This document shows, one piece after another, positions 1-43,337 of a stretch of DNA of 43,337 nt (the first letter of the stretch is position 1; each line of letters begins with the position of its first letter). The translations under genes and the position numbers were made by a program. Origin of the DNA: Clostridia bacterium (lineage in GTDB: Bacteria > Bacillota > Clostridia > Oscillospirales > CAG-272); assembly GCA_017466685.1 (NCBI GenBank), contig JAFTTS010000087.1, positions 1 through 43,337 on the forward strand, given 5' to 3'. The notes under the pieces were generated by a model. That model was not told the DNA's origin. It worked only from the letters and a program-made list of their open reading frames with translations, and ran no database searches.

Positions 1-233
1 ATTGCGAGCTTTTCGCCCTTGTCTGCTGCATTCTTGATCTGAAGTGCGATCTCGTGTCCCATATAGGTGTCGAAATCGGAAAGCTCTGCACACTCAACGG
101 GTGTGAAATCCTTGTGCCAGAAATCCTCTCTTGTGAGTCCCTTGTCGCAGCAAGCGTCGATCTTTGCGAGATCCCATCCCTTCGGATAGAAGCCCTCGAG
201 CAGGCTGCCCTTAACTGTAGATAAAAAATCCAT
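1..233 (-). CDS. Glucosamine-6-phosphate isomerase/deaminase-like protein, N-terminal part
   Basis: The reading frame starts at ATG 233 and runs off the left edge, so only about 77 N-terminal residues are visible (MDFLSTVKGSLLEGFYPKGW at the start). The segment 'FWHKDFTPVEC' followed by 'SDFDTYMGHEIALQIKNAAD' resembles sugar-phosphate isomerases of the NagB/6-phosphogluconolactonase type that sit beside PIG-L deacetylases in Firmicutes. It lies 33 bp downstream of the PIG-L gene on the same strand, so the two are probably co-transcribed. A joint role in processing an N-acetylated amino sugar is inferred. The catalytic part is outside the window, so the family assignment is from recall of similar N-termini and is moderate. 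Confidence 0.55.
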   Translation of the reverse strand, partial: MDFLSTVKGSLLEGFYPKGWDLAKIDACCDKGLTREDFWHKDFTPVECAELSDFDTYMGHEIALQIKNAADKGEKLA

Positions 234-266
234 GATATTTGTTCCTTTCTATGTAAATAAAATTTT

Positions 267-965
267 TTACGGTAAGAGACGCTTGGTTATAACCTTAGGC
301 CAAACAAGCTCTGCTATGAAGCCCTCCGCGTATTTGACGCCACTCTGGATTCCGCGGAAACGCGAACAGGAAGTGACAAACTCTGCGAAGTCGATGCCGT
401 CGTGGAAACGCATCCACTTGAGCTGGCTTTCGTGACATTCGAGCATTTGAATTTTTGTTTCAAGCTCGTCTGTGATGTCAACATATTCGGTCGGCTGGAA
501 CTGAAGTCCTGCGAGGTTATCCATATAATAGATCGGTACAACAGCCGCCTTGCCCTCACATCCGTAGTGGGGAACACTTGCCGCGAAGGAAGCGTCGAAA
601 ACAAGCTTCGAAACCTCTCTGTGGTCGGGCATATAGTCGTTAGGGCTGTGTGTGATGATGAAATCGGGCTGAACCTTTTTGATGAGGTCAACGATCATGT
701 CACGCTGTTTTGTGTTGCAGCCGTTCGGGAGAAGGTCACCGATGTCAAGGTTTATAACCTCAACGCCGATCATTGCACCTGCACGCTCTGCCTCTTTGGT
801 TCTCATATCGCGAAGCTCCTCAGGGCCGATCTCCTCATGTCCCATATTACCGTTTGCAACATGGCAGGTCGTAACCTTGTCGCCGCGTTTTACGCATTTT
901 GCAAGAGTTCCGGCGCACGAAATCTCAATGTCGTCCGGATGACATCCGATTGCGAGTACATTCAT
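267..965 (-). CDS. PIG-L/LmbE family N-acetylglucosaminyl deacetylase
   Basis: A 232-residue protein of the LmbE-like zinc deacetylase family, which removes acetyl groups from N-acetylglucosamine-type substrates. The first metal motif is H9-P-D-D12 (CHPDDIE instead of the usual AHPDDE). The second is the N109-D-Y-M-P-D-H115-R-E-V region, where H115 would be the third zinc ligand. The length is normal for the family. The start at 965 is preceded by AAGGAGG (973-980, minus strand). It is followed 33 bp later by the sugar isomerase-like gene and is divergent from an AraC regulator, which is therefore a candidate regulator of the operon. The actual substrate cannot be read from the sequence. Confidence 0.88.
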   Translation of the reverse strand: MNVLAIGCHPDDIEISCAGTLAKCVKRGDKVTTCHVANGNMGHEEIGPEELRDMRTKEAERAGAMIGVEVINLDIGDLLPNGCNTKQRDMIVDLIKKVQPDFIITHSPNDYMPDHREVSKLVFDASFAASVPHYGCEGKAAVVPIYYMDNLAGLQFQPTEYVDITDELETKIQMLECHESQLKWMRFHDGIDFAEFVTSCSRFRGIQSGVKYAEGFIAELVWPKVITKRLLP

Positions 966-997
966 TTTGGAATCCTCCTTAATTTTTTAGATAATGA

Positions 998-1026
998 TTG
1001 ACTTTTGCTCAATTATATTGTACAAT
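998..1026 (+). promoter_or_regulatory. Sigma-A promoter of the AraC-family gene
   Basis: TTGACT (998-1003), 17 bp spacer, TACAAT (1021-1026). This is near consensus and lies 66 bp upstream of the chosen start. The -10 is part of a perfect 10 bp palindrome ATTGTACAAT (1017-1026), which could also serve the divergent deacetylase operon or bind a regulator. Confidence 0.75.
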
Positions 1027-1091
1027 ATTTTCATAAGAATGTATTTAACAGAAAATACAGAAAATTTATCAATTCTTCCGAAAGGGGACTG

Positions 1092-1973
1092 ATGATGGAT
1101 TTTGAACTGCAAACGGTACGCCGCGAAATCGTCATTGACGGCTTCAACAGTATCTATTATTTTGAATTTGACAAGAACTTCACCCATCTTCCCGAAAAGC
1201 ACGATTTCTGGGAGCTTGTTTACGTTGACAGCGGCGAGATAACCGCAGTGACAGACGGTCTGGGCAGGACGCTGACGCAGGGACAGGTCATTTTCCACCG
1301 TCCGGGCGAGGTGCACGCTCACATCTCAAACAACCTCGTTCCGAACAATATGCTGGTCGTTTCATTCACAACGCAAAGCCCGGAGATGATGTTTTTCGAT
1401 CGCAAGGTGTTCTCATTGCAAAAGGTGTCCAAAACACTGTTGACACTCTTTATAAGCGAGGCAAAAAACGCGCTTGAGGCGATCCCGAACCGCTATGATG
1501 ACAAGCGTCCGCTCGATTTTTCGCGTGCACCGTACGGCTCGCTTCAGCTGCTTGAATGTTACCTGACCGAGTTTTTGTTGACGCTTCGTCGCGGTGATGA
1601 AACGGGCAGCCGTATCGGTCACAGTGAGGGCTCACGTGCCATCGCGCAAAGCTCACTGCTTGAATTAATAATCGGCTACCTTAAAAGTAACGTCTACGAA
1701 ACGGTGACGATCGGAGATATATGCAGTCGTTTTTTCGTCGGTAAATCACAGCTTTGCAGTCTTTTTGCCGCAGGTCTCGGGATGAGTCCGATTGAATATT
1801 TCAATTCCCTTAAAATCTCCGAGGCGAAAAAGTTACTTAGGCGTGAGGAGCTTTCGGTCAGCCGTATTTCCGATATGCTCGGGTATCTCAGTATACACAC
1901 GTTTTCGCGTGCATTCAAGCGTTACGTCGGTTTTTCGCCGACAGAATACCGAAAGAGCATCGGCGATTTGTAA
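1092..1973 (+). CDS. AraC-family transcriptional regulator with N-terminal cupin
   Basis: About 293 residues when started at ATG 1092, which is preceded by GAAAGGGG (1080-1087). An upstream in-frame ATG at 1005 lies inside the promoter, so it was rejected. Residues ~1-130 look like a cupin sensor: the pattern 'KHDFWELVYVDSGE' followed by 'GQVIFHRPGEVHAH' is typical of AraC ligand-binding domains. Residues ~190-290 form the double helix-turn-helix, ending in 'SIHTFSRAFKRYVGFSPTEYR', the classical AraC signature. It is transcribed away from the PIG-L/isomerase pair, so the likely job is to control that pair in response to a sugar. The ligand is unknown. Confidence 0.92.
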   Translation: MMDFELQTVRREIVIDGFNSIYYFEFDKNFTHLPEKHDFWELVYVDSGEITAVTDGLGRTLTQGQVIFHRPGEVHAHISNNLVPNNMLVVSFTTQSPEMMFFDRKVFSLQKVSKTLLTLFISEAKNALEAIPNRYDDKRPLDFSRAPYGSLQLLECYLTEFLLTLRRGDETGSRIGHSEGSRAIAQSSLLELIIGYLKSNVYETVTIGDICSRFFVGKSQLCSLFAAGLGMSPIEYFNSLKISEAKKLLRREELSVSRISDMLGYLSIHTFSRAFKRYVGFSPTEYRKSIGDL

Positions 1974-2060
1974 TATTTACGCGAAAATTTACAAAAGTAT
2001 ATTTATATTTGTTTTAAGATATGATAAAATAATATTAATGTAATTACACTGGAGGATACT

Positions 2061-2435
2061 ATGGCTAAATACAGACGCGGCAGAATAAACGAGGAAATGG
2101 TCAAGGAGCTTGCTTCGATTCTGCGTGAAATTAAAGATCCGCGTGTCAGTGATGCATTTGTCAGCGTTACTGCGGCGGACGTTACACCCGATCTTAAATT
2201 TGCAAAGATATATTTTTCCGTCATGGGCGGCGACAAGGCAGAGGTTAAAAAGGGACTTAAGAGTGCTTCGGGCTATATCAGAAAGCGTATCGCCGAAACG
2301 CTCAATCTCCGTCAGACTCCCGAGCTTTCATTCGTCGAGGACGATTCAATCGAATACGGCGCACATATAAATTCACTGCTTAACAAGATCGAATTTACCG
2401 ATATTATCGAAAATGAGGCCGAAGACGATGAGTGA
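2061..2435 (+). CDS. rbfA: Ribosome-binding factor A
   Basis: A 124-residue protein needed for late maturation of the 30S subunit; it binds the 16S rRNA 5' region. The N-terminus 'YRRGRINEEMVKELASILRE' and the core 'DPRVSDAFVSVTAADVTPDLKFAKIYFSV' are characteristic of RbfA, and the length matches. The start has a GGAGG site (2051-2055). The usual infB neighbour upstream is not present here. The gene overlaps the next one (nrnA) by 8 bp, so rbfA-nrnA-truB form an operon. The upstream region 1974-2060 is very A+T-rich, but I could not assign a clear -35 box. Confidence 0.95.
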   Translation: MAKYRRGRINEEMVKELASILREIKDPRVSDAFVSVTAADVTPDLKFAKIYFSVMGGDKAEVKKGLKSASGYIRKRIAETLNLRQTPELSFVEDDSIEYGAHINSLLNKIEFTDIIENEAEDDE

Positions 2436-3465
2436 GCTTTCAAATATCACCTTTCCCGAGGTTTGTGACAAGCTCGAAGCGGCTTCGTCGGTCGTGATTC
2501 TCACCCATATGCGTCCCGATGCGGACACTCTCGGAAGCGGTTTTGCACTTCGTGAACTGCTTCGCTCGCTCGGTAAGCGTGCCGAGGTTATAAACGGTGA
2601 CGATATACCGAAGAAGCTTCGTTTCATCTTTGGTGTTGATTCGCTCCGTCCCGAGCTTTTGCCTGCGGATTTTACTCCCGATCTTGTGGTTTCGGTGGAC
2701 GTTTCCGCCTCGAAGCTGCTTGGTGAGCTTGAAGAAGAATGGGCGTCACGTGCCAACCTTGCGATCGATCACCACGTGCTCGGAACACCCTTTGCAAAAA
2801 ACACATATGTCGGTGACGTCGGTGCTTGCGGCGAGATCATACTCGATATTTACCGCGAATTCAAGGCACGCGGACGTGACCTTTTAAACCGTGCGGCGGC
2901 GACTGCACTTTATGCGGCAATCTGTTCCGATACGGGAAGCTTCAAGTTTGAATCGGTTACAGCAGAGACACATATGCGTATCGCCGAGCTTCATTCTGTC
3001 GGTATCAATCACGCCGAAATAGCACGCCGTCTTTACGATTCACGTCCCATTTCACAGATAATGGCGACCAAGGCGGCACTGAACGCCCTGCATTTTTATT
3101 GCGACGGTAAGCTTGCCGTGATCAATTTCACTCAGGCGATGATGGCTGAGGATAATCTCACTCGCGAGGATATTGACGACATAATTTCGCTCACACGCGG
3201 TATTGAGGGCGTTGAGGTTGGCATGAGCATCAAGCAGAACGCCGAGGATCTGACGCTTTTCAAGGTTTCGATGAGAAGCAATCGCGTGGCGGACGTTTCA
3301 AAGCTGTGTGCGGTATTCGGCGGCGGCGGTCACGTTCGTGCGGGCGGTTGTACTGTTAACGCTCCCGACGAAAAAGCGGCAGAGGAAATGCTCGTTCGTG
3401 AGATAGAGCGTGAGATACGTGCACTCGAGCAGTCAGGTGCATTTGAAGGAGCGGATGAATTATGA
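2428..3465 (+). CDS. nrnA: DHH/DHHA1 oligoribonuclease (nanoRNase) / pAp phosphatase
   Basis: A 345-residue DHH-family phosphoesterase of the NrnA type, which degrades 2-5 nt RNAs and dephosphorylates pAp. Visible motifs are D31-A-D33 with 'TLGS', D114-H115-H116 (DHH), and the DHHA1 glycine motif 'GGGGHVRAGG' near residue 295. The start was put at ATG 2428 (MSELSN), inside the 3' end of rbfA; an in-frame ATG at 2413 would extend it by five residues without a better ribosome site. Its stop overlaps the truB start by 4 bp (ATGA), indicating translational coupling. The rbfA-nrnA-truB order is common in Clostridia. Confidence 0.93.
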   Translation: MSELSNITFPEVCDKLEAASSVVILTHMRPDADTLGSGFALRELLRSLGKRAEVINGDDIPKKLRFIFGVDSLRPELLPADFTPDLVVSVDVSASKLLGELEEEWASRANLAIDHHVLGTPFAKNTYVGDVGACGEIILDIYREFKARGRDLLNRAAATALYAAICSDTGSFKFESVTAETHMRIAELHSVGINHAEIARRLYDSRPISQIMATKAALNALHFYCDGKLAVINFTQAMMAEDNLTREDIDDIISLTRGIEGVEVGMSIKQNAEDLTLFKVSMRSNRVADVSKLCAVFGGGGHVRAGGCTVNAPDEKAAEEMLVREIEREIRALEQSGAFEGADEL

Positions 3466-4364
3466 CCGAGCCTTCGGGAGTTATACTTATAAACAAGCCT
3501 GCAGGATTCACGTCCCACGACTGCGTTAACAAAATCCGCCGTCTTTTTAACACGAAAAAGGTCGGTCACACGGGAACGCTCGATCCTATGGCGACGGGCG
3601 TTTTGCCTATACTTGTCGGACGTGCGGTAAAGGCGTCCGATTTGCTTGTTTGTGACGATAAAAAGTACCGTGCAGGTCTGCGGCTCGGTATCACCACCGA
3701 CACCGAGGACACCACGGGAACGGTTTTGACAGAATCGGGCGATATCCCCGACAGTGACGAGGTTCGTGCAGTATGTGCAGGCTTTGTCGGTGAAATAACA
3801 CAGGTGCCGCCGATGTATTCTGCACTCAAGGTTGACGGGCAGAAGTTGGTTGATCTTGCCAGACGCGGCGTTACGGTTGAACGCGAGGCACGTCCGATCG
3901 TTATACATTCACTCCGCGTTGAAGAAGGCGAAGCGGAACGCGACTATGTGTTGACTGTTCACTGTTCAAAGGGCACATATATTCGCACGTTATGTGCAGA
4001 CATTGGTGCAAAGCTCGGCTGCGGCGGTGCGATGAGCAGTTTAGAGCGTCTTGCGAGTGGTGGATTTTCTCTTGACGAGTGTTACACGCTCGATAGTCTT
4101 GAAGCGATGGAATATGAGGAGAGATGCGGACTTCTCCGACCTGTGGAATCGTTATTTTCGACGCTTTCTGCGGTGAAGCTGCAACCGTTTTTTGAGAAGC
4201 TCTCACGAAGCGGAAACGAAATTTATCAGAAGAAGATCAAAACGGATTTTACCGCCGGTACACGTGTGCGACTTTACGGTGCGGATGGATTTTATGCGCT
4301 CGGTGAGGTGCGCGATTATCCCGACGGCAGTGCGATAAAGGTTATTAAGTTGTTTTTGATTTAG
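3462..4364 (+). CDS. truB: tRNA pseudouridine(55) synthase
   Basis: A 300-residue TruB that makes the pseudouridine at position 55 in the T-loop of tRNAs. The N-terminus 'GVILINKPAGFTSHDCVNKI' and catalytic motif 'GHTGTLDPMATGVLP' with Asp41 are diagnostic; 'YSALKVDGQK' and 'CSKGTYIRTLCADIG' follow in the expected order. It overlaps nrnA by 4 bp. The gene ends with TAG, which shows that TAG is a real stop in this genome. The ribF gene that often follows truB is absent; instead a repeat fragment and pgeF follow. Confidence 0.96.
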   Translation: MTEPSGVILINKPAGFTSHDCVNKIRRLFNTKKVGHTGTLDPMATGVLPILVGRAVKASDLLVCDDKKYRAGLRLGITTDTEDTTGTVLTESGDIPDSDEVRAVCAGFVGEITQVPPMYSALKVDGQKLVDLARRGVTVEREARPIVIHSLRVEEGEAERDYVLTVHCSKGTYIRTLCADIGAKLGCGGAMSSLERLASGGFSLDECYTLDSLEAMEYEERCGLLRPVESLFSTLSAVKLQPFFEKLSRSGNEIYQKKIKTDFTAGTRVRLYGADGFYALGEVRDYPDGSAIKVIKLFLI

Positions 4365-4384
4365 GTGGCGGCTTGAAGCTGCTT

Positions 4385-4450
4385 GCCCTCTCCGTGAAAG
4401 TTGTGCAGCAATCTTTTCCACCTATCTCCCAGAGGGCGAGGCAAAGTTAG
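4385..4450. repeat. Fragment of the CTAACTT/AAGTTAG intergenic repeat (3' module)
   Basis: The stretch from CCCTCTCCGTG to CTCCCAGAGGGCGAGGCAAAGTTAG matches the 3' end of the large repeats at 10478, 24730 and 28732. Only this module is present, between truB and pgeF. Confidence 0.7.
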
Positions 4451-4483
4451 ATCCACCACATCCCAACAAAAAGGAGAACCATT

Positions 4484-5284
4484 ATGTCATTCACCCTTGT
4501 GAGCGCACAAAACGGCGTTAAGTATATGCGCTCCGATATCATACCCGTGCGCCACGGCTTTGCCACACGTGTCGGCGGAGTGAGTCACGAACCCCATACA
4601 GCATCGCTTAATCTGGCGTTTCGACGTGGCGACGATGAGCAGACGGTTATCGAAAATTTACGTCTTTTTTCAGAGGCAGTCGGTGTCTGCGCCGAGAGCG
4701 TTGTGAGCCGTCATCAGATACATTCTTCCCGTGTCGTTTATGCGGATGAAAAAATGTGCGGTGAGGGATATTTTCGTGAGTGTGACGAGGGATGCGACGG
4801 GTATGTAACCGACCGTGTGGGCGTGACGCTCGGAGTCAAGACGGCAGACTGTGTGCCGATACTTTTCTGCGATCACGATGCTCATATAATCGGCGCGGTG
4901 CACGCAGGTTGGAGAGGTACTGCTTCGGGAATTGCCGCAGAATGTGTCAGTAAAATGTGTGAGCTTGGTGCAAATGTCAAAAATATCCGTGCTGCGGTTG
5001 GTGCGGCGATACATTCCTGCTGTTATGAGGTGGGAGAGGATTTTCGTGAATCGGTCACGGCGCTTGCGGGAGAAAAAATGGCGCGTGAGTTTATACATGA
5101 GCGTGACGGTGGACTTTACGCCGACATTATCGGCATGAACCGCAGTATGCTGCTTGGTGCAGGTGTTCACGATGAGAATATCGACATCTCTGAAAAATGT
5201 ACCTGCTGTGAACCGTCACTTTTCTATTCTCACCGCTATTCTCACGGTGTACGCGGCACGATGCTCTCGGTGATTTCACTGTGA
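4484..5284 (+). CDS. pgeF: Laccase-domain purine nucleoside phosphorylase/adenosine deaminase (YlmD/PgeF family)
   Basis: A 266-residue member of the YfiH/YlmD family. It was formerly called polyphenol oxidase; characterised members act on purine nucleosides, and the E. coli homologue is linked to peptidoglycan fidelity. The metal ligands are recognisable: H80 in 'SRHQIHS', C123 in 'KTADCVPI' and H140 in 'GAVHAGWRG'. The C-terminal 'CCEPSLFYSHR' block is also typical. The start has AAGGAG (4471-4476). It is preceded by a short repeat fragment and may still be read from the rbfA operon. Confidence 0.9.
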   Translation: MSFTLVSAQNGVKYMRSDIIPVRHGFATRVGGVSHEPHTASLNLAFRRGDDEQTVIENLRLFSEAVGVCAESVVSRHQIHSSRVVYADEKMCGEGYFRECDEGCDGYVTDRVGVTLGVKTADCVPILFCDHDAHIIGAVHAGWRGTASGIAAECVSKMCELGANVKNIRAAVGAAIHSCCYEVGEDFRESVTALAGEKMAREFIHERDGGLYADIIGMNRSMLLGAGVHDENIDISEKCTCCEPSLFYSHRYSHGVRGTMLSVISL

Positions 5285-5363
5285 CGTTTGTGTGACGTGT
5301 TACGGAATGTTTTAAGTATATTGGCTACTATTATATATATGTTCAAGATTTATTCAAAATATT

Positions 5364-5408
5364 ATGATATACTTTTTTCATGCCGACATTATTTTGTCGG
5401 GATTTTTT
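5364..5408 (+). terminator. Hairpin with T-tract between pgeF and the ABC cassette
   Basis: CCGAC (5383-5387) pairs with GTCGG (5396-5400) around an ATTATTTT loop and is followed by GATTTTTT. A possible promoter (TTCAAG 5342-5347, N16, TATGAT 5364-5369) lies just before it. The hairpin could therefore either end the upstream operon or act as a leader hairpin of the ABC operon. Confidence 0.5.
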
Positions 5409-5446
5409 AAGGGAAATAATCACCACTGTTTTTTGGGAGGAAATAA

Positions 5447-6487
5447 ATGACAACGCAAACTATGATAGAGGTTAAAAACCTGGTCAAACGCTTCGGCTCG
5501 AAATATGCGGTTGACGATCTGAGCTTCTCTGTTGGAAAAAGCGAGATCGTCGGCTTCCTCGGTCCGAACGGCGCAGGTAAATCCACAACGATGAACATGA
5601 TAACGGGATATCTCTCCTCAACCTCGGGTACGGTTGAGATCTGCGGAGTTGACATTCTCGATGATCCGATGGGCGCAAAACGAATGATCGGTTATCTTCC
5701 CGAACAACCGCCGCTCTATCCCGATATGACCATCCGCGAATATCTTAACTTTGTTTACGATCTCAAGGGCTGTACGCTTAACCGCAAAAAGCATCTTGAG
5801 GAGATCTGTCAGGTCGTCAAAATATTCGACGATTACAAGCGTGGCAGACTTATCAAAAATCTCTCAAAGGGCTACAAGCAGCGTGTCGGTATCGCAGAGG
5901 CACTTGTCGGCAATCCGCAGATAATCATTCTTGACGAGCCGACGATCGGTCTTGATCCCAAGGAGATCATTGAGATACGTTCGCTTATACGTGCGCTCGG
6001 CGAGAATCACACGGTCATTCTCTCAACACATATCCTCTCCGAGGTTCAGGCGGTCTGCAGCCGTATACTTATCATAAACAGCGGTAAGCTCGTTGCCGAT
6101 GAAAAAATCGAAAATGCGGTTAATCTCCTCGGAACAAACCGCAGACTTGATGCGCGTATCTGCGGCGTACAGAGAGATGTGCTCCGTGTTCTGCGTTCCG
6201 TTCCCGAGATAACTTATGCAGACCTTATCGGTGAGCGAGAGGGTGACAGTTACCTTTATTCGATCGAATCGAGCGCGGGCGTTGACATACGCAAATCCCT
6301 CTTCAACACTCTCGCCGAAAACAATATGCCGCTTATCGGTCTATCAGAGCAGAATACAAGCCTTGAGGATATCTTCATTTCGCTTGTTGACAAGAAATAT
6401 TCCGCTAAAGAAAGCAAAGCCGCAAGACCGAGATACGAGATCAAAACGGACACACCCGAATATCAGACAAAGGAGGATGAGGACTGA
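5447..6487 (+). CDS. ABC transporter ATP-binding protein, GldA-like
   Basis: A 346-residue ABC ATPase. Walker A is G39-P-N-G-A-G-K-S-T47; the signature is 'LSKGYKQRVGIAEAL' near residue 140; Walker B 'IIILDEPTIGLDP' follows near 165; then the H-loop 'ILSTHILSEVQAVC'. The ~100-residue C-terminal extension is typical of the ABC-2/CcmA subfamily including GldA and NatA. The start is preceded by GGGAGG (5434-5439). It overlaps the permease start by 1 bp and heads a four-gene cassette (ATPase, permease, auxiliary protein, DUF4340 protein). The exported substrate is unknown; the cassette resembles the gld transporter but the organism need not glide. Confidence 0.93.
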   Translation: MTTQTMIEVKNLVKRFGSKYAVDDLSFSVGKSEIVGFLGPNGAGKSTTMNMITGYLSSTSGTVEICGVDILDDPMGAKRMIGYLPEQPPLYPDMTIREYLNFVYDLKGCTLNRKKHLEEICQVVKIFDDYKRGRLIKNLSKGYKQRVGIAEALVGNPQIIILDEPTIGLDPKEIIEIRSLIRALGENHTVILSTHILSEVQAVCSRILIINSGKLVADEKIENAVNLLGTNRRLDARICGVQRDVLRVLRSVPEITYADLIGEREGDSYLYSIESSAGVDIRKSLFNTLAENNMPLIGLSEQNTSLEDIFISLVDKKYSAKESKAARPRYEIKTDTPEYQTKEDED

Positions 6488-7197
6488 TGCTTGCAATATT
6501 CAAGCGCGAAATGAAAAGCTATTTCACATCGCCGATCGGTTACGTTTTCATCGCGATGTTCCTTGCCGTTAACGCGTTCCTCTTTTCGAATATGACATAT
6601 GTCGGACGCATGACGACCGATGTTGGCGGATATTTTAACTTTATCATATTTGTTTTCATAGTTATCGCTCCCATGCTGACCATGAAGCTTTTCAGCGAGG
6701 AGAGAAGAACACGCACAGAACAGCTCCTCTTAACCTCACCCGTCAGCCTTTTTGGAATGGTGTTCGGTAAATTCCTCGCCGCTTTCACGATGTTTGGCGG
6801 AACCTTCATCGCAGGCAATATCGTCAACTTCGCAATTTTATATGGCTACAGCACGCCAAACACTGCGGTCATTCTTTCAAATTCGCTCGGTGTACTTCTC
6901 ATCGGTGCGGCATTTATCGCCATCGGAGTTTTTGTTTCCGCACTGACCGAAAATCAGATGGTCGCTGCCGTCGGAACAATGGCGATCGTGCTCTTTATGC
7001 TGTTTATACAGATCGTGAACAGCTATATTGATTCCTATGCAGTGAGAGTTGTGCTCAGCTGGATATCGGTTTTCAGCCGCTTTGCAAACTTCGGGTACGG
7101 TATCATTGACCTCGCTGCGCTACTTTACTATTTATCGATCTGCTTTGTTTTCCTTTTCTTAACGGTGCGTCTTTACGAAAAGCGCCGTTGGTCGTGA
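6487..7197 (+). CDS. ABC-2 type permease, GldF-like
   Basis: A 236-residue hydrophobic protein with about six membrane segments (for example residues ~17-37, 55-75, 98-120, 135-160, 165-185, 208-230). The short N-terminal cytoplasmic start 'MLAIFKREMKSYFTSPIGYVF' and 'LFSEERRTRTEQLLLTSPVS' are typical of ABC-2 permeases partnered with GldA-like ATPases. The start codon overlaps the stop of the ATPase (TGATG), so the two are coupled. It probably forms the membrane channel of the transporter together with the following GldG-like protein. Confidence 0.9.
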   Translation: MLAIFKREMKSYFTSPIGYVFIAMFLAVNAFLFSNMTYVGRMTTDVGGYFNFIIFVFIVIAPMLTMKLFSEERRTRTEQLLLTSPVSLFGMVFGKFLAAFTMFGGTFIAGNIVNFAILYGYSTPNTAVILSNSLGVLLIGAAFIAIGVFVSALTENQMVAAVGTMAIVLFMLFIQIVNSYIDSYAVRVVLSWISVFSRFANFGYGIIDLAALLYYLSICFVFLFLTVRLYEKRRWS

Positions 7198-7212
7198 TAG
7201 GAGGTGTCAATC

Positions 7213-8685
7213 GTGAATCATAAAAAATTAGCTGCTGCACGAAAATTCAAATTCGGTGCCATCTCGGTTGCGCTTTCGATAGTCGTTATTGCCGCGGTGG
7301 TTGTTGTCAACGTCCTGTTTTCTGCGTTTGCTTATAAGAATAACTGGTATGTTGACCTCACCGAAAGTAAGCTTTACGAGCTTTCCGATGCCGGACGTGA
7401 GCTTATTGACACAGTTGAATCCGATATAACGATACATTTCTGTGCGCCCTTTGATAAGCTTGAATCTAACTATATGACAAATATGGTGCTGAACCTCGTT
7501 AAAGAGATAAGCGCCGAGTATGACAATATTTCCTATGATTACATAGACATCAACAAAAACCCCTCGAAGCTCGATAAATACAAATCGACCGAGGATACGG
7601 TGTTCACCACGTCAACCGTTATCGTTGAGAACTCGAACGGTGCTTTCCGTGCACTCAACATGGTTAATATGTTCTATTATAACGATGAAAGCTATTCGGA
7701 TCCCTGGGCGTTCAACGGTGAGCTTCGCCTGATAACGGCAATGCTTCAGTGTGTACAGCTTGAAACGCCGATCGCATATTTCACAAACACTCACGGCGAA
7801 ACGATCTCACAGGGCCTTGCACAGCTTCTCGCCGATGCCGGCTTCACCGTTCTCCCGATCGACCTCTCCAAGGAGGAAATTGACGAGAGCGCACGTATTA
7901 TTGTAATTTCGGGTCCCAAATACGATTTTGAGGGTATTTCCGAATATACAAACGGCAAAAAGTCCGAAATTGAAAAGATAGACGATTTCCTTGACAGCTT
8001 CGGAAGCCTGATGGTTTTCATGGAGCCGGATGCACAGGAGCTTCCCGAGCTTGAAACCTTCCTTTCCGAATGGGGAATTGAATTTGACGATGCAAAGCTC
8101 AAGGATACAACAAATTCCGAGGGTGGAGATACGTTCACGATAGTCGGCAACTATTCTCTTGAGGATACCCTCGGCGCAAAGCTTGTGGATGAGCTTATTT
8201 CAAGCGGAACACCTCCGAAAACCATCGTTAAGGATGCCCGTCCCGTAAACATTCTTTGGGAATCTAACCAGAGTAACGGACGTCAGGTTTCGGCTGCGGT
8301 CTATTCGGCGAGCACCGCTGAGCGTCACGCGGATGACGGCACTGTGGAGAGCGGACGTTATCCTCTTGTTGTTGTCAGCCAGGAGGCACGTTACATTGAC
8401 AATACACCCCATCCGGCATACGTTTTCGCGGTCGGTTCAACCGAATTTGCTTCCGATCAGGCTTTGAAGCCCTCGTATGCGAACAGTTACATTCTTTACA
8501 CAATGATGCGTGAAATGGGCAAGATGCAGGTTCCGATCGAGCTTGAGCTCAAGGTGTTTGAATCGAACGATATCAGCATTACCACAGGCGCTTCACACGC
8601 ATGGACATGGGCTACCGTTGCAATAATTCCGGGAGTTATCGCAGCCCTTGGAATTGTGGTTTATATCAGGAGAAAGCACGCATGA
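7213..8685 (+). CDS. GldG-like ABC transporter auxiliary protein
   Basis: About 490 residues. I placed the start at GTG 7213 because AGGAGG (7199-7204) sits about 8 nt before it; the GTG at 7204 would overlap that site. A membrane anchor lies near residues 14-37 and a second one at the C-terminus (about 463-485). Between them is a large extracytoplasmic domain like that of GldG/ABC_transp_aux proteins, starting 'NNWYVDLTESKLYELSDAGRELI', a recognisable family opening. It overlaps the DUF4340 gene by 4 bp (ATGA). The domain is thought to assist assembly or substrate delivery; the exact role is unknown. Confidence 0.85.
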   Translation: MNHKKLAAARKFKFGAISVALSIVVIAAVVVVNVLFSAFAYKNNWYVDLTESKLYELSDAGRELIDTVESDITIHFCAPFDKLESNYMTNMVLNLVKEISAEYDNISYDYIDINKNPSKLDKYKSTEDTVFTTSTVIVENSNGAFRALNMVNMFYYNDESYSDPWAFNGELRLITAMLQCVQLETPIAYFTNTHGETISQGLAQLLADAGFTVLPIDLSKEEIDESARIIVISGPKYDFEGISEYTNGKKSEIEKIDDFLDSFGSLMVFMEPDAQELPELETFLSEWGIEFDDAKLKDTTNSEGGDTFTIVGNYSLEDTLGAKLVDELISSGTPPKTIVKDARPVNILWESNQSNGRQVSAAVYSASTAERHADDGTVESGRYPLVVVSQEARYIDNTPHPAYVFAVGSTEFASDQALKPSYANSYILYTMMREMGKMQVPIELELKVFESNDISITTGASHAWTWATVAIIPGVIAALGIVVYIRRKHA

Positions 8686-10265
8686 CAGAGAATAATAACG
8701 GTTTTGACAAAGAAACATCAACGCTGTTCTCGTCCGATCCCGAAAACGGTAAAAAGCCGATAAAAAAGAAAAATTCGGCGAAGAAACAGCAGGTTACAAT
8801 AGCTTGTCTTGCGCTTGCCGTTATTGCAGCGATCGCGGTGTACATTTTTGTGGTGTCGCCGTATCTGCAAAGCGGAAGTGAGACAGAGGAGGAGGTCGTC
8901 GAGCTTCTTTCGGGTGAGGCTCTCGGAGCAAACAACACGGTGCTTCTTTATGAAAAGCTCACCAAGGACGACATCGCCAAAATCGAGGTTGACAACGAAA
9001 AGGGCGGTTACGGCTTTATTTACAGCGGAATTAACAAGAACTTTTCCCTTATCGGACACGTTAATGCGCCTTATGACACCACGCTTTTATCGTCGCTGAC
9101 GTCAAGTGTCGGACAGATGGGTGCATCCGAGCGTTTGCTCCAGGATTGTGACGATTTCGCCGAATACGGACTCGATGAAACCGGGAATCCCGCAAGCTAC
9201 ACGGTAACCACACGTGAGGGAGCGGTACACACCGTGTATATCGGAAACAAAACTCCCTCGGGACAAGGTTATTATGCACGTTACGAGGGCAGGGATACGG
9301 TGTATATCGTTGGCACCGGTATCGCAAAGACGGTGTTCTCATCGCTTGAAGAAATGCTGACACCGAAGCTTGCTCTGACGATGGCGCAGAACGATTATTT
9401 CATGATAAAAAAGTTCACGCTCATGCGTGGTGAAGAGACTGCACTGCAGATAATCTATCTTAACGAGGAGGAGCAGAAAGCAGCGGCCGCGATCACGGCA
9501 TACAAGATGCTTGCTCCGGCAAACTATTCGGTCAACAGCACAAATTATCTGACGGCACTTGAATCCATAATGGAGTTCAAGGGAAAATCGACGCTCGCAT
9601 ATAAGCCGACCGACGAGCAGCTTGCCGAATACGGACTTGACAAAGCGGCGTTCGGTATCTATTACACCTACGGAGGAATCGATCAGGCTGTTGAGTTCAG
9701 CGAGAAGAACGAGAACGGTAACTACTATGCGTATTCGTCATATTATGACCTTATCGCAGAGGTTGACGGCGACCAGCTTACATGGCTCGAATGGGACAGT
9801 GTCAAGTGGGTTGACTATCCGATATTCATGATGAACATCAACGATATAAAAACGATCAAGCTCGAGAGCGACACGGCTTCGTATACGTTCGCACTTGACG
9901 GGGTTGACAAAGAGTTGACCGTGGTTGAAAGTGAGAGCGGAACGGCTCCCGATGTGTCGATCTTCAGAAAGTTCTATCATGTGCTTCTGACGATACATAT
10001 GCAGAATTATGTATACGAGGATCTTGACAGGGAAGCGGCAGATGCGCTTGTTGCGACCGATGATCCCTATCTCACGCTGACTATCGAGACACGTGCAGGT
10101 CAGGTGACCGAGTTCAAGTTCTATCCGTACAGCACTCGCCGTGCTTACTATACCGTAAACGGTGAGGGAGAATTTTATGTTCTTCGCGACATGGTTACGA
10201 AGGTCATCACCGATGCCGAAAAGCTCATGGCAGGCGAGATGATTGATCCCGAAGCACCCAGCTGA
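8682..10265 (+). CDS. DUF4340 domain-containing membrane-anchored protein
   Basis: A 527-residue protein starting at ATG 8682, overlapping the previous stop by 4 bp; a longer frame from 8601 lies inside the upstream gene and was rejected. A basic, Lys-rich cytoplasmic start is followed by one membrane segment (about residues 42-64) and a long extracytoplasmic part. Repeated motifs of the form 'DDFAEYGLDE...' and 'EQLAEYGLDKAAF' are typical of DUF4340, which commonly follows GldG-like genes. It is presumably a surface subunit of the transporter. The operon ends at the terminator right after it. Confidence 0.8.
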   Translation: MTENNNGFDKETSTLFSSDPENGKKPIKKKNSAKKQQVTIACLALAVIAAIAVYIFVVSPYLQSGSETEEEVVELLSGEALGANNTVLLYEKLTKDDIAKIEVDNEKGGYGFIYSGINKNFSLIGHVNAPYDTTLLSSLTSSVGQMGASERLLQDCDDFAEYGLDETGNPASYTVTTREGAVHTVYIGNKTPSGQGYYARYEGRDTVYIVGTGIAKTVFSSLEEMLTPKLALTMAQNDYFMIKKFTLMRGEETALQIIYLNEEEQKAAAAITAYKMLAPANYSVNSTNYLTALESIMEFKGKSTLAYKPTDEQLAEYGLDKAAFGIYYTYGGIDQAVEFSEKNENGNYYAYSSYYDLIAEVDGDQLTWLEWDSVKWVDYPIFMMNINDIKTIKLESDTASYTFALDGVDKELTVVESESGTAPDVSIFRKFYHVLLTIHMQNYVYEDLDREAADALVATDDPYLTLTIETRAGQVTEFKFYPYSTRRAYYTVNGEGEFYVLRDMVTKVITDAEKLMAGEMIDPEAPS

Positions 10266-10270
10266 TATAT

Positions 10271-10306
10271 AAGGACTGTCACGTTATTGCGGCAGTCCTT
10301 TTTGTT
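10271..10306 (+). terminator. Rho-independent terminator of the ABC cassette
   Basis: AAGGACTG (10271-10278) pairs with CAGTCCTT (10293-10300), followed by a T-run. It ends the 5447-10265 operon. Confidence 0.88.
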
Positions 10307-10330
10307 TTGGTGAGAGAGGTGTTACAGCGG

Positions 10331-10427
10331 TGTGCGTTGACACCTCATCCGGCTTGCTTCGCTCGTTGACACCTCATCCACCGCTTACGCGGTCCCCCTT
10401 CTCCCACTGGAGAAGGCTTTAAGTTAG
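10331..10427. repeat. Intergenic repeat fragment ending in AAGTTAG
   Basis: Contains CACCTCATCC twice, the hairpin ACCGC-TTAC-GCGGT, the hairpin CTTCTCC-CACT-GGAGAAG, and the terminal AAGTTAG (10421-10427). The same design is seen at 13820-13875 and 24598-24697. It is the left part of the 10266-11032 gene-free interval. Confidence 0.75.
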
Positions 10428-10477
10428 ATTAAAGCAGCAAAACGATGTGCAAAGCGAAACGATGTTTGCGGCTCGGA

Positions 10478-10780
10478 CTAACTTTTCTGCAGTGAAAGAA
10501 ACAAGGGAGAAAAGCCGCCCTCGCAAGGTGGCGGCACGAACGGTACAGGTGTCAAAGCGAATTGTGAGCGTTAGCGAACTGAGCGCAAGTCGGGCGCAGC
10601 CAAGGAGGTGCAAAGGGGAGCTCGAGGGGTACACTCGCCAATGGCGATGTGTTAGGAACACTGCGGCGAGCTGGTTCCTGTGCCCCTCGAATTTACGCGA
10701 AGTTCGAAGCGGTGTACTTCGAATTACCCTCTCCGTCTCGCTACGCTCGCCACCTCTCCCAAAGGACGAGGCTAAGTTAG
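10478..10780 (+). repeat. Structured intergenic element, copy A (CTAACTT...AAGTTAG)
   Basis: A 303 bp copy in forward orientation. It starts CTAACTTTTCTGCAGTGAAAG and ends GAGGCTAAGTTAG. Internal hairpins: GCCGCC/GGCGGC (loop CTCGCAAGGT, different from other copies while the stem is kept), CGAGGGG (10623-10629) with CCCCTCG (10683-10689) enclosing an AGGAAC/GGTTCC stem, and CGAAG/CTTCG. No credible protein is encoded. It lies between the ABC terminator and the aldehyde dehydrogenase promoter. Confidence 0.82.
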
Positions 10781-10785
10781 TGCGA

Positions 10786-10868
10786 TTGTTACGCTCGCCA
10801 CCTCTCTCAGAGTGAGAGCCTAAGTTAGTTACGCTCGCTACCTCTCTCCCAAAAGGCGAGGCTTTGTT
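10786..10868. repeat. Two further 3'-module fragments of the same repeat
   Basis: Tandem short fragments: one ends GAGAGCCTAAGTTAG (10814-10828), the next ends AAAAGGCGAGGCTTTGTT (10851-10868). They directly follow copy A, as if the 3' module had been duplicated. Confidence 0.6.
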
Positions 10869-10964
10869 CCACTCGAAGCCGACCATTTTGCCCAATATCT
10901 CGCTTTGGAAATAATAATTTCAAAAATAATTCAAACAAATTCATAACAAATATGCCAAAGGGGG

Positions 10965-10994
10965 TTGCTTTTTTAACATTTGATGGTATATAAT
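10965..10994 (+). promoter_or_regulatory. Sigma-A promoter of the aldehyde dehydrogenase gene
   Basis: TTGCTT (10965-10970), 18 bp, TATAAT (10989-10994). A second TATAAT overlaps at 10994-10999. It lies 39 bp before the start codon. Confidence 0.65.
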
Positions 10995-11032
10995 ATAATC
11001 AGGTAAAGTCTACACTTATACGGAGGACTGTC

Positions 11033-12469
11033 ATGAACACTACCAAATCAAGCAAAAAAAATAAAGGCCCGGAGAAAACAGCTGTCGCCGCTGACCTTCG
11101 AAGAATCATCACCGCACAGCGTGAATTTTATGCAAGCGGTCAAACTCGCGATATCGCTTTTCGCCGTCAGCTTCTTATAAATCTTAAAATCATGATCCGC
11201 GATAACGAGGAGCTTATCCTCGATGCTCTGCGTGCGGATCTCGGTAAATCTCACCGTGAGGGTTATATCACCGAAATCGGTATCGTTGAGCAGGAGCTTA
11301 ATCACACTCTCCGTAACCTGAGATTGTGGAACTCTCCAAAGCTCACACGCACACCCTTTTATATGCTTCCCGCGGCAAGCTATAAGCTCCGTCATCCGCG
11401 TGGACTTGTTATGATCTTCTCGTCCTGGAACTATCCCTTCCAGCTCGCTATAATGCCGCTGATCGCTTCAATTGCCGCAGGTAACTGTACCATTCTCAAG
11501 CTCTCTGAAAATGCGCCGAACACAAGTAAGCTTCTCTGTGAGCTTATCGGACGTTACTTCGACCGTGAATGCGTCGCCGCTTATATGGACAGCTTCGAGG
11601 CTATAAAGGCTATCAAGCGTGAACAGTTCGGTATGATTTTCTATACAGGCGGTCCTGCAGTTGCACGTATCGTTGCAAAAGCGGCGGCTGATAAGCTTAC
11701 GCCCGTTGTGCTTGAGCTTGGCGGAAAGAGCCCGTGTATCGTTGATAAAACCGCAAATCTTCGTCTTGCCGCAAAGCGTATCGTTGCAGGTAAGTTAATT
11801 AACGCGGGACAGACCTGCGTTGCTCCCGATTATCTCTTTGTCGAAAGCTCCGTTAAGGATGAGCTGCTCGGTTACATTAAGGAATATCACGATAAATTCT
11901 GCACTGAGGATCCCTGTGAAAACGGTTTCTATCCCAAGATCGTTAACCGTATGCACTTTGACCGACTGAGAAGTTACCTCGCAGACGGCGATATCCTCAT
12001 GGGCGGCGAGGCTAACGAGGATACAGGCCGCATCTCGCTGACACTCATGGAGCGGATCGATAAGGATTCAAAGCTCATGAGCGAGGAGATCTTCGGCCCG
12101 ATTCTTCCCATTTTTGAATTTACGGATATCGATGCCGTTATAAGCACACTGAGCAAACGCCCGAAGTCACTTGCACTCTACCTTTTCACAAACAGCAAGA
12201 GTACACGTGCTGCCGTTTTGGGCGGGCTCGACTTTGGCTGCGGCTGTGTCAATGACACCGTTATGCAGACGGCAAATCCGCATCTTCCCTTTGGCGGTAT
12301 CGGCGAAAGCGGTATAGGTAAATATCACGGTAAGGCAGGCTTTAACACCTTTACGACCGAATCGTCTGTCCTCAAATCGTCGTCATATTTCGATCTCAAT
12401 CCCCTGCGTTATCCGCCGTTTGACGACTTTTATTCATTCTCGAAGATACTTCTTCGCTATTTTACCTGA
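11033..12469 (+). CDS. NAD(P)-dependent aldehyde dehydrogenase, class 3-like
   Basis: A 478-residue aldehyde dehydrogenase oxidising aldehydes to acids. Landmarks: 'FSSWNYPFQLAIMPL' (129-143, Asn133), Lys156 in 'CTILKLSENAP', general base Glu228 in 'LELGGKSP', and nucleophile Cys262 in 'NAGQTCVAPDY'. The 'PDYLFVE' context after the cysteine and the C-terminal hydrophobic tail are features of the ALDH3/YwdH group, often acting on fatty or aromatic aldehydes. The start has CGGAGG (11021-11026). It appears to be a single-gene unit with its own promoter. The substrate is not determinable. Confidence 0.92.
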   Translation: MNTTKSSKKNKGPEKTAVAADLRRIITAQREFYASGQTRDIAFRRQLLINLKIMIRDNEELILDALRADLGKSHREGYITEIGIVEQELNHTLRNLRLWNSPKLTRTPFYMLPAASYKLRHPRGLVMIFSSWNYPFQLAIMPLIASIAAGNCTILKLSENAPNTSKLLCELIGRYFDRECVAAYMDSFEAIKAIKREQFGMIFYTGGPAVARIVAKAAADKLTPVVLELGGKSPCIVDKTANLRLAAKRIVAGKLINAGQTCVAPDYLFVESSVKDELLGYIKEYHDKFCTEDPCENGFYPKIVNRMHFDRLRSYLADGDILMGGEANEDTGRISLTLMERIDKDSKLMSEEIFGPILPIFEFTDIDAVISTLSKRPKSLALYLFTNSKSTRAAVLGGLDFGCGCVNDTVMQTANPHLPFGGIGESGIGKYHGKAGFNTFTTESSVLKSSSYFDLNPLRYPPFDDFYSFSKILLRYFT

Positions 12470-12486
12470 TTTTTTTGAAAAATTTA

Positions 12487-12515
12487 TTGCATTAACGCGA
12501 TAAATGTGATACAAT
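12487..12515 (+). promoter_or_regulatory. Sigma-A promoter of hom
   Basis: TTGCAT (12487-12492), 17 bp spacer, TACAAT (12510-12515), 37 bp before the start codon. No T-box or S-box leader is visible. Confidence 0.68.
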
Positions 12516-12551
12516 AGTATATATTCTATTTAAAATAAAAGGAAAAAGACA

Positions 12552-13745
12552 ATGATAAATGTAGCAATATTCGGTTTCGGCGTTGTCGGTAGCGGTACAG
12601 CAGAGGTGCTGACGCAGAACGCTAAGCTCATCTCCGAGCGTGTCGGTGAGGAAATCAACATAAAATATATCCTCGACCTGCGTGACTTCCCCGATAGCCC
12701 GTTTGCCGATAAAATCGTCCATGACGTAAATGTGATCATAAACGATCCCGAGGTTAAGATTTGTGCCGAGTTGATGGGCGGTTCACATCCTGCGTTCGAG
12801 TTTTCGAGTGCGGCACTCAAGGCAGGCAAGAGCGTTGTAACCTCAAATAAAGAGGTCGTTGCAACCTTTGGTCCGGAGCTTCTTAAAATAGCGGCAGAAA
12901 ATAACGTCCGTTATCTCTTTGAAGCGAGCGTCGGCGGCGGTATACCCGTCATCCATCCCATCGGAAATTGCCTGACCGCAAACGATATCACCGAGGTCAA
13001 CGGTATCTTAAACGGCACCACAAACTATATCTTAACACAGATGATAAACGAGCACAAGGATTTCGACACCGCTCTCGCAGAGGCTCAGGAAAAGGGTTAC
13101 GCAGAACGTGATCCCTCTGCCGACGTTGACGGTATCGACACCTGCCGTAAGATCGCGATACTTTCGGCAATTGCGTTCGGTAAGCTCGTTCCGCCGGATA
13201 AGGTCAAAACCGAGGGTATACGCGGTGTAACACTTCGCGACGTCGCAAATGCAGAGAAGTTCGGTGCTTCAATAAAGCTTATCGGTAAAGCGGTACGTGT
13301 TGACGGAAAGGTGAGTGCGTGCGTCTGCCCGACTCTCGTACGTCATTCGAATCCGCTTTCAAGCATCAGCGACGTATATAACGGCGTGCTCGTAAACGGT
13401 AACGCAATCGGCGACGTAATGTTCTACGGTCGAGGTGCAGGTAAGCTGCCGACAGCAAGCGCAGTTGTTTCCGATATCATCGAGATCGCGACATATCTCT
13501 CGCATCCCGTTCATACAACACAGGTCTGGGAGCGTCTCACCGATGACGAGATCCTCCCTGCAGACAGACTCAAATCGCGTTGGTATCTGCGTTTCGACAA
13601 GAAGCCGAGCCACTGTCTCGCATCACTCGGTGCAGAAGTGATCGAGGATGCACCCGATTCGTATGCGGTTGTAACCGATGAGGTAACGCTGCTCGACGTT
13701 GGTATCACCGTAAGCGAAAAGTTTGTCGCTATGCGTGTGCTTTAA
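12552..13745 (+). CDS. hom: Homoserine dehydrogenase
   Basis: A 397-residue enzyme that reduces aspartate semialdehyde to homoserine, the branch point to threonine and methionine. The Rossmann start 'VAIFGFGVVGSG' (G8-x-G10-x-x-G13), 'SNKEVVATFGPEL', 'GILNGTTNYILTQM' and 'AERDPSADVDGIDTCRKIAILSAIAFG' are diagnostic. The C-terminal ~75 residues after 'SHPVHTTQVWERL' form a short ACT-like tail, a little shorter than in the ~430-residue Bacillus enzyme. It is transcribed alone, without thrB/thrC beside it, and closed by a terminator. Confidence 0.95.
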   Translation: MINVAIFGFGVVGSGTAEVLTQNAKLISERVGEEINIKYILDLRDFPDSPFADKIVHDVNVIINDPEVKICAELMGGSHPAFEFSSAALKAGKSVVTSNKEVVATFGPELLKIAAENNVRYLFEASVGGGIPVIHPIGNCLTANDITEVNGILNGTTNYILTQMINEHKDFDTALAEAQEKGYAERDPSADVDGIDTCRKIAILSAIAFGKLVPPDKVKTEGIRGVTLRDVANAEKFGASIKLIGKAVRVDGKVSACVCPTLVRHSNPLSSISDVYNGVLVNGNAIGDVMFYGRGAGKLPTASAVVSDIIEIATYLSHPVHTTQVWERLTDDEILPADRLKSRWYLRFDKKPSHCLASLGAEVIEDAPDSYAVVTDEVTLLDVGITVSEKFVAMRVL

Positions 13746-13756
13746 GTGAAAATATT

Positions 13757-13788
13757 AAGGAGCTTTTGAAACGAAGGCTCCTTTTTTT
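13757..13788 (+). terminator. Rho-independent terminator of hom
   Basis: AAGGAGC (13757-13763) pairs with GCTCCTT (13777-13783), followed by a T7 run. Confidence 0.88.
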
Positions 13789-13819
13789 GCCCCTTCGTGA
13801 AGCTGACAGCTAAGAAACG

Positions 13820-13875
13820 CCTCATCCACCGCTTACGCGGTCCCCCTTCTCCCACCGGAGAAGGCTTTGAGTAAC
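13820..13875. repeat. Short intergenic repeat (CCTCATCC...GAGAAGGC type)
   Basis: CCTCATCC, hairpin ACCGC-TTAC-GCGGT and hairpin CTTCTCC-CACC-GGAGAAG, ending CTTTGAGTAAC. It is almost identical to 10373-10427 and sits between the convergent hom and uxuA genes. Confidence 0.72.
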
Positions 13876-13884
13876 TTTGTGCAA

Positions 13885-13919
13885 TAAAAAAGCCAATGCA
13901 GCATCAAAACCGCATTGAC
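13885..13919 (-). terminator. Terminator of uxuA
   Basis: On the minus strand, CAATGC (13917-13912) pairs with GCATTG (13899-13894) and is followed by a T-run (A-run 13885-13891 on the plus strand). Confidence 0.8.
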
Positions 13920-13927
13920 TTTCGTTT

Positions 13928-14983
13928 TTACTTGTTTTCCTTGTTGATCGCTTCCCAGATGCCGTTAAGGTAAACAGCACCGAGTGCACGGTCGTAGAGG
14001 CCGTAACCGGGTCTGCCCGATTCACCCCAGATCATGCGTCCGTGGTCGGGACGGATGTAACCGTCGAAATCAACATCCCATGCCGCTTTCAGTACATCGT
14101 ACATATCGAGCGAACCGTTCTCACTTAAGTGTCCCGTTTCGTTGAAGTCACGGGGACCGGTGATCTTGATGTTGCGTGCGTGCAGGAAGTGGATACGCTT
14201 CATCGCGCCGAAGTGACGGATCATGTCAACAACATTGTTGTTAGGATCAACGCCGAGCGAGCCTGTGCAAAGTGTCAGACCGTTGCATTCGCTGTCAACT
14301 AACTTGCAGAAACGCTCGAGATTCTTCGCATTGGTGATAACTCTCGGAAGTCCAAAGATACCCCACGGCGGATCGTCCGGGTGGATCGCCATCTTGATAC
14401 CGTTCTCCTCACAAACGGGAATGATACCGTGCAAGAAGTAGCTCATGTTCTCCCAGAGCTTCTCCTCGTCAACCGACTTGTACTCTGCAAGCAGTGCACG
14501 AAGACCGTCCTGAGTGTAGCTTTCGTCCCAACCAGGCAGGGAGAGCTTCTTTGTGTTGGGGTCCATTGCGAGAACCTCTGCGTCGCGATAAATAAGACAG
14601 GTCGAGCCGTCGGGATTCTTGTGTGAAAGATCCGAACGGAGCCAGTCGAATACGGGCATAAAGTTATAGCAGATAACCTTAACGCCTGCGTCTGCAAGCT
14701 TCTTGATGTTGCGGCGGTATACCTCGATATACTCATCGCGGGAAGGCTTGCCGAGCTTGATGTCCTCGTGTACGGGTACACTTTCAACCACCTCAAAAGC
14801 AAGACCGTGAGCATTCGCACTGTTCTTTACCTTTGCAATACTCTCGGCACTCCATTCTTTTCCGGGCGGAACATCGTAAACCGCCGATACGATACCGGTC
14901 ATACCGGGAATCTGTGAGATATACTCAAGACTGACGGGATCGCCGTCACCGTAATGGCGGAAGGTCATTTTCATTTCCTTCAT
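13928..14983 (-). CDS. uxuA: D-mannonate dehydratase
   Basis: A 351-residue UxuA, converting D-mannonate to 2-keto-3-deoxygluconate in glucuronate catabolism. The N-terminus '[24 protein letters not shown]', '[14 protein letters not shown]', '[17 protein letters not shown]' (metal-binding His/Asp region) and '[13 protein letters not shown]' are characteristic. The start at 14983 has AGGAGG (14991-14996); an ATG at 14974 is possible but lacks spacing support. It is a single-gene unit with its own promoter and terminator. No other uronate genes are nearby, so the rest of the pathway must lie elsewhere. Confidence 0.95.
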
Positions 14984-15016
14984 AGGTGTTTCCTCCTATA
15001 TAAATTTTCTAATATA

Positions 15017-15045
15017 ATGATACATGAAAAAGTACCGTTTGTCAA
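15017..15045 (-). promoter_or_regulatory. Sigma-A promoter of uxuA
   Basis: On the minus strand, TTGACA (15045-15040), 17 bp spacer, TATCAT (15022-15017), 33 bp before the start codon. Confidence 0.7.
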
Positions 15046-15087
15046 TAAAAAATTCACTCTTAAATTTGCGACACTTTAGATTTTGAA

Positions 15088-16068
15088 TCAGTTATCTGCA
15101 AGCTTCTGCAGACGGATATCCTTTCCGACAAAGCGCATAACCATAAAATCCCCGAAAAGTCGGCTGGTTATACGGTCACTGTAACGCTCGCGGATCTCAT
15201 TCTGCGCAAGATTTGTACTGATAAGCATCGATTTTGAATGATTGATCCTCGTGTTTATAATGTTATAAAGACACGAAACCGTGAACTGATTTGTCATTTC
15301 CGTTCCGAGATCGTCGATAATAAGCAGGTCACAGTCGAAATACTTGTCTGTACGCGACTCGGTGTTGTCACCGTATGAACGTCCGAAACGCTCAAACTCA
15401 AAATCCGAGAGGATATTCTGCGCCGTGTCGTAAACAACATCAAAACCGTTTTCGATAACCGTCTTGGCAATCGCCGTTGAAAGATGCGTCTTACCGAGTC
15501 CCGTCGTTCCGCAGAAGAAAAGATTTTCTCCGTTTTTGCCGTTAAAGGATCTCGCATATTCCTTGCAGGCGGAGAGTATCATTTCCATGTTGGATTGCTC
15601 CTCGGGGGAACGGCTGTAATAATCAAGCTTAAAGGTATCAAAGCTTTGTGTGCGGATAAGGTTACCGATGCCCGAGCTTTCGTAGCCTGCAAGTATCAGT
15701 GCACGCTTTAAGCAGTCACACATCTTTGTTCCGACAAATCCGGTGTCCGAGCAGGTGTTACATTCATACTTTACCGCCGTATAATCCGCAGGATAACCGA
15801 TCGACTCAAGATATGCCGCACGTGCTTCCTGCAACGAAAGATTTTCCTCTTTGAGAGCCGCAATACGCTCATCAAGTCCCTCTTTGCCCTGCATTGCCGC
15901 ACGCAGGATGTTAAACCCCGTTTCGGAAAGTACACGGTCTATTTTTTCAAGCTCCGGGTGGATCATGTGAAGCTCACGCAGCCGTCCCTCTGCGGCTTCT
16001 TTGGCACGCAGATTCTTGTGCGCATATTCTTCGCGTATCCTTGCGTAGTTTTCCTTGTTGTAAGCCAC
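15088..16068 (-). CDS. DnaI/DnaC-type helicase loader ATPase
   Basis: A 326-residue AAA+ protein that would load the replicative helicase DnaB/DnaC at origins. The N-terminal ~100 residues are helical and charged. A zinc knuckle follows (C103-x2-C106 ... C117-x-C119), then Walker A G187-T-T-G-L-G-K-T194, Walker B 'LLIIDDLGTE', and sensor 'LISTNLAQNEI...YSDRITSRL'. The zinc site plus AAA+ arrangement is that of DnaI rather than of an IstB transposase helper. It follows a dnaD-like gene by 14 bp, matching the dnaB-dnaI pairing of Bacillus. Last gene of the rex operon. Confidence 0.9.
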   Translation of the reverse strand: MAYNKENYARIREEYAHKNLRAKEAAEGRLRELHMIHPELEKIDRVLSETGFNILRAAMQGKEGLDERIAALKEENLSLQEARAAYLESIGYPADYTAVKYECNTCSDTGFVGTKMCDCLKRALILAGYESSGIGNLIRTQSFDTFKLDYYSRSPEEQSNMEMILSACKEYARSFNGKNGENLFFCGTTGLGKTHLSTAIAKTVIENGFDVVYDTAQNILSDFEFERFGRSYGDNTESRTDKYFDCDLLIIDDLGTEMTNQFTVSCLYNIINTRINHSKSMLISTNLAQNEIRERYSDRITSRLFGDFMVMRFVGKDIRLQKLADN

Positions 16069-16082
16069 AATTCTCCCCCCCT

Positions 16083-17072
16083 TTAACTTTCTTTCTTGTT
16101 CTTTTCGAGCTGCTTCTGACTTCGTGCCAGTGCCGCTTCAAAATATTCGTCGGTCTCAAATCCCGATTGGTTCTTCTGCGCCTCGGTCTTGCTCTTTTTG
16201 TAAACCTCGATCGAAGCGTTTACAGCCTCGAGTGTGGTGAGTCCCTCTTTGTGCCAATTTTCAACCACGCGGCTCATGTAAGCAAGCTTGTAAGCACCGA
16301 TCCTGTCAACCGTCACCTCATATGCGCGACCGATAACGTCCACATCCAGCTTCCATTCGTCAAGCCAGGTTTCAAACGCCTTTTTCTCACGTGGCGTAAG
16401 TGCTCTGTCTGCGATACCGAGTGTGGTGCGCAGCTTGCCGATGTTTGTATCAAGCTGATCCTTACGTTTAATGTGCTCGGTCAGTGCCGCCGCGGTATCG
16501 ATACCCTCGTCATAAAGTCCGAGTGCGGTCTTTTCGATATAACGCAGTGAGCGTTTGCCGTTGTCCTTGCAGTATGCAAAAAGCATCGCTATGTATTCAC
16601 CGTCAAGACCGAGATGGTCATAAAGTCCGACAACGATCTGTGCTTCGGCAGGTGTGAACATCTTTTCAACGATTTGCTGACACATATCAATGATACCCGA
16701 AAGCTCGGCGTTCTTTTCGATAATGTCCGCCGCCTGACTTTCGGTGTAATCGGGAAGTGACTCCGATTGAAGCTGCTTTTTGGCAGGCTCGGTCACTTTA
16801 GCCTCACCGTCAGTCTCCGGCATTGACAGTACACCTGCCTTGCACCAGAAGTCAAGTGAGCGTCCGAGAGCCGATTTGGTACAGTCGAGCTGCTTACAAA
16901 GCTCGGGAATCGCCGCATCATAGTCACGGCGCAGTGTATCGTCCGATGCCACCAAAAGCAGCACCTTGAGATCAAACCCGTTTGCCGATGAAAGTGTTGC
17001 AGTGAGTGCCTCGCGAGGAAGCGCGAAAACACTGTCGCCATATTCGATTTTCAGTTTTTTCACGCTTGTCAC
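16083..17072 (-). CDS. DnaD-domain replication initiation protein
   Basis: A 329-residue protein. Residues ~1-110 look like the winged-helix oligomerisation part; residues ~130-200 ('FTPAEAQIVVGLYDHLGLDGEYIAMLFAYCKDNGKRSLRYIEK') are the first DnaD/DnaB_2 domain and ~215-290 a second one ('LTPREKKAFETWLDEWKLDVDVIGRAYEVTV'), ending in a charged tail. Such proteins remodel DNA and help deliver the helicase loader at the origin. Two DnaD domains and a dnaI-like gene immediately downstream make it functionally comparable to Bacillus DnaB/DnaD; which of the two cannot be decided. It starts 12 bp after rex. Confidence 0.87.
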   Translation of the reverse strand: MTSVKKLKIEYGDSVFALPREALTATLSSANGFDLKVLLLVASDDTLRRDYDAAIPELCKQLDCTKSALGRSLDFWCKAGVLSMPETDGEAKVTEPAKKQLQSESLPDYTESQAADIIEKNAELSGIIDMCQQIVEKMFTPAEAQIVVGLYDHLGLDGEYIAMLFAYCKDNGKRSLRYIEKTALGLYDEGIDTAAALTEHIKRKDQLDTNIGKLRTTLGIADRALTPREKKAFETWLDEWKLDVDVIGRAYEVTVDRIGAYKLAYMSRVVENWHKEGLTTLEAVNASIEVYKKSKTEAQKNQSGFETDEYFEAALARSQKQLEKNKKES

Positions 17073-17084
17073 CTCACGTATGGT

Positions 17085-17747
17085 TTATTTTGTAAGCTCA
17101 TAACAAAGTGTCATCAGCGAGTCGCCCATATGGACGTTCTGAACGACAACATCCTTGTTCGAAAGATTCAGCTCGGTGCTGGCAAAATTCCAGAGTCCCT
17201 TGATGCCGAGCCCTGCAAGACGTTCCGCCATATCGCGTACCGCATCCTTGGTGAGTGTAAGTACAGCGATGCTTACGTCATTGTTTCGAACATAATCCTC
17301 AAGCTCGTCTATCGACTTGACGGTATAACCCGAAACACTGCGTCCGATAACGTCAGGACTTGAGTCAAAGAGTGCAGTCAGCTTGACTCCGCGACGCTCG
17401 AAAACGGGACTTGCCGCAAGTGCGCTTCCTAAGTTACCGGCACCGATGATAATAGCGTTATAGTGCTGTGTAACGCCGAGTATCTCACCGATCTTGCCGT
17501 AAAGATATTTTACGTTATAGCCGTAACCCTGCTGACCGAAGCCGCCGAAGCAGTTAAGGTCCTGGCGTATCTGTGAGGCTGTAACGTGCATGAGCTTCGA
17601 GAGCTCACCTGATGAAATTCTTAATATATCGTTTTGCAAAAGCTCGCGCAGATAACGGTAATAACGTGGTAAACGTTTGATTACCGCAGGTGATACACGG
17701 CTTTTTGCAGAAGATTCTTCATCATTTATAAAATTGTTGATTGCCAT
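17085..17747 (-). CDS. rex: Redox-sensing transcriptional repressor Rex
   Basis: A 220-residue Rex, which senses the NADH/NAD ratio and represses fermentation and NADH-recycling genes. Residues ~15-80 form the winged helix ('RLPRYYRYLRELLQ' and 'HVTASQIRQDLNCFGGFGQQGYGYNV', a hallmark). The Rossmann domain begins at 'IIIGAGNLGSAL' (G102-x-G-x-x-G107). The length is standard. It lies 46 bp downstream of an NAD-linked dehydrogenase gene and just upstream of dnaD/dnaI, so redox sensing and replication genes may share a transcript. Confidence 0.95.
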   Translation of the reverse strand: MAINNFINDEESSAKSRVSPAVIKRLPRYYRYLRELLQNDILRISSGELSKLMHVTASQIRQDLNCFGGFGQQGYGYNVKYLYGKIGEILGVTQHYNAIIIGAGNLGSALAASPVFERRGVKLTALFDSSPDVIGRSVSGYTVKSIDELEDYVRNNDVSIAVLTLTKDAVRDMAERLAGLGIKGLWNFASTELNLSNKDVVVQNVHMGDSLMTLCYELTK

Positions 17748-17793
17748 GATATCAACTCCCTTTCCTGTGATTTTTGCAATCCTTTTTTCTTTC

Positions 17794-18966
17794 TTATTTG
17801 AGATTCTTAACGGTTTCCATTACGTATGCCGCAAATTCGTCGCAGGTTGCACCCGTGTCGCGGCCTGTGATAACGTACTTCTTATCTTCGAACATACAGT
17901 AGTCGAGTGCACGCTCAAGCTTATCTGCCTCAGCCTGTCTGCCAACGTGTGAGAGAAGAAGAACAGTCGCACGGAGCATCGAGCAAGGATCGGCATACTT
18001 ACCGCGGCCTTCCTTGATCATACGGGGAGCAGAACCGTGAATAGCCTCGAACATCGCATACTTCTTACCGATGTTAGCCGAGCCTGCAGTACCAACGCCA
18101 CCCTGGAACTCTGCCGCTTCGTCCGTGATGATATCGCCGTAAAGGTTCGGGAGAACGAACACCTTGAAATCGGTGCGGCGCTTTTCGTCAACTAACTTCG
18201 CGGTCATGATATCGATGAACCATTCGTCAGACTGGATCTCGGGATATTCCTTGGCGATCTCCTCGCAGATACGGAGGAACTTACCGTCTGTGGTCTTGAT
18301 GATGTTTGCCTTGGTAACGATGGAAACGCGATTCTTCTTGTTCTTGCGCGCATACTCAAATGCAAGACGGGCGATTCTGTTTGTACCCTCTGTGGTGGTT
18401 ACGCAGAAGTCAACAGCGAGATCGTCTGTAACGTTAACGCCCTGTGAACCAACGGCATAGCTTCCCTCGGTGTTCTCACGGAAGAAGGTCCAGTCGATGC
18501 CCTTATCGGGAACCTTAACGGGACGTACATTTGCAAAGAGGTCGAGGTTCTTACGCATAGCAACGTTCGCAGACTCGATGTTCGGCCAGGGATCGCCTGC
18601 ACGGGGAGTTGTGGTCGGGCCTTTAAGTATAACGTCACACTTGTAAAGCTCTTCCATAACGTCATCGGGAATAGCCTTGTTGCAAGCAGCACGGTTTTCA
18701 ATAGTCAGACCGTCGATAACCTTGAATACGACCTTGCCTGCCTTAACCTCGTCAGCAAGGAGGAACTCAAGCACGTCCTGTGCCGCCTTGGTGATGATCG
18801 GACCGATGCCGTCACCGCCGCAGATACCGATGGTAAGCACGGGAAGCTTCTCGTAATCAACGAAATCCTTCGCCGCATTTATCTTTTCAACACGCTCAAG
18901 CTGTGAGCGCAGTACGCCCTCAAATTTTTCGAGAGCAGCTTTGATGTTTGCTTCGTAATTGTTCAT
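17794..18966 (-). CDS. NAD-dependent isocitrate (or isopropylmalate-type) dehydrogenase
   Basis: A 390-residue beta-decarboxylating dehydrogenase. Evidence: 'LTIGICGGDGIGPIITKAAQ', the substrate loop 'NVAMRKNLDLFANVRPVKVP', 'FFRENTEGSYAVGSQGVNV', Lys in 'IVTKANIIKTTDG', and the metal/NAD region 'NLYGDIITDEAAEFQGGVG' with 'IHGSAPR'. The overall pattern fits the NAD-linked isocitrate dehydrogenase group more than leuB, but homoisocitrate or tartrate-type activity cannot be excluded. It stands upstream of rex (46 bp), and a Rex-like site overlaps its promoter region. Start at 18966 gives a plausible N-terminus with GGAG (18975-18978). Confidence 0.85.
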   Translation of the reverse strand: MNNYEANIKAALEKFEGVLRSQLERVEKINAAKDFVDYEKLPVLTIGICGGDGIGPIITKAAQDVLEFLLADEVKAGKVVFKVIDGLTIENRAACNKAIPDDVMEELYKCDVILKGPTTTPRAGDPWPNIESANVAMRKNLDLFANVRPVKVPDKGIDWTFFRENTEGSYAVGSQGVNVTDDLAVDFCVTTTEGTNRIARLAFEYARKNKKNRVSIVTKANIIKTTDGKFLRICEEIAKEYPEIQSDEWFIDIMTAKLVDEKRRTDFKVFVLPNLYGDIITDEAAEFQGGVGTAGSANIGKKYAMFEAIHGSAPRMIKEGRGKYADPCSMLRATVLLLSHVGRQAEADKLERALDYCMFEDKKYVITGRDTGATCDEFAAYVMETVKNLK

Positions 18967-19006
18967 TGTTTCTATCTCCGTTTTTTAGATTTTTTATGAT
19001 TAAGTG

Positions 19007-19023
19007 TTGTTACACATTATCAA
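19007..19023. promoter_or_regulatory. Candidate Rex operator upstream of the dehydrogenase gene
   Basis: TTGTTA-CACAT-TATCAA is an imperfect inverted repeat close to the clostridial Rex consensus TTGTTAANNNNTTAACAA, one base short in the spacer. Its minus-strand half TTGATA (19023-19018) would also be a -35 box, so a bound Rex would block transcription. Confidence 0.35.
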
Positions 19024-19040
19024 CGATTTTTTTGTGGTTT

Positions 19041-19180
19041 GCCCTCATCAGTCTCGCTTCGCTCGACAGCTTCTCCCGGGAGAAGCCTTGGGGTAAGAAT
19101 TACGCCGAATTTATTGCTAAAATCTACTCTAAAGCCTTCCCTTGGGGGGAGGTGTCGAGCTTGCGAGACGGATGAGGGCA
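19041..19180. repeat. Inverted pair of GCCCTCATC repeats
   Basis: GCCCTCATC (19041-19049) with GTCTCGC and CGACAGCTTCTCCC on the left, and the inverse GGGGAGGTGTCGAGC, GCGAGAC and GATGAGGGC (19171-19179) on the right, separated by about 45 bp of A+T-rich DNA. It belongs to a repeat style common in gut Clostridia. The rest of the 18967-19335 gap holds the promoter/Rex-like site and the 19294 palindrome. Confidence 0.75.
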
Positions 19181-19293
19181 TTTCTCCCAACAACCTTTTC
19201 CACAGCCTTTCAAGGTAAAATTTCCTTGATTTTCACCGTTTTACGTCAAAATCTGCCGTTTGTACCGTGCAGAACAGACGTTTTCCTCAAGCT

Positions 19294-19312
19294 TTTCCAC
19301 AACCTGTGGAAA
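19294..19312. other. Perfect palindrome TTTCCACA-ACC-TGTGGAAA
   Basis: An 8 bp perfect inverted repeat with a 3 nt loop, 23 bp beyond the tsaD stop. There is no T-run, so it is a poor terminator. Each arm resembles a DnaA box (TTTTCCACA at 19293-19301; ATTTCCACA on the other strand), and another TTTTCCACA is at 19196-19204. Confidence 0.5.
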
Positions 19313-19335
19313 TCTACGTGCACTTTTCAACAACC

Positions 19336-20343
19336 TTATTTTCCCGTCGCCTTGGCATTAAGCGACGTATCTGCACGAACACCTGCAAGGTATTCATAAT
19401 ACCCCTGTGCCGCTATCATCGCAGCATTGTCACCGCAAAGTGAACGTGGCGGTAAATAAAGCTTTAGTTTCCGCTTTTGGCAGAAATCCTCAAGCGCGGC
19501 ACGCAAATGTGAGTTCGCCGCAACTCCGCCGGCTATAACAATATCGCGAAGTCCCGTTGCATCACACGCCATTCCGAGCTTCTTGACAACCGACGTTGTA
19601 ACAGCCCTTGTAAACGATGCCGCAACATCCTCACGGCTGTATTCTTCACCCTTTTGTGTGAGGTTGTGAAGATGATTTATAACCGCCGTCTTGAGTCCGC
19701 TGAACGAGAAATCAAGATTGTCACCGACGACCGCCGCAGACGGGAATTTAACCGCCGTACTGTCACCGATCGTGGCAAGCCTGTCCATCTCGGCACCGCC
19801 CGGATACGGCAGTCCCATAACACGACCAACCTTGTCAAACGCCTCACCGATCGCATCGTCACGTGTACGTCCGACCGTTTCAAAATCGGTGTAGCCCGTC
19901 ACCTTTATAAGTGAGGTGTGACCGCCCGACGCAACAAGTGCAAGAAACGGCGGCTTTAAGTCAGCGTGAACGAAATAATTCGCAGCAATGTGACCTCTTA
20001 TGTGGTTGACGGGAATCAACGGCTTGTTATTCGCAAAAGCAAGTGCCTTGGCAAAGTTAACGCCGACAAGCAGTGCACCGATGAGTCCCGGGTTTGACGT
20101 GACCGCAATCGCATCAATGTCAGCGAGCGTTACGCCTGCAACCTCGAGTGCTTCGTAGGTGATACCCGAAATGGCATCGCAATGTGCACGGCTGGCAATC
20201 TCGGGAACAACACCGCCGTAAAGCTTGTGTGTTTCGATCTGCGATGCGATTATATTTGAGCGAATGACGCGTGAGTCGCCGTTAAATTCACAAACAGCAG
20301 CAGACGTTTCATCGCAGGAGCTTTCAATTGCAAGTATAAGCAT
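19336..20343 (-). CDS. tsaD: tRNA N6-adenosine threonylcarbamoyltransferase TsaD
   Basis: A 335-residue TsaD (Kae1/Gcp), which places threonylcarbamoyl on A37 of ANN-decoding tRNAs together with TsaB and TsaE. Diagnostic parts: 'LILAIESSCDETSAAV' at the start, metal ligands H114 and H118 in 'PVNHIRGHIAANY', 'LVASGGHTSLI', 'DDAIGEAFDKVGRVMGLPYPGG' and 'VIAGGVAANSHLR'. It follows rimI by 9 bp. The usual tsaE-tsaB genes are not immediately upstream; rimI is preceded instead by dCMP deaminase and galU. Confidence 0.96.
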   Translation of the reverse strand: MLILAIESSCDETSAAVCEFNGDSRVIRSNIIASQIETHKLYGGVVPEIASRAHCDAISGITYEALEVAGVTLADIDAIAVTSNPGLIGALLVGVNFAKALAFANNKPLIPVNHIRGHIAANYFVHADLKPPFLALVASGGHTSLIKVTGYTDFETVGRTRDDAIGEAFDKVGRVMGLPYPGGAEMDRLATIGDSTAVKFPSAAVVGDNLDFSFSGLKTAVINHLHNLTQKGEEYSREDVAASFTRAVTTSVVKKLGMACDATGLRDIVIAGGVAANSHLRAALEDFCQKRKLKLYLPPRSLCGDNAAMIAAQGYYEYLAGVRADTSLNAKATGK

Positions 20344-20352
20344 ATTTTGTCC

Positions 20353-20790
20353 TTATTTTTCTATTTCACGGCTCATAAGCAAACCGTCCTCGCGCGGCTT
20401 CGAATAAAAACCGCGTCTTAAACCGTCCACCTTGAATCCGCATTTTTCATATAACGCACGTGCCGCTGTGTTCGATACACGCACGTCGAGCAGTAACCGT
20501 TCCACTCCGTCAAGAGAAGCAAGTCGATCGAGTAGAGCAGTCGCAACGCCGCATCTGCGATATTCTCCCGAAACGGCAAGATTTGTGATCTCACCCTCGC
20601 CGAGTATCAGATACATCCCGACATAACCGCATATGCGACCGTCAGCCTCGGCAACGAGTACACGTGAGCAGTCGTTATCAAAAAATTCGCCAAAGCTCTC
20701 CTCACTCCAAGGCAGGGAAAAGCACTCGTTTTCAAGCGCACACAGTGATGGGATGTCCTCTCGTGTCGCCTCACGAACAGCCAGTGTCAT
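20353..20790 (-). CDS. rimI: Ribosomal protein S18 alanine N-acetyltransferase (GNAT)
   Basis: A 145-residue GNAT acetyltransferase of the RimI type, acetylating the N-terminus of S18 or similar proteins. The acetyl-CoA loop is 'YRRCGVATALLDRL' (R78-x-x-G81-x-A83), and 'LLDVRVSNTAARALYEKCGF' is the classic RimI C-terminal motif. Its position next to tsaD is the usual tsaB-rimI-tsaD context with tsaB missing. Its start codon overlaps the stop of the dCMP deaminase by one base, so translation is probably coupled. Confidence 0.9.
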   Translation of the reverse strand: MTLAVREATREDIPSLCALENECFSLPWSEESFGEFFDNDCSRVLVAEADGRICGYVGMYLILGEGEITNLAVSGEYRRCGVATALLDRLASLDGVERLLLDVRVSNTAARALYEKCGFKVDGLRRGFYSKPREDGLLMSREIEK

Positions 20791-21278
20791 CAGTAACCGA
20801 ATTTGCCGGAAAGGCTGTCATCGTCCTCGATCCAGCTCGAAACGTCAACGATCTTGAAATCCTCTTCGCCTGTACGAATGATGACCTTTTCGATGCCCGC
20901 GTTAATAACGAGACGCTTACACATCATGCAGGAGCAGGTATCGGTCACAAGCTCACCCGTTTTACCGTCAACGCACGCCATATAAATCGTTGCGCCGAGC
21001 ATCTGTTCACGTGAAGCGGCGATGATCGCGTTAGCCTCAGCGTGTACCGAGCGGCACATTTCATAGCGTTCACCGCGCGGAATGTTCAGCTTGTCGCGCA
21101 TACACATACCGAGATCGGTACAGTTTTTGCGACCTCTGGGTGCACCGTTGTAGCCGGTTGAAACGATGGTGTCATTTTTAACTATGATCGCGCCGTATTT
21201 CTTACGAAGGCAGGTACTGCGCTCCGACACGGTCTGCGCGATGTCGAGGTAGTAGTTATGCTTTGAAACACGCTCCAT
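20790..21278 (-). CDS. Deoxycytidylate (dCMP) deaminase, ComEB-like
   Basis: A 162-residue zinc deaminase converting dCMP to dUMP for thymidylate synthesis. I chose ATG 21278 (MERVSK), with AAGGAG at 21286-21291; a longer frame to 21428 would run into galU. Zinc ligands are H79 in 'SVHAEANAI' (catalytic E81), C117 and C120 in 'CSCMMC'. 'GYNGAPRG' and 'C-x-R-K-K-Y-G-A' are typical. The usual PCxxC is replaced by TCSCMMC. It lies 13 bp after galU and overlaps rimI by 1 bp. Confidence 0.92.
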   Translation of the reverse strand: MERVSKHNYYLDIAQTVSERSTCLRKKYGAIIVKNDTIVSTGYNGAPRGRKNCTDLGMCMRDKLNIPRGERYEMCRSVHAEANAIIAASREQMLGATIYMACVDGKTGELVTDTCSCMMCKRLVINAGIEKVIIRTGEEDFKIVDVSSWIEDDDSLSGKFGY

Positions 21279-21291
21279 AGTTACACTCCTT

Positions 21292-22164
21292 TTAAATTGT
21301 TTTAACGAAATCAAGAAGGAATTTTTTGAAATCCTCGCCGATCTCGGGATGCTTGATGCCTTCCTTGACGTTTGCCATAAGGAAACCGAGCTTTGCACCG
21401 AAATCGAAGCGTTCACCCTCATATTCAACCGCAGTCATACCGCCGCTAATTGCGAGTTTGCGCATTGCATCGGTGAGCTGGATTTCGCCGCCGGCACCGG
21501 GAGGAGTAACCTCAAGTATATCGAAGATATCGGGAGTGAGCAAAACTCGTCCGAGGATGGAGAGATTTGAAAAGACCTGGTCGGGCTTGGGTTTTTCGAT
21601 CATATCGGTGACGAGATAGGTATTGTCGCCGTTGCTTTCGGCCTTAAGCGAACAATATTTGTAAACCTGATCCCACGGCACGGGTTTCACGCCGCAGCAG
21701 GGTTTACCGTACTTTTCGAAAGCTGTGGCAAGCTGTTTACAAACGGGAGTTTCGGAAACGATAACGTCATCACCGTAAAGTATGTAAAACGGTTCATTTC
21801 CGATGAAGCTCTTTGCTTTAAGGACAGCGTGACCGAGGCCTTTGGTTTCCTTCTGACGGAGGAAATAGACATTCGCAGACGAGCACACACGGCGCATTTC
21901 CTCGATCTGGTCGAGCTTACCTGCATCGGCGAACTTCTTTTCGTATTCGACATTGAAATCGAAATAATTTTCAATAGCTTCCTTGCCGCGACCTGTGATA
22001 ATGAGGATATCCTCTGCGCCTGCCGCAACCGCTTCTTCAACGAGAACGGATATTGCCGGACGATCGACGAGTGGGAGCATTTCCTTGGGTACAGATTTGG
22101 AAATCGGCAGCATACGTGTACCGAGTCCTGCTGCGGGTATCACCGCTTTTCTGATCTTCTGCAT
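21292..22164 (-). CDS. galU: UTP-glucose-1-phosphate uridylyltransferase
   Basis: A 290-residue GalU making UDP-glucose for glycans, cell envelope and the Leloir pathway. The nucleotide-binding signature 'PAAGLGTRMLPISKSVPKEMLPL' spans residues ~10-32; 'LGHAVLKAKSFIGNEPFYILYGDDV' and 'GEIQLTDAM' follow. AAGGAGG precedes the start. It heads the galU-dCMP deaminase-rimI-tsaD operon. galT lies 4 kb away, so both Leloir partners are in this window. Confidence 0.95.
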   Translation of the reverse strand: MQKIRKAVIPAAGLGTRMLPISKSVPKEMLPLVDRPAISVLVEEAVAAGAEDILIITGRGKEAIENYFDFNVEYEKKFADAGKLDQIEEMRRVCSSANVYFLRQKETKGLGHAVLKAKSFIGNEPFYILYGDDVIVSETPVCKQLATAFEKYGKPCCGVKPVPWDQVYKYCSLKAESNGDNTYLVTDMIEKPKPDQVFSNLSILGRVLLTPDIFDILEVTPPGAGGEIQLTDAMRKLAISGGMTAVEYEGERFDFGAKLGFLMANVKEGIKHPEIGEDFKKFLLDFVKTI

Positions 22165-22215
22165 TTTGGTTCCTCCTTGATGAGATATATTTGGTTAAAA
22201 ATTGCCTTATACTTT

Positions 22216-22244
22216 ATTATATCGCTTTTTTGTTAATAAATCAA
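22216..22244 (-). promoter_or_regulatory. Sigma-A promoter of the galU operon
   Basis: On the minus strand, TTGATT (22244-22239), 17 bp, TATAAT (22221-22216), 51 bp before the galU start. Confidence 0.72.
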
Positions 22245-22355
22245 GTAAATTTTCACATAAATGTGCGTTTTAGTGTAAGAAAACGCCCAAATGGAGGATT
22301 TATATGCCATTGAGGGGAGATTTTTTTGCCATTTTACGGAGAAAGCAGATACCTT

Positions 22356-22430
22356 GTAGGGGTGATTCACGAATCGCCCGTTTTTCGCCCGTAAATCGAT
22401 CACATCGGGCGCATCATGATACACCCCTAC
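22356..22430. repeat. GTAGGGGTG...CACCCCTAC intergenic repeat
   Basis: A 75 bp element with perfect 9 bp terminal inverted repeats GTAGGGGTG and CACCCCTAC and inner GAATCGCCCG / CGGGCGCATC parts. It is of a type widespread in bacterial genomes. The surrounding gap (22165-22566) also holds a GCGTTTT/AAAACGC hairpin (22265-22286), the galU promoter and the spoIVA terminator, but no credible gene. Confidence 0.75.
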
Positions 22431-22530
22431 GAATTTGTATAATTTCGTCGGACAGGGGAACAATGCCCCGAATTGGCTTTTTTAAAAAGTGACCGTTACA
22501 TTCTATACGCTAACACTTATCTCCCAACAC

Positions 22531-22558
22531 AAAAAAGGAGCCGTTTTTTTACAGCTCC
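22531..22558 (-). terminator. Terminator of spoIVA
   Basis: GGAGC (22558-22554) and GCTCC (22541-22537) pair on the minus strand and are followed by TTTTTT. Confidence 0.82.
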
Positions 22559-22566
22559 AATGATAC

Positions 22567-24045
22567 CTATAAAATAATACAAATAAGACCGCCGCTACCC
22601 TCGTTTATGATGCGACCGAGCGTTTCCGAGAGCTTTGTGCGCGCTTCCTCGGGCATATGACCGAGCTTTGTGTGCAGTCCCTCGTTGACGAGCTGATAGA
22701 GAGTCTTACCGAACATATTCGATTCCCAGATCTTTTTGGGATCCTCCTCGAATTCCTTCAGCATGAATTTGACAAGCTCCTCCGACTGCTGTTCCGTTCC
22801 GACGACAGGACTGATCTCTGTTTCAATTCCTGCCTTGATCATGTGTATACTCGGCGCAGATGCACGCAGACGCACGCCATAACCGCCCGACTGCTTGACG
22901 ATTTCCGGTTCTTCAAGATGCAGGTCACCGATCTCGGGCATGACTATACCGTAACCCTTCTCCATTACGTCATCAAGAGCCTCGGCAACGCGGTCGTACT
23001 TTTCTTTCATCTGCGAAAGCTCACGAAGCAGCGTTATAAGCTGTTCCTCGCTTGTGATTTCAAGTCCGCAAAGCTCACTGACCGTCTTATAGTAAAGCCC
23101 GTCACAAAGCTCAAGCGACAACCGTGCCACGCCTTTACCGAGATCAATCTTGTCAACATTGACGCCCTTGACGTATTCACTCTCAGTAGTGTCACGGAAC
23201 GCCTGCGATATCTCACCGATCTTCTCGATCTTTGCCGCACGCTCGAGTATAAACTCATTAAGTGCCGCACGAAGATGATGCGTTTCATCAAGCGCCCTCG
23301 TCCAATCGGGCATATCAACCTTGATCTCGCAAACGGGAAATTCCATCAGTATAAGCTCTAAAATGTGACGTATGTCGTCGCTGTCAAGCCGCAGACAGTT
23401 GACGAGCGCAACAGGCACGCCGTACTTTTCTTCAAGCTCATAAGCGAGACGTATCGCACCGTCACTTTCGGGTGCTGCAGAGTTTAAAATGATCGCAAAC
23501 GGTTTGCCCGTCTGTTTCATTTCACGAACGACACGTTCCTCTGCTTCAACATAATTGTCACGTCCGATCTCACCGATCGTGCCATCGGTCGTAACGAGCA
23601 TACCGACGGTGGAGTGTTCGTTTATGACCTTGCGCGTACCGAGCTCTGCGGCTTCGATAAAGGGCATCGGTTCAGTCTGCCAAGGCGTATGTACCATTCG
23701 CGCGTGACCGTCCTCGATGTGACCGATCGCTTCGGGGACGATGTAACCGACGCAGTCCACCATTTTGACCTTCATGACGGCATTGTCGGAGAGTGTGATT
23801 TCAACCGCCTCATCGGGGACAAACTTCGGTTCGGTGGTCATGACCGTCTTTCCTGCGGCACTCTGCGGCATTTCGTCTCTTGCACGCTCTCTTTCATGCT
23901 CGTCACGGATATTCGGTATAACAAGCGACTCCATGAATTTTTTAATGAACGTGGACTTACCCGTCCTCACGGGCCCGATAACGCCGAGGTAAAAGGTATT
24001 CGCACACCGCGTTGCGATATCCTTATAGATCGAGGTATCTTGCAT
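22567..24045 (-). CDS. spoIVA: Stage IV sporulation protein A (spore coat ATPase)
   Basis: 492 residues from ATG 24045, the same length as the Bacillus protein. SpoIVA polymerises on the forespore surface by ATP hydrolysis and forms the base of the coat. Walker A is G24-P-V-R-T-G-K-S-T32; the translation-factor-like 'VKMVDCVGYIVPEAIGHIEDG' and 'MPFIEAAELGTRKVI' follow. The C-terminal helix near 'LGHMPEEARTKLSETLGRIINEG' anchors via SpoVM in Bacillus. GGGAGG (24060-24055) supports this start; an upstream frame to 24138 lacks a ribosome site. Its presence shows an endospore former. Confidence 0.97.
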   Translation of the reverse strand: MQDTSIYKDIATRCANTFYLGVIGPVRTGKSTFIKKFMESLVIPNIRDEHERERARDEMPQSAAGKTVMTTEPKFVPDEAVEITLSDNAVMKVKMVDCVGYIVPEAIGHIEDGHARMVHTPWQTEPMPFIEAAELGTRKVINEHSTVGMLVTTDGTIGEIGRDNYVEAEERVVREMKQTGKPFAIILNSAAPESDGAIRLAYELEEKYGVPVALVNCLRLDSDDIRHILELILMEFPVCEIKVDMPDWTRALDETHHLRAALNEFILERAAKIEKIGEISQAFRDTTESEYVKGVNVDKIDLGKGVARLSLELCDGLYYKTVSELCGLEITSEEQLITLLRELSQMKEKYDRVAEALDDVMEKGYGIVMPEIGDLHLEEPEIVKQSGGYGVRLRASAPSIHMIKAGIETEISPVVGTEQQSEELVKFMLKEFEEDPKKIWESNMFGKTLYQLVNEGLHTKLGHMPEEARTKLSETLGRIINEGSGGLICIIL

Positions 24046-24079
24046 AAATATTTCCTCCCTTGAGATAGTTACTGTCATA

Positions 24080-24108
24080 TTTATATTGCGAAACAGGGAA
24101 GAATATGC
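24080..24108 (-). promoter_or_regulatory. Candidate sigma-E promoter of spoIVA
   Basis: GCATATT (24108-24102) fits the sigma-E -35 consensus KMATATT exactly. After 14 bp comes AATATAAA (24087-24080), matching CATACAHT at 5 of 8 positions. The Bacillus spoIVA gene is read by sigma-E. The position leaves a leader of about 26 nt. Confidence 0.5.
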
Positions 24109-24115
24109 ACAGAGG

Positions 24116-24517
24116 CTATATATTTTCATTTTCCGCACGTAAAGCCGACCGAAGCCACGTACAAAGGTATGTGACGGGAATGCAAAGCAAGAACCAAAGT
24201 AATGAATAAGTGACGCAGACCTGACCGAAAAGGTTCATCGGAAGTGTGGAATAGTCCCAGACAGCCCAATGAAGCAGTATATTAACGACAAATCCGACGG
24301 TTATTTCCGAAAATGATATAACGAGGCTTCCGACGAGACAGCGTTTCCACATTGGTGCACTTCGGTGGTATACTTCGTTTAAATAAATACATAAGAGACA
24401 GATGCCGCCTGTAAGTATCATAGTCCAATGGGTGAAGCCGCGCCAAAGGAGTTCGATAACGCCGTATCCGATTGCTCCGACGGCGAAGACTGTTCCGTAT
24501 TCGATGGTTTTTTGCAT
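24116..24517 (-). CDS. Small multi-pass membrane protein, putative CmpB-type ABC transporter permease family
   Basis: 133 residues with about four membrane segments: ~7-25, 31-48, 60-85 and 92-118. The phrase 'GVIELLWRGFTHWTMILTGGICLLCIYL' with 'YSLLWFLLCIPVTYL' resembles the 'putative ABC-transporter type IV' (CmpB) proteins common in Clostridia, whose function is not established. It ends with TAG. It lies just upstream of spoIVA on the same strand, with the candidate sigma-E promoter between them, so it is probably transcribed separately. The family call is by recall. Confidence 0.6.
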   Translation of the reverse strand: MQKTIEYGTVFAVGAIGYGVIELLWRGFTHWTMILTGGICLLCIYLNEVYHRSAPMWKRCLVGSLVISFSEITVGFVVNILLHWAVWDYSTLPMNLFGQVCVTYSLLWFLLCIPVTYLCTWLRSALRAENENI

Positions 24518-24597
24518 GATTCTCTCCGTAACGATTTTTTTGATGGTTTATTTATGGTTGACGGTTACGGGGGATTTTATACATGGCGGTGTGCGTT

Positions 24598-24697
24598 GGT
24601 ACCTCATTCGACTCGCTATGCTCGTTGACACCTCATCCGACAAAGTTGCGGAGCAAGCTTTTCCACCTCTCTCCCACCGGAGAAGGCTTTGGGTTAG
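24598..24697. repeat. Intergenic repeat fragment ending in GGGTTAG
   Basis: Two CACCTCAT-type units and the hairpin CTCTCTCCCACCGGAGAAGG followed by CTTTGGGTTAG (24687-24697). Same design and same position relative to the large element as 10331-10427. The 24518-25109 gap is filled by these repeats. Confidence 0.7.
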
Positions 24698-24729
24698 TCG
24701 GAGCAGTAAAACGCTGTCCGCGGCTCGGA

Positions 24730-25010
24730 CTAACTTTTTTGCAGTGAAAGAAACAATGAAGCCACTGAGCCGCCGATGCAACTGGCGGCGGACGAACGGT
24801 ACAGGTGTCAAAGCGAATTGTGAGCGTTAGCGAACTGAGCGCGAGTCGGGCGCAGCCAAGGAGGGCGGAGGGAGCTCGAGGGAGGTAGGAACCTGCGGCG
24901 AGCTGGTTCCTGTTTCCCTCGAATTACGCGAAATCCAGAGCGGCTTACTCCGAATTGCCCTCTCAGTCAGCTTACGCTGACAGCTCTCCCAGAGTGAGAG
25001 CCTAAGTTAG
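24730..25010 (+). repeat. Structured intergenic element, copy D
   Basis: A 281 bp forward copy, from CTAACTT (24730) to AAGTTAG (25004-25010). Hairpins: GCCGCC (24769-24774)/GGCGGC (24784-24789); CGAGGGA (24877-24883)/TCCCTCG (24915-24921) enclosing AGGAACC (24887-24893)/GGTTCCT (24905-24911); and GTCAGC-TTAC-GCTGAC near 24966-24981. A further partial 3' module (to about 25057) follows it. Confidence 0.85.
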
Positions 25011-25109
25011 CATGATCGCTACGCTTACCACCTCTCCCGGATGGCGAGGCAAAGTTACAAGATCACTCAAAATAAAAAAACAGAATACGATGCTCCTGTT
25101 TTTCTTACA

Positions 25110-25442
25110 TTATTTAATTATATGTATATATGCCGTCTTTCCACGCTTCTCACAGTACTCGAGAATCATTTTTGTTCCGTTCGTTTTGCCGTCCCAAAAT
25201 ACGACAATAACCTCGGCATATTCGACGATCTTCTTGTTCCGCGCAAGTGGTGCTGCTCGTCCGTATCGCTCATATTCAGGAAGAAACTCCGTCAGCTTGA
25301 TATTGTTCGCGGTAGCATATTCACGTGCACAGGTGTCGATTCCTTTTGCACCGCCGGATACTATTTCTGTGGTTTCGGACGGAAGATATGATCCAAGATT
25401 GTCTATGGTTAATGTTCGTGAACCCACCACTGCTACTTTCAT
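25110..25442 (-). CDS. Small SLOG/YspA-like Rossmann protein (DUF2493-type)
   Basis: About 110 residues from ATG 25442 (MKVAVVGSR), preceded by AAAAGGAGAA (25459-25450); an in-frame ATG seven codons earlier overlaps a GACGTC site and has no ribosome site. Features: N-terminal 'VAVVGSRTL', 'EIVSGGAKGIDTCAREYA' (the glycine-rich SLOG nucleotide-binding loop, residues ~35-53), and 'EVIVVFWDGKTNGTKMILEYCEKRGK' (~77-102). This is the fold of DprA/YpsA/lysine-decarboxylase-like SLOG proteins, which bind nucleotides. It is divergent from a ribbon-helix-helix gene with palindromic sites in between. Function unknown. Confidence 0.75.
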   Translation of the reverse strand: MKVAVVGSRTLTIDNLGSYLPSETTEIVSGGAKGIDTCAREYATANNIKLTEFLPEYERYGRAAPLARNKKIVEYAEVIVVFWDGKTNGTKMILEYCEKRGKTAYIHIIK

Positions 25443-25462
25443 GATGATTTCTCCTTTTTGCA

Positions 25463-25547
25463 TGACGTCATAAAATGTTATTATGCCGTCACTATAGTTT
25501 TATTTTAACGTCAATAATAACATTATAAATCATTTTGACGTCAAAAT
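25463..25547. promoter_or_regulatory. GACGTC operator cluster between the SLOG and RHH genes
   Basis: Perfect palindromes TGACGTCA (25463-25470) and ATTTTGACGTCAAAAT (25532-25547), plus related AACGTCAA (25507-25514) and GCCGTCA (25485-25491). A TATAAT (25553-25558) begins 5 bp after the 16 bp palindrome, so a bound protein would block it. The adjacent RHH protein is the obvious candidate binder. Confidence 0.6.
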
Positions 25548-25580
25548 AAAGGTATAATATGTTAACAATGAGGTGATTTT

Positions 25581-25760
25581 GTGGCGATAAAGAATATATC
25601 CATACGTCTTGATGAAGATATGCTCCATAAGCTGCACTATATCGCAGATTACGAGGGACGCAGTGCGAACGGACAAATAACCGTTATGGTGCGTGGACTT
25701 ATCGAGCGTTTCGAGCAAAAGCATGGGGAAATTCCGATAAACAAAAACGATAAGAAATGA
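25581..25760 (+). CDS. Ribbon-helix-helix (Arc/CopG-like) DNA-binding protein
   Basis: A 59-residue frame starting at GTG 25581, with GAGGTG (25570-25575) before it. It reads MAIKNISIRLDEDMLHKLHY at the start: a short beta strand 'KNISIRLDEDM' (residues 4-14), helix 1 'LHKLHYIADYEG' (15-26) and helix 2 starting 'SANGQITVMVRGLIERFEQ' (28-46), which is the MetJ/Arc fold layout. It is divergent from the SLOG gene and preceded by a 16 bp palindrome at its own promoter, so autorepression is likely. Arc-type proteins are often antitoxins; whether the SLOG partner is a toxin or simply a regulated gene is open. Confidence 0.78.
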   Translation: MAIKNISIRLDEDMLHKLHYIADYEGRSANGQITVMVRGLIERFEQKHGEIPINKNDKK

Positions 25761-25789
25761 GTTTTCCATAGGCGATTGCGGCAAATTAC

Positions 25790-25825
25790 AAAAAACCTCT
25801 CCCGATTTAAAGGAGAGGCTTTGTC
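25790..25825. terminator. Bidirectional terminator between the RHH gene and galT
   Basis: CCTCTCC (25796-25802) pairs with GGAGAGG (25812-25818), with A-rich sequence on the left and T-rich on the right. It serves the two convergent genes. Confidence 0.82.
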
Positions 25826-25836
25826 TTTTTATGATA

Positions 25837-26823
25837 TCACTTCTTGTCAAGGTAACGCTTCAGCGCAGCACGCATTTCTTCCGCTTTTTCTTCGGGTGCG
25901 GTTGGATTGCAGTGCGCCCAGACGCCTGTTTCACTCGATGCCTGGAACTGCTGCTTGTCTGCGGCACGGAGCGGTGGATACATTTCAATATGGAAATGAT
26001 AGAAATCCTCGTAACCGTTGTATTTTTCGTCCTCATTATTGACGGGAGCGTTATGCATACACATCATGTACGGGAAGTTGAAATCGAAAAGGTTGTCGTA
26101 CATTCCCGTGATGTCGCGAAGTATTCTGCCGAGGTTTTCCTTCTCTGTTTCATTAAAATCCGCGATGGTCGCCTTGTGCGTTTTTGAAACAATATATACG
26201 CCGTATGCATAATCTGCAAAGAAGGGTATGTATGCAACAAAATCCTCGTTTTCGTGAATGATACGAAGTCCTGCGTTGTATTCTTCCTTATTCATACGGC
26301 AGAAAATACACTCGCCGTTTGCTTCATAGTGTTCCTTTGCCGCGTCAAGCTCAAGCTCGATCTTCTTCGGAAGCACAGAGTAACCGTACATCTGACCGTG
26401 AGGATGCGGCATTGTTACACCGACAACGTCACCGCGGTTTTCGAAAATGAACACGTACTTGATCTTCTTGTCCTCGCTCATTGCCTTGAAGCGTGTACAC
26501 CAGAGCTCGACAAGCTTCTTCATGTGCTCGTCGGAAAGCTCCTTGAGTGTGCCGTGATGGTTGGGCGAGAAAAGTATTACTTCGCATTTGCCGTGGGACG
26601 GTTTGACCTTGTAAAAATCGGTTGCAACGTCATCGGGTGCGGGCGGATTTTGTGTCAGTGCAGGGAAATCGTTGTCATAAGCGAAAACGTCATAATCGTC
26701 CGGTACCTTTCCCGAGCCGGGACAGAACGGACACCAATCCTTCGGCATCTGCGGACGGTTCTGTCTGTTTGATGCGATCATAACCCAGTCTTTTATCATC
26801 GGATTCCAGCGAAGTTCAGCCAT
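25837..26823 (-). CDS. galT: Galactose-1-phosphate uridylyltransferase
   Basis: A 328-residue GalT, exchanging UMP between UDP-glucose and galactose-1-phosphate in the Leloir pathway. The zinc ligands C31 and C34 ('CPFCPGSG'), 'FENRGDVVGVTMPHPHGQ' with the nucleophile H142 and 'YKVKPSHGKCEVILFSPNHH' are visible. Because it has the HPHGQ motif, it belongs to the classical histidine-triad GalT group rather than the divergent Bacillus-type enzyme. galK and galE are not seen here; galU is 4 kb away. It is read alone and ends at a shared terminator. Confidence 0.95.
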   Translation of the reverse strand: MAELRWNPMIKDWVMIASNRQNRPQMPKDWCPFCPGSGKVPDDYDVFAYDNDFPALTQNPPAPDDVATDFYKVKPSHGKCEVILFSPNHHGTLKELSDEHMKKLVELWCTRFKAMSEDKKIKYVFIFENRGDVVGVTMPHPHGQMYGYSVLPKKIELELDAAKEHYEANGECIFCRMNKEEYNAGLRIIHENEDFVAYIPFFADYAYGVYIVSKTHKATIADFNETEKENLGRILRDITGMYDNLFDFNFPYMMCMHNAPVNNEDEKYNGYEDFYHFHIEMYPPLRAADKQQFQASSETGVWAHCNPTAPEEKAEEMRAALKRYLDKK

Positions 26824-26917
26824 TTTAAATTTATCGCTCTTTGTGTGTAAGAGCTTCCTTTCTCGTCTGTTTGACGTATATTATGGAGTTTAGATTTTTA
26901 ACCATTTTTAATAATAA

Positions 26918-26932
26918 GTTTATTAATTAAAC
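26918..26932. promoter_or_regulatory. Candidate operator GTTTA-TTAAT-TAAAC upstream of galT
   Basis: A 15 bp inverted repeat about 95 bp before the galT start, in an A+T-rich gap (26824-27165) that otherwise holds promoter-like sequences only. It could be a LacI-family site; this is a guess from symmetry and position. Confidence 0.25.
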
Positions 26933-27025
26933 CAACGATGATAATTATATCACAATCTCATACCGTTTTCAAGTCTTATTTCCAAAAAAGAACTGTGCAA
27001 AATGCACAAAAATCCTCTGTGACTC

Positions 27026-27054
27026 TTGATTTCCACGGAAAAATAGGTTATAAT
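27026..27054 (+). promoter_or_regulatory. Sigma-A promoter of the M23 peptidase gene
   Basis: TTGATT (27026-27031), 17 bp spacer, TATAAT (27049-27054), about 112 bp before the start codon. Confidence 0.7.
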
Positions 27055-27165
27055 AGGAGAAGCGTTTCTGCATGGAAGCAGTCACTGTCAAGTAAAAAGT
27101 CTTTTCCCCAAGATACGACAACAAGGTTTTTATCCCCATCGGAACGATAAAATAAGGAGATCACT

Positions 27166-28572
27166 ATGTCACAAAAACAGGTGGACACCAAGCCATTGCA
27201 CAGCCTTGCCGACAAGATAAAGAGAGCCGTCGGAATCGTTGTTCCGGCACTTGCCTGCATTGGAGTCGGTATGTATTTATCAAATCTTTCCTCCGGAGAG
27301 ATCGCTATAAACGCGAGTGTTGACGGAGTGTCGTGCGGCTATGTCAGCTCATATTCGGATATGCAAGATGCCGCATCCAAGCTTGAATCCACAATCTACA
27401 GCGCAACAGACGGGGAGTATACCCCAAATTTTGATATAGCCTTTAATCTCGTACATACAAACAATCCCGAATATCTTAATGAGGACGATTGTTACGAGCT
27501 TCTCTGGGAGCGTGTCGAGTCGGATTTCTCCGAGGGTTATATGCTTTATATTGACAACGAGCAGGTTGCCGCATATGAAAACGGCGACGAGCTTGAGTCT
27601 CTGATCGGCAATATCGAATTTGAGCTTATGGCGAAGAAATCAGAGGTTTTTGATTCCGTTAAGCTGAAAAACGATATCCGCATCGAGAAGCAGATTTGCC
27701 TTAACTCGATGTTCAGAACCATTGATGAGATTAACCTCATGATAAATCCGGTGACCGATGTAACATCAACCACCGCACAGCCGGATGAGGATGTCACCTC
27801 CGACGTTACAAAAAAGATCGGCGCGGTTTCGGCAGCGGCACCGGGTATAGCCGATAATTTGACGGCGGTATATTCCGAAATGAGATTTGCAGAAATGCCT
27901 GCAATGAACGATGCTCTGCTGGAATATAATTATGTAAACACGATAACCTTAACCGAATATATTCCGTTTGAAACCGTATATGTTGACAATCCGTATCTCT
28001 ATATCGGAACGGAAAAGCTCCTTGAGGCTGGAGTTGACGGCGAAAAAAACGTAACATATGAGATTCTTTACGATTCAAACGGTACGATCATTGAGCGAAT
28101 CCCGCTTTCGGAAAGCGTAACCAAGCAGCCGGTTAACAGAGTGATCAGCACCGGAACGAAGGCTGTTCCCGCGGCGATTCCCACGGGTAAATTCATCTGG
28201 CCGTGCGAAACTCCGTTCGGCATTTCCTCCGGTTACGGTTGGCGTACCATTTACGGTTACACCGAGTTCCATCTGGGAATTGACCTGCCGAATGTTACAG
28301 GTTCCCCCATTTGGGCGGCTGACGGTGGTGTGGTTGTTTTTGCGGATCACACTCCCTCATACGGCAATAATGTCAGAATTGCACACGCTAACGGATATTC
28401 CACCGTTTACGCTCACCTTGATGAGATTCGCGTTTCGGTCGGAGACAAGGTATTCAAGGGACAGCAGATCGGCACGATGGGAAGTACCGGACTTTCATAC
28501 GGCACGCATCTTCATTTTGAGGTTCGTATAAACGAGCTGACGATCGATCCGCTCGAGGTTCTCCCCGACTAA
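27166..28572 (+). CDS. Membrane-anchored M23 metallopeptidase with G5 domain
   Basis: 468 residues with one N-terminal membrane segment (~24-44), a Glu/Asp-rich helical part (~50-220), a G5 domain (~250-325, 'TLTEYIPFETVYVDNPYLYIG' to 'VNRVISTGTKAVP') and a C-terminal M23 (lysostaphin-type) domain ('HLGIDLP' zinc ligands, 'HANGYSTVYAHLDE', 'THLHFEVR'). It probably cleaves peptidoglycan peptides outside the membrane, during growth or sporulation. All usual M23 zinc ligands appear present, so activity is plausible. AAGGAG (27153-27158) precedes the start. It is a single-gene unit with its own promoter and terminator. Confidence 0.92.
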   Translation: MSQKQVDTKPLHSLADKIKRAVGIVVPALACIGVGMYLSNLSSGEIAINASVDGVSCGYVSSYSDMQDAASKLESTIYSATDGEYTPNFDIAFNLVHTNNPEYLNEDDCYELLWERVESDFSEGYMLYIDNEQVAAYENGDELESLIGNIEFELMAKKSEVFDSVKLKNDIRIEKQICLNSMFRTIDEINLMINPVTDVTSTTAQPDEDVTSDVTKKIGAVSAAAPGIADNLTAVYSEMRFAEMPAMNDALLEYNYVNTITLTEYIPFETVYVDNPYLYIGTEKLLEAGVDGEKNVTYEILYDSNGTIIERIPLSESVTKQPVNRVISTGTKAVPAAIPTGKFIWPCETPFGISSGYGWRTIYGYTEFHLGIDLPNVTGSPIWAADGGVVVFADHTPSYGNNVRIAHANGYSTVYAHLDEIRVSVGDKVFKGQQIGTMGSTGLSYGTHLHFEVRINELTIDPLEVLPD

Positions 28573-28583
28573 GTAAATACAAA

Positions 28584-28625
28584 CAGGAGCTTCTTCAAGT
28601 TTAAAGGAAGCTCCTGATTTTTTTA
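28584..28625 (+). terminator. Terminator of the M23 peptidase gene
   Basis: CAGGAGCTTC (28584-28593) pairs perfectly with GAAGCTCCTG (28607-28616), followed by ATTTTTTT. Confidence 0.92.
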
Positions 28626-28627
28626 TG

Positions 28628-28730
28628 AGGGAGAGTTACATTGCGAAGTGAGACTGAGAGGGTGATTCGAAGTGTGCCGCTTCGAGCTTCCTGTAATTCG
28701 AGGGGCATTCAACCAAAGCTTTGCCCGCAG
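28628..28730 (-). repeat. Degenerate partial copy of the structured element
   Basis: Contains GACTGAGAGGGTGATTCGAAGTG and CGCTTCGAGC-type sequence in the same order as the complete copy next to it (28732-29032), and in the same reverse orientation. The central part is lost. Confidence 0.6.
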
Positions 28731-28731
28731 T

Positions 28732-29032
28732 CTAACTTAGGCTCGCCCTCTGGGAGAGCTGTCAGCGTAAGCTGACTGAGAGGGTGATTCGAAGTGTACT
28801 GCTTCGAACATCGTATCATTCGAGAGGGACGACAACCAACGCTGGCGCGAAGGTTTTCTTCCCTCTCGAGCTCTCCCTCTTTCCTTTGCCTGCGCTCGAT
28901 TCGCGCTCAGTTCGCAGGCTCACAATTCGCTTTGTCAGCTGTAACCTTTCGTCCGCCGCCAGTTACATCGGCGGCTCAGTGGCTTCATTGTTTCTTTTAT
29001 TGTTGTAACGCCGCTGACGCGGCTGAAGTTAG
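28732..29032 (-). repeat. Structured intergenic element, copy E (reverse orientation)
   Basis: A 301 bp copy between CTAACTT (28732-28738) and AAGTTAG (29026-29032). The main stem is CGAGAGGGA (28821-28829) with TCCCTCTCG (28860-28868), 9 perfect pairs, compared with 7 in copies A and D. Other stems: GCCGCC/GGCGGC, GCCGC-GTCA-GCGGC at the 5' end of the element, GCCTGCG/CGCAGGC, CGAAG/CTTCG and GTCAGC/GCTGAC. It lies between the convergent M23 and spoVG genes. Confidence 0.85.
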
Positions 29033-29041
29033 AATCGTGGA

Positions 29042-29078
29042 CAAAAAAGAGCCGTCCGAACATCAAGCGGACAGCTCT
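29042..29078 (-). terminator. Terminator of spoVG
   Basis: On the minus strand AGAGC-x-GTCCG (29078-29068) pairs with CGGAC-x-GCTCT (29058-29048), followed by a T-run. Confidence 0.85.
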
Positions 29079-29090
29079 GTATGTTTGATT

Positions 29091-29411
29091 TTACGCCTCA
29101 ACCTCGGCATCTGTGGGAGCATCCTCGACGGGAGCGTCACCTGCTGCTGCGACAAGCTCAAGCTCCTTGTTGTAAGCATCGATAACTGCCGCTTCAAGCT
29201 CACCTCTGAACTGTGCGTTGATCGGGTGAACGATGTCGCGATAAGTATTATCGGGGTTCTTTCTGCTGGGCATTACGATGAAATACTTGTCTCTGGCGTT
29301 AATAACCTTGATGTCATGAACCGCGAGCTGACCGTCAAAGGTCACAGAAATAATAGCCTTCATAGGGCCTTCGTCGAAAAGCTTTCTTACCTTGATATCC
29401 GTGATTACCAT
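29091..29411 (-). CDS. spoVG: SpoVG, RNA/DNA-binding regulator of sporulation and division
   Basis: A 106-residue SpoVG. The core 'MVITDIKVRKLFDEGPMKAIISVTFD', 'AVHDIKVINARDKYFIVMPSRK' and 'YRDIVHPINAQFRGELEAAVIDAY' are highly conserved. The protein binds nucleic acids and affects septation, spore cortex and global expression in Firmicutes. An acidic tail follows residue ~88. GGAGG (29420-29424) precedes the start. The upstream region (29412-29757) has a small GGATC/GATCC hairpin (29493-29507) in the leader and two TATAAT-like boxes on the minus strand, but no gene. Confidence 0.96.
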   Translation of the reverse strand: MVITDIKVRKLFDEGPMKAIISVTFDGQLAVHDIKVINARDKYFIVMPSRKNPDNTYRDIVHPINAQFRGELEAAVIDAYNKELELVAAAGDAPVEDAPTDAEVEA

Positions 29412-29757
29412 TTTTTCTCCTCCGTTTTTGCCCTCGGCGAGCGCAGGTTGTGTCGCATTTTTGCCGGGCTGACTTTGTTTGTTATTTTGTCGGGATCTTT
29501 TTGATCCTGAAATTATTATACATTATAATTGTGAAAATTATGCAATGATTTTTTGAAATTTATAAGGCGGCAAAGAAAGTTTTTTATGAAGCAGTTTCGT
29601 ATCTTTTGTTACACGAATTCGACGCTTTTGTGAATGAACGGTCTGTGAGTGGCTTTTTCATTACAAATCTCGGGATATTTTGAAAAAAGACTTTTATTTT
29701 CACCTTTTGTGTGATATAATTAATGTATGAATCTTTAAGACAGTCAGGAGACACAGT

Positions 29758-31161
29758 ATGTACACAAGCTATAGTATCGAGCAGCTTGAGGAAATATTTA
29801 AAAAGCCGCGCTCGGTTTACTTCATCGGAATCGGCGGAATAAGTATGTCCTCGCTTGCACATATCGCGAAGGCACTCGGCATGACCGTCGGCGGCTATGA
29901 CCGTACTCCCTCGCATTTAACAGAAACACTCGAAAATGATGGCGTTACCGTTTACTATGACCTTTCCCCGGAGCATATAACTCCGTATGATATCATCGTT
30001 TATACTGCCGCTATCTCACAGGATAACACGGAGCTTGCACGTGCACTTGAGCTTGATAAATCCGGAGAGAAGTACTGCGTTTACCGTGCGGACTTCCTCG
30101 GCTATCTGATGAGTCACCACAAAAACCGCATCGGTGTTTCGGGAATGCACGGTAAATCCACCGCAACCTCGATGATCTCGCATATTTTCCTCGCCGCAGA
30201 GCTTGATCCGACAATTGTTTCGGGTGCAGAGCTTTCTGCAATCGGCGGTGCTTACCGTATCGGTTCACGCGAGAATTTTATTATGGAAGCCTGTGAATAC
30301 CAGGATTCGTTTCTGTCGTTCACTCCGAATGTCGCTGTCGTTCTGAATATTGACATGGACCATCCCGACTATTTTTCGGGTATTGAGCAGATAATTTCTT
30401 CGTTTAAGAGCTACCTCGCCATAGCAGGTGACGGTTATGCCGTTGTCAATGCAGACTGCGAAAATGTCACACGTGCCTGCGAGGGCTATACGGGCAGGCT
30501 TGTCACATTCGCAGTGAGTAACGATGCCGATTTCACTGCGGAGAATGTAACATTCGATCACGGCAAGCCCGAGTTTGATATAATCAAAAAAGGTACACTT
30601 TTCGCTCACGTGAAGCTCGGCGTTACGGGACGGCATAATATTATGAACGCTCTTGCATCTGCCGCTGCTGCCGACATATGTGCTGTGCCGCCTCACGCCA
30701 TTGCGAAAGGTCTCTCTGATTACAAGGGTGCAAAACGCCGTATGGAGCTTCGCGGAAACGTCACGGGACTTGCATCGGGCGCGAATGTGCCGCTTTATGA
30801 TGACTATGCTCACCATCCGACCGAGATAAAGGCGACACTCGGCGGTGCACTCGAATGCGGTTACAAGCGTGTGTTCGTCGTTTTTCAGCCGCACACCTAT
30901 TCGCGTACAAGTGAGCTGTTTGATGAGTTTGCCGCTTCGTTTGACGGTGTGCATCTTGTTCTTGCTGATATATACGCCGCACGCGAAACGAATGTGTACG
31001 GTGTCAGCTCGGCGGCGCTTGCAGAAAAGATTGACGGTGCGCTCTACCTGCCCTCGAATGAAGCTATTGCAAGTTATCTTCGTTCTGAGCTTTGTGAGGG
31101 AGATATGCTGATCGTCATGGGTGCCGGCGATATCATTAAGCTTGATGAGCTTCTTCTTTAA
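29758..31161 (+). CDS. murC: UDP-N-acetylmuramate-L-alanine ligase
   Basis: A 467-residue MurC, adding L-alanine to UDP-MurNAc, the first step of the peptidoglycan peptide stem. 'YFIGIGGISMSSLA' (G24-x-G-G) is the N-terminal Rossmann motif, 'GVSGMHGKSTATSM' (~126-139) the ATP loop, followed by 'EACEYQDSFLSF', 'NIDMDHPDYF' and the C-terminal 'YDDYAHHPTEIKATL' and 'FQPHTYSRT'. AGGAG at 29745-29749 precedes the start. A TATAAT is at 29715-29720 without a good -35. It is separated from the ppa gene by about 70 bp. Confidence 0.96.
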   Translation: MYTSYSIEQLEEIFKKPRSVYFIGIGGISMSSLAHIAKALGMTVGGYDRTPSHLTETLENDGVTVYYDLSPEHITPYDIIVYTAAISQDNTELARALELDKSGEKYCVYRADFLGYLMSHHKNRIGVSGMHGKSTATSMISHIFLAAELDPTIVSGAELSAIGGAYRIGSRENFIMEACEYQDSFLSFTPNVAVVLNIDMDHPDYFSGIEQIISSFKSYLAIAGDGYAVVNADCENVTRACEGYTGRLVTFAVSNDADFTAENVTFDHGKPEFDIIKKGTLFAHVKLGVTGRHNIMNALASAAAADICAVPPHAIAKGLSDYKGAKRRMELRGNVTGLASGANVPLYDDYAHHPTEIKATLGGALECGYKRVFVVFQPHTYSRTSELFDEFAASFDGVHLVLADIYAARETNVYGVSSAALAEKIDGALYLPSNEAIASYLRSELCEGDMLIVMGAGDIIKLDELLL

Positions 31162-31228
31162 GCGGCATTGACAAGCAATCGTATTTGTGATATAATTATT
31201 AAAAAGGAAAAAGAATGGAGTGTTCCCA

Positions 31229-31765
31229 ATGTCCAATATCTGGCACGATATTTCCCCTAAACGTATCAACCCCGAGGATTTCGTCTGCGTTGTCGAAATT
31301 TCCAAGGGAAGCAAGAAAAAGTATGAGCTTGACAAGGAAACCGGTTACATCATGCTCGACCGTATCCTCTATACCTCAACTCATTACCCGGCAAATTACG
31401 GCTTTATACCGCGTACCTACGGTGACGACCAGGACCCGCTTGACGTACTGCTTCTCTGCTCGGAGTCCCTTGAACCGCTCTCCCTTGTACGCGCATATCC
31501 GATCGGTGTTATCTCGATGATCGATAACGGCAGAAACGATGAAAAGATCATTGCGATCCCGTTCTCCGATCCGACATATAATCAGTATACGAACATCGAC
31601 CAACTCCCGAAGCATATCTTCGATGAGATGCAGCATTTCTTCAGAGTTTACAAAAATCTCGAGAATAAAGAAACCGCTGTAAACGAGGTTGCCGACCGTG
31701 AAACTGCCATTAAGGTTATCAAAGAGGCGCTCGACAGTTACGTTGATAATTTCTGCAAATAATAA
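31229..31765 (+). CDS. ppa: Inorganic pyrophosphatase, family I
   Basis: A soluble family I pyrophosphatase. Metal-binding segments: 'KKYELDKETGYIMLDRIL', 'YPANYGFIPRTYGDDQDPLDVLLL' and 'DNGRNDEKIIAIP'. It pulls biosynthetic reactions by removing PPi. The start was set at ATG 31229 (MSNIWHDIS), because TGGAG (31216-31220) sits 8 nt before it. The last residues run to stop TAA around 31760-31762. A membrane pyrophosphatase gene follows 1.6 kb downstream, so the cell has both a heat-releasing and an ion-pumping way to use PPi. Confidence 0.93.
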
Positions 31766-31768
31766 GCT

Positions 31769-31807
31769 CCGACTGTATGCAAAAAACGTGTACAGTCGGC
31801 TTTTTGT
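31769..31807 (+). terminator. Terminator of ppa
   Basis: CCGACTGTA (31769-31777) pairs with TACAGTCGG (31791-31799), followed by CTTTTTG. Confidence 0.9.
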
Positions 31808-31839
31808 TTTGAAAATATTAAAAAAATCAAAGAAAACAC

Positions 31840-31868
31840 TTGACAATTTTATTATTGTGTGGTATAAT
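31840..31868 (+). promoter_or_regulatory. Strong sigma-A promoter of rpsF-ssb-rpsR
   Basis: TTGACA (31840-31845), exactly 17 bp, TATAAT (31863-31868): a perfect consensus promoter, as expected for a ribosomal protein operon. Confidence 0.92.
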
Positions 31869-31917
31869 ACTGTCCTGGTATGGGATATTTATGCCCTTGC
31901 ATAAGTATTCTCTCCTT

Positions 31918-31951
31918 GCCGGACGCAAATTTTTTGAGGCGTTCGGTCTAA
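31918..31951 (+). promoter_or_regulatory. Hairpin in the rpsF leader, candidate S6:S18 autoregulation site
   Basis: CCGGACGC pairs with GCGTTCGG (8 pairs, one G-T) around an A+T-rich loop, within the ~100 nt untranslated leader between the promoter and rpsF. S6:S18 leaders that repress this operon are known in many bacteria. I did not match the exact motif. Confidence 0.4.
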
Positions 31952-31974
31952 TGTCCATGAGGAGGTGTAACACA

Positions 31975-32337
31975 ATGGATAAGATTTCATCCTACGAAAC
32001 TCTGTTTATCGTTGATGTACAGCAGGGTGAGGAGGGCGTGAAGGCACTGGTTGACAAGTTCACCGGTCTTATCGCCGAGAATGGTACCATCGAGTCTGTT
32101 GATGAATGGGGTAAGCGCAAGCTCGCATATCCGATCAACGATCTGACCGAGGGTTATTACGTTCTTGTTAATTTCAAGAGCGCTCCCACTCTTCCGCTCG
32201 AGCTTGAGCGTGTATTCGGCATTACAGACGGCATCATGCGTTCGATGGTCATCAAGCATGACGAAAAGAAGCTTGCCAAGAAGGCTGCCGCTGTTCCTGT
32301 CGAAGAAGCAACTGCTCCCGCTGCAGACGCTGAATAA
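31975..32337 (+). CDS. rpsF: 30S ribosomal protein S6
   Basis: A 120-residue S6 with the typical start 'YETLFIVDVQQGEEGVKALVDKF' and the core 'WGKRKLAYPINDLTEGYYVLVNF'. S6 pairs with S18 in the small-subunit platform. The C-terminus is extended by an Ala/Glu-rich tail ('KKAAAVPVEEATAPAADAE'). I chose ATG 31975 because GGAGG (31961-31965) sits 9 nt before it; the upstream ATGs lie in the leader. First gene of rpsF-ssb-rpsR, the standard order in Firmicutes. Confidence 0.96.
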   Translation: MDKISSYETLFIVDVQQGEEGVKALVDKFTGLIAENGTIESVDEWGKRKLAYPINDLTEGYYVLVNFKSAPTLPLELERVFGITDGIMRSMVIKHDEKKLAKKAAAVPVEEATAPAADAE

Positions 32338-32363
32338 TCAAAACATGATGGAGGATAACGACA

Positions 32364-32861
32364 ATGGCAAACTTCAATCTTAACAAAGTCATTCTCGGCG
32401 GCCGCCTCACCGCGACTCCCGAGCTTCGCCAGACTCCCACCGGAGTAATGGTAACAAGCTTTACCATCGCTGTTAACCGTCGCTTTGCTTCAAGAAGTGA
32501 GGACGGACAGAACGGTCAGCCTCAGGCAGATTTCATCCGTGTAACGGCATGGCGTCAGCAGGCTGAGTTTGTTTGCCGCTATTTCCAGAAGGGATCCTCT
32601 ATTTGTGTCGTCGGTTCGATTCAGACTCGCACTTGGAATGATCAGCAGGGCAACAAGCAGTATTCAACCGATGTTGTTGCTGACGAGATCAACTTTGTTG
32701 ACGCCAAGGGCGAAGGTCCGACAAATGGCGGATCGGGATATATGCCCTCCGCATACAGCGATATGCCGTACTCAACACCGGCCGGACAGGCTCCGGCATC
32801 ACAGGGCGGTGCAGCACCCCAGTTTGAAACACTTGAGGGTGACGACGAGCTGCCGTTCTGA
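32364..32861 (+). CDS. ssb: Single-stranded DNA-binding protein
   Basis: A 165-residue SSB. The OB fold spans residues ~4-108 ('LNKVILGGRLTATPELRQTP', 'FIRVTAWRQQAEFVCRYFQKG', 'TDVVADEINFVD'). A Gly/Pro/Ser-rich linker is followed by the acidic tip DDELPF, which recruits replication and repair proteins. TGGAGG precedes the start. The position between rpsF and rpsR is conserved. Confidence 0.97.
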   Translation: MANFNLNKVILGGRLTATPELRQTPTGVMVTSFTIAVNRRFASRSEDGQNGQPQADFIRVTAWRQQAEFVCRYFQKGSSICVVGSIQTRTWNDQQGNKQYSTDVVADEINFVDAKGEGPTNGGSGYMPSAYSDMPYSTPAGQAPASQGGAAPQFETLEGDDELPF

Positions 32862-32885
32862 TATTAATAAAGGAGGTTTCATAAA

Positions 32886-33149
32886 ATGGATAGAGAGAGA
32901 ACCGAAAGAGACGCTTCTAAGCCTTTCCGTGCAGGTATGCGCAGAAAGAAGAAGGTCTGCCAGTTCTGCGCAGATAAGATCGACGAGATCGATTACAAGG
33001 ATACCGCGAGACTTCGCAAGTATATCAGCGAGCGTGCAAAGATTCTTCCCAGAAGAATTTCCGGTACCTGCGCAAAGCATCAGCGCCAGTTGACCATCGC
33101 TATCAAGCGTGCACGTCACGTTGCGCTTCTGCCTTACATCAGCGACTAA
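32886..33149 (+). CDS. rpsR: 30S ribosomal protein S18
   Basis: An 87-residue S18 ('[35 protein letters not shown]', '[25 protein letters not shown]'). The cysteines C36-x2-C39 and C-A-K-H make it the zinc-containing (C+) paralogue. It is last in the rpsF operon. AAGGAGG lies just before the start. The N-terminal alanine/methionine may be modified by RimI, whose gene is in this window. Confidence 0.96.
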
Positions 33150-33188
33150 TTGATCGTATAAAGGCAAAAAAACAAAATATTTGACCGA

Positions 33189-33224
33189 GTATCGGGGATG
33201 TGGTTTTGTCCATGTCTCCGATAC
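33189..33224 (+). terminator. Long hairpin after rpsR
   Basis: GTATCGGGGATGTGG and CCATGTCTCCGATAC form a 15-pair stem with three G-T pairs around a TTTTGT loop. No T-run follows, so it may be an intrinsic terminator with a weak tail or an RNA-stabilising 3' end. The rest of the gap up to 33368 is A+T-rich and has no gene. Confidence 0.6.
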
Positions 33225-33368
33225 ATTAGTTTACAGTGAAAATTGTGAATTTATAAAGAAGTTTGCATATTTTTTGTCAATCTTTGCGTTTTGTAACATT
33301 TTTGCGATTTAAAACGTGAAAAATTCCAAAAAGTAACACTGCAAACTGTTTTAAGGAGAAAACAAGAA

Positions 33369-35456
33369 ATGAATGAGAAAATAGTTGTTGCTTTAACCTT
33401 TGCGAGTGCGGTATTTGCGTTAATTTTCGCACTGATTCTGGCACTGAAGGTTATGAAATTCCCCGAGGGTACTGACTTAATGAAGAAAATTTCCGAGTCG
33501 ATCAGAAAAGGCGCAAATGCTTATCTGAAGCGTCAGTACCGTATTGTTGCCGTTTTCTTCGGCGTTATGTTCGTCTTACTTGGCGTGATGGCGATCATGA
33601 ATATGATAACTCCATTTGTGCCGTTTGCGTTCCTGACGGGCGGTGTCTTTTCAGCACTTTCCGGCTTTATCGGCATGAAGATCGCAACCCTTTCAAATGC
33701 GAGATGTGCAAATGCCTGCCGCGACGAGCTTAACCGCGGACTTCGTGTTGCCTTTTCAGCCGGAAGCGTTATGGGCTTCACCGTTGTCGGACTCGGACTT
33801 TTAGATATTTCGATCTGGTTCTTCTTACTCAAGTTCGTATTCGGTCTTGAAGCCGAAGCGATCACAGGCGCAATGCTCACATTCGGTATGGGTGCTTCCT
33901 CAATGGCACTGTTCGCACGTGTCGGCGGCGGTATCTTCACCAAGGCGGCGGATGTTGGTGCTGACCTTGTTGGTAAGGTTGAGGCAGGTATACCCGAGGA
34001 TGATCCCCGTAATCCTGCTGTAATTGCCGATAACGTAGGCGATAACGTAGGTGACGTTGCAGGTATGGGCGCTGACCTTTACGAATCGTATGTCGGCTCG
34101 ATCATTTCAGCGTGTGCACTTGGCGTTGCGGCGTTCCACGGCTTTTCCGCGATGGCACTTCCGCTGCTCATTTCCGCGCTCGGTGTCATTTGCTCGATAA
34201 TCGGTACATTCTTCGTTAAAACCAAAGAGGGTGCAACACAGAAGCAGCTTCTCGGTGCGCTCTCCCGCGGTACAAACTTCTCCGCGATAGTTATTGCGAT
34301 AGCTTCGTTTCCGCTTGTGTGGTTTGTTCTCGGAAAGGAATACTGGCCGATCTATTTCGCGATTTTCGCAGGTCTCATCGGCGGTGTGCTGATCGGACGT
34401 GCAACCGAATATTACACCTCGGACAGCTATAAGCCGACCAAAAACCTTGCCGCGACAAGTGAAACAGGTACTGCCACGATCATTATCGGCGGTTTGTCGG
34501 TTGGTATGCTTTCAACTCTGCTTCCGATCATCATTGTTTCGGTATGTATACTCGTTGCATACTTCGTTTCGGGTGGTGCAAGTGACGCATCCCGCGGACT
34601 TTACGGTATCGCACTCGCGGCAGTCGGTATGCTTTCAACCCTCGGTATCACTCTCGCAACCGACGCATACGGCCCTATCGCAGACAATGCAGGCGGTATC
34701 GCGCAGATGGCAGGTCTTGACGAAAAGGTACGCGAACGTACAGACGCGCTCGATTCTCTCGGCAACACCACTGCGGCAACAGGTAAAGGCTTCGCGATCG
34801 GTTCGGCGGCGTTGACCGCACTTGCGCTGATGGCGTCTTACATAGATAAGGTACACACAATCGAGGGCGGTGCAGAGAAGATTGCCAACCTTAATATTAC
34901 AAATCCCACGGTGCTGATCGGTTTGTTCATCGGCGCGTGTCTGCCGTTCGTATTCGCGGCACTCACGATGAATTCTGTCGGAAGAGCGGCACAGAGCATC
35001 GTTAAAGAGGTTCGCCGTCAGTTCAAGGAAATCGTGGGACTCATGGACGGCAAGGCAGATCCCGATTATGCAAAATGCGTTGACCTTTGTACAAAGGCAA
35101 GTCTGCGTGAGATGGTGCTTCCGACTCTCGTTGCGGTGGTTGTGCCGATCGTTGTCGGAATGATACTCGGTTGCTCGGGCGTTGTCGGTATGCTTGCAGG
35201 TGCGACGGTATCGGGATTTTTGATGGCTGTCTATATGTCAAACTCAGGCGGCGCATGGGACAATGCGAAAAAGTATATCGAGGGCGGAAATCACGGCGGC
35301 AAGGGCTCGGATTGTCATAAGGCTGCGGTTGTCGGCGATACTGTCGGAGACCCCTTCAAGGACACAGCAGGTCCGTCTATCAATATTCTGATCAAGCTGC
35401 TTTCGATGATATCCATCGTATTCGCGGCACTTGTTGTAAACTTCTCAATTTTATAA
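33369..35456 (+). CDS. hppA: Membrane-bound K+-dependent pyrophosphatase (H+ or Na+ pump)
   Basis: A 695-residue membrane pyrophosphatase with about 16 membrane segments, using PPi to pump ions out. The substrate site 'EDDPRNPAVIADNVGDNVGDVAGMGADLYESY' (~213-244) and the C-terminal 'SDCHKAAVVGDTVGDPFKDTAGPS' are diagnostic. In 'GNTTAATGKGFAIGSAALTAL' alanine, not lysine, follows NTT, so it belongs to the K+-dependent group, which includes both H+ and Na+ pumps. AAGGAG precedes the start. It is a single-gene unit. Confidence 0.96.
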   Translation: MNEKIVVALTFASAVFALIFALILALKVMKFPEGTDLMKKISESIRKGANAYLKRQYRIVAVFFGVMFVLLGVMAIMNMITPFVPFAFLTGGVFSALSGFIGMKIATLSNARCANACRDELNRGLRVAFSAGSVMGFTVVGLGLLDISIWFFLLKFVFGLEAEAITGAMLTFGMGASSMALFARVGGGIFTKAADVGADLVGKVEAGIPEDDPRNPAVIADNVGDNVGDVAGMGADLYESYVGSIISACALGVAAFHGFSAMALPLLISALGVICSIIGTFFVKTKEGATQKQLLGALSRGTNFSAIVIAIASFPLVWFVLGKEYWPIYFAIFAGLIGGVLIGRATEYYTSDSYKPTKNLAATSETGTATIIIGGLSVGMLSTLLPIIIVSVCILVAYFVSGGASDASRGLYGIALAAVGMLSTLGITLATDAYGPIADNAGGIAQMAGLDEKVRERTDALDSLGNTTAATGKGFAIGSAALTALALMASYIDKVHTIEGGAEKIANLNITNPTVLIGLFIGACLPFVFAALTMNSVGRAAQSIVKEVRRQFKEIVGLMDGKADPDYAKCVDLCTKASLREMVLPTLVAVVVPIVVGMILGCSGVVGMLAGATVSGFLMAVYMSNSGGAWDNAKKYIEGGNHGGKGSDCHKAAVVGDTVGDPFKDTAGPSINILIKLLSMISIVFAALVVNFSIL

Positions 35457-35467
35457 TATAACGAAAA

Positions 35468-35505
35468 CCACCCGTTCATGAGATGATCACGTTCGGGTGG
35501 CTTTT
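35468..35505 (+). terminator. Terminator of hppA
   Basis: CCACCCG (35468-35474) pairs with CGGGTGG (35494-35500), followed by CTTTTTG. Confidence 0.9.
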
Positions 35506-35516
35506 TGCGGTGGTGG

Positions 35517-35557
35517 ATATGCAAACGGTTAAGAAGGAGTTGAACCCGTCTGCATAT
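35517..35557. other. Hairpin between hppA and repeat composite
   Basis: ATATGCA-A-ACGG (35517-35528) pairs with CCGT-C-TGCATAT (35546-35557): 11 pairs with one mismatch and a 17 nt loop that contains AAGGAG. Followed by GATTTTATTATAC. Role unknown; possibly a second terminator. Confidence 0.5.
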
Positions 35558-35612
35558 ACCGATTTTATTATACAATGCCGGCACCGCGACGTCAAGGGAA
35601 AGTTTGGCTATA

Positions 35613-36174
35613 TCTAACTTCAGCCGCGTCAGCGGCGTTACTGCCGTAAAAGAAACAATGAAGCCACTGAGCCGCCGATGTAACTGGCGGCGGACGAACG
35701 GTTACAGCAAACAAAGCGAATCCGGAGCCGTAGGCGGAGTTGAGCGCGAACCGAGCGCAAGCCAAGGAGGGCGGGAGGAGCTCGAGGGGGGTAGGAACCT
35801 GCGGCGAGCTGGTTCCTGTTTCCCTCGAACTTACGCGAAAAATGATTCGCAATCTGAAAAATTTGGATATACTTTCGTTATCCGGGATGAAAGTTACTTT
35901 TATGCTCATATCAAAGAAAGTGCTTTTTCAAAGTATGCTGCTTCGAGCATCGTATCATCCGAAGGGGACGACAACCATGCTGGCGCAAAGTTTTTCGTCC
36001 CCCTCGGGCTCCCCCTCTTTCCTTTGCCTGCGCTCGATTCGCGCTCAACTCCGCCTACGGCTCCGGATTCGCTTTGTCAGCGATAACCGTTCGTCCGCCG
36101 CCAGCTGCGTCGGCGGCTCAAGTGCACCTTTGTTTCTTTCGGTGCATTAACGCCGCGATGCGGCTGAAGTTAGA
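35613..36174. repeat. Head-to-head composite of two structured elements (copies F1 and F2)
   Basis: Perfect 15 bp terminal inverted repeats: TCTAACTTCAGCCGC (35613-35627) and GCGGCTGAAGTTAGA (36160-36174). F1 (forward, to about 35840) and F2 (reverse, from about 35930) each keep GCCGCC/GGCGGC and the CGAGGG-type main stem but lack the 3' module. Their middle is ~90 bp of unrelated sequence. Between hppA and pdxK there is no other gene. F1 resembles copies A/D in the inner AGGAACC/GGTTCC part; F2 resembles E/G. Confidence 0.83.
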
Positions 36175-36241
36175 TTGGTGCACACGAAAATTCCGCTAAT
36201 TTTATGCGGTACACAACTTTTGTTTTTATTTCATTTGCGTA

Positions 36242-36270
36242 TTGCATACGTGAAAAAATTGTAGTATAAT
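36242..36270 (+). promoter_or_regulatory. Sigma-A promoter of the pyridoxal kinase operon
   Basis: TTGCAT (36242-36247), 17 bp spacer, TATAAT (36265-36270), 35 bp before the start codon. Confidence 0.78.
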
Positions 36271-36304
36271 ATTAATATGGTCAATCAACCACCGGAGGTA
36301 TACT

Positions 36305-37183
36305 ATGCAGCGTGATGATACAAAAAGAATACTTGCCGTGCATGATCTGTCTGCCTTCGGACGGTGTGCACTGACGGTCATCATCCCGACTCTTTCGGTT
36401 ATGGGGATGCAGGTCGTTCCGCTCCCGACGGCACTTCTTTCAACTCACACGGGCGACTTCTATAACATGACCTTCACCGATCTTTCAGACACCATGATGC
36501 CGGCACTTGAACACTATAAGTCGCTTCCCATCGGTTTCGATGCCATTTACACGGGCTTCCTCGGGAGTGCAGGTCAGATCGATACCGTCACAAAAACGAT
36601 CGAAATGTTCGGCGAGGGTGCACTGGTGCTTGTCGATCCCGTTATGGGCGATGACGGCAAGGTTTATCAAACGTATACGCCCGAGATGTGTCAACGTATG
36701 CGTGAGCTTTGCCACAAGGCTGATATTATAACGCCGAATCTCACCGAAGCGTATCTGCTTTGCGATGAGGAATATAACGATACCTCGAAGCTTTCTCCTG
36801 ACGCGGCACTTCTTGAGGCAGAACGTCTTGGACGAAAGCTTACCGATACTTACGGAGTTAAAAAGCTTGCACTCACGGGTGTTGAGCTTTCGGATGACCG
36901 TATTGCGACTCTTTCGTGCGACAAGGATTCCGCCGAGCGTGAAAGCGTTCACATAATCCACCGTATCAAGAACGGTTACCCGGGAACAGGCGATCTTTTC
37001 GCGTCGGTACTGCTTGGTGCGATGCTGGGCGGTGACGGTTTCCATGATGCCGTTGAGTTTGCCGGCGGAGTTACCGCAGAAATGATTGCGGATACTTCAA
37101 AATATGATACGCCGCGGCGTGAAGGTTTGCGGCTCGAAAAAAATCTTTACAAACTAATGAAAAAAGGTGATTTTAATGTCTGA
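36305..37183 (+). CDS. Pyridoxal/pyridoxamine kinase
   Basis: A 292-residue ribokinase-like kinase phosphorylating pyridoxal, pyridoxine or pyridoxamine. 'RILAVHDLSAFGRCALTVIIPTLSVMGMQVVPLPTALLSTHT' at the start is the PdxK/PdxY opening; 'LVDPVMGDDGKVYQTY' and 'IITPNLTEAYLL' follow, and 'GYPGTGDLFASVLLGAML' (~224-241) holds the catalytic Asp. CGGAGG lies before the start. It overlaps the next gene, an ECF S component, by 8 bp. The pair suggests vitamin B6 uptake and trapping. Confidence 0.92.
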   Translation: MQRDDTKRILAVHDLSAFGRCALTVIIPTLSVMGMQVVPLPTALLSTHTGDFYNMTFTDLSDTMMPALEHYKSLPIGFDAIYTGFLGSAGQIDTVTKTIEMFGEGALVLVDPVMGDDGKVYQTYTPEMCQRMRELCHKADIITPNLTEAYLLCDEEYNDTSKLSPDAALLEAERLGRKLTDTYGVKKLALTGVELSDDRIATLSCDKDSAERESVHIIHRIKNGYPGTGDLFASVLLGAMLGGDGFHDAVEFAGGVTAEMIADTSKYDTPRREGLRLEKNLYKLMKKGDFNV

Positions 37184-37691
37184 ATCAAAACATAGTCCTA
37201 TTCGTCTTCTGACGCTTGCCGCAGTTCTGTGTGCGCTCGTTTTTGTTGCAACGGCGTACCTTCCGCGTATACCGCTGGGTGCCGGCGGATATGTTCATAT
37301 CGGTGATGCGTTCATCTATCTTGCGGCGGCACTTCTGCCGATGCCGTATGCCTGTGCTGTCGGTGCGATCGGTGCAGGACTCGCGGATGCCTTAACGGGA
37401 TTTTTGATCTATGCTCCCGGTACGGCAGTTATCAAGGCGGCGATGGCATTGTTCTTTACATATAAAAGCAAGAAAATTATCTGTGCACGAAATCTTACAG
37501 CGGTCATACCTGCAGGTGTGGTGTGCATCGGTGGTTACTATTTTTACGACGTTATTCTTGCAAAGAGCTTTGCGGCACCGCTTGCGTGGATTTGGGGTAA
37601 TGTTCTGCAGGCTATCGCGAGTGCGGTGATATTTGTTGTGCTCGGTTTTGTGTTTGACAGGTTTAATTTGAAAAGCAACATTGTGAAATAA
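37176..37691 (+). CDS. ECF transporter S component, probably for vitamin B6
   Basis: About 171 residues from ATG 37176 (MSESKHS), with AAAGGTG 6-7 nt before it; the upstream ATG at 37167 would overlap the ribosome site. Six membrane segments are visible (for example ~11-30, 42-60, 62-85, 90-108, 118-138, 145-165), and 'GGYVHIGDAFIYLAAALLPMPYACAVGAIGAGLADALTG' is typical of the ECF S component fold. It requires the shared EcfA/A'/T module encoded elsewhere. Coupling to pyridoxal kinase is known for pyridoxine S components, so the substrate is inferred from context. Confidence 0.85.
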   Translation: MSESKHSPIRLLTLAAVLCALVFVATAYLPRIPLGAGGYVHIGDAFIYLAAALLPMPYACAVGAIGAGLADALTGFLIYAPGTAVIKAAMALFFTYKSKKIICARNLTAVIPAGVVCIGGYYFYDVILAKSFAAPLAWIWGNVLQAIASAVIFVVLGFVFDRFNLKSNIVK

Positions 37692-37697
37692 TAAAAG

Positions 37698-37735
37698 CGG
37701 CTGTCCGTTTGTTTTTGCGGACAACCGTTTTTTTC
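37698..37735. terminator. Bidirectional terminator between the ECF gene and the ClC gene
   Basis: CGG-CTGTCCG (37698-37707) pairs with CGGACA-ACCG (37718-37727), followed by T7 on the plus strand and by TTTTATT on the minus strand. Confidence 0.88.
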
Positions 37736-37736
37736 G

Positions 37737-39335
37737 TTATATAATGTCTGTTTCGGCTTCAATATACTCTTGCTCTCCGACAATTGCGATAAGCTCACGT
37801 CTGGTTTGCTCCTCGTCATAGGTCGAATAACGAACGTGAAGTGTGTCACCCTCGCGGATGGCTTTACCGCCGTGCTCGTCAACCTGCGCGTTCTGCTTCT
37901 CACTATGCTTGACAGACAGAACGAAAAGATTCGCTGGCCAGAAAATGTCACGTATCTGCTTACCGACGGCGAACGTTCCTGCCCCTACTGTGACAAATGT
38001 ATCGATTACCGTCATCTCTTTGTCGCGGTTCATATGCTTGATCTTGTTATCAAGAACGCTGTCGTTAATGGACTTTACGTCAAATATTTCGGTTATGATA
38101 AACGCGGATGCCGCGGCGACGATCACATAAAATATGTTATCATGACACGAGAGTGCTTCAACGGAAAACACTATTGCGGTAAGCGGCATTTTCATCATTC
38201 CCGATATGCAGGCGCAAATTCCGAGAACGAGTATTATCATGTGATATTCTTCACCGAGACCGAGCAGACCTTCGGCAGATTCGGCAAGCAACGCAGAGAG
38301 TGCTGCACCGAGCGCAAGAATGGGCAGAAAGATGCCGCCGGTTATACGTGTTCCGTTTGAAGCGAGCGTCAGGGTGGAGCGCACTATGAGGAGAAGTATC
38401 AGCATATAAATTGCCGTTTTTCCGTTAAGGAGTGAGAGGATGAACTCGTGACCTGTTGAAATGAAGGAATAGGAGCAGAGTCCGAGAATGAGGGTTAAGA
38501 GAAAGACGGTGAAGATTTTTATGCTGTGCGGAACTTTTTTTGTCTTTTTTGAAATGAGAGTGTTTATAATGCGGTAATATTTAAGAAATCCCACTGCGAA
38601 AAAGCCGACTGTGACACCGATAACAACGGGAATCCAAACGTCTTTTACGGTCAGCGTGGGGAGCTGCATTTTGGGAAAGAGGGTTTCGCTGACGCCAAGG
38701 ATCGGTGCGATTAATTGCGTTGTGAGATATGAGAACATAACTGACGTTGCCGAAACGATGATGATCATAGGTGAGATACGCTGATGTGCTTCCTCGATGC
38801 CGAAAAGTATGCCGGATATCGGTGCGCCGGTTGCGACGGAGAAGCCTGCACAAGCACCGCCGGTCATCGAATATCTGTCCCACGCCATATGTTTTTTAGC
38901 AAGACAAGCGATACTTCCTCTGCCGATGGCGGTACCCATCTGAACGGACGGGCCTTCGGTTCCGAGCGGAACACCGATGAGAAAGGAGGTCAGCGAGAGA
39001 AGAAAAACGCCGATGAGATTTTTCAGCCAATCAAACGGTATTATGCCGCGTAAGATTCCGATTGAGGTTGGTATACCGCCGCCCTGAAGATTTGGAAACT
39101 TTTTATAGCAGAGTGCAAACAGCAGTGCGGTGACGAAGAGTGCGGCTATTACAACAGGGATAAGCAGGATGTTCTCGCGCAGGTAATGATATCCGGTTTC
39201 AGAGGCACTGACCACATATTTTGCACAGAGCTTATAGAATGTTATTAATACAGCGGTGAGGATTCCCGTGATCGATCCGAAAACGAACGCGGGAAAGATG
39301 AGGTTTACAAAATAAGAATTACGGTTTAGTTTCAT
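37737..39335 (-). CDS. ClC-family chloride transporter with TrkA-C domain
   Basis: About 532 residues from ATG 39335, where AAGGGA lies 5 nt upstream; the ATG at 39341 would be directly joined to that site. Residues ~1-430 are the ClC membrane core; ~440-532 are a TrkA-C (RCK C-terminal) ligand-binding domain. The gating glutamate is in 'GTEGPSVQ' (~125-132) and a proton-pathway-like Glu is in 'ILFGIEEAHQR', so H+/Cl- exchange is plausible. The first filter motif reads GGGIP (~86-90) instead of GSGIP: the central Ser that lines the anion site is Gly. Ion selectivity may differ. Confidence 0.9.
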   Translation of the reverse strand: MKLNRNSYFVNLIFPAFVFGSITGILTAVLITFYKLCAKYVVSASETGYHYLRENILLIPVVIAALFVTALLFALCYKKFPNLQGGGIPTSIGILRGIIPFDWLKNLIGVFLLSLTSFLIGVPLGTEGPSVQMGTAIGRGSIACLAKKHMAWDRYSMTGGACAGFSVATGAPISGILFGIEEAHQRISPMIIIVSATSVMFSYLTTQLIAPILGVSETLFPKMQLPTLTVKDVWIPVVIGVTVGFFAVGFLKYYRIINTLISKKTKKVPHSIKIFTVFLLTLILGLCSYSFISTGHEFILSLLNGKTAIYMLILLLIVRSTLTLASNGTRITGGIFLPILALGAALSALLAESAEGLLGLGEEYHMIILVLGICACISGMMKMPLTAIVFSVEALSCHDNIFYVIVAAASAFIITEIFDVKSINDSVLDNKIKHMNRDKEMTVIDTFVTVGAGTFAVGKQIRDIFWPANLFVLSVKHSEKQNAQVDEHGGKAIREGDTLHVRYSTYDEEQTRRELIAIVGEQEYIEAETDII

Positions 39336-39354
39336 TAACATCCCTTGCTTTTCA

Positions 39355-39395
39355 AAAAATTAAAAACGGCCGAAAGTCGATTGACTCAGGGCCGT
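39355..39395 (-). terminator. Terminator after the tRNA pair
   Basis: On the minus strand ACGGCC (39395-39390) pairs with GGCCGT (39371-39366), followed by TTTTAATTTTTT. Confidence 0.85.
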
Positions 39396-39399
39396 TCTG

Positions 39400-39475
39400 T
39401 GGTGGAAGCTACAGGGCTCGAACCTGTGACCCTCTGCTTGTAAGGCAGATGCTCTCCCAGCTGAGCTAAGCTTCC
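39400..39475 (-). tRNA. tRNA-Val (anticodon TAC)
   Basis: A 76 nt cloverleaf: acceptor GGAAGCT/AGCTTCC, D arm TAGCTCAGCTGGGAGAGC, anticodon arm TCTGC-CTTACAA-GCAGA, T arm with GGTTCGAGCCC, and encoded CCA end. The anticodon TAC reads GUN valine codons. It lies 23 bp downstream of tRNA-Gly and probably shares its transcript. Confidence 0.96.
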
Positions 39476-39498
39476 GCTTTCGGTATTACCGAAAAAAA

Positions 39499-39574
39499 TG
39501 GAGCGGATTACGGGGCTCGAACCCGCCACCTCGACCTTGGCAAGGTCGCGCTCTACCAAATGAGCTAAATCCGC
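39499..39574 (-). tRNA. tRNA-Gly (anticodon GCC)
   Basis: A 76 nt cloverleaf: acceptor GCGGATT/AATCCGC, D arm TAGCTCATTTGGTAGAGC, anticodon arm CGACC-TTGCCAA-GGTCG, T arm GGTTCGAGCCC, discriminator T and encoded CCA. The anticodon GCC reads GGC/GGU. Confidence 0.96.
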
Positions 39575-39601
39575 ATGGGTGACTTCTTTTCAACGCATAT
39601 T

Positions 39602-39630
39602 ATTATATCACAACAAGACGCGTTTGTCAA
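39602..39630 (-). promoter_or_regulatory. Consensus promoter of the tRNA-Gly/tRNA-Val unit
   Basis: On the minus strand, TTGACA (39630-39625), 17 bp spacer, TATAAT (39607-39602): a perfect consensus. Confidence 0.9.
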
Positions 39631-39680
39631 TAGGTTTTTTGAAGTTTTTTTGAAAAATAATGTCCGCGGCTTCGAATATA

Positions 39681-39714
39681 AAAACAAAGGGCTGTCTGTG
39701 CTTTTAGACAACCC
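39681..39714 (-). terminator. Terminator of the ydjI-like operon
   Basis: On the minus strand GGGTTGTCT (39714-39706) pairs with AGACAGCCC (39697-39689), followed by TTTGTTTT. Confidence 0.85.
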
Positions 39715-39728
39715 TATGCTTATTTAAT

Positions 39729-40499
39729 TTAGAATCTGCCGCCTCGACCGCCGTGGGAACGTCCCGATGAGCTGCGGTGCATGGAACTACCCGAACCTCC
39801 GCTCGAATTACCTGTGTTTCGCGGTGTACGGATCGTGTTACTGTAAAGGTAACGGTCGCTCTGCGAGGTCAGTCTGAGACTTCCTGCAATAACGTAATTT
39901 GCCGCATTTTTTGCTGCACGCACGGTCGTCATTTTGCCTTTCATCGTGGAAACAATGATGAGCGCAATAATAAAGCCGACGACGAGTGCTATTCCGCTTC
40001 TTGAGAAGATATCGGTATCGCTTGAATTACTGTCAAGCTGTTCGTTACACTCATTTGCAAATGTCAGAAATGCATCGTAGTAGTAGCCGTCCGACAGATC
40101 GTCGATAAAGGCTTCCTCGATTGCATAGAGGGCATCGTCATTGAGATAAGTGGCACCGAGACCGTGTGTGGTTATGTGGTATTCACGGTTTCCCATATCG
40201 ACAACCAGCATTGCGCCGTCATCGTTCACGCCGTAACCGTAACCGTAATCATCGTAAAAATCATCGGCGTAATCCATGATGTCTTTGCCGTTTGTCGAAT
40301 TTATTGTTACAATCGCAACCTCAATTTGACGTGCTTCGGAAATGCTGGTCAGCATATTTTCAAGCGAGAATTTTTCATCCTCTGAAAGAAGCTGTGCATT
40401 ATCAACTACAAGCGGCAGTGTGCGATCTGCCAAAACCGCTGATGAAAGCAGTGTGAGTGCGGTAATGAAAGTTAAAATTACACTAAATATCTTTTTCAT
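39729..40499 (-). CDS. TPM-domain membrane protein, YdjH-like
   Basis: 256 residues from ATG 40499 (MKKIFSV), with GAGGTG (40510-40505) before it; the frame up to 40586 lies within the preceding gene. A signal peptide (~1-23, ending 'SSAVLA') is followed by a TPM/YgcG domain ('LPLVVDNAQLLSEDEKFSLENML' to 'NECNEQL', ~26-150), one membrane helix (~168-186, 'GIALVVGFIIALIIVSTM') and a Gly/Ser/Arg-rich tail. In Bacillus the counterpart YdjH is encoded in pspA-ydjG-ydjH-ydjI. It follows the zinc-ribbon gene by 8 bp. Function is membrane stress related by analogy only. Confidence 0.85.
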   Translation of the reverse strand: MKKIFSVILTFITALTLLSSAVLADRTLPLVVDNAQLLSEDEKFSLENMLTSISEARQIEVAIVTINSTNGKDIMDYADDFYDDYGYGYGVNDDGAMLVVDMGNREYHITTHGLGATYLNDDALYAIEEAFIDDLSDGYYYDAFLTFANECNEQLDSNSSDTDIFSRSGIALVVGFIIALIIVSTMKGKMTTVRAAKNAANYVIAGSLRLTSQSDRYLYSNTIRTPRNTGNSSGGSGSSMHRSSSGRSHGGRGGRF

Positions 40500-40507
40500 C
40501 GCACACC

Positions 40508-41593
40508 TCACAGCATTCCCATAAGCGTTAAAAGCAGAAAGACTATCAGCGAGCATATTCCCGTGCCGCCGAGCAGGAAAGCCCAATATTTGCCCTTGTC
40601 AGTTGGGAGATTGCCGACGAATTTGCCTGTCTGTCCGTTCATCGCGAAGGTGTATTTCTGATTATTCCACGTCGTGTTGAGAAGCCAGACGGGGTAGAGC
40701 ACATAGCGTGTTTTGCCGTTTCCGACGCGGACCGAGCTTTGTTCCGGTGTCACCGAGGAATAGCCGGTAACGGTACTTCTGAACGCATCCTCGGTGCTCG
40801 ATTTGACTCTTTGATTCGCACGTGTACGACTCTGCTCAACGGGGACATCGTAACGATCTGCGAGGTATCCCGAGAGATACGCCGTCTGAAAGTCGACCGC
40901 CTCTGCAAAATTGAACGGTTCGATGGATTCCATCAGGTCGTCCGCCATTTTTGTTGAGCCGTCAACGGGGATGTGGTTGAAGCCGAGCGTGCCGCCTCTT
41001 GTGACGGAGAAATAGCTTGTTTCGGTACAGTAATATTTCGGGGTTGTATAGGTACGAACCCTTGTCGCGCGGTAACGTATATTTGCGTCCGCTTCTGCAT
41101 CGTAAAGCCAGAACGGGACATATACGCCCTTTATCTCGTCGATGTGATTTTCGTCCTTGAAGACCTTCGGAAGCAGAGGCTTACCCTCAAGATGACGCAT
41201 GAGAGCCGCTTTTGCCGCCTTTTTGTCGAGCTTGAACGGGATGACGAGATCGGGACGCAGATCGCCGCCGAGCTGTCCCTTCATGATGACGGGATTGTCA
41301 CAGTACGGGCACTTTGTCGCGGCAGTGGTATCGTCACAGATCACCTCTCCGCCACACGCATTGCAGACGTATATACGCAGTCCCTCTGCTTCACCCTCCT
41401 ACCACTCCTTATGCGCGGTATCATCCCAATTCATTTCGTCGGCGCGGTCGTTTTTCAGATCCTCGTCGTAGCCTTTAAGGGATTCAAGCTCAAATTCGGT
41501 GTCGCAGTATGGGCATTTCGGTTTCTGTATCGTGCTGTCGAACTCGATGTTACCGCCACAGCACGGACATTTATAAAGTAACAGTTCAGCCAT
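40508..41593 (-). pseudogene. YdjG-like zinc-ribbon membrane protein interrupted by an in-frame TAG
   Basis: The frame starts at ATG 41593 (MAELLLYKCPCCGG), reads 64 residues, meets TAG at 41401-41399, and continues in the same frame to TGA at 40510-40508 (about 361 codons in all). The first part has CPCC and CPYC, one zinc ribbon. Right after the stop comes 'EGEAEGLRIYVCNACGGEV' and a second ribbon (CNAC...CPYC), the long 'LRPDLVIPFKLDKKAAKAAL' domain, and one C-terminal membrane helix 'YWAFLLGGTGICSLIVFLLL'. The two halves join without loss in the homologues I recall. No good ribosome site is near the downstream GTG at 41344. It lies 14 bp after the SPFH gene. Nonsense mutation, readthrough or sequencing error are all possible. 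Confidence 0.85.
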
Positions 41594-41607
41594 CGTTTTA
41601 CGTCGCT

Positions 41608-42897
41608 TTAATTGAATTTATTGCCGCATTCGGGACAGAATTTCGGGGGATTTGCAGGATCTGTCACCTTCCATCCGCACTTGCTGCAAGCACTCTGTGT
41701 GGCTTCGGGCTTCTTCGCTCCGCAATTAGGGCAGAATTTAGCATTGTTCACCGAGCCGCAAGCGCAGGTCCAGCCGTCAAGCGCAGGCTTCTTCGCTCCA
41801 CACTCTGTGCAGAAGTTACCGCTGACAGTCGCACCGCAAGCACATTTCCATGTATTCGCTGCCGGTGCTGCAGGGGGATTTTCACGTGCCTGCTGCTGTC
41901 CCATCTGGAAAAGGTTCTGAGCGTTAACGCCGCCTTGATTCATTGCCATGCCCATGCCCATAAAGCCGGTCATTGCGCCTGCTTCGTTGGACGCTGCTGC
42001 ACGCATAGCATCTGCCTGTGCGCCGACGAGGGTTGCACCTGCCATTGTGGGATCCTTGTACATTGCAGTCTTCTGTGCGGTCTTGAGCATTTCCTGATCT
42101 TCTTCGGTGAGTGTCGGAGGGTTCATTGCAACCTTGACGTCACCGAAACCGCGCTCACCCCATTCGGTGGCAAGCTCTTCGTTCAAGAATTTTTCGAGCT
42201 CGGTTGTGTGAGCCGGGATCTGATTGGGACGAAGCTCAAGATTTGAGAGCTTTGCAAGTGCAGGTCCGAGAGCGCTGACGAACTCGGTTTTCATTGTTGT
42301 GCCAAGCTCTTCTTTGTTATATGAATCGGTCACGTTTCCTGCGACGTTTGTGTAGAATTTAAGCGGGTCGGTCATGCGGAAGGTGTATATACCGTTGCAG
42401 CGGAGCGACACGTCAACGTCGAAGTTGATTCTCGAATCGACAACGCGGAAGGAGATAGGAGTTGCTGTTCCGAACTTATTATCGACGATTTCTTTGGTGT
42501 TGAAATAGTAAACGCGCTGATCTTTACCGGTGTCGCCGCCGTAAGTGAAGCGTTTACCGATGGTTTTGAAAGTATTGATTATAGACTGTCCGAGACTGCC
42601 GGCAAAGATGGAGGGCTCGGTTGAGGTGTCGTATGTAAATTCACCGGGCTCGGCACAGACCTCAACGATTTTGCCCTGCTCAACGATGATCATACACTGA
42701 CCGTCTGCAACTGCGATACCGGAGCCGTTTGAGATGATGTTATCCTCACCCTTGGTGTTTGAGGAACGGTTACCGATACGTTTTTGTCCCTTAACCATAA
42801 GGATGTCATTAGGAAGTGCTTCGCAGTAGAAAAATTCTTTCCATTGATCGGCGAGAGTGCCGCCGAGTGCGCCAAGTCCTGCTTTAATAAGTCCCAT
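41608..42897 (-). CDS. SPFH-domain protein with C-terminal zinc ribbons, YdjI-like
   Basis: A 429-residue protein. Residues ~30-270 are an SPFH/band-7-like domain ('NDILMVKGQKRIGNRSSNTKGEDNIISNGSGIAVADGQCMIIVEQG' opening is typical of the YdjI/virion core group). A Met/Ala/Gly-rich hinge (~285-340) is followed by three zinc ribbons: 'CACGATVSGNFCTECG', 'CACGSVNNAKFCPNCG' and 'CSKCGW...FCPECG'. It heads the operon with the zinc-ribbon and TPM genes. In Bacillus YdjI is recruited to PspA at the membrane via YdjG/YdjH; no pspA-like gene is seen here. GGAGG precedes the start. Confidence 0.9.
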   Translation of the reverse strand: MGLIKAGLGALGGTLADQWKEFFYCEALPNDILMVKGQKRIGNRSSNTKGEDNIISNGSGIAVADGQCMIIVEQGKIVEVCAEPGEFTYDTSTEPSIFAGSLGQSIINTFKTIGKRFTYGGDTGKDQRVYYFNTKEIVDNKFGTATPISFRVVDSRINFDVDVSLRCNGIYTFRMTDPLKFYTNVAGNVTDSYNKEELGTTMKTEFVSALGPALAKLSNLELRPNQIPAHTTELEKFLNEELATEWGERGFGDVKVAMNPPTLTEEDQEMLKTAQKTAMYKDPTMAGATLVGAQADAMRAAASNEAGAMTGFMGMGMAMNQGGVNAQNLFQMGQQQARENPPAAPAANTWKCACGATVSGNFCTECGAKKPALDGWTCACGSVNNAKFCPNCGAKKPEATQSACSKCGWKVTDPANPPKFCPECGNKFN

Positions 42898-42946
42898 GAT
42901 AAATACCTCCGTATATTTGACGGTGATTCCGTCTTTATTTATTATA

Positions 42947-42975
42947 ATTATACCACATTAATACGTGAACTGCAA
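42947..42975 (-). promoter_or_regulatory. Sigma-A promoter of the ydjI-like operon
   Basis: On the minus strand, TTGCAG (42975-42970), 17 bp spacer, TATAAT (42952-42947). A small GACGG/CCGTC hairpin (42919-42933) sits between it and the ribosome site. Confidence 0.75.
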
Positions 42976-43026
42976 TATTTTTTTATGAATTTTTTTATTA
43001 TTGTAATAAAGTAACAACTGCACCAA

Positions 43027-43337
43027 ACTAACAAAGTTGCACTTGACGCCGACGCAGTTGGCGGGACGAACGGTCACCGCTAACAAAGCGAATTGTGAGC
43101 ATAGATCGAATGTGGCTGCGCTAAAGAAACAATGAAGCCACTGAGCCGCCGATGCAACTGGCGGCGGACGAACGGTTACGGCTGACAAAGCGAATCCGGA
43201 GCCGTAAGGCGGAGTTGAGCGCAATCCGAGAGCAGGCAAAGGAAAGAGGGAGAGCTCGAGAGGGAAGAAAACCTTCGCGCCAGCGTTGGTTGTCGTCCCT
43301 CTCGAATGATACGATGCTCGAAGCAGCATACTTCGGG
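43027..43337 (+). repeat. Structured intergenic element, copy G, running off the right edge
   Basis: It begins with a degenerate copy (ACTAACAAAGTTGC, CGCC-GACGCAGTT-GGCG hairpin, CGGTCACCGCTAACAAAGCG), into which a second forward copy is joined at about 43123 ('AAAGAAACAATGAAGCCACTG'). Main stem CGAGAGGGA (43257-43265)/TCCCTCTCG (43296-43304), as in copy E. The ~380 bp between the ydjI promoter and the edge holds nothing else. Confidence 0.82.

Follow-up and report, generated by a model that had tools for sequence, protein, structure and literature searches.

The role of intrastrand DNA triplexes in cells has been debated since the BoxC/PIT elements were described, and the abundance of suitable sequences alone could not settle it. 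For the E. coli elements, TMECO, triplex formation in vivo was found to be only minor or transient (Holder et al. 2015, PMC4666352). The order third strand-N3-R-loop-Y along one strand defines a class I intrastrand triplex, and triplexes of the purine motif reportedly fail to form in RNA (PMC4666352). Here we describe repeats in a Clostridia MAG of 2.32 Mb and 148 contigs, starting from one contig that was analysed over its whole length of 43,337 nucleotides and is referred to below as the window. They constitute a new family, related in principle to BoxC/PIT/TMECO, and are probably non-autonomous, multi-copy, mobile-like DNA elements whose core, a hairpin plus a third strand, would form a class I intrastrand triplex in a folded single strand. 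The TMECO/BoxC pattern CCCTCNCCC-N3-6-GGGNGAGGG-N3-GGGNGAGGG was not found; the core is class I and of other sequence.

An initial annotation of the window had listed six copies (A, D, E, F1, F2 and G), all of which are present where it placed them or a few bases away, and a model made solely from units of other genera (R2) recovers exactly these six in the window. Several details are revised: copy E keeps its coordinates and lies on the minus strand; F1 and F2 are both real, and are the two arms of one inverted pair rather than separate elements; and G begins at 43019 instead of 43027. The features are as follows.

10478..10780, plus strand: copy A, a solo arm and 3' small palindrome, with ends CTAACTT...AAGTTAG.
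10514..10535, plus strand: hairpin H2 of A, GCCGCC-CTCGCAAGGT-GGCGGC with a C-GCAA-G loop (from the sequence and the loop table).
10596..10692, plus strand: predicted triplex core of A, with third strand AAGGAGGTGCAAAGGGGAG, linker CTC and stem CGAGGGG/CCCCTCG (R2 20.8 bits, fold and mirror test).
Within the core of A, plus strand: an extra small hairpin, ACACTCGCC-AAT-GGCGATGTGT, in the 5' strand of the stem.
10726..10772, plus strand: 3' small palindrome of A, ACCCTCTCC-hairpin-CCTCTCCC-AAA-GGACGAGGC, a potential class II triplex on the minus strand (class II scan).
24730..25010, plus strand: copy D, a solo arm and 3' small palindrome.
24852..24924, plus strand: predicted triplex core of D, with third strand ..GGAGGGCGGAGGGAG, linker CTC and stem GAGGGAGGTAGGAACC / GGTTCCTGTTTCCCTC (R2 54.7 bits).
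24958..25002, plus strand: 3' small palindrome of D, CCCTCTC-GTCAGC..GCTGAC-CTCTCCC-AGA-GTGAGAG.
28732..29032, minus strand: copy E, a solo arm with 5' hairpin CAGCCGC-GTCA-GCGGC and small palindrome.
28818..28892, minus strand: predicted triplex core of E, with third strand AAGGAAAGAGGGAGAG, linker CTC and stem GAGAGGGAAGAAAACC (R2 39.8 bits).
35613..36174, no single strand: paired element F, with F1 (plus strand, 35613-35840), a centre of ~75 nt and F2 (minus strand, 35912-36174), a 562-bp imperfect giant inverted repeat.
35758..35830, plus strand: predicted triplex core of arm F1 (R2 53.2 bits).
35957..36030, minus strand: predicted triplex core of arm F2 (R2 44.9 bits).
43019..43337, plus strand: copy G, a partial arm and then a second arm ended by the contig end.
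43233..43307, plus strand: predicted triplex core of G (R2 39.8 bits).

Two architectures recur throughout the genome, namely solo arms of ~300 bp and inverted pairs of ~560 bp with the arms head to head. Each arm measures ~230 bp in this species and consists of the core plus further GNA-looped hairpins, and in the solo copies A, D and E the single arm is followed by a palindrome of ~50 nt of a type common to other families of the order. The ends CTAACTT/AAGTTAG, which the initial annotation gave for the family, do occur in A, D, E and the F pair, but were read too simply, since the solo copies also carry this widespread 3' palindrome. Upstream of the solo arms a second inverted repeat (GTTAGTC.GAGC ... 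GCTCGGACTAAC) links an upstream small palindrome to the arm (window 10430-10480 and 24695-24730). The pairs are regular in composition: in 13 of the 15 that could be classified TGATACGA follows one arm and TTACGCGAA the other, the remaining two have the TTACGCGAA flank on both arms, and the stem types of the two arms are unlike in all 15.

A search with a profile made from 15 arms located 83 arms in 1.78 Mb of the MAG, which bears out the repeated, mobile-looking, MITE-like nature proposed from the window, and copy A as a blastn query matched 64 places in its own genome (best non-self E 4e-86). The elements lack coding function, as had also been proposed. Paired elements often lie at contig ends (L067, L073, L091, L092, L110 and the window end), which indicates that short-read assembly breaks off at the giant inverted repeats and that the true copy number is probably higher. 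The arms are confined largely to part of the MAG contigs, several arm-free contigs being clearly distinct in tetranucleotide composition, and this uneven distribution may reflect either a chimeric MAG or a clustering of the repeats in one region of the chromosome. Copies belonging to several stem types carry a small palindrome, ACACTCGC-N-GCGATGTGT, inserted into the main stem's 5' strand (window 10624-10660, L090, L092, L087, L081 and L056), which is evidence of modular exchange among copies.

The main stem falls into at least five sequence types, and the stem variants first quoted for the window are correct. Over 39 copies, 92.5% of main-stem cells pair, against 82.8% in shuffles, with two-sided changes in 12 of the 15 pairs and in 79 cells (27.5 when shuffled). 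The covariation score of 0.425 (0.246 ± 0.013 in shuffles) was equalled in 0 of 500 shuffles, supporting the selection on folding that the initial annotation had suspected. Sliding the alignment by one column lowers pairing to 52-59%, and the signal collapses at slides of 1-3 columns. Even the base of the stem varies on both sides, from CTC/GAA to CCC/GGA, TTT/AAG and TAT/ATG. The 44 G·T oppositions in the stems, compared with about five A·C, indicate that only one strand folds, the arm's 5'-to-3' strand, and the DNA folding energies of the window cores lie 2.7 to 5.1 sd under those of shuffles. An automatic alignment of 64 arms gave only a weak RNAalifold consensus because stem types of unequal length misalign, a problem solved by the 39-copy alignments and per-arm folds.

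Each arm holds several hairpins capped by GNA triloops or GNNA tetraloops (GTA, GCA, GAA, GTCA, GTTA, GCCA, GGCA and GATA, also GTAA and GCAA). It had been noticed that GCCGCC/GGCGGC stays constant while its loop changes; this is so, and the loop changes covary too, with T-GNA-A and C-GNA-G closing pairs replacing one another. RNA favours GNRA loops, and the mostly pyrimidine third position seen here breaks that rule and fits stable DNA loops instead. GNA loops are described as making DNA minihairpins extraordinarily stable (Yoshizawa 1997 and Hirao 1994, both in the reference list of PMC6479982).

The initial annotation overlooked a third strand. A purine tract 5' of the main stem ends exactly 3 nt before it and, when reversed, equals the first 7-8 nt of the stem 5' strand for almost all types (GAGAGGG, GAGGAGGG, GAGGGAAA, GAGGGAGG, GAGGGGGA and GAGGGGGG). 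In the core of D, for example, the reversed third strand, GAGGGAGG, is identical to the stem GAGGGAGG, while in F2 the stem has become GAGGGGGA on a CCC/GGA base and the third strand has altered in step to GAGGGGGA. Within this genome the third strands fit their own stem type over others (0 of 20000 permutations), in a match that is short (7-8 nt) and weak for each type taken singly (p 0.02-0.11, with type IVa not significant).

Relatives were sought in MAGs of the same family, a search that the initial annotation had also suggested. With a covariance model of the core (R1), 30 of 196 family genomes were positive, in 16 of 71 genera and frequently with numerous matches in a single genome. These share the order, from 5' to 3', GCCAAGGA–[third strand]–N3–[R strand]–ACTTCGGCGTTTGAGATGGT–[Y strand]. 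In their alignment AAGGA is invariant inside the 5' motif GCCAAGGA and the 20-nt apex AAACTTCGGCGTTTGAGATGGTT is nearly so, with almost no sequence conservation in the stem or the 5' tract. Of 395 family genomes, 27 (12 genera) contain the pattern GCCAAGGA-N18-48-apex and none its reverse, and the forward pattern is absent from all 291 genomes sampled from the class; outside the family R2 gives weak matches only, in two other families of the order. Several cores of other genera are located in long stop-free frames. Contig collections of genomes and viruses yielded only chance matches to the exact arm motif. A contig filed as viral (L242, IMGVR_UViG_3300032167_001085) holds two to three of the predicted triplex units at 10105-10604 and 13348-13968, in two similar arrays 3.3 kb apart together with small class II palindromes and other repeats; considered as a possible autonomous element, it was set aside, as its ORF list and repeat map show ordinary repeat arrays with no such element evident.

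Altogether 87 distinct units parse as tract, about 3 nt, R strand, apex and Y strand, with foreign-unit stems that are ~96% Watson-Crick. Fifty-five of them, of odd length and from 15 genomes, were parsed by a fixed rule (third strand (n-5)/2, linker 3), and triads were counted position by position starting at the fourth. Over stem G the third strand has G 252 times, A 24 and T 3 (252/279, 90%); over stem A it has A 71 times, T 68, G once and C once (n = 141, A or T 98%). Over stem C it has T in 8 of 8 cases, the triad expected for a C·G inversion in the antiparallel purine motif. Compatible positions thus amount to 489/520 (94.0%), a figure that falls to 68.8% if units of equal length exchange their third strands (z 11.7, 0/2000) and to 81.6% if the exchange is confined to units of the same genome and length (z 7.2, 0/2000); because the units are related by descent these permutation figures are descriptive rather than true probabilities, and the within-genome swap corrects for this in part. 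The relation is lost in registers ±1 and ±2, and with the centre optimised alike in data and control all 87 units give 94.1% (z 14.3). The units therefore show what a class I triplex calls for, the order third strand, R and Y on one strand with short turns, and G.GC, A.AT and T.AT triads with an antiparallel third strand. As judged from the aligned units, this comparison shows that selection keeps all three strands matched across genera while the sequence drifts.

The even use of A and T over A·T is decisive among simpler readings of the tract. A plain mirror repeat of the H-DNA kind is ruled out by the T that replaces A at half of the A positions, as are, by inference, Watson-Crick templating and a pyrimidine-motif triplex on the opposite strand, a form possible in RNA, in which by the triad rules T over A would mean A over A-T. 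A direct-repeat, strand-exchange tract of the antiterminator type was rejected as well, its excess of own over swapped matches being small and inconsistent, unlike that of the mirror reading. As the code is that of the antiparallel purine motif, for which no formation in RNA is reported, the folded object is most likely DNA. In four genomes (G299, G329, G088 and G355) we observed a class I unit in which a variable hairpin (for example GAGC-GAA-GCGAG or CTGTTATGC-GAA-GCATAACAG) replaces the 3-nt linker.

The small palindromes, which are common in the order, take the form CCCTCATCC-hairpin-CCTTCTCCC-loop-GGAGAAGG and variants, and were seen at window positions 10726-10772, 24958-25002 and 13817-13865 and at loci L070, L075, L084, L099, L111 and L180. 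Their opposite strand is compatible with an intrastrand triplex of class II (Y-loop-R-hairpin linker-R), in which GGATGAGG would be the third strand and face GGAGAAGG, again with T over A. A variable hairpin with GNA or GNNA loops here stands in for the 3-nt turn, giving linkers of 17-26 nt where TMECO has N3. Perfect class II cases number 13 against 5.5 in a swap control, with linkers of 17-18 nt; the third strand is nearly constant, which makes this a weaker case than class I. If true, the triplex principle would also hold in other families of the order, by way of class II units whose linkers are hairpins.

How such a fold might be formed and used can be outlined as follows. The core strand would become single during lagging-strand replication, repair or cruciform extrusion, whereupon the R strand, the apex (ACTTCGGCGTTTGAGATGGT in most genera) and the Y strand could fold into a hairpin. 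The 5' G/A/T tract would then fold back antiparallel into the major groove, forming G.GC, A.AT and T.AT triads, and such folding presumably takes place in the cell. Beside a freely varying stem, the short GCCAAGGA motif and the apex are conserved, and copies multiply in some species. We suggest that these two sequences are contacts of a putative trans-acting enzyme, which would read the fold together with apex and 5' motif and copy or move the element. It is thus conceivable, and we hold this more tentatively than the triplex fold, that these are mobile elements whose functional signal lies in the tertiary structure of a folded DNA single strand, recognised by a putative recombination enzyme. 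The arms have no match at the DNA level in five genomes of the same genus, which is in line with mobility. Against it, no empty sites were seen, a consistent target-site duplication is lacking and no transposase is linked, and the elements may alternatively spread by recombination rather than transposition.

As to what the fold does, the chief alternative is a structural role, in which selection would act on the non-B structure itself (a fork barrier, a boundary between domains, or a site or hot spot of instability) and copies would spread by recombination. TMECO motifs have been associated with instability, PIT elements stop polymerase in vitro, and the lack of a target-site duplication or transposase in our searches would suit such a role. 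Nevertheless, it leaves the conserved GCCAAGGA and 20-nt apex beside a free stem unexplained, a combination that suggests specific recognition, and we regard it as unlikely.

The mobility of the family could also be that of a classical MITE, in which a DDE transposase acts on the CTAACTT ends and the hairpins are incidental. Terminal inverted repeats (CTAACTT/AAGTTAG) are indeed present and the copies are intergenic and dispersed; moreover, congeners differ in copy number, from 0 to 30 units, and some cores recur unchanged at several places within one genome, as expected of a mobile element. This reading is nevertheless improbable. By eye, no shared direct repeat of at least 3 bp flanks the paired copies, so that a consistent target duplication is lacking, and neither a linked transposase nor an autonomous partner was found. 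Conservation across genera resides in the triplex core and not in the ends, and a DDE enzyme has no need of stems that are hypervariable yet matched three ways.

The initial annotation had also offered an unnamed ncRNA family, whose hairpins would act in transcripts whether or not the element is mobile. Strong stem covariation, the preference for one strand with G.U tolerated and structures that fold well as RNA are all in keeping with this, but gene context and fold speak against it. Among 47 copies with both neighbours known, 16 lie in convergent, 29 in co-directional and 2 in divergent gaps (99, 390 and 131, respectively, for genome gaps of at least 60 bp), so that divergent, promoter-rich gaps are avoided, and solo copies in co-directional gaps run along the genes in 12 cases and against them in 10. 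Outer ends, inspected by eye, often lie 10-15 nt past a terminator-like hairpin and T-run. This combination of gap preference, mixed orientation and position past terminators fits a cis-acting mRNA element poorly. The loops violate the GNRA rule, and the third strand follows an antiparallel purine code, including T over A-T, that is reported not to form in RNA. A comparison with Rfam, another proposed check, returned only two tRNAs at gathering score from the window and 13 foreign loci, and no match to the element. We therefore consider an ncRNA family quite improbable.

Repeats of the REP/BIME kind, mobilised by a Y1 (IS200/RAYT) transposase through recognition of single-stranded DNA hairpins, would likewise offer a strand-specific fold of single-stranded DNA, intergenic position and head-to-head mosaic pairs from two arm classes, but are very improbable here, as a Y1 (Y1_Tnp) domain is absent from this MAG and shows no association across the family, occurring in 9 of 30 element-positive genomes against 11 expected (196 family genomes) and being absent from G123, which carries 30 units and is 99% complete.

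We thus favour the mobile-like DNA repeat with a class I triplex core. That the third strand tracks a freely evolving stem by a triad code in a dozen genera argues for selection on the triplex itself, and related repeats in at least a dozen genera would constitute unusually strong natural evidence for the use of triple-stranded DNA in cells. No report of three-strand covariation in natural DNA was found in the open-licence literature and, if true, it would be the first such evidence there for a natural intrastrand DNA triplex. The family supplies dozens of natural substrates with built-in compensatory mutants, on which triplex formation and recognition are directly testable, and it points to a possible enzyme that reads folded DNA. 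More generally, covariation is usually taken as a sign of RNA but can mark structured DNA.

Like BoxC/PIT/TMECO (PMC4666352), the elements described here are multi-copy bacterial repeats in which one strand potentially forms a purine-motif triplex with a 3-nt turn, and they follow no rule of orientation relative to genes. TMECO are class II (Y-loop-R-N3-R), near-constant in sequence and reported from proteobacteria, whereas the present elements are class I (R-N3-R-loop-Y), with hypervariable stems and three-strand covariation, and were seen in one family only (0 of 291 sampled genomes of the class); unlike TMECO, they also have a conserved 20-nt apex and GCCAAGGA and are set in larger, mobile-looking arms. 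With REP/BIME/REPIN they share intergenic palindromic hairpins, head-to-head two-class mosaics and strong variation in copy number, but REPs measure 20-40 bp, compared with arms of ~230 bp that bear a third strand and have no associated Y1 transposase. They resemble MITEs in being non-coding and dispersed, with inverted ends (CTAACTT/AAGTTAG) at ~300 or ~560 bp, and differ from them in having no target duplication and no parent transposase, the conserved part being an internal fold. Finally, the mirror symmetry of the purine tract and the R.R-Y triads recall the mirror repeats of H-DNA, with the distinction that here the pyrimidine strand lies on the same strand, as a hairpin arm, and that T takes the place of A half the time, so that what is kept is a triad code.
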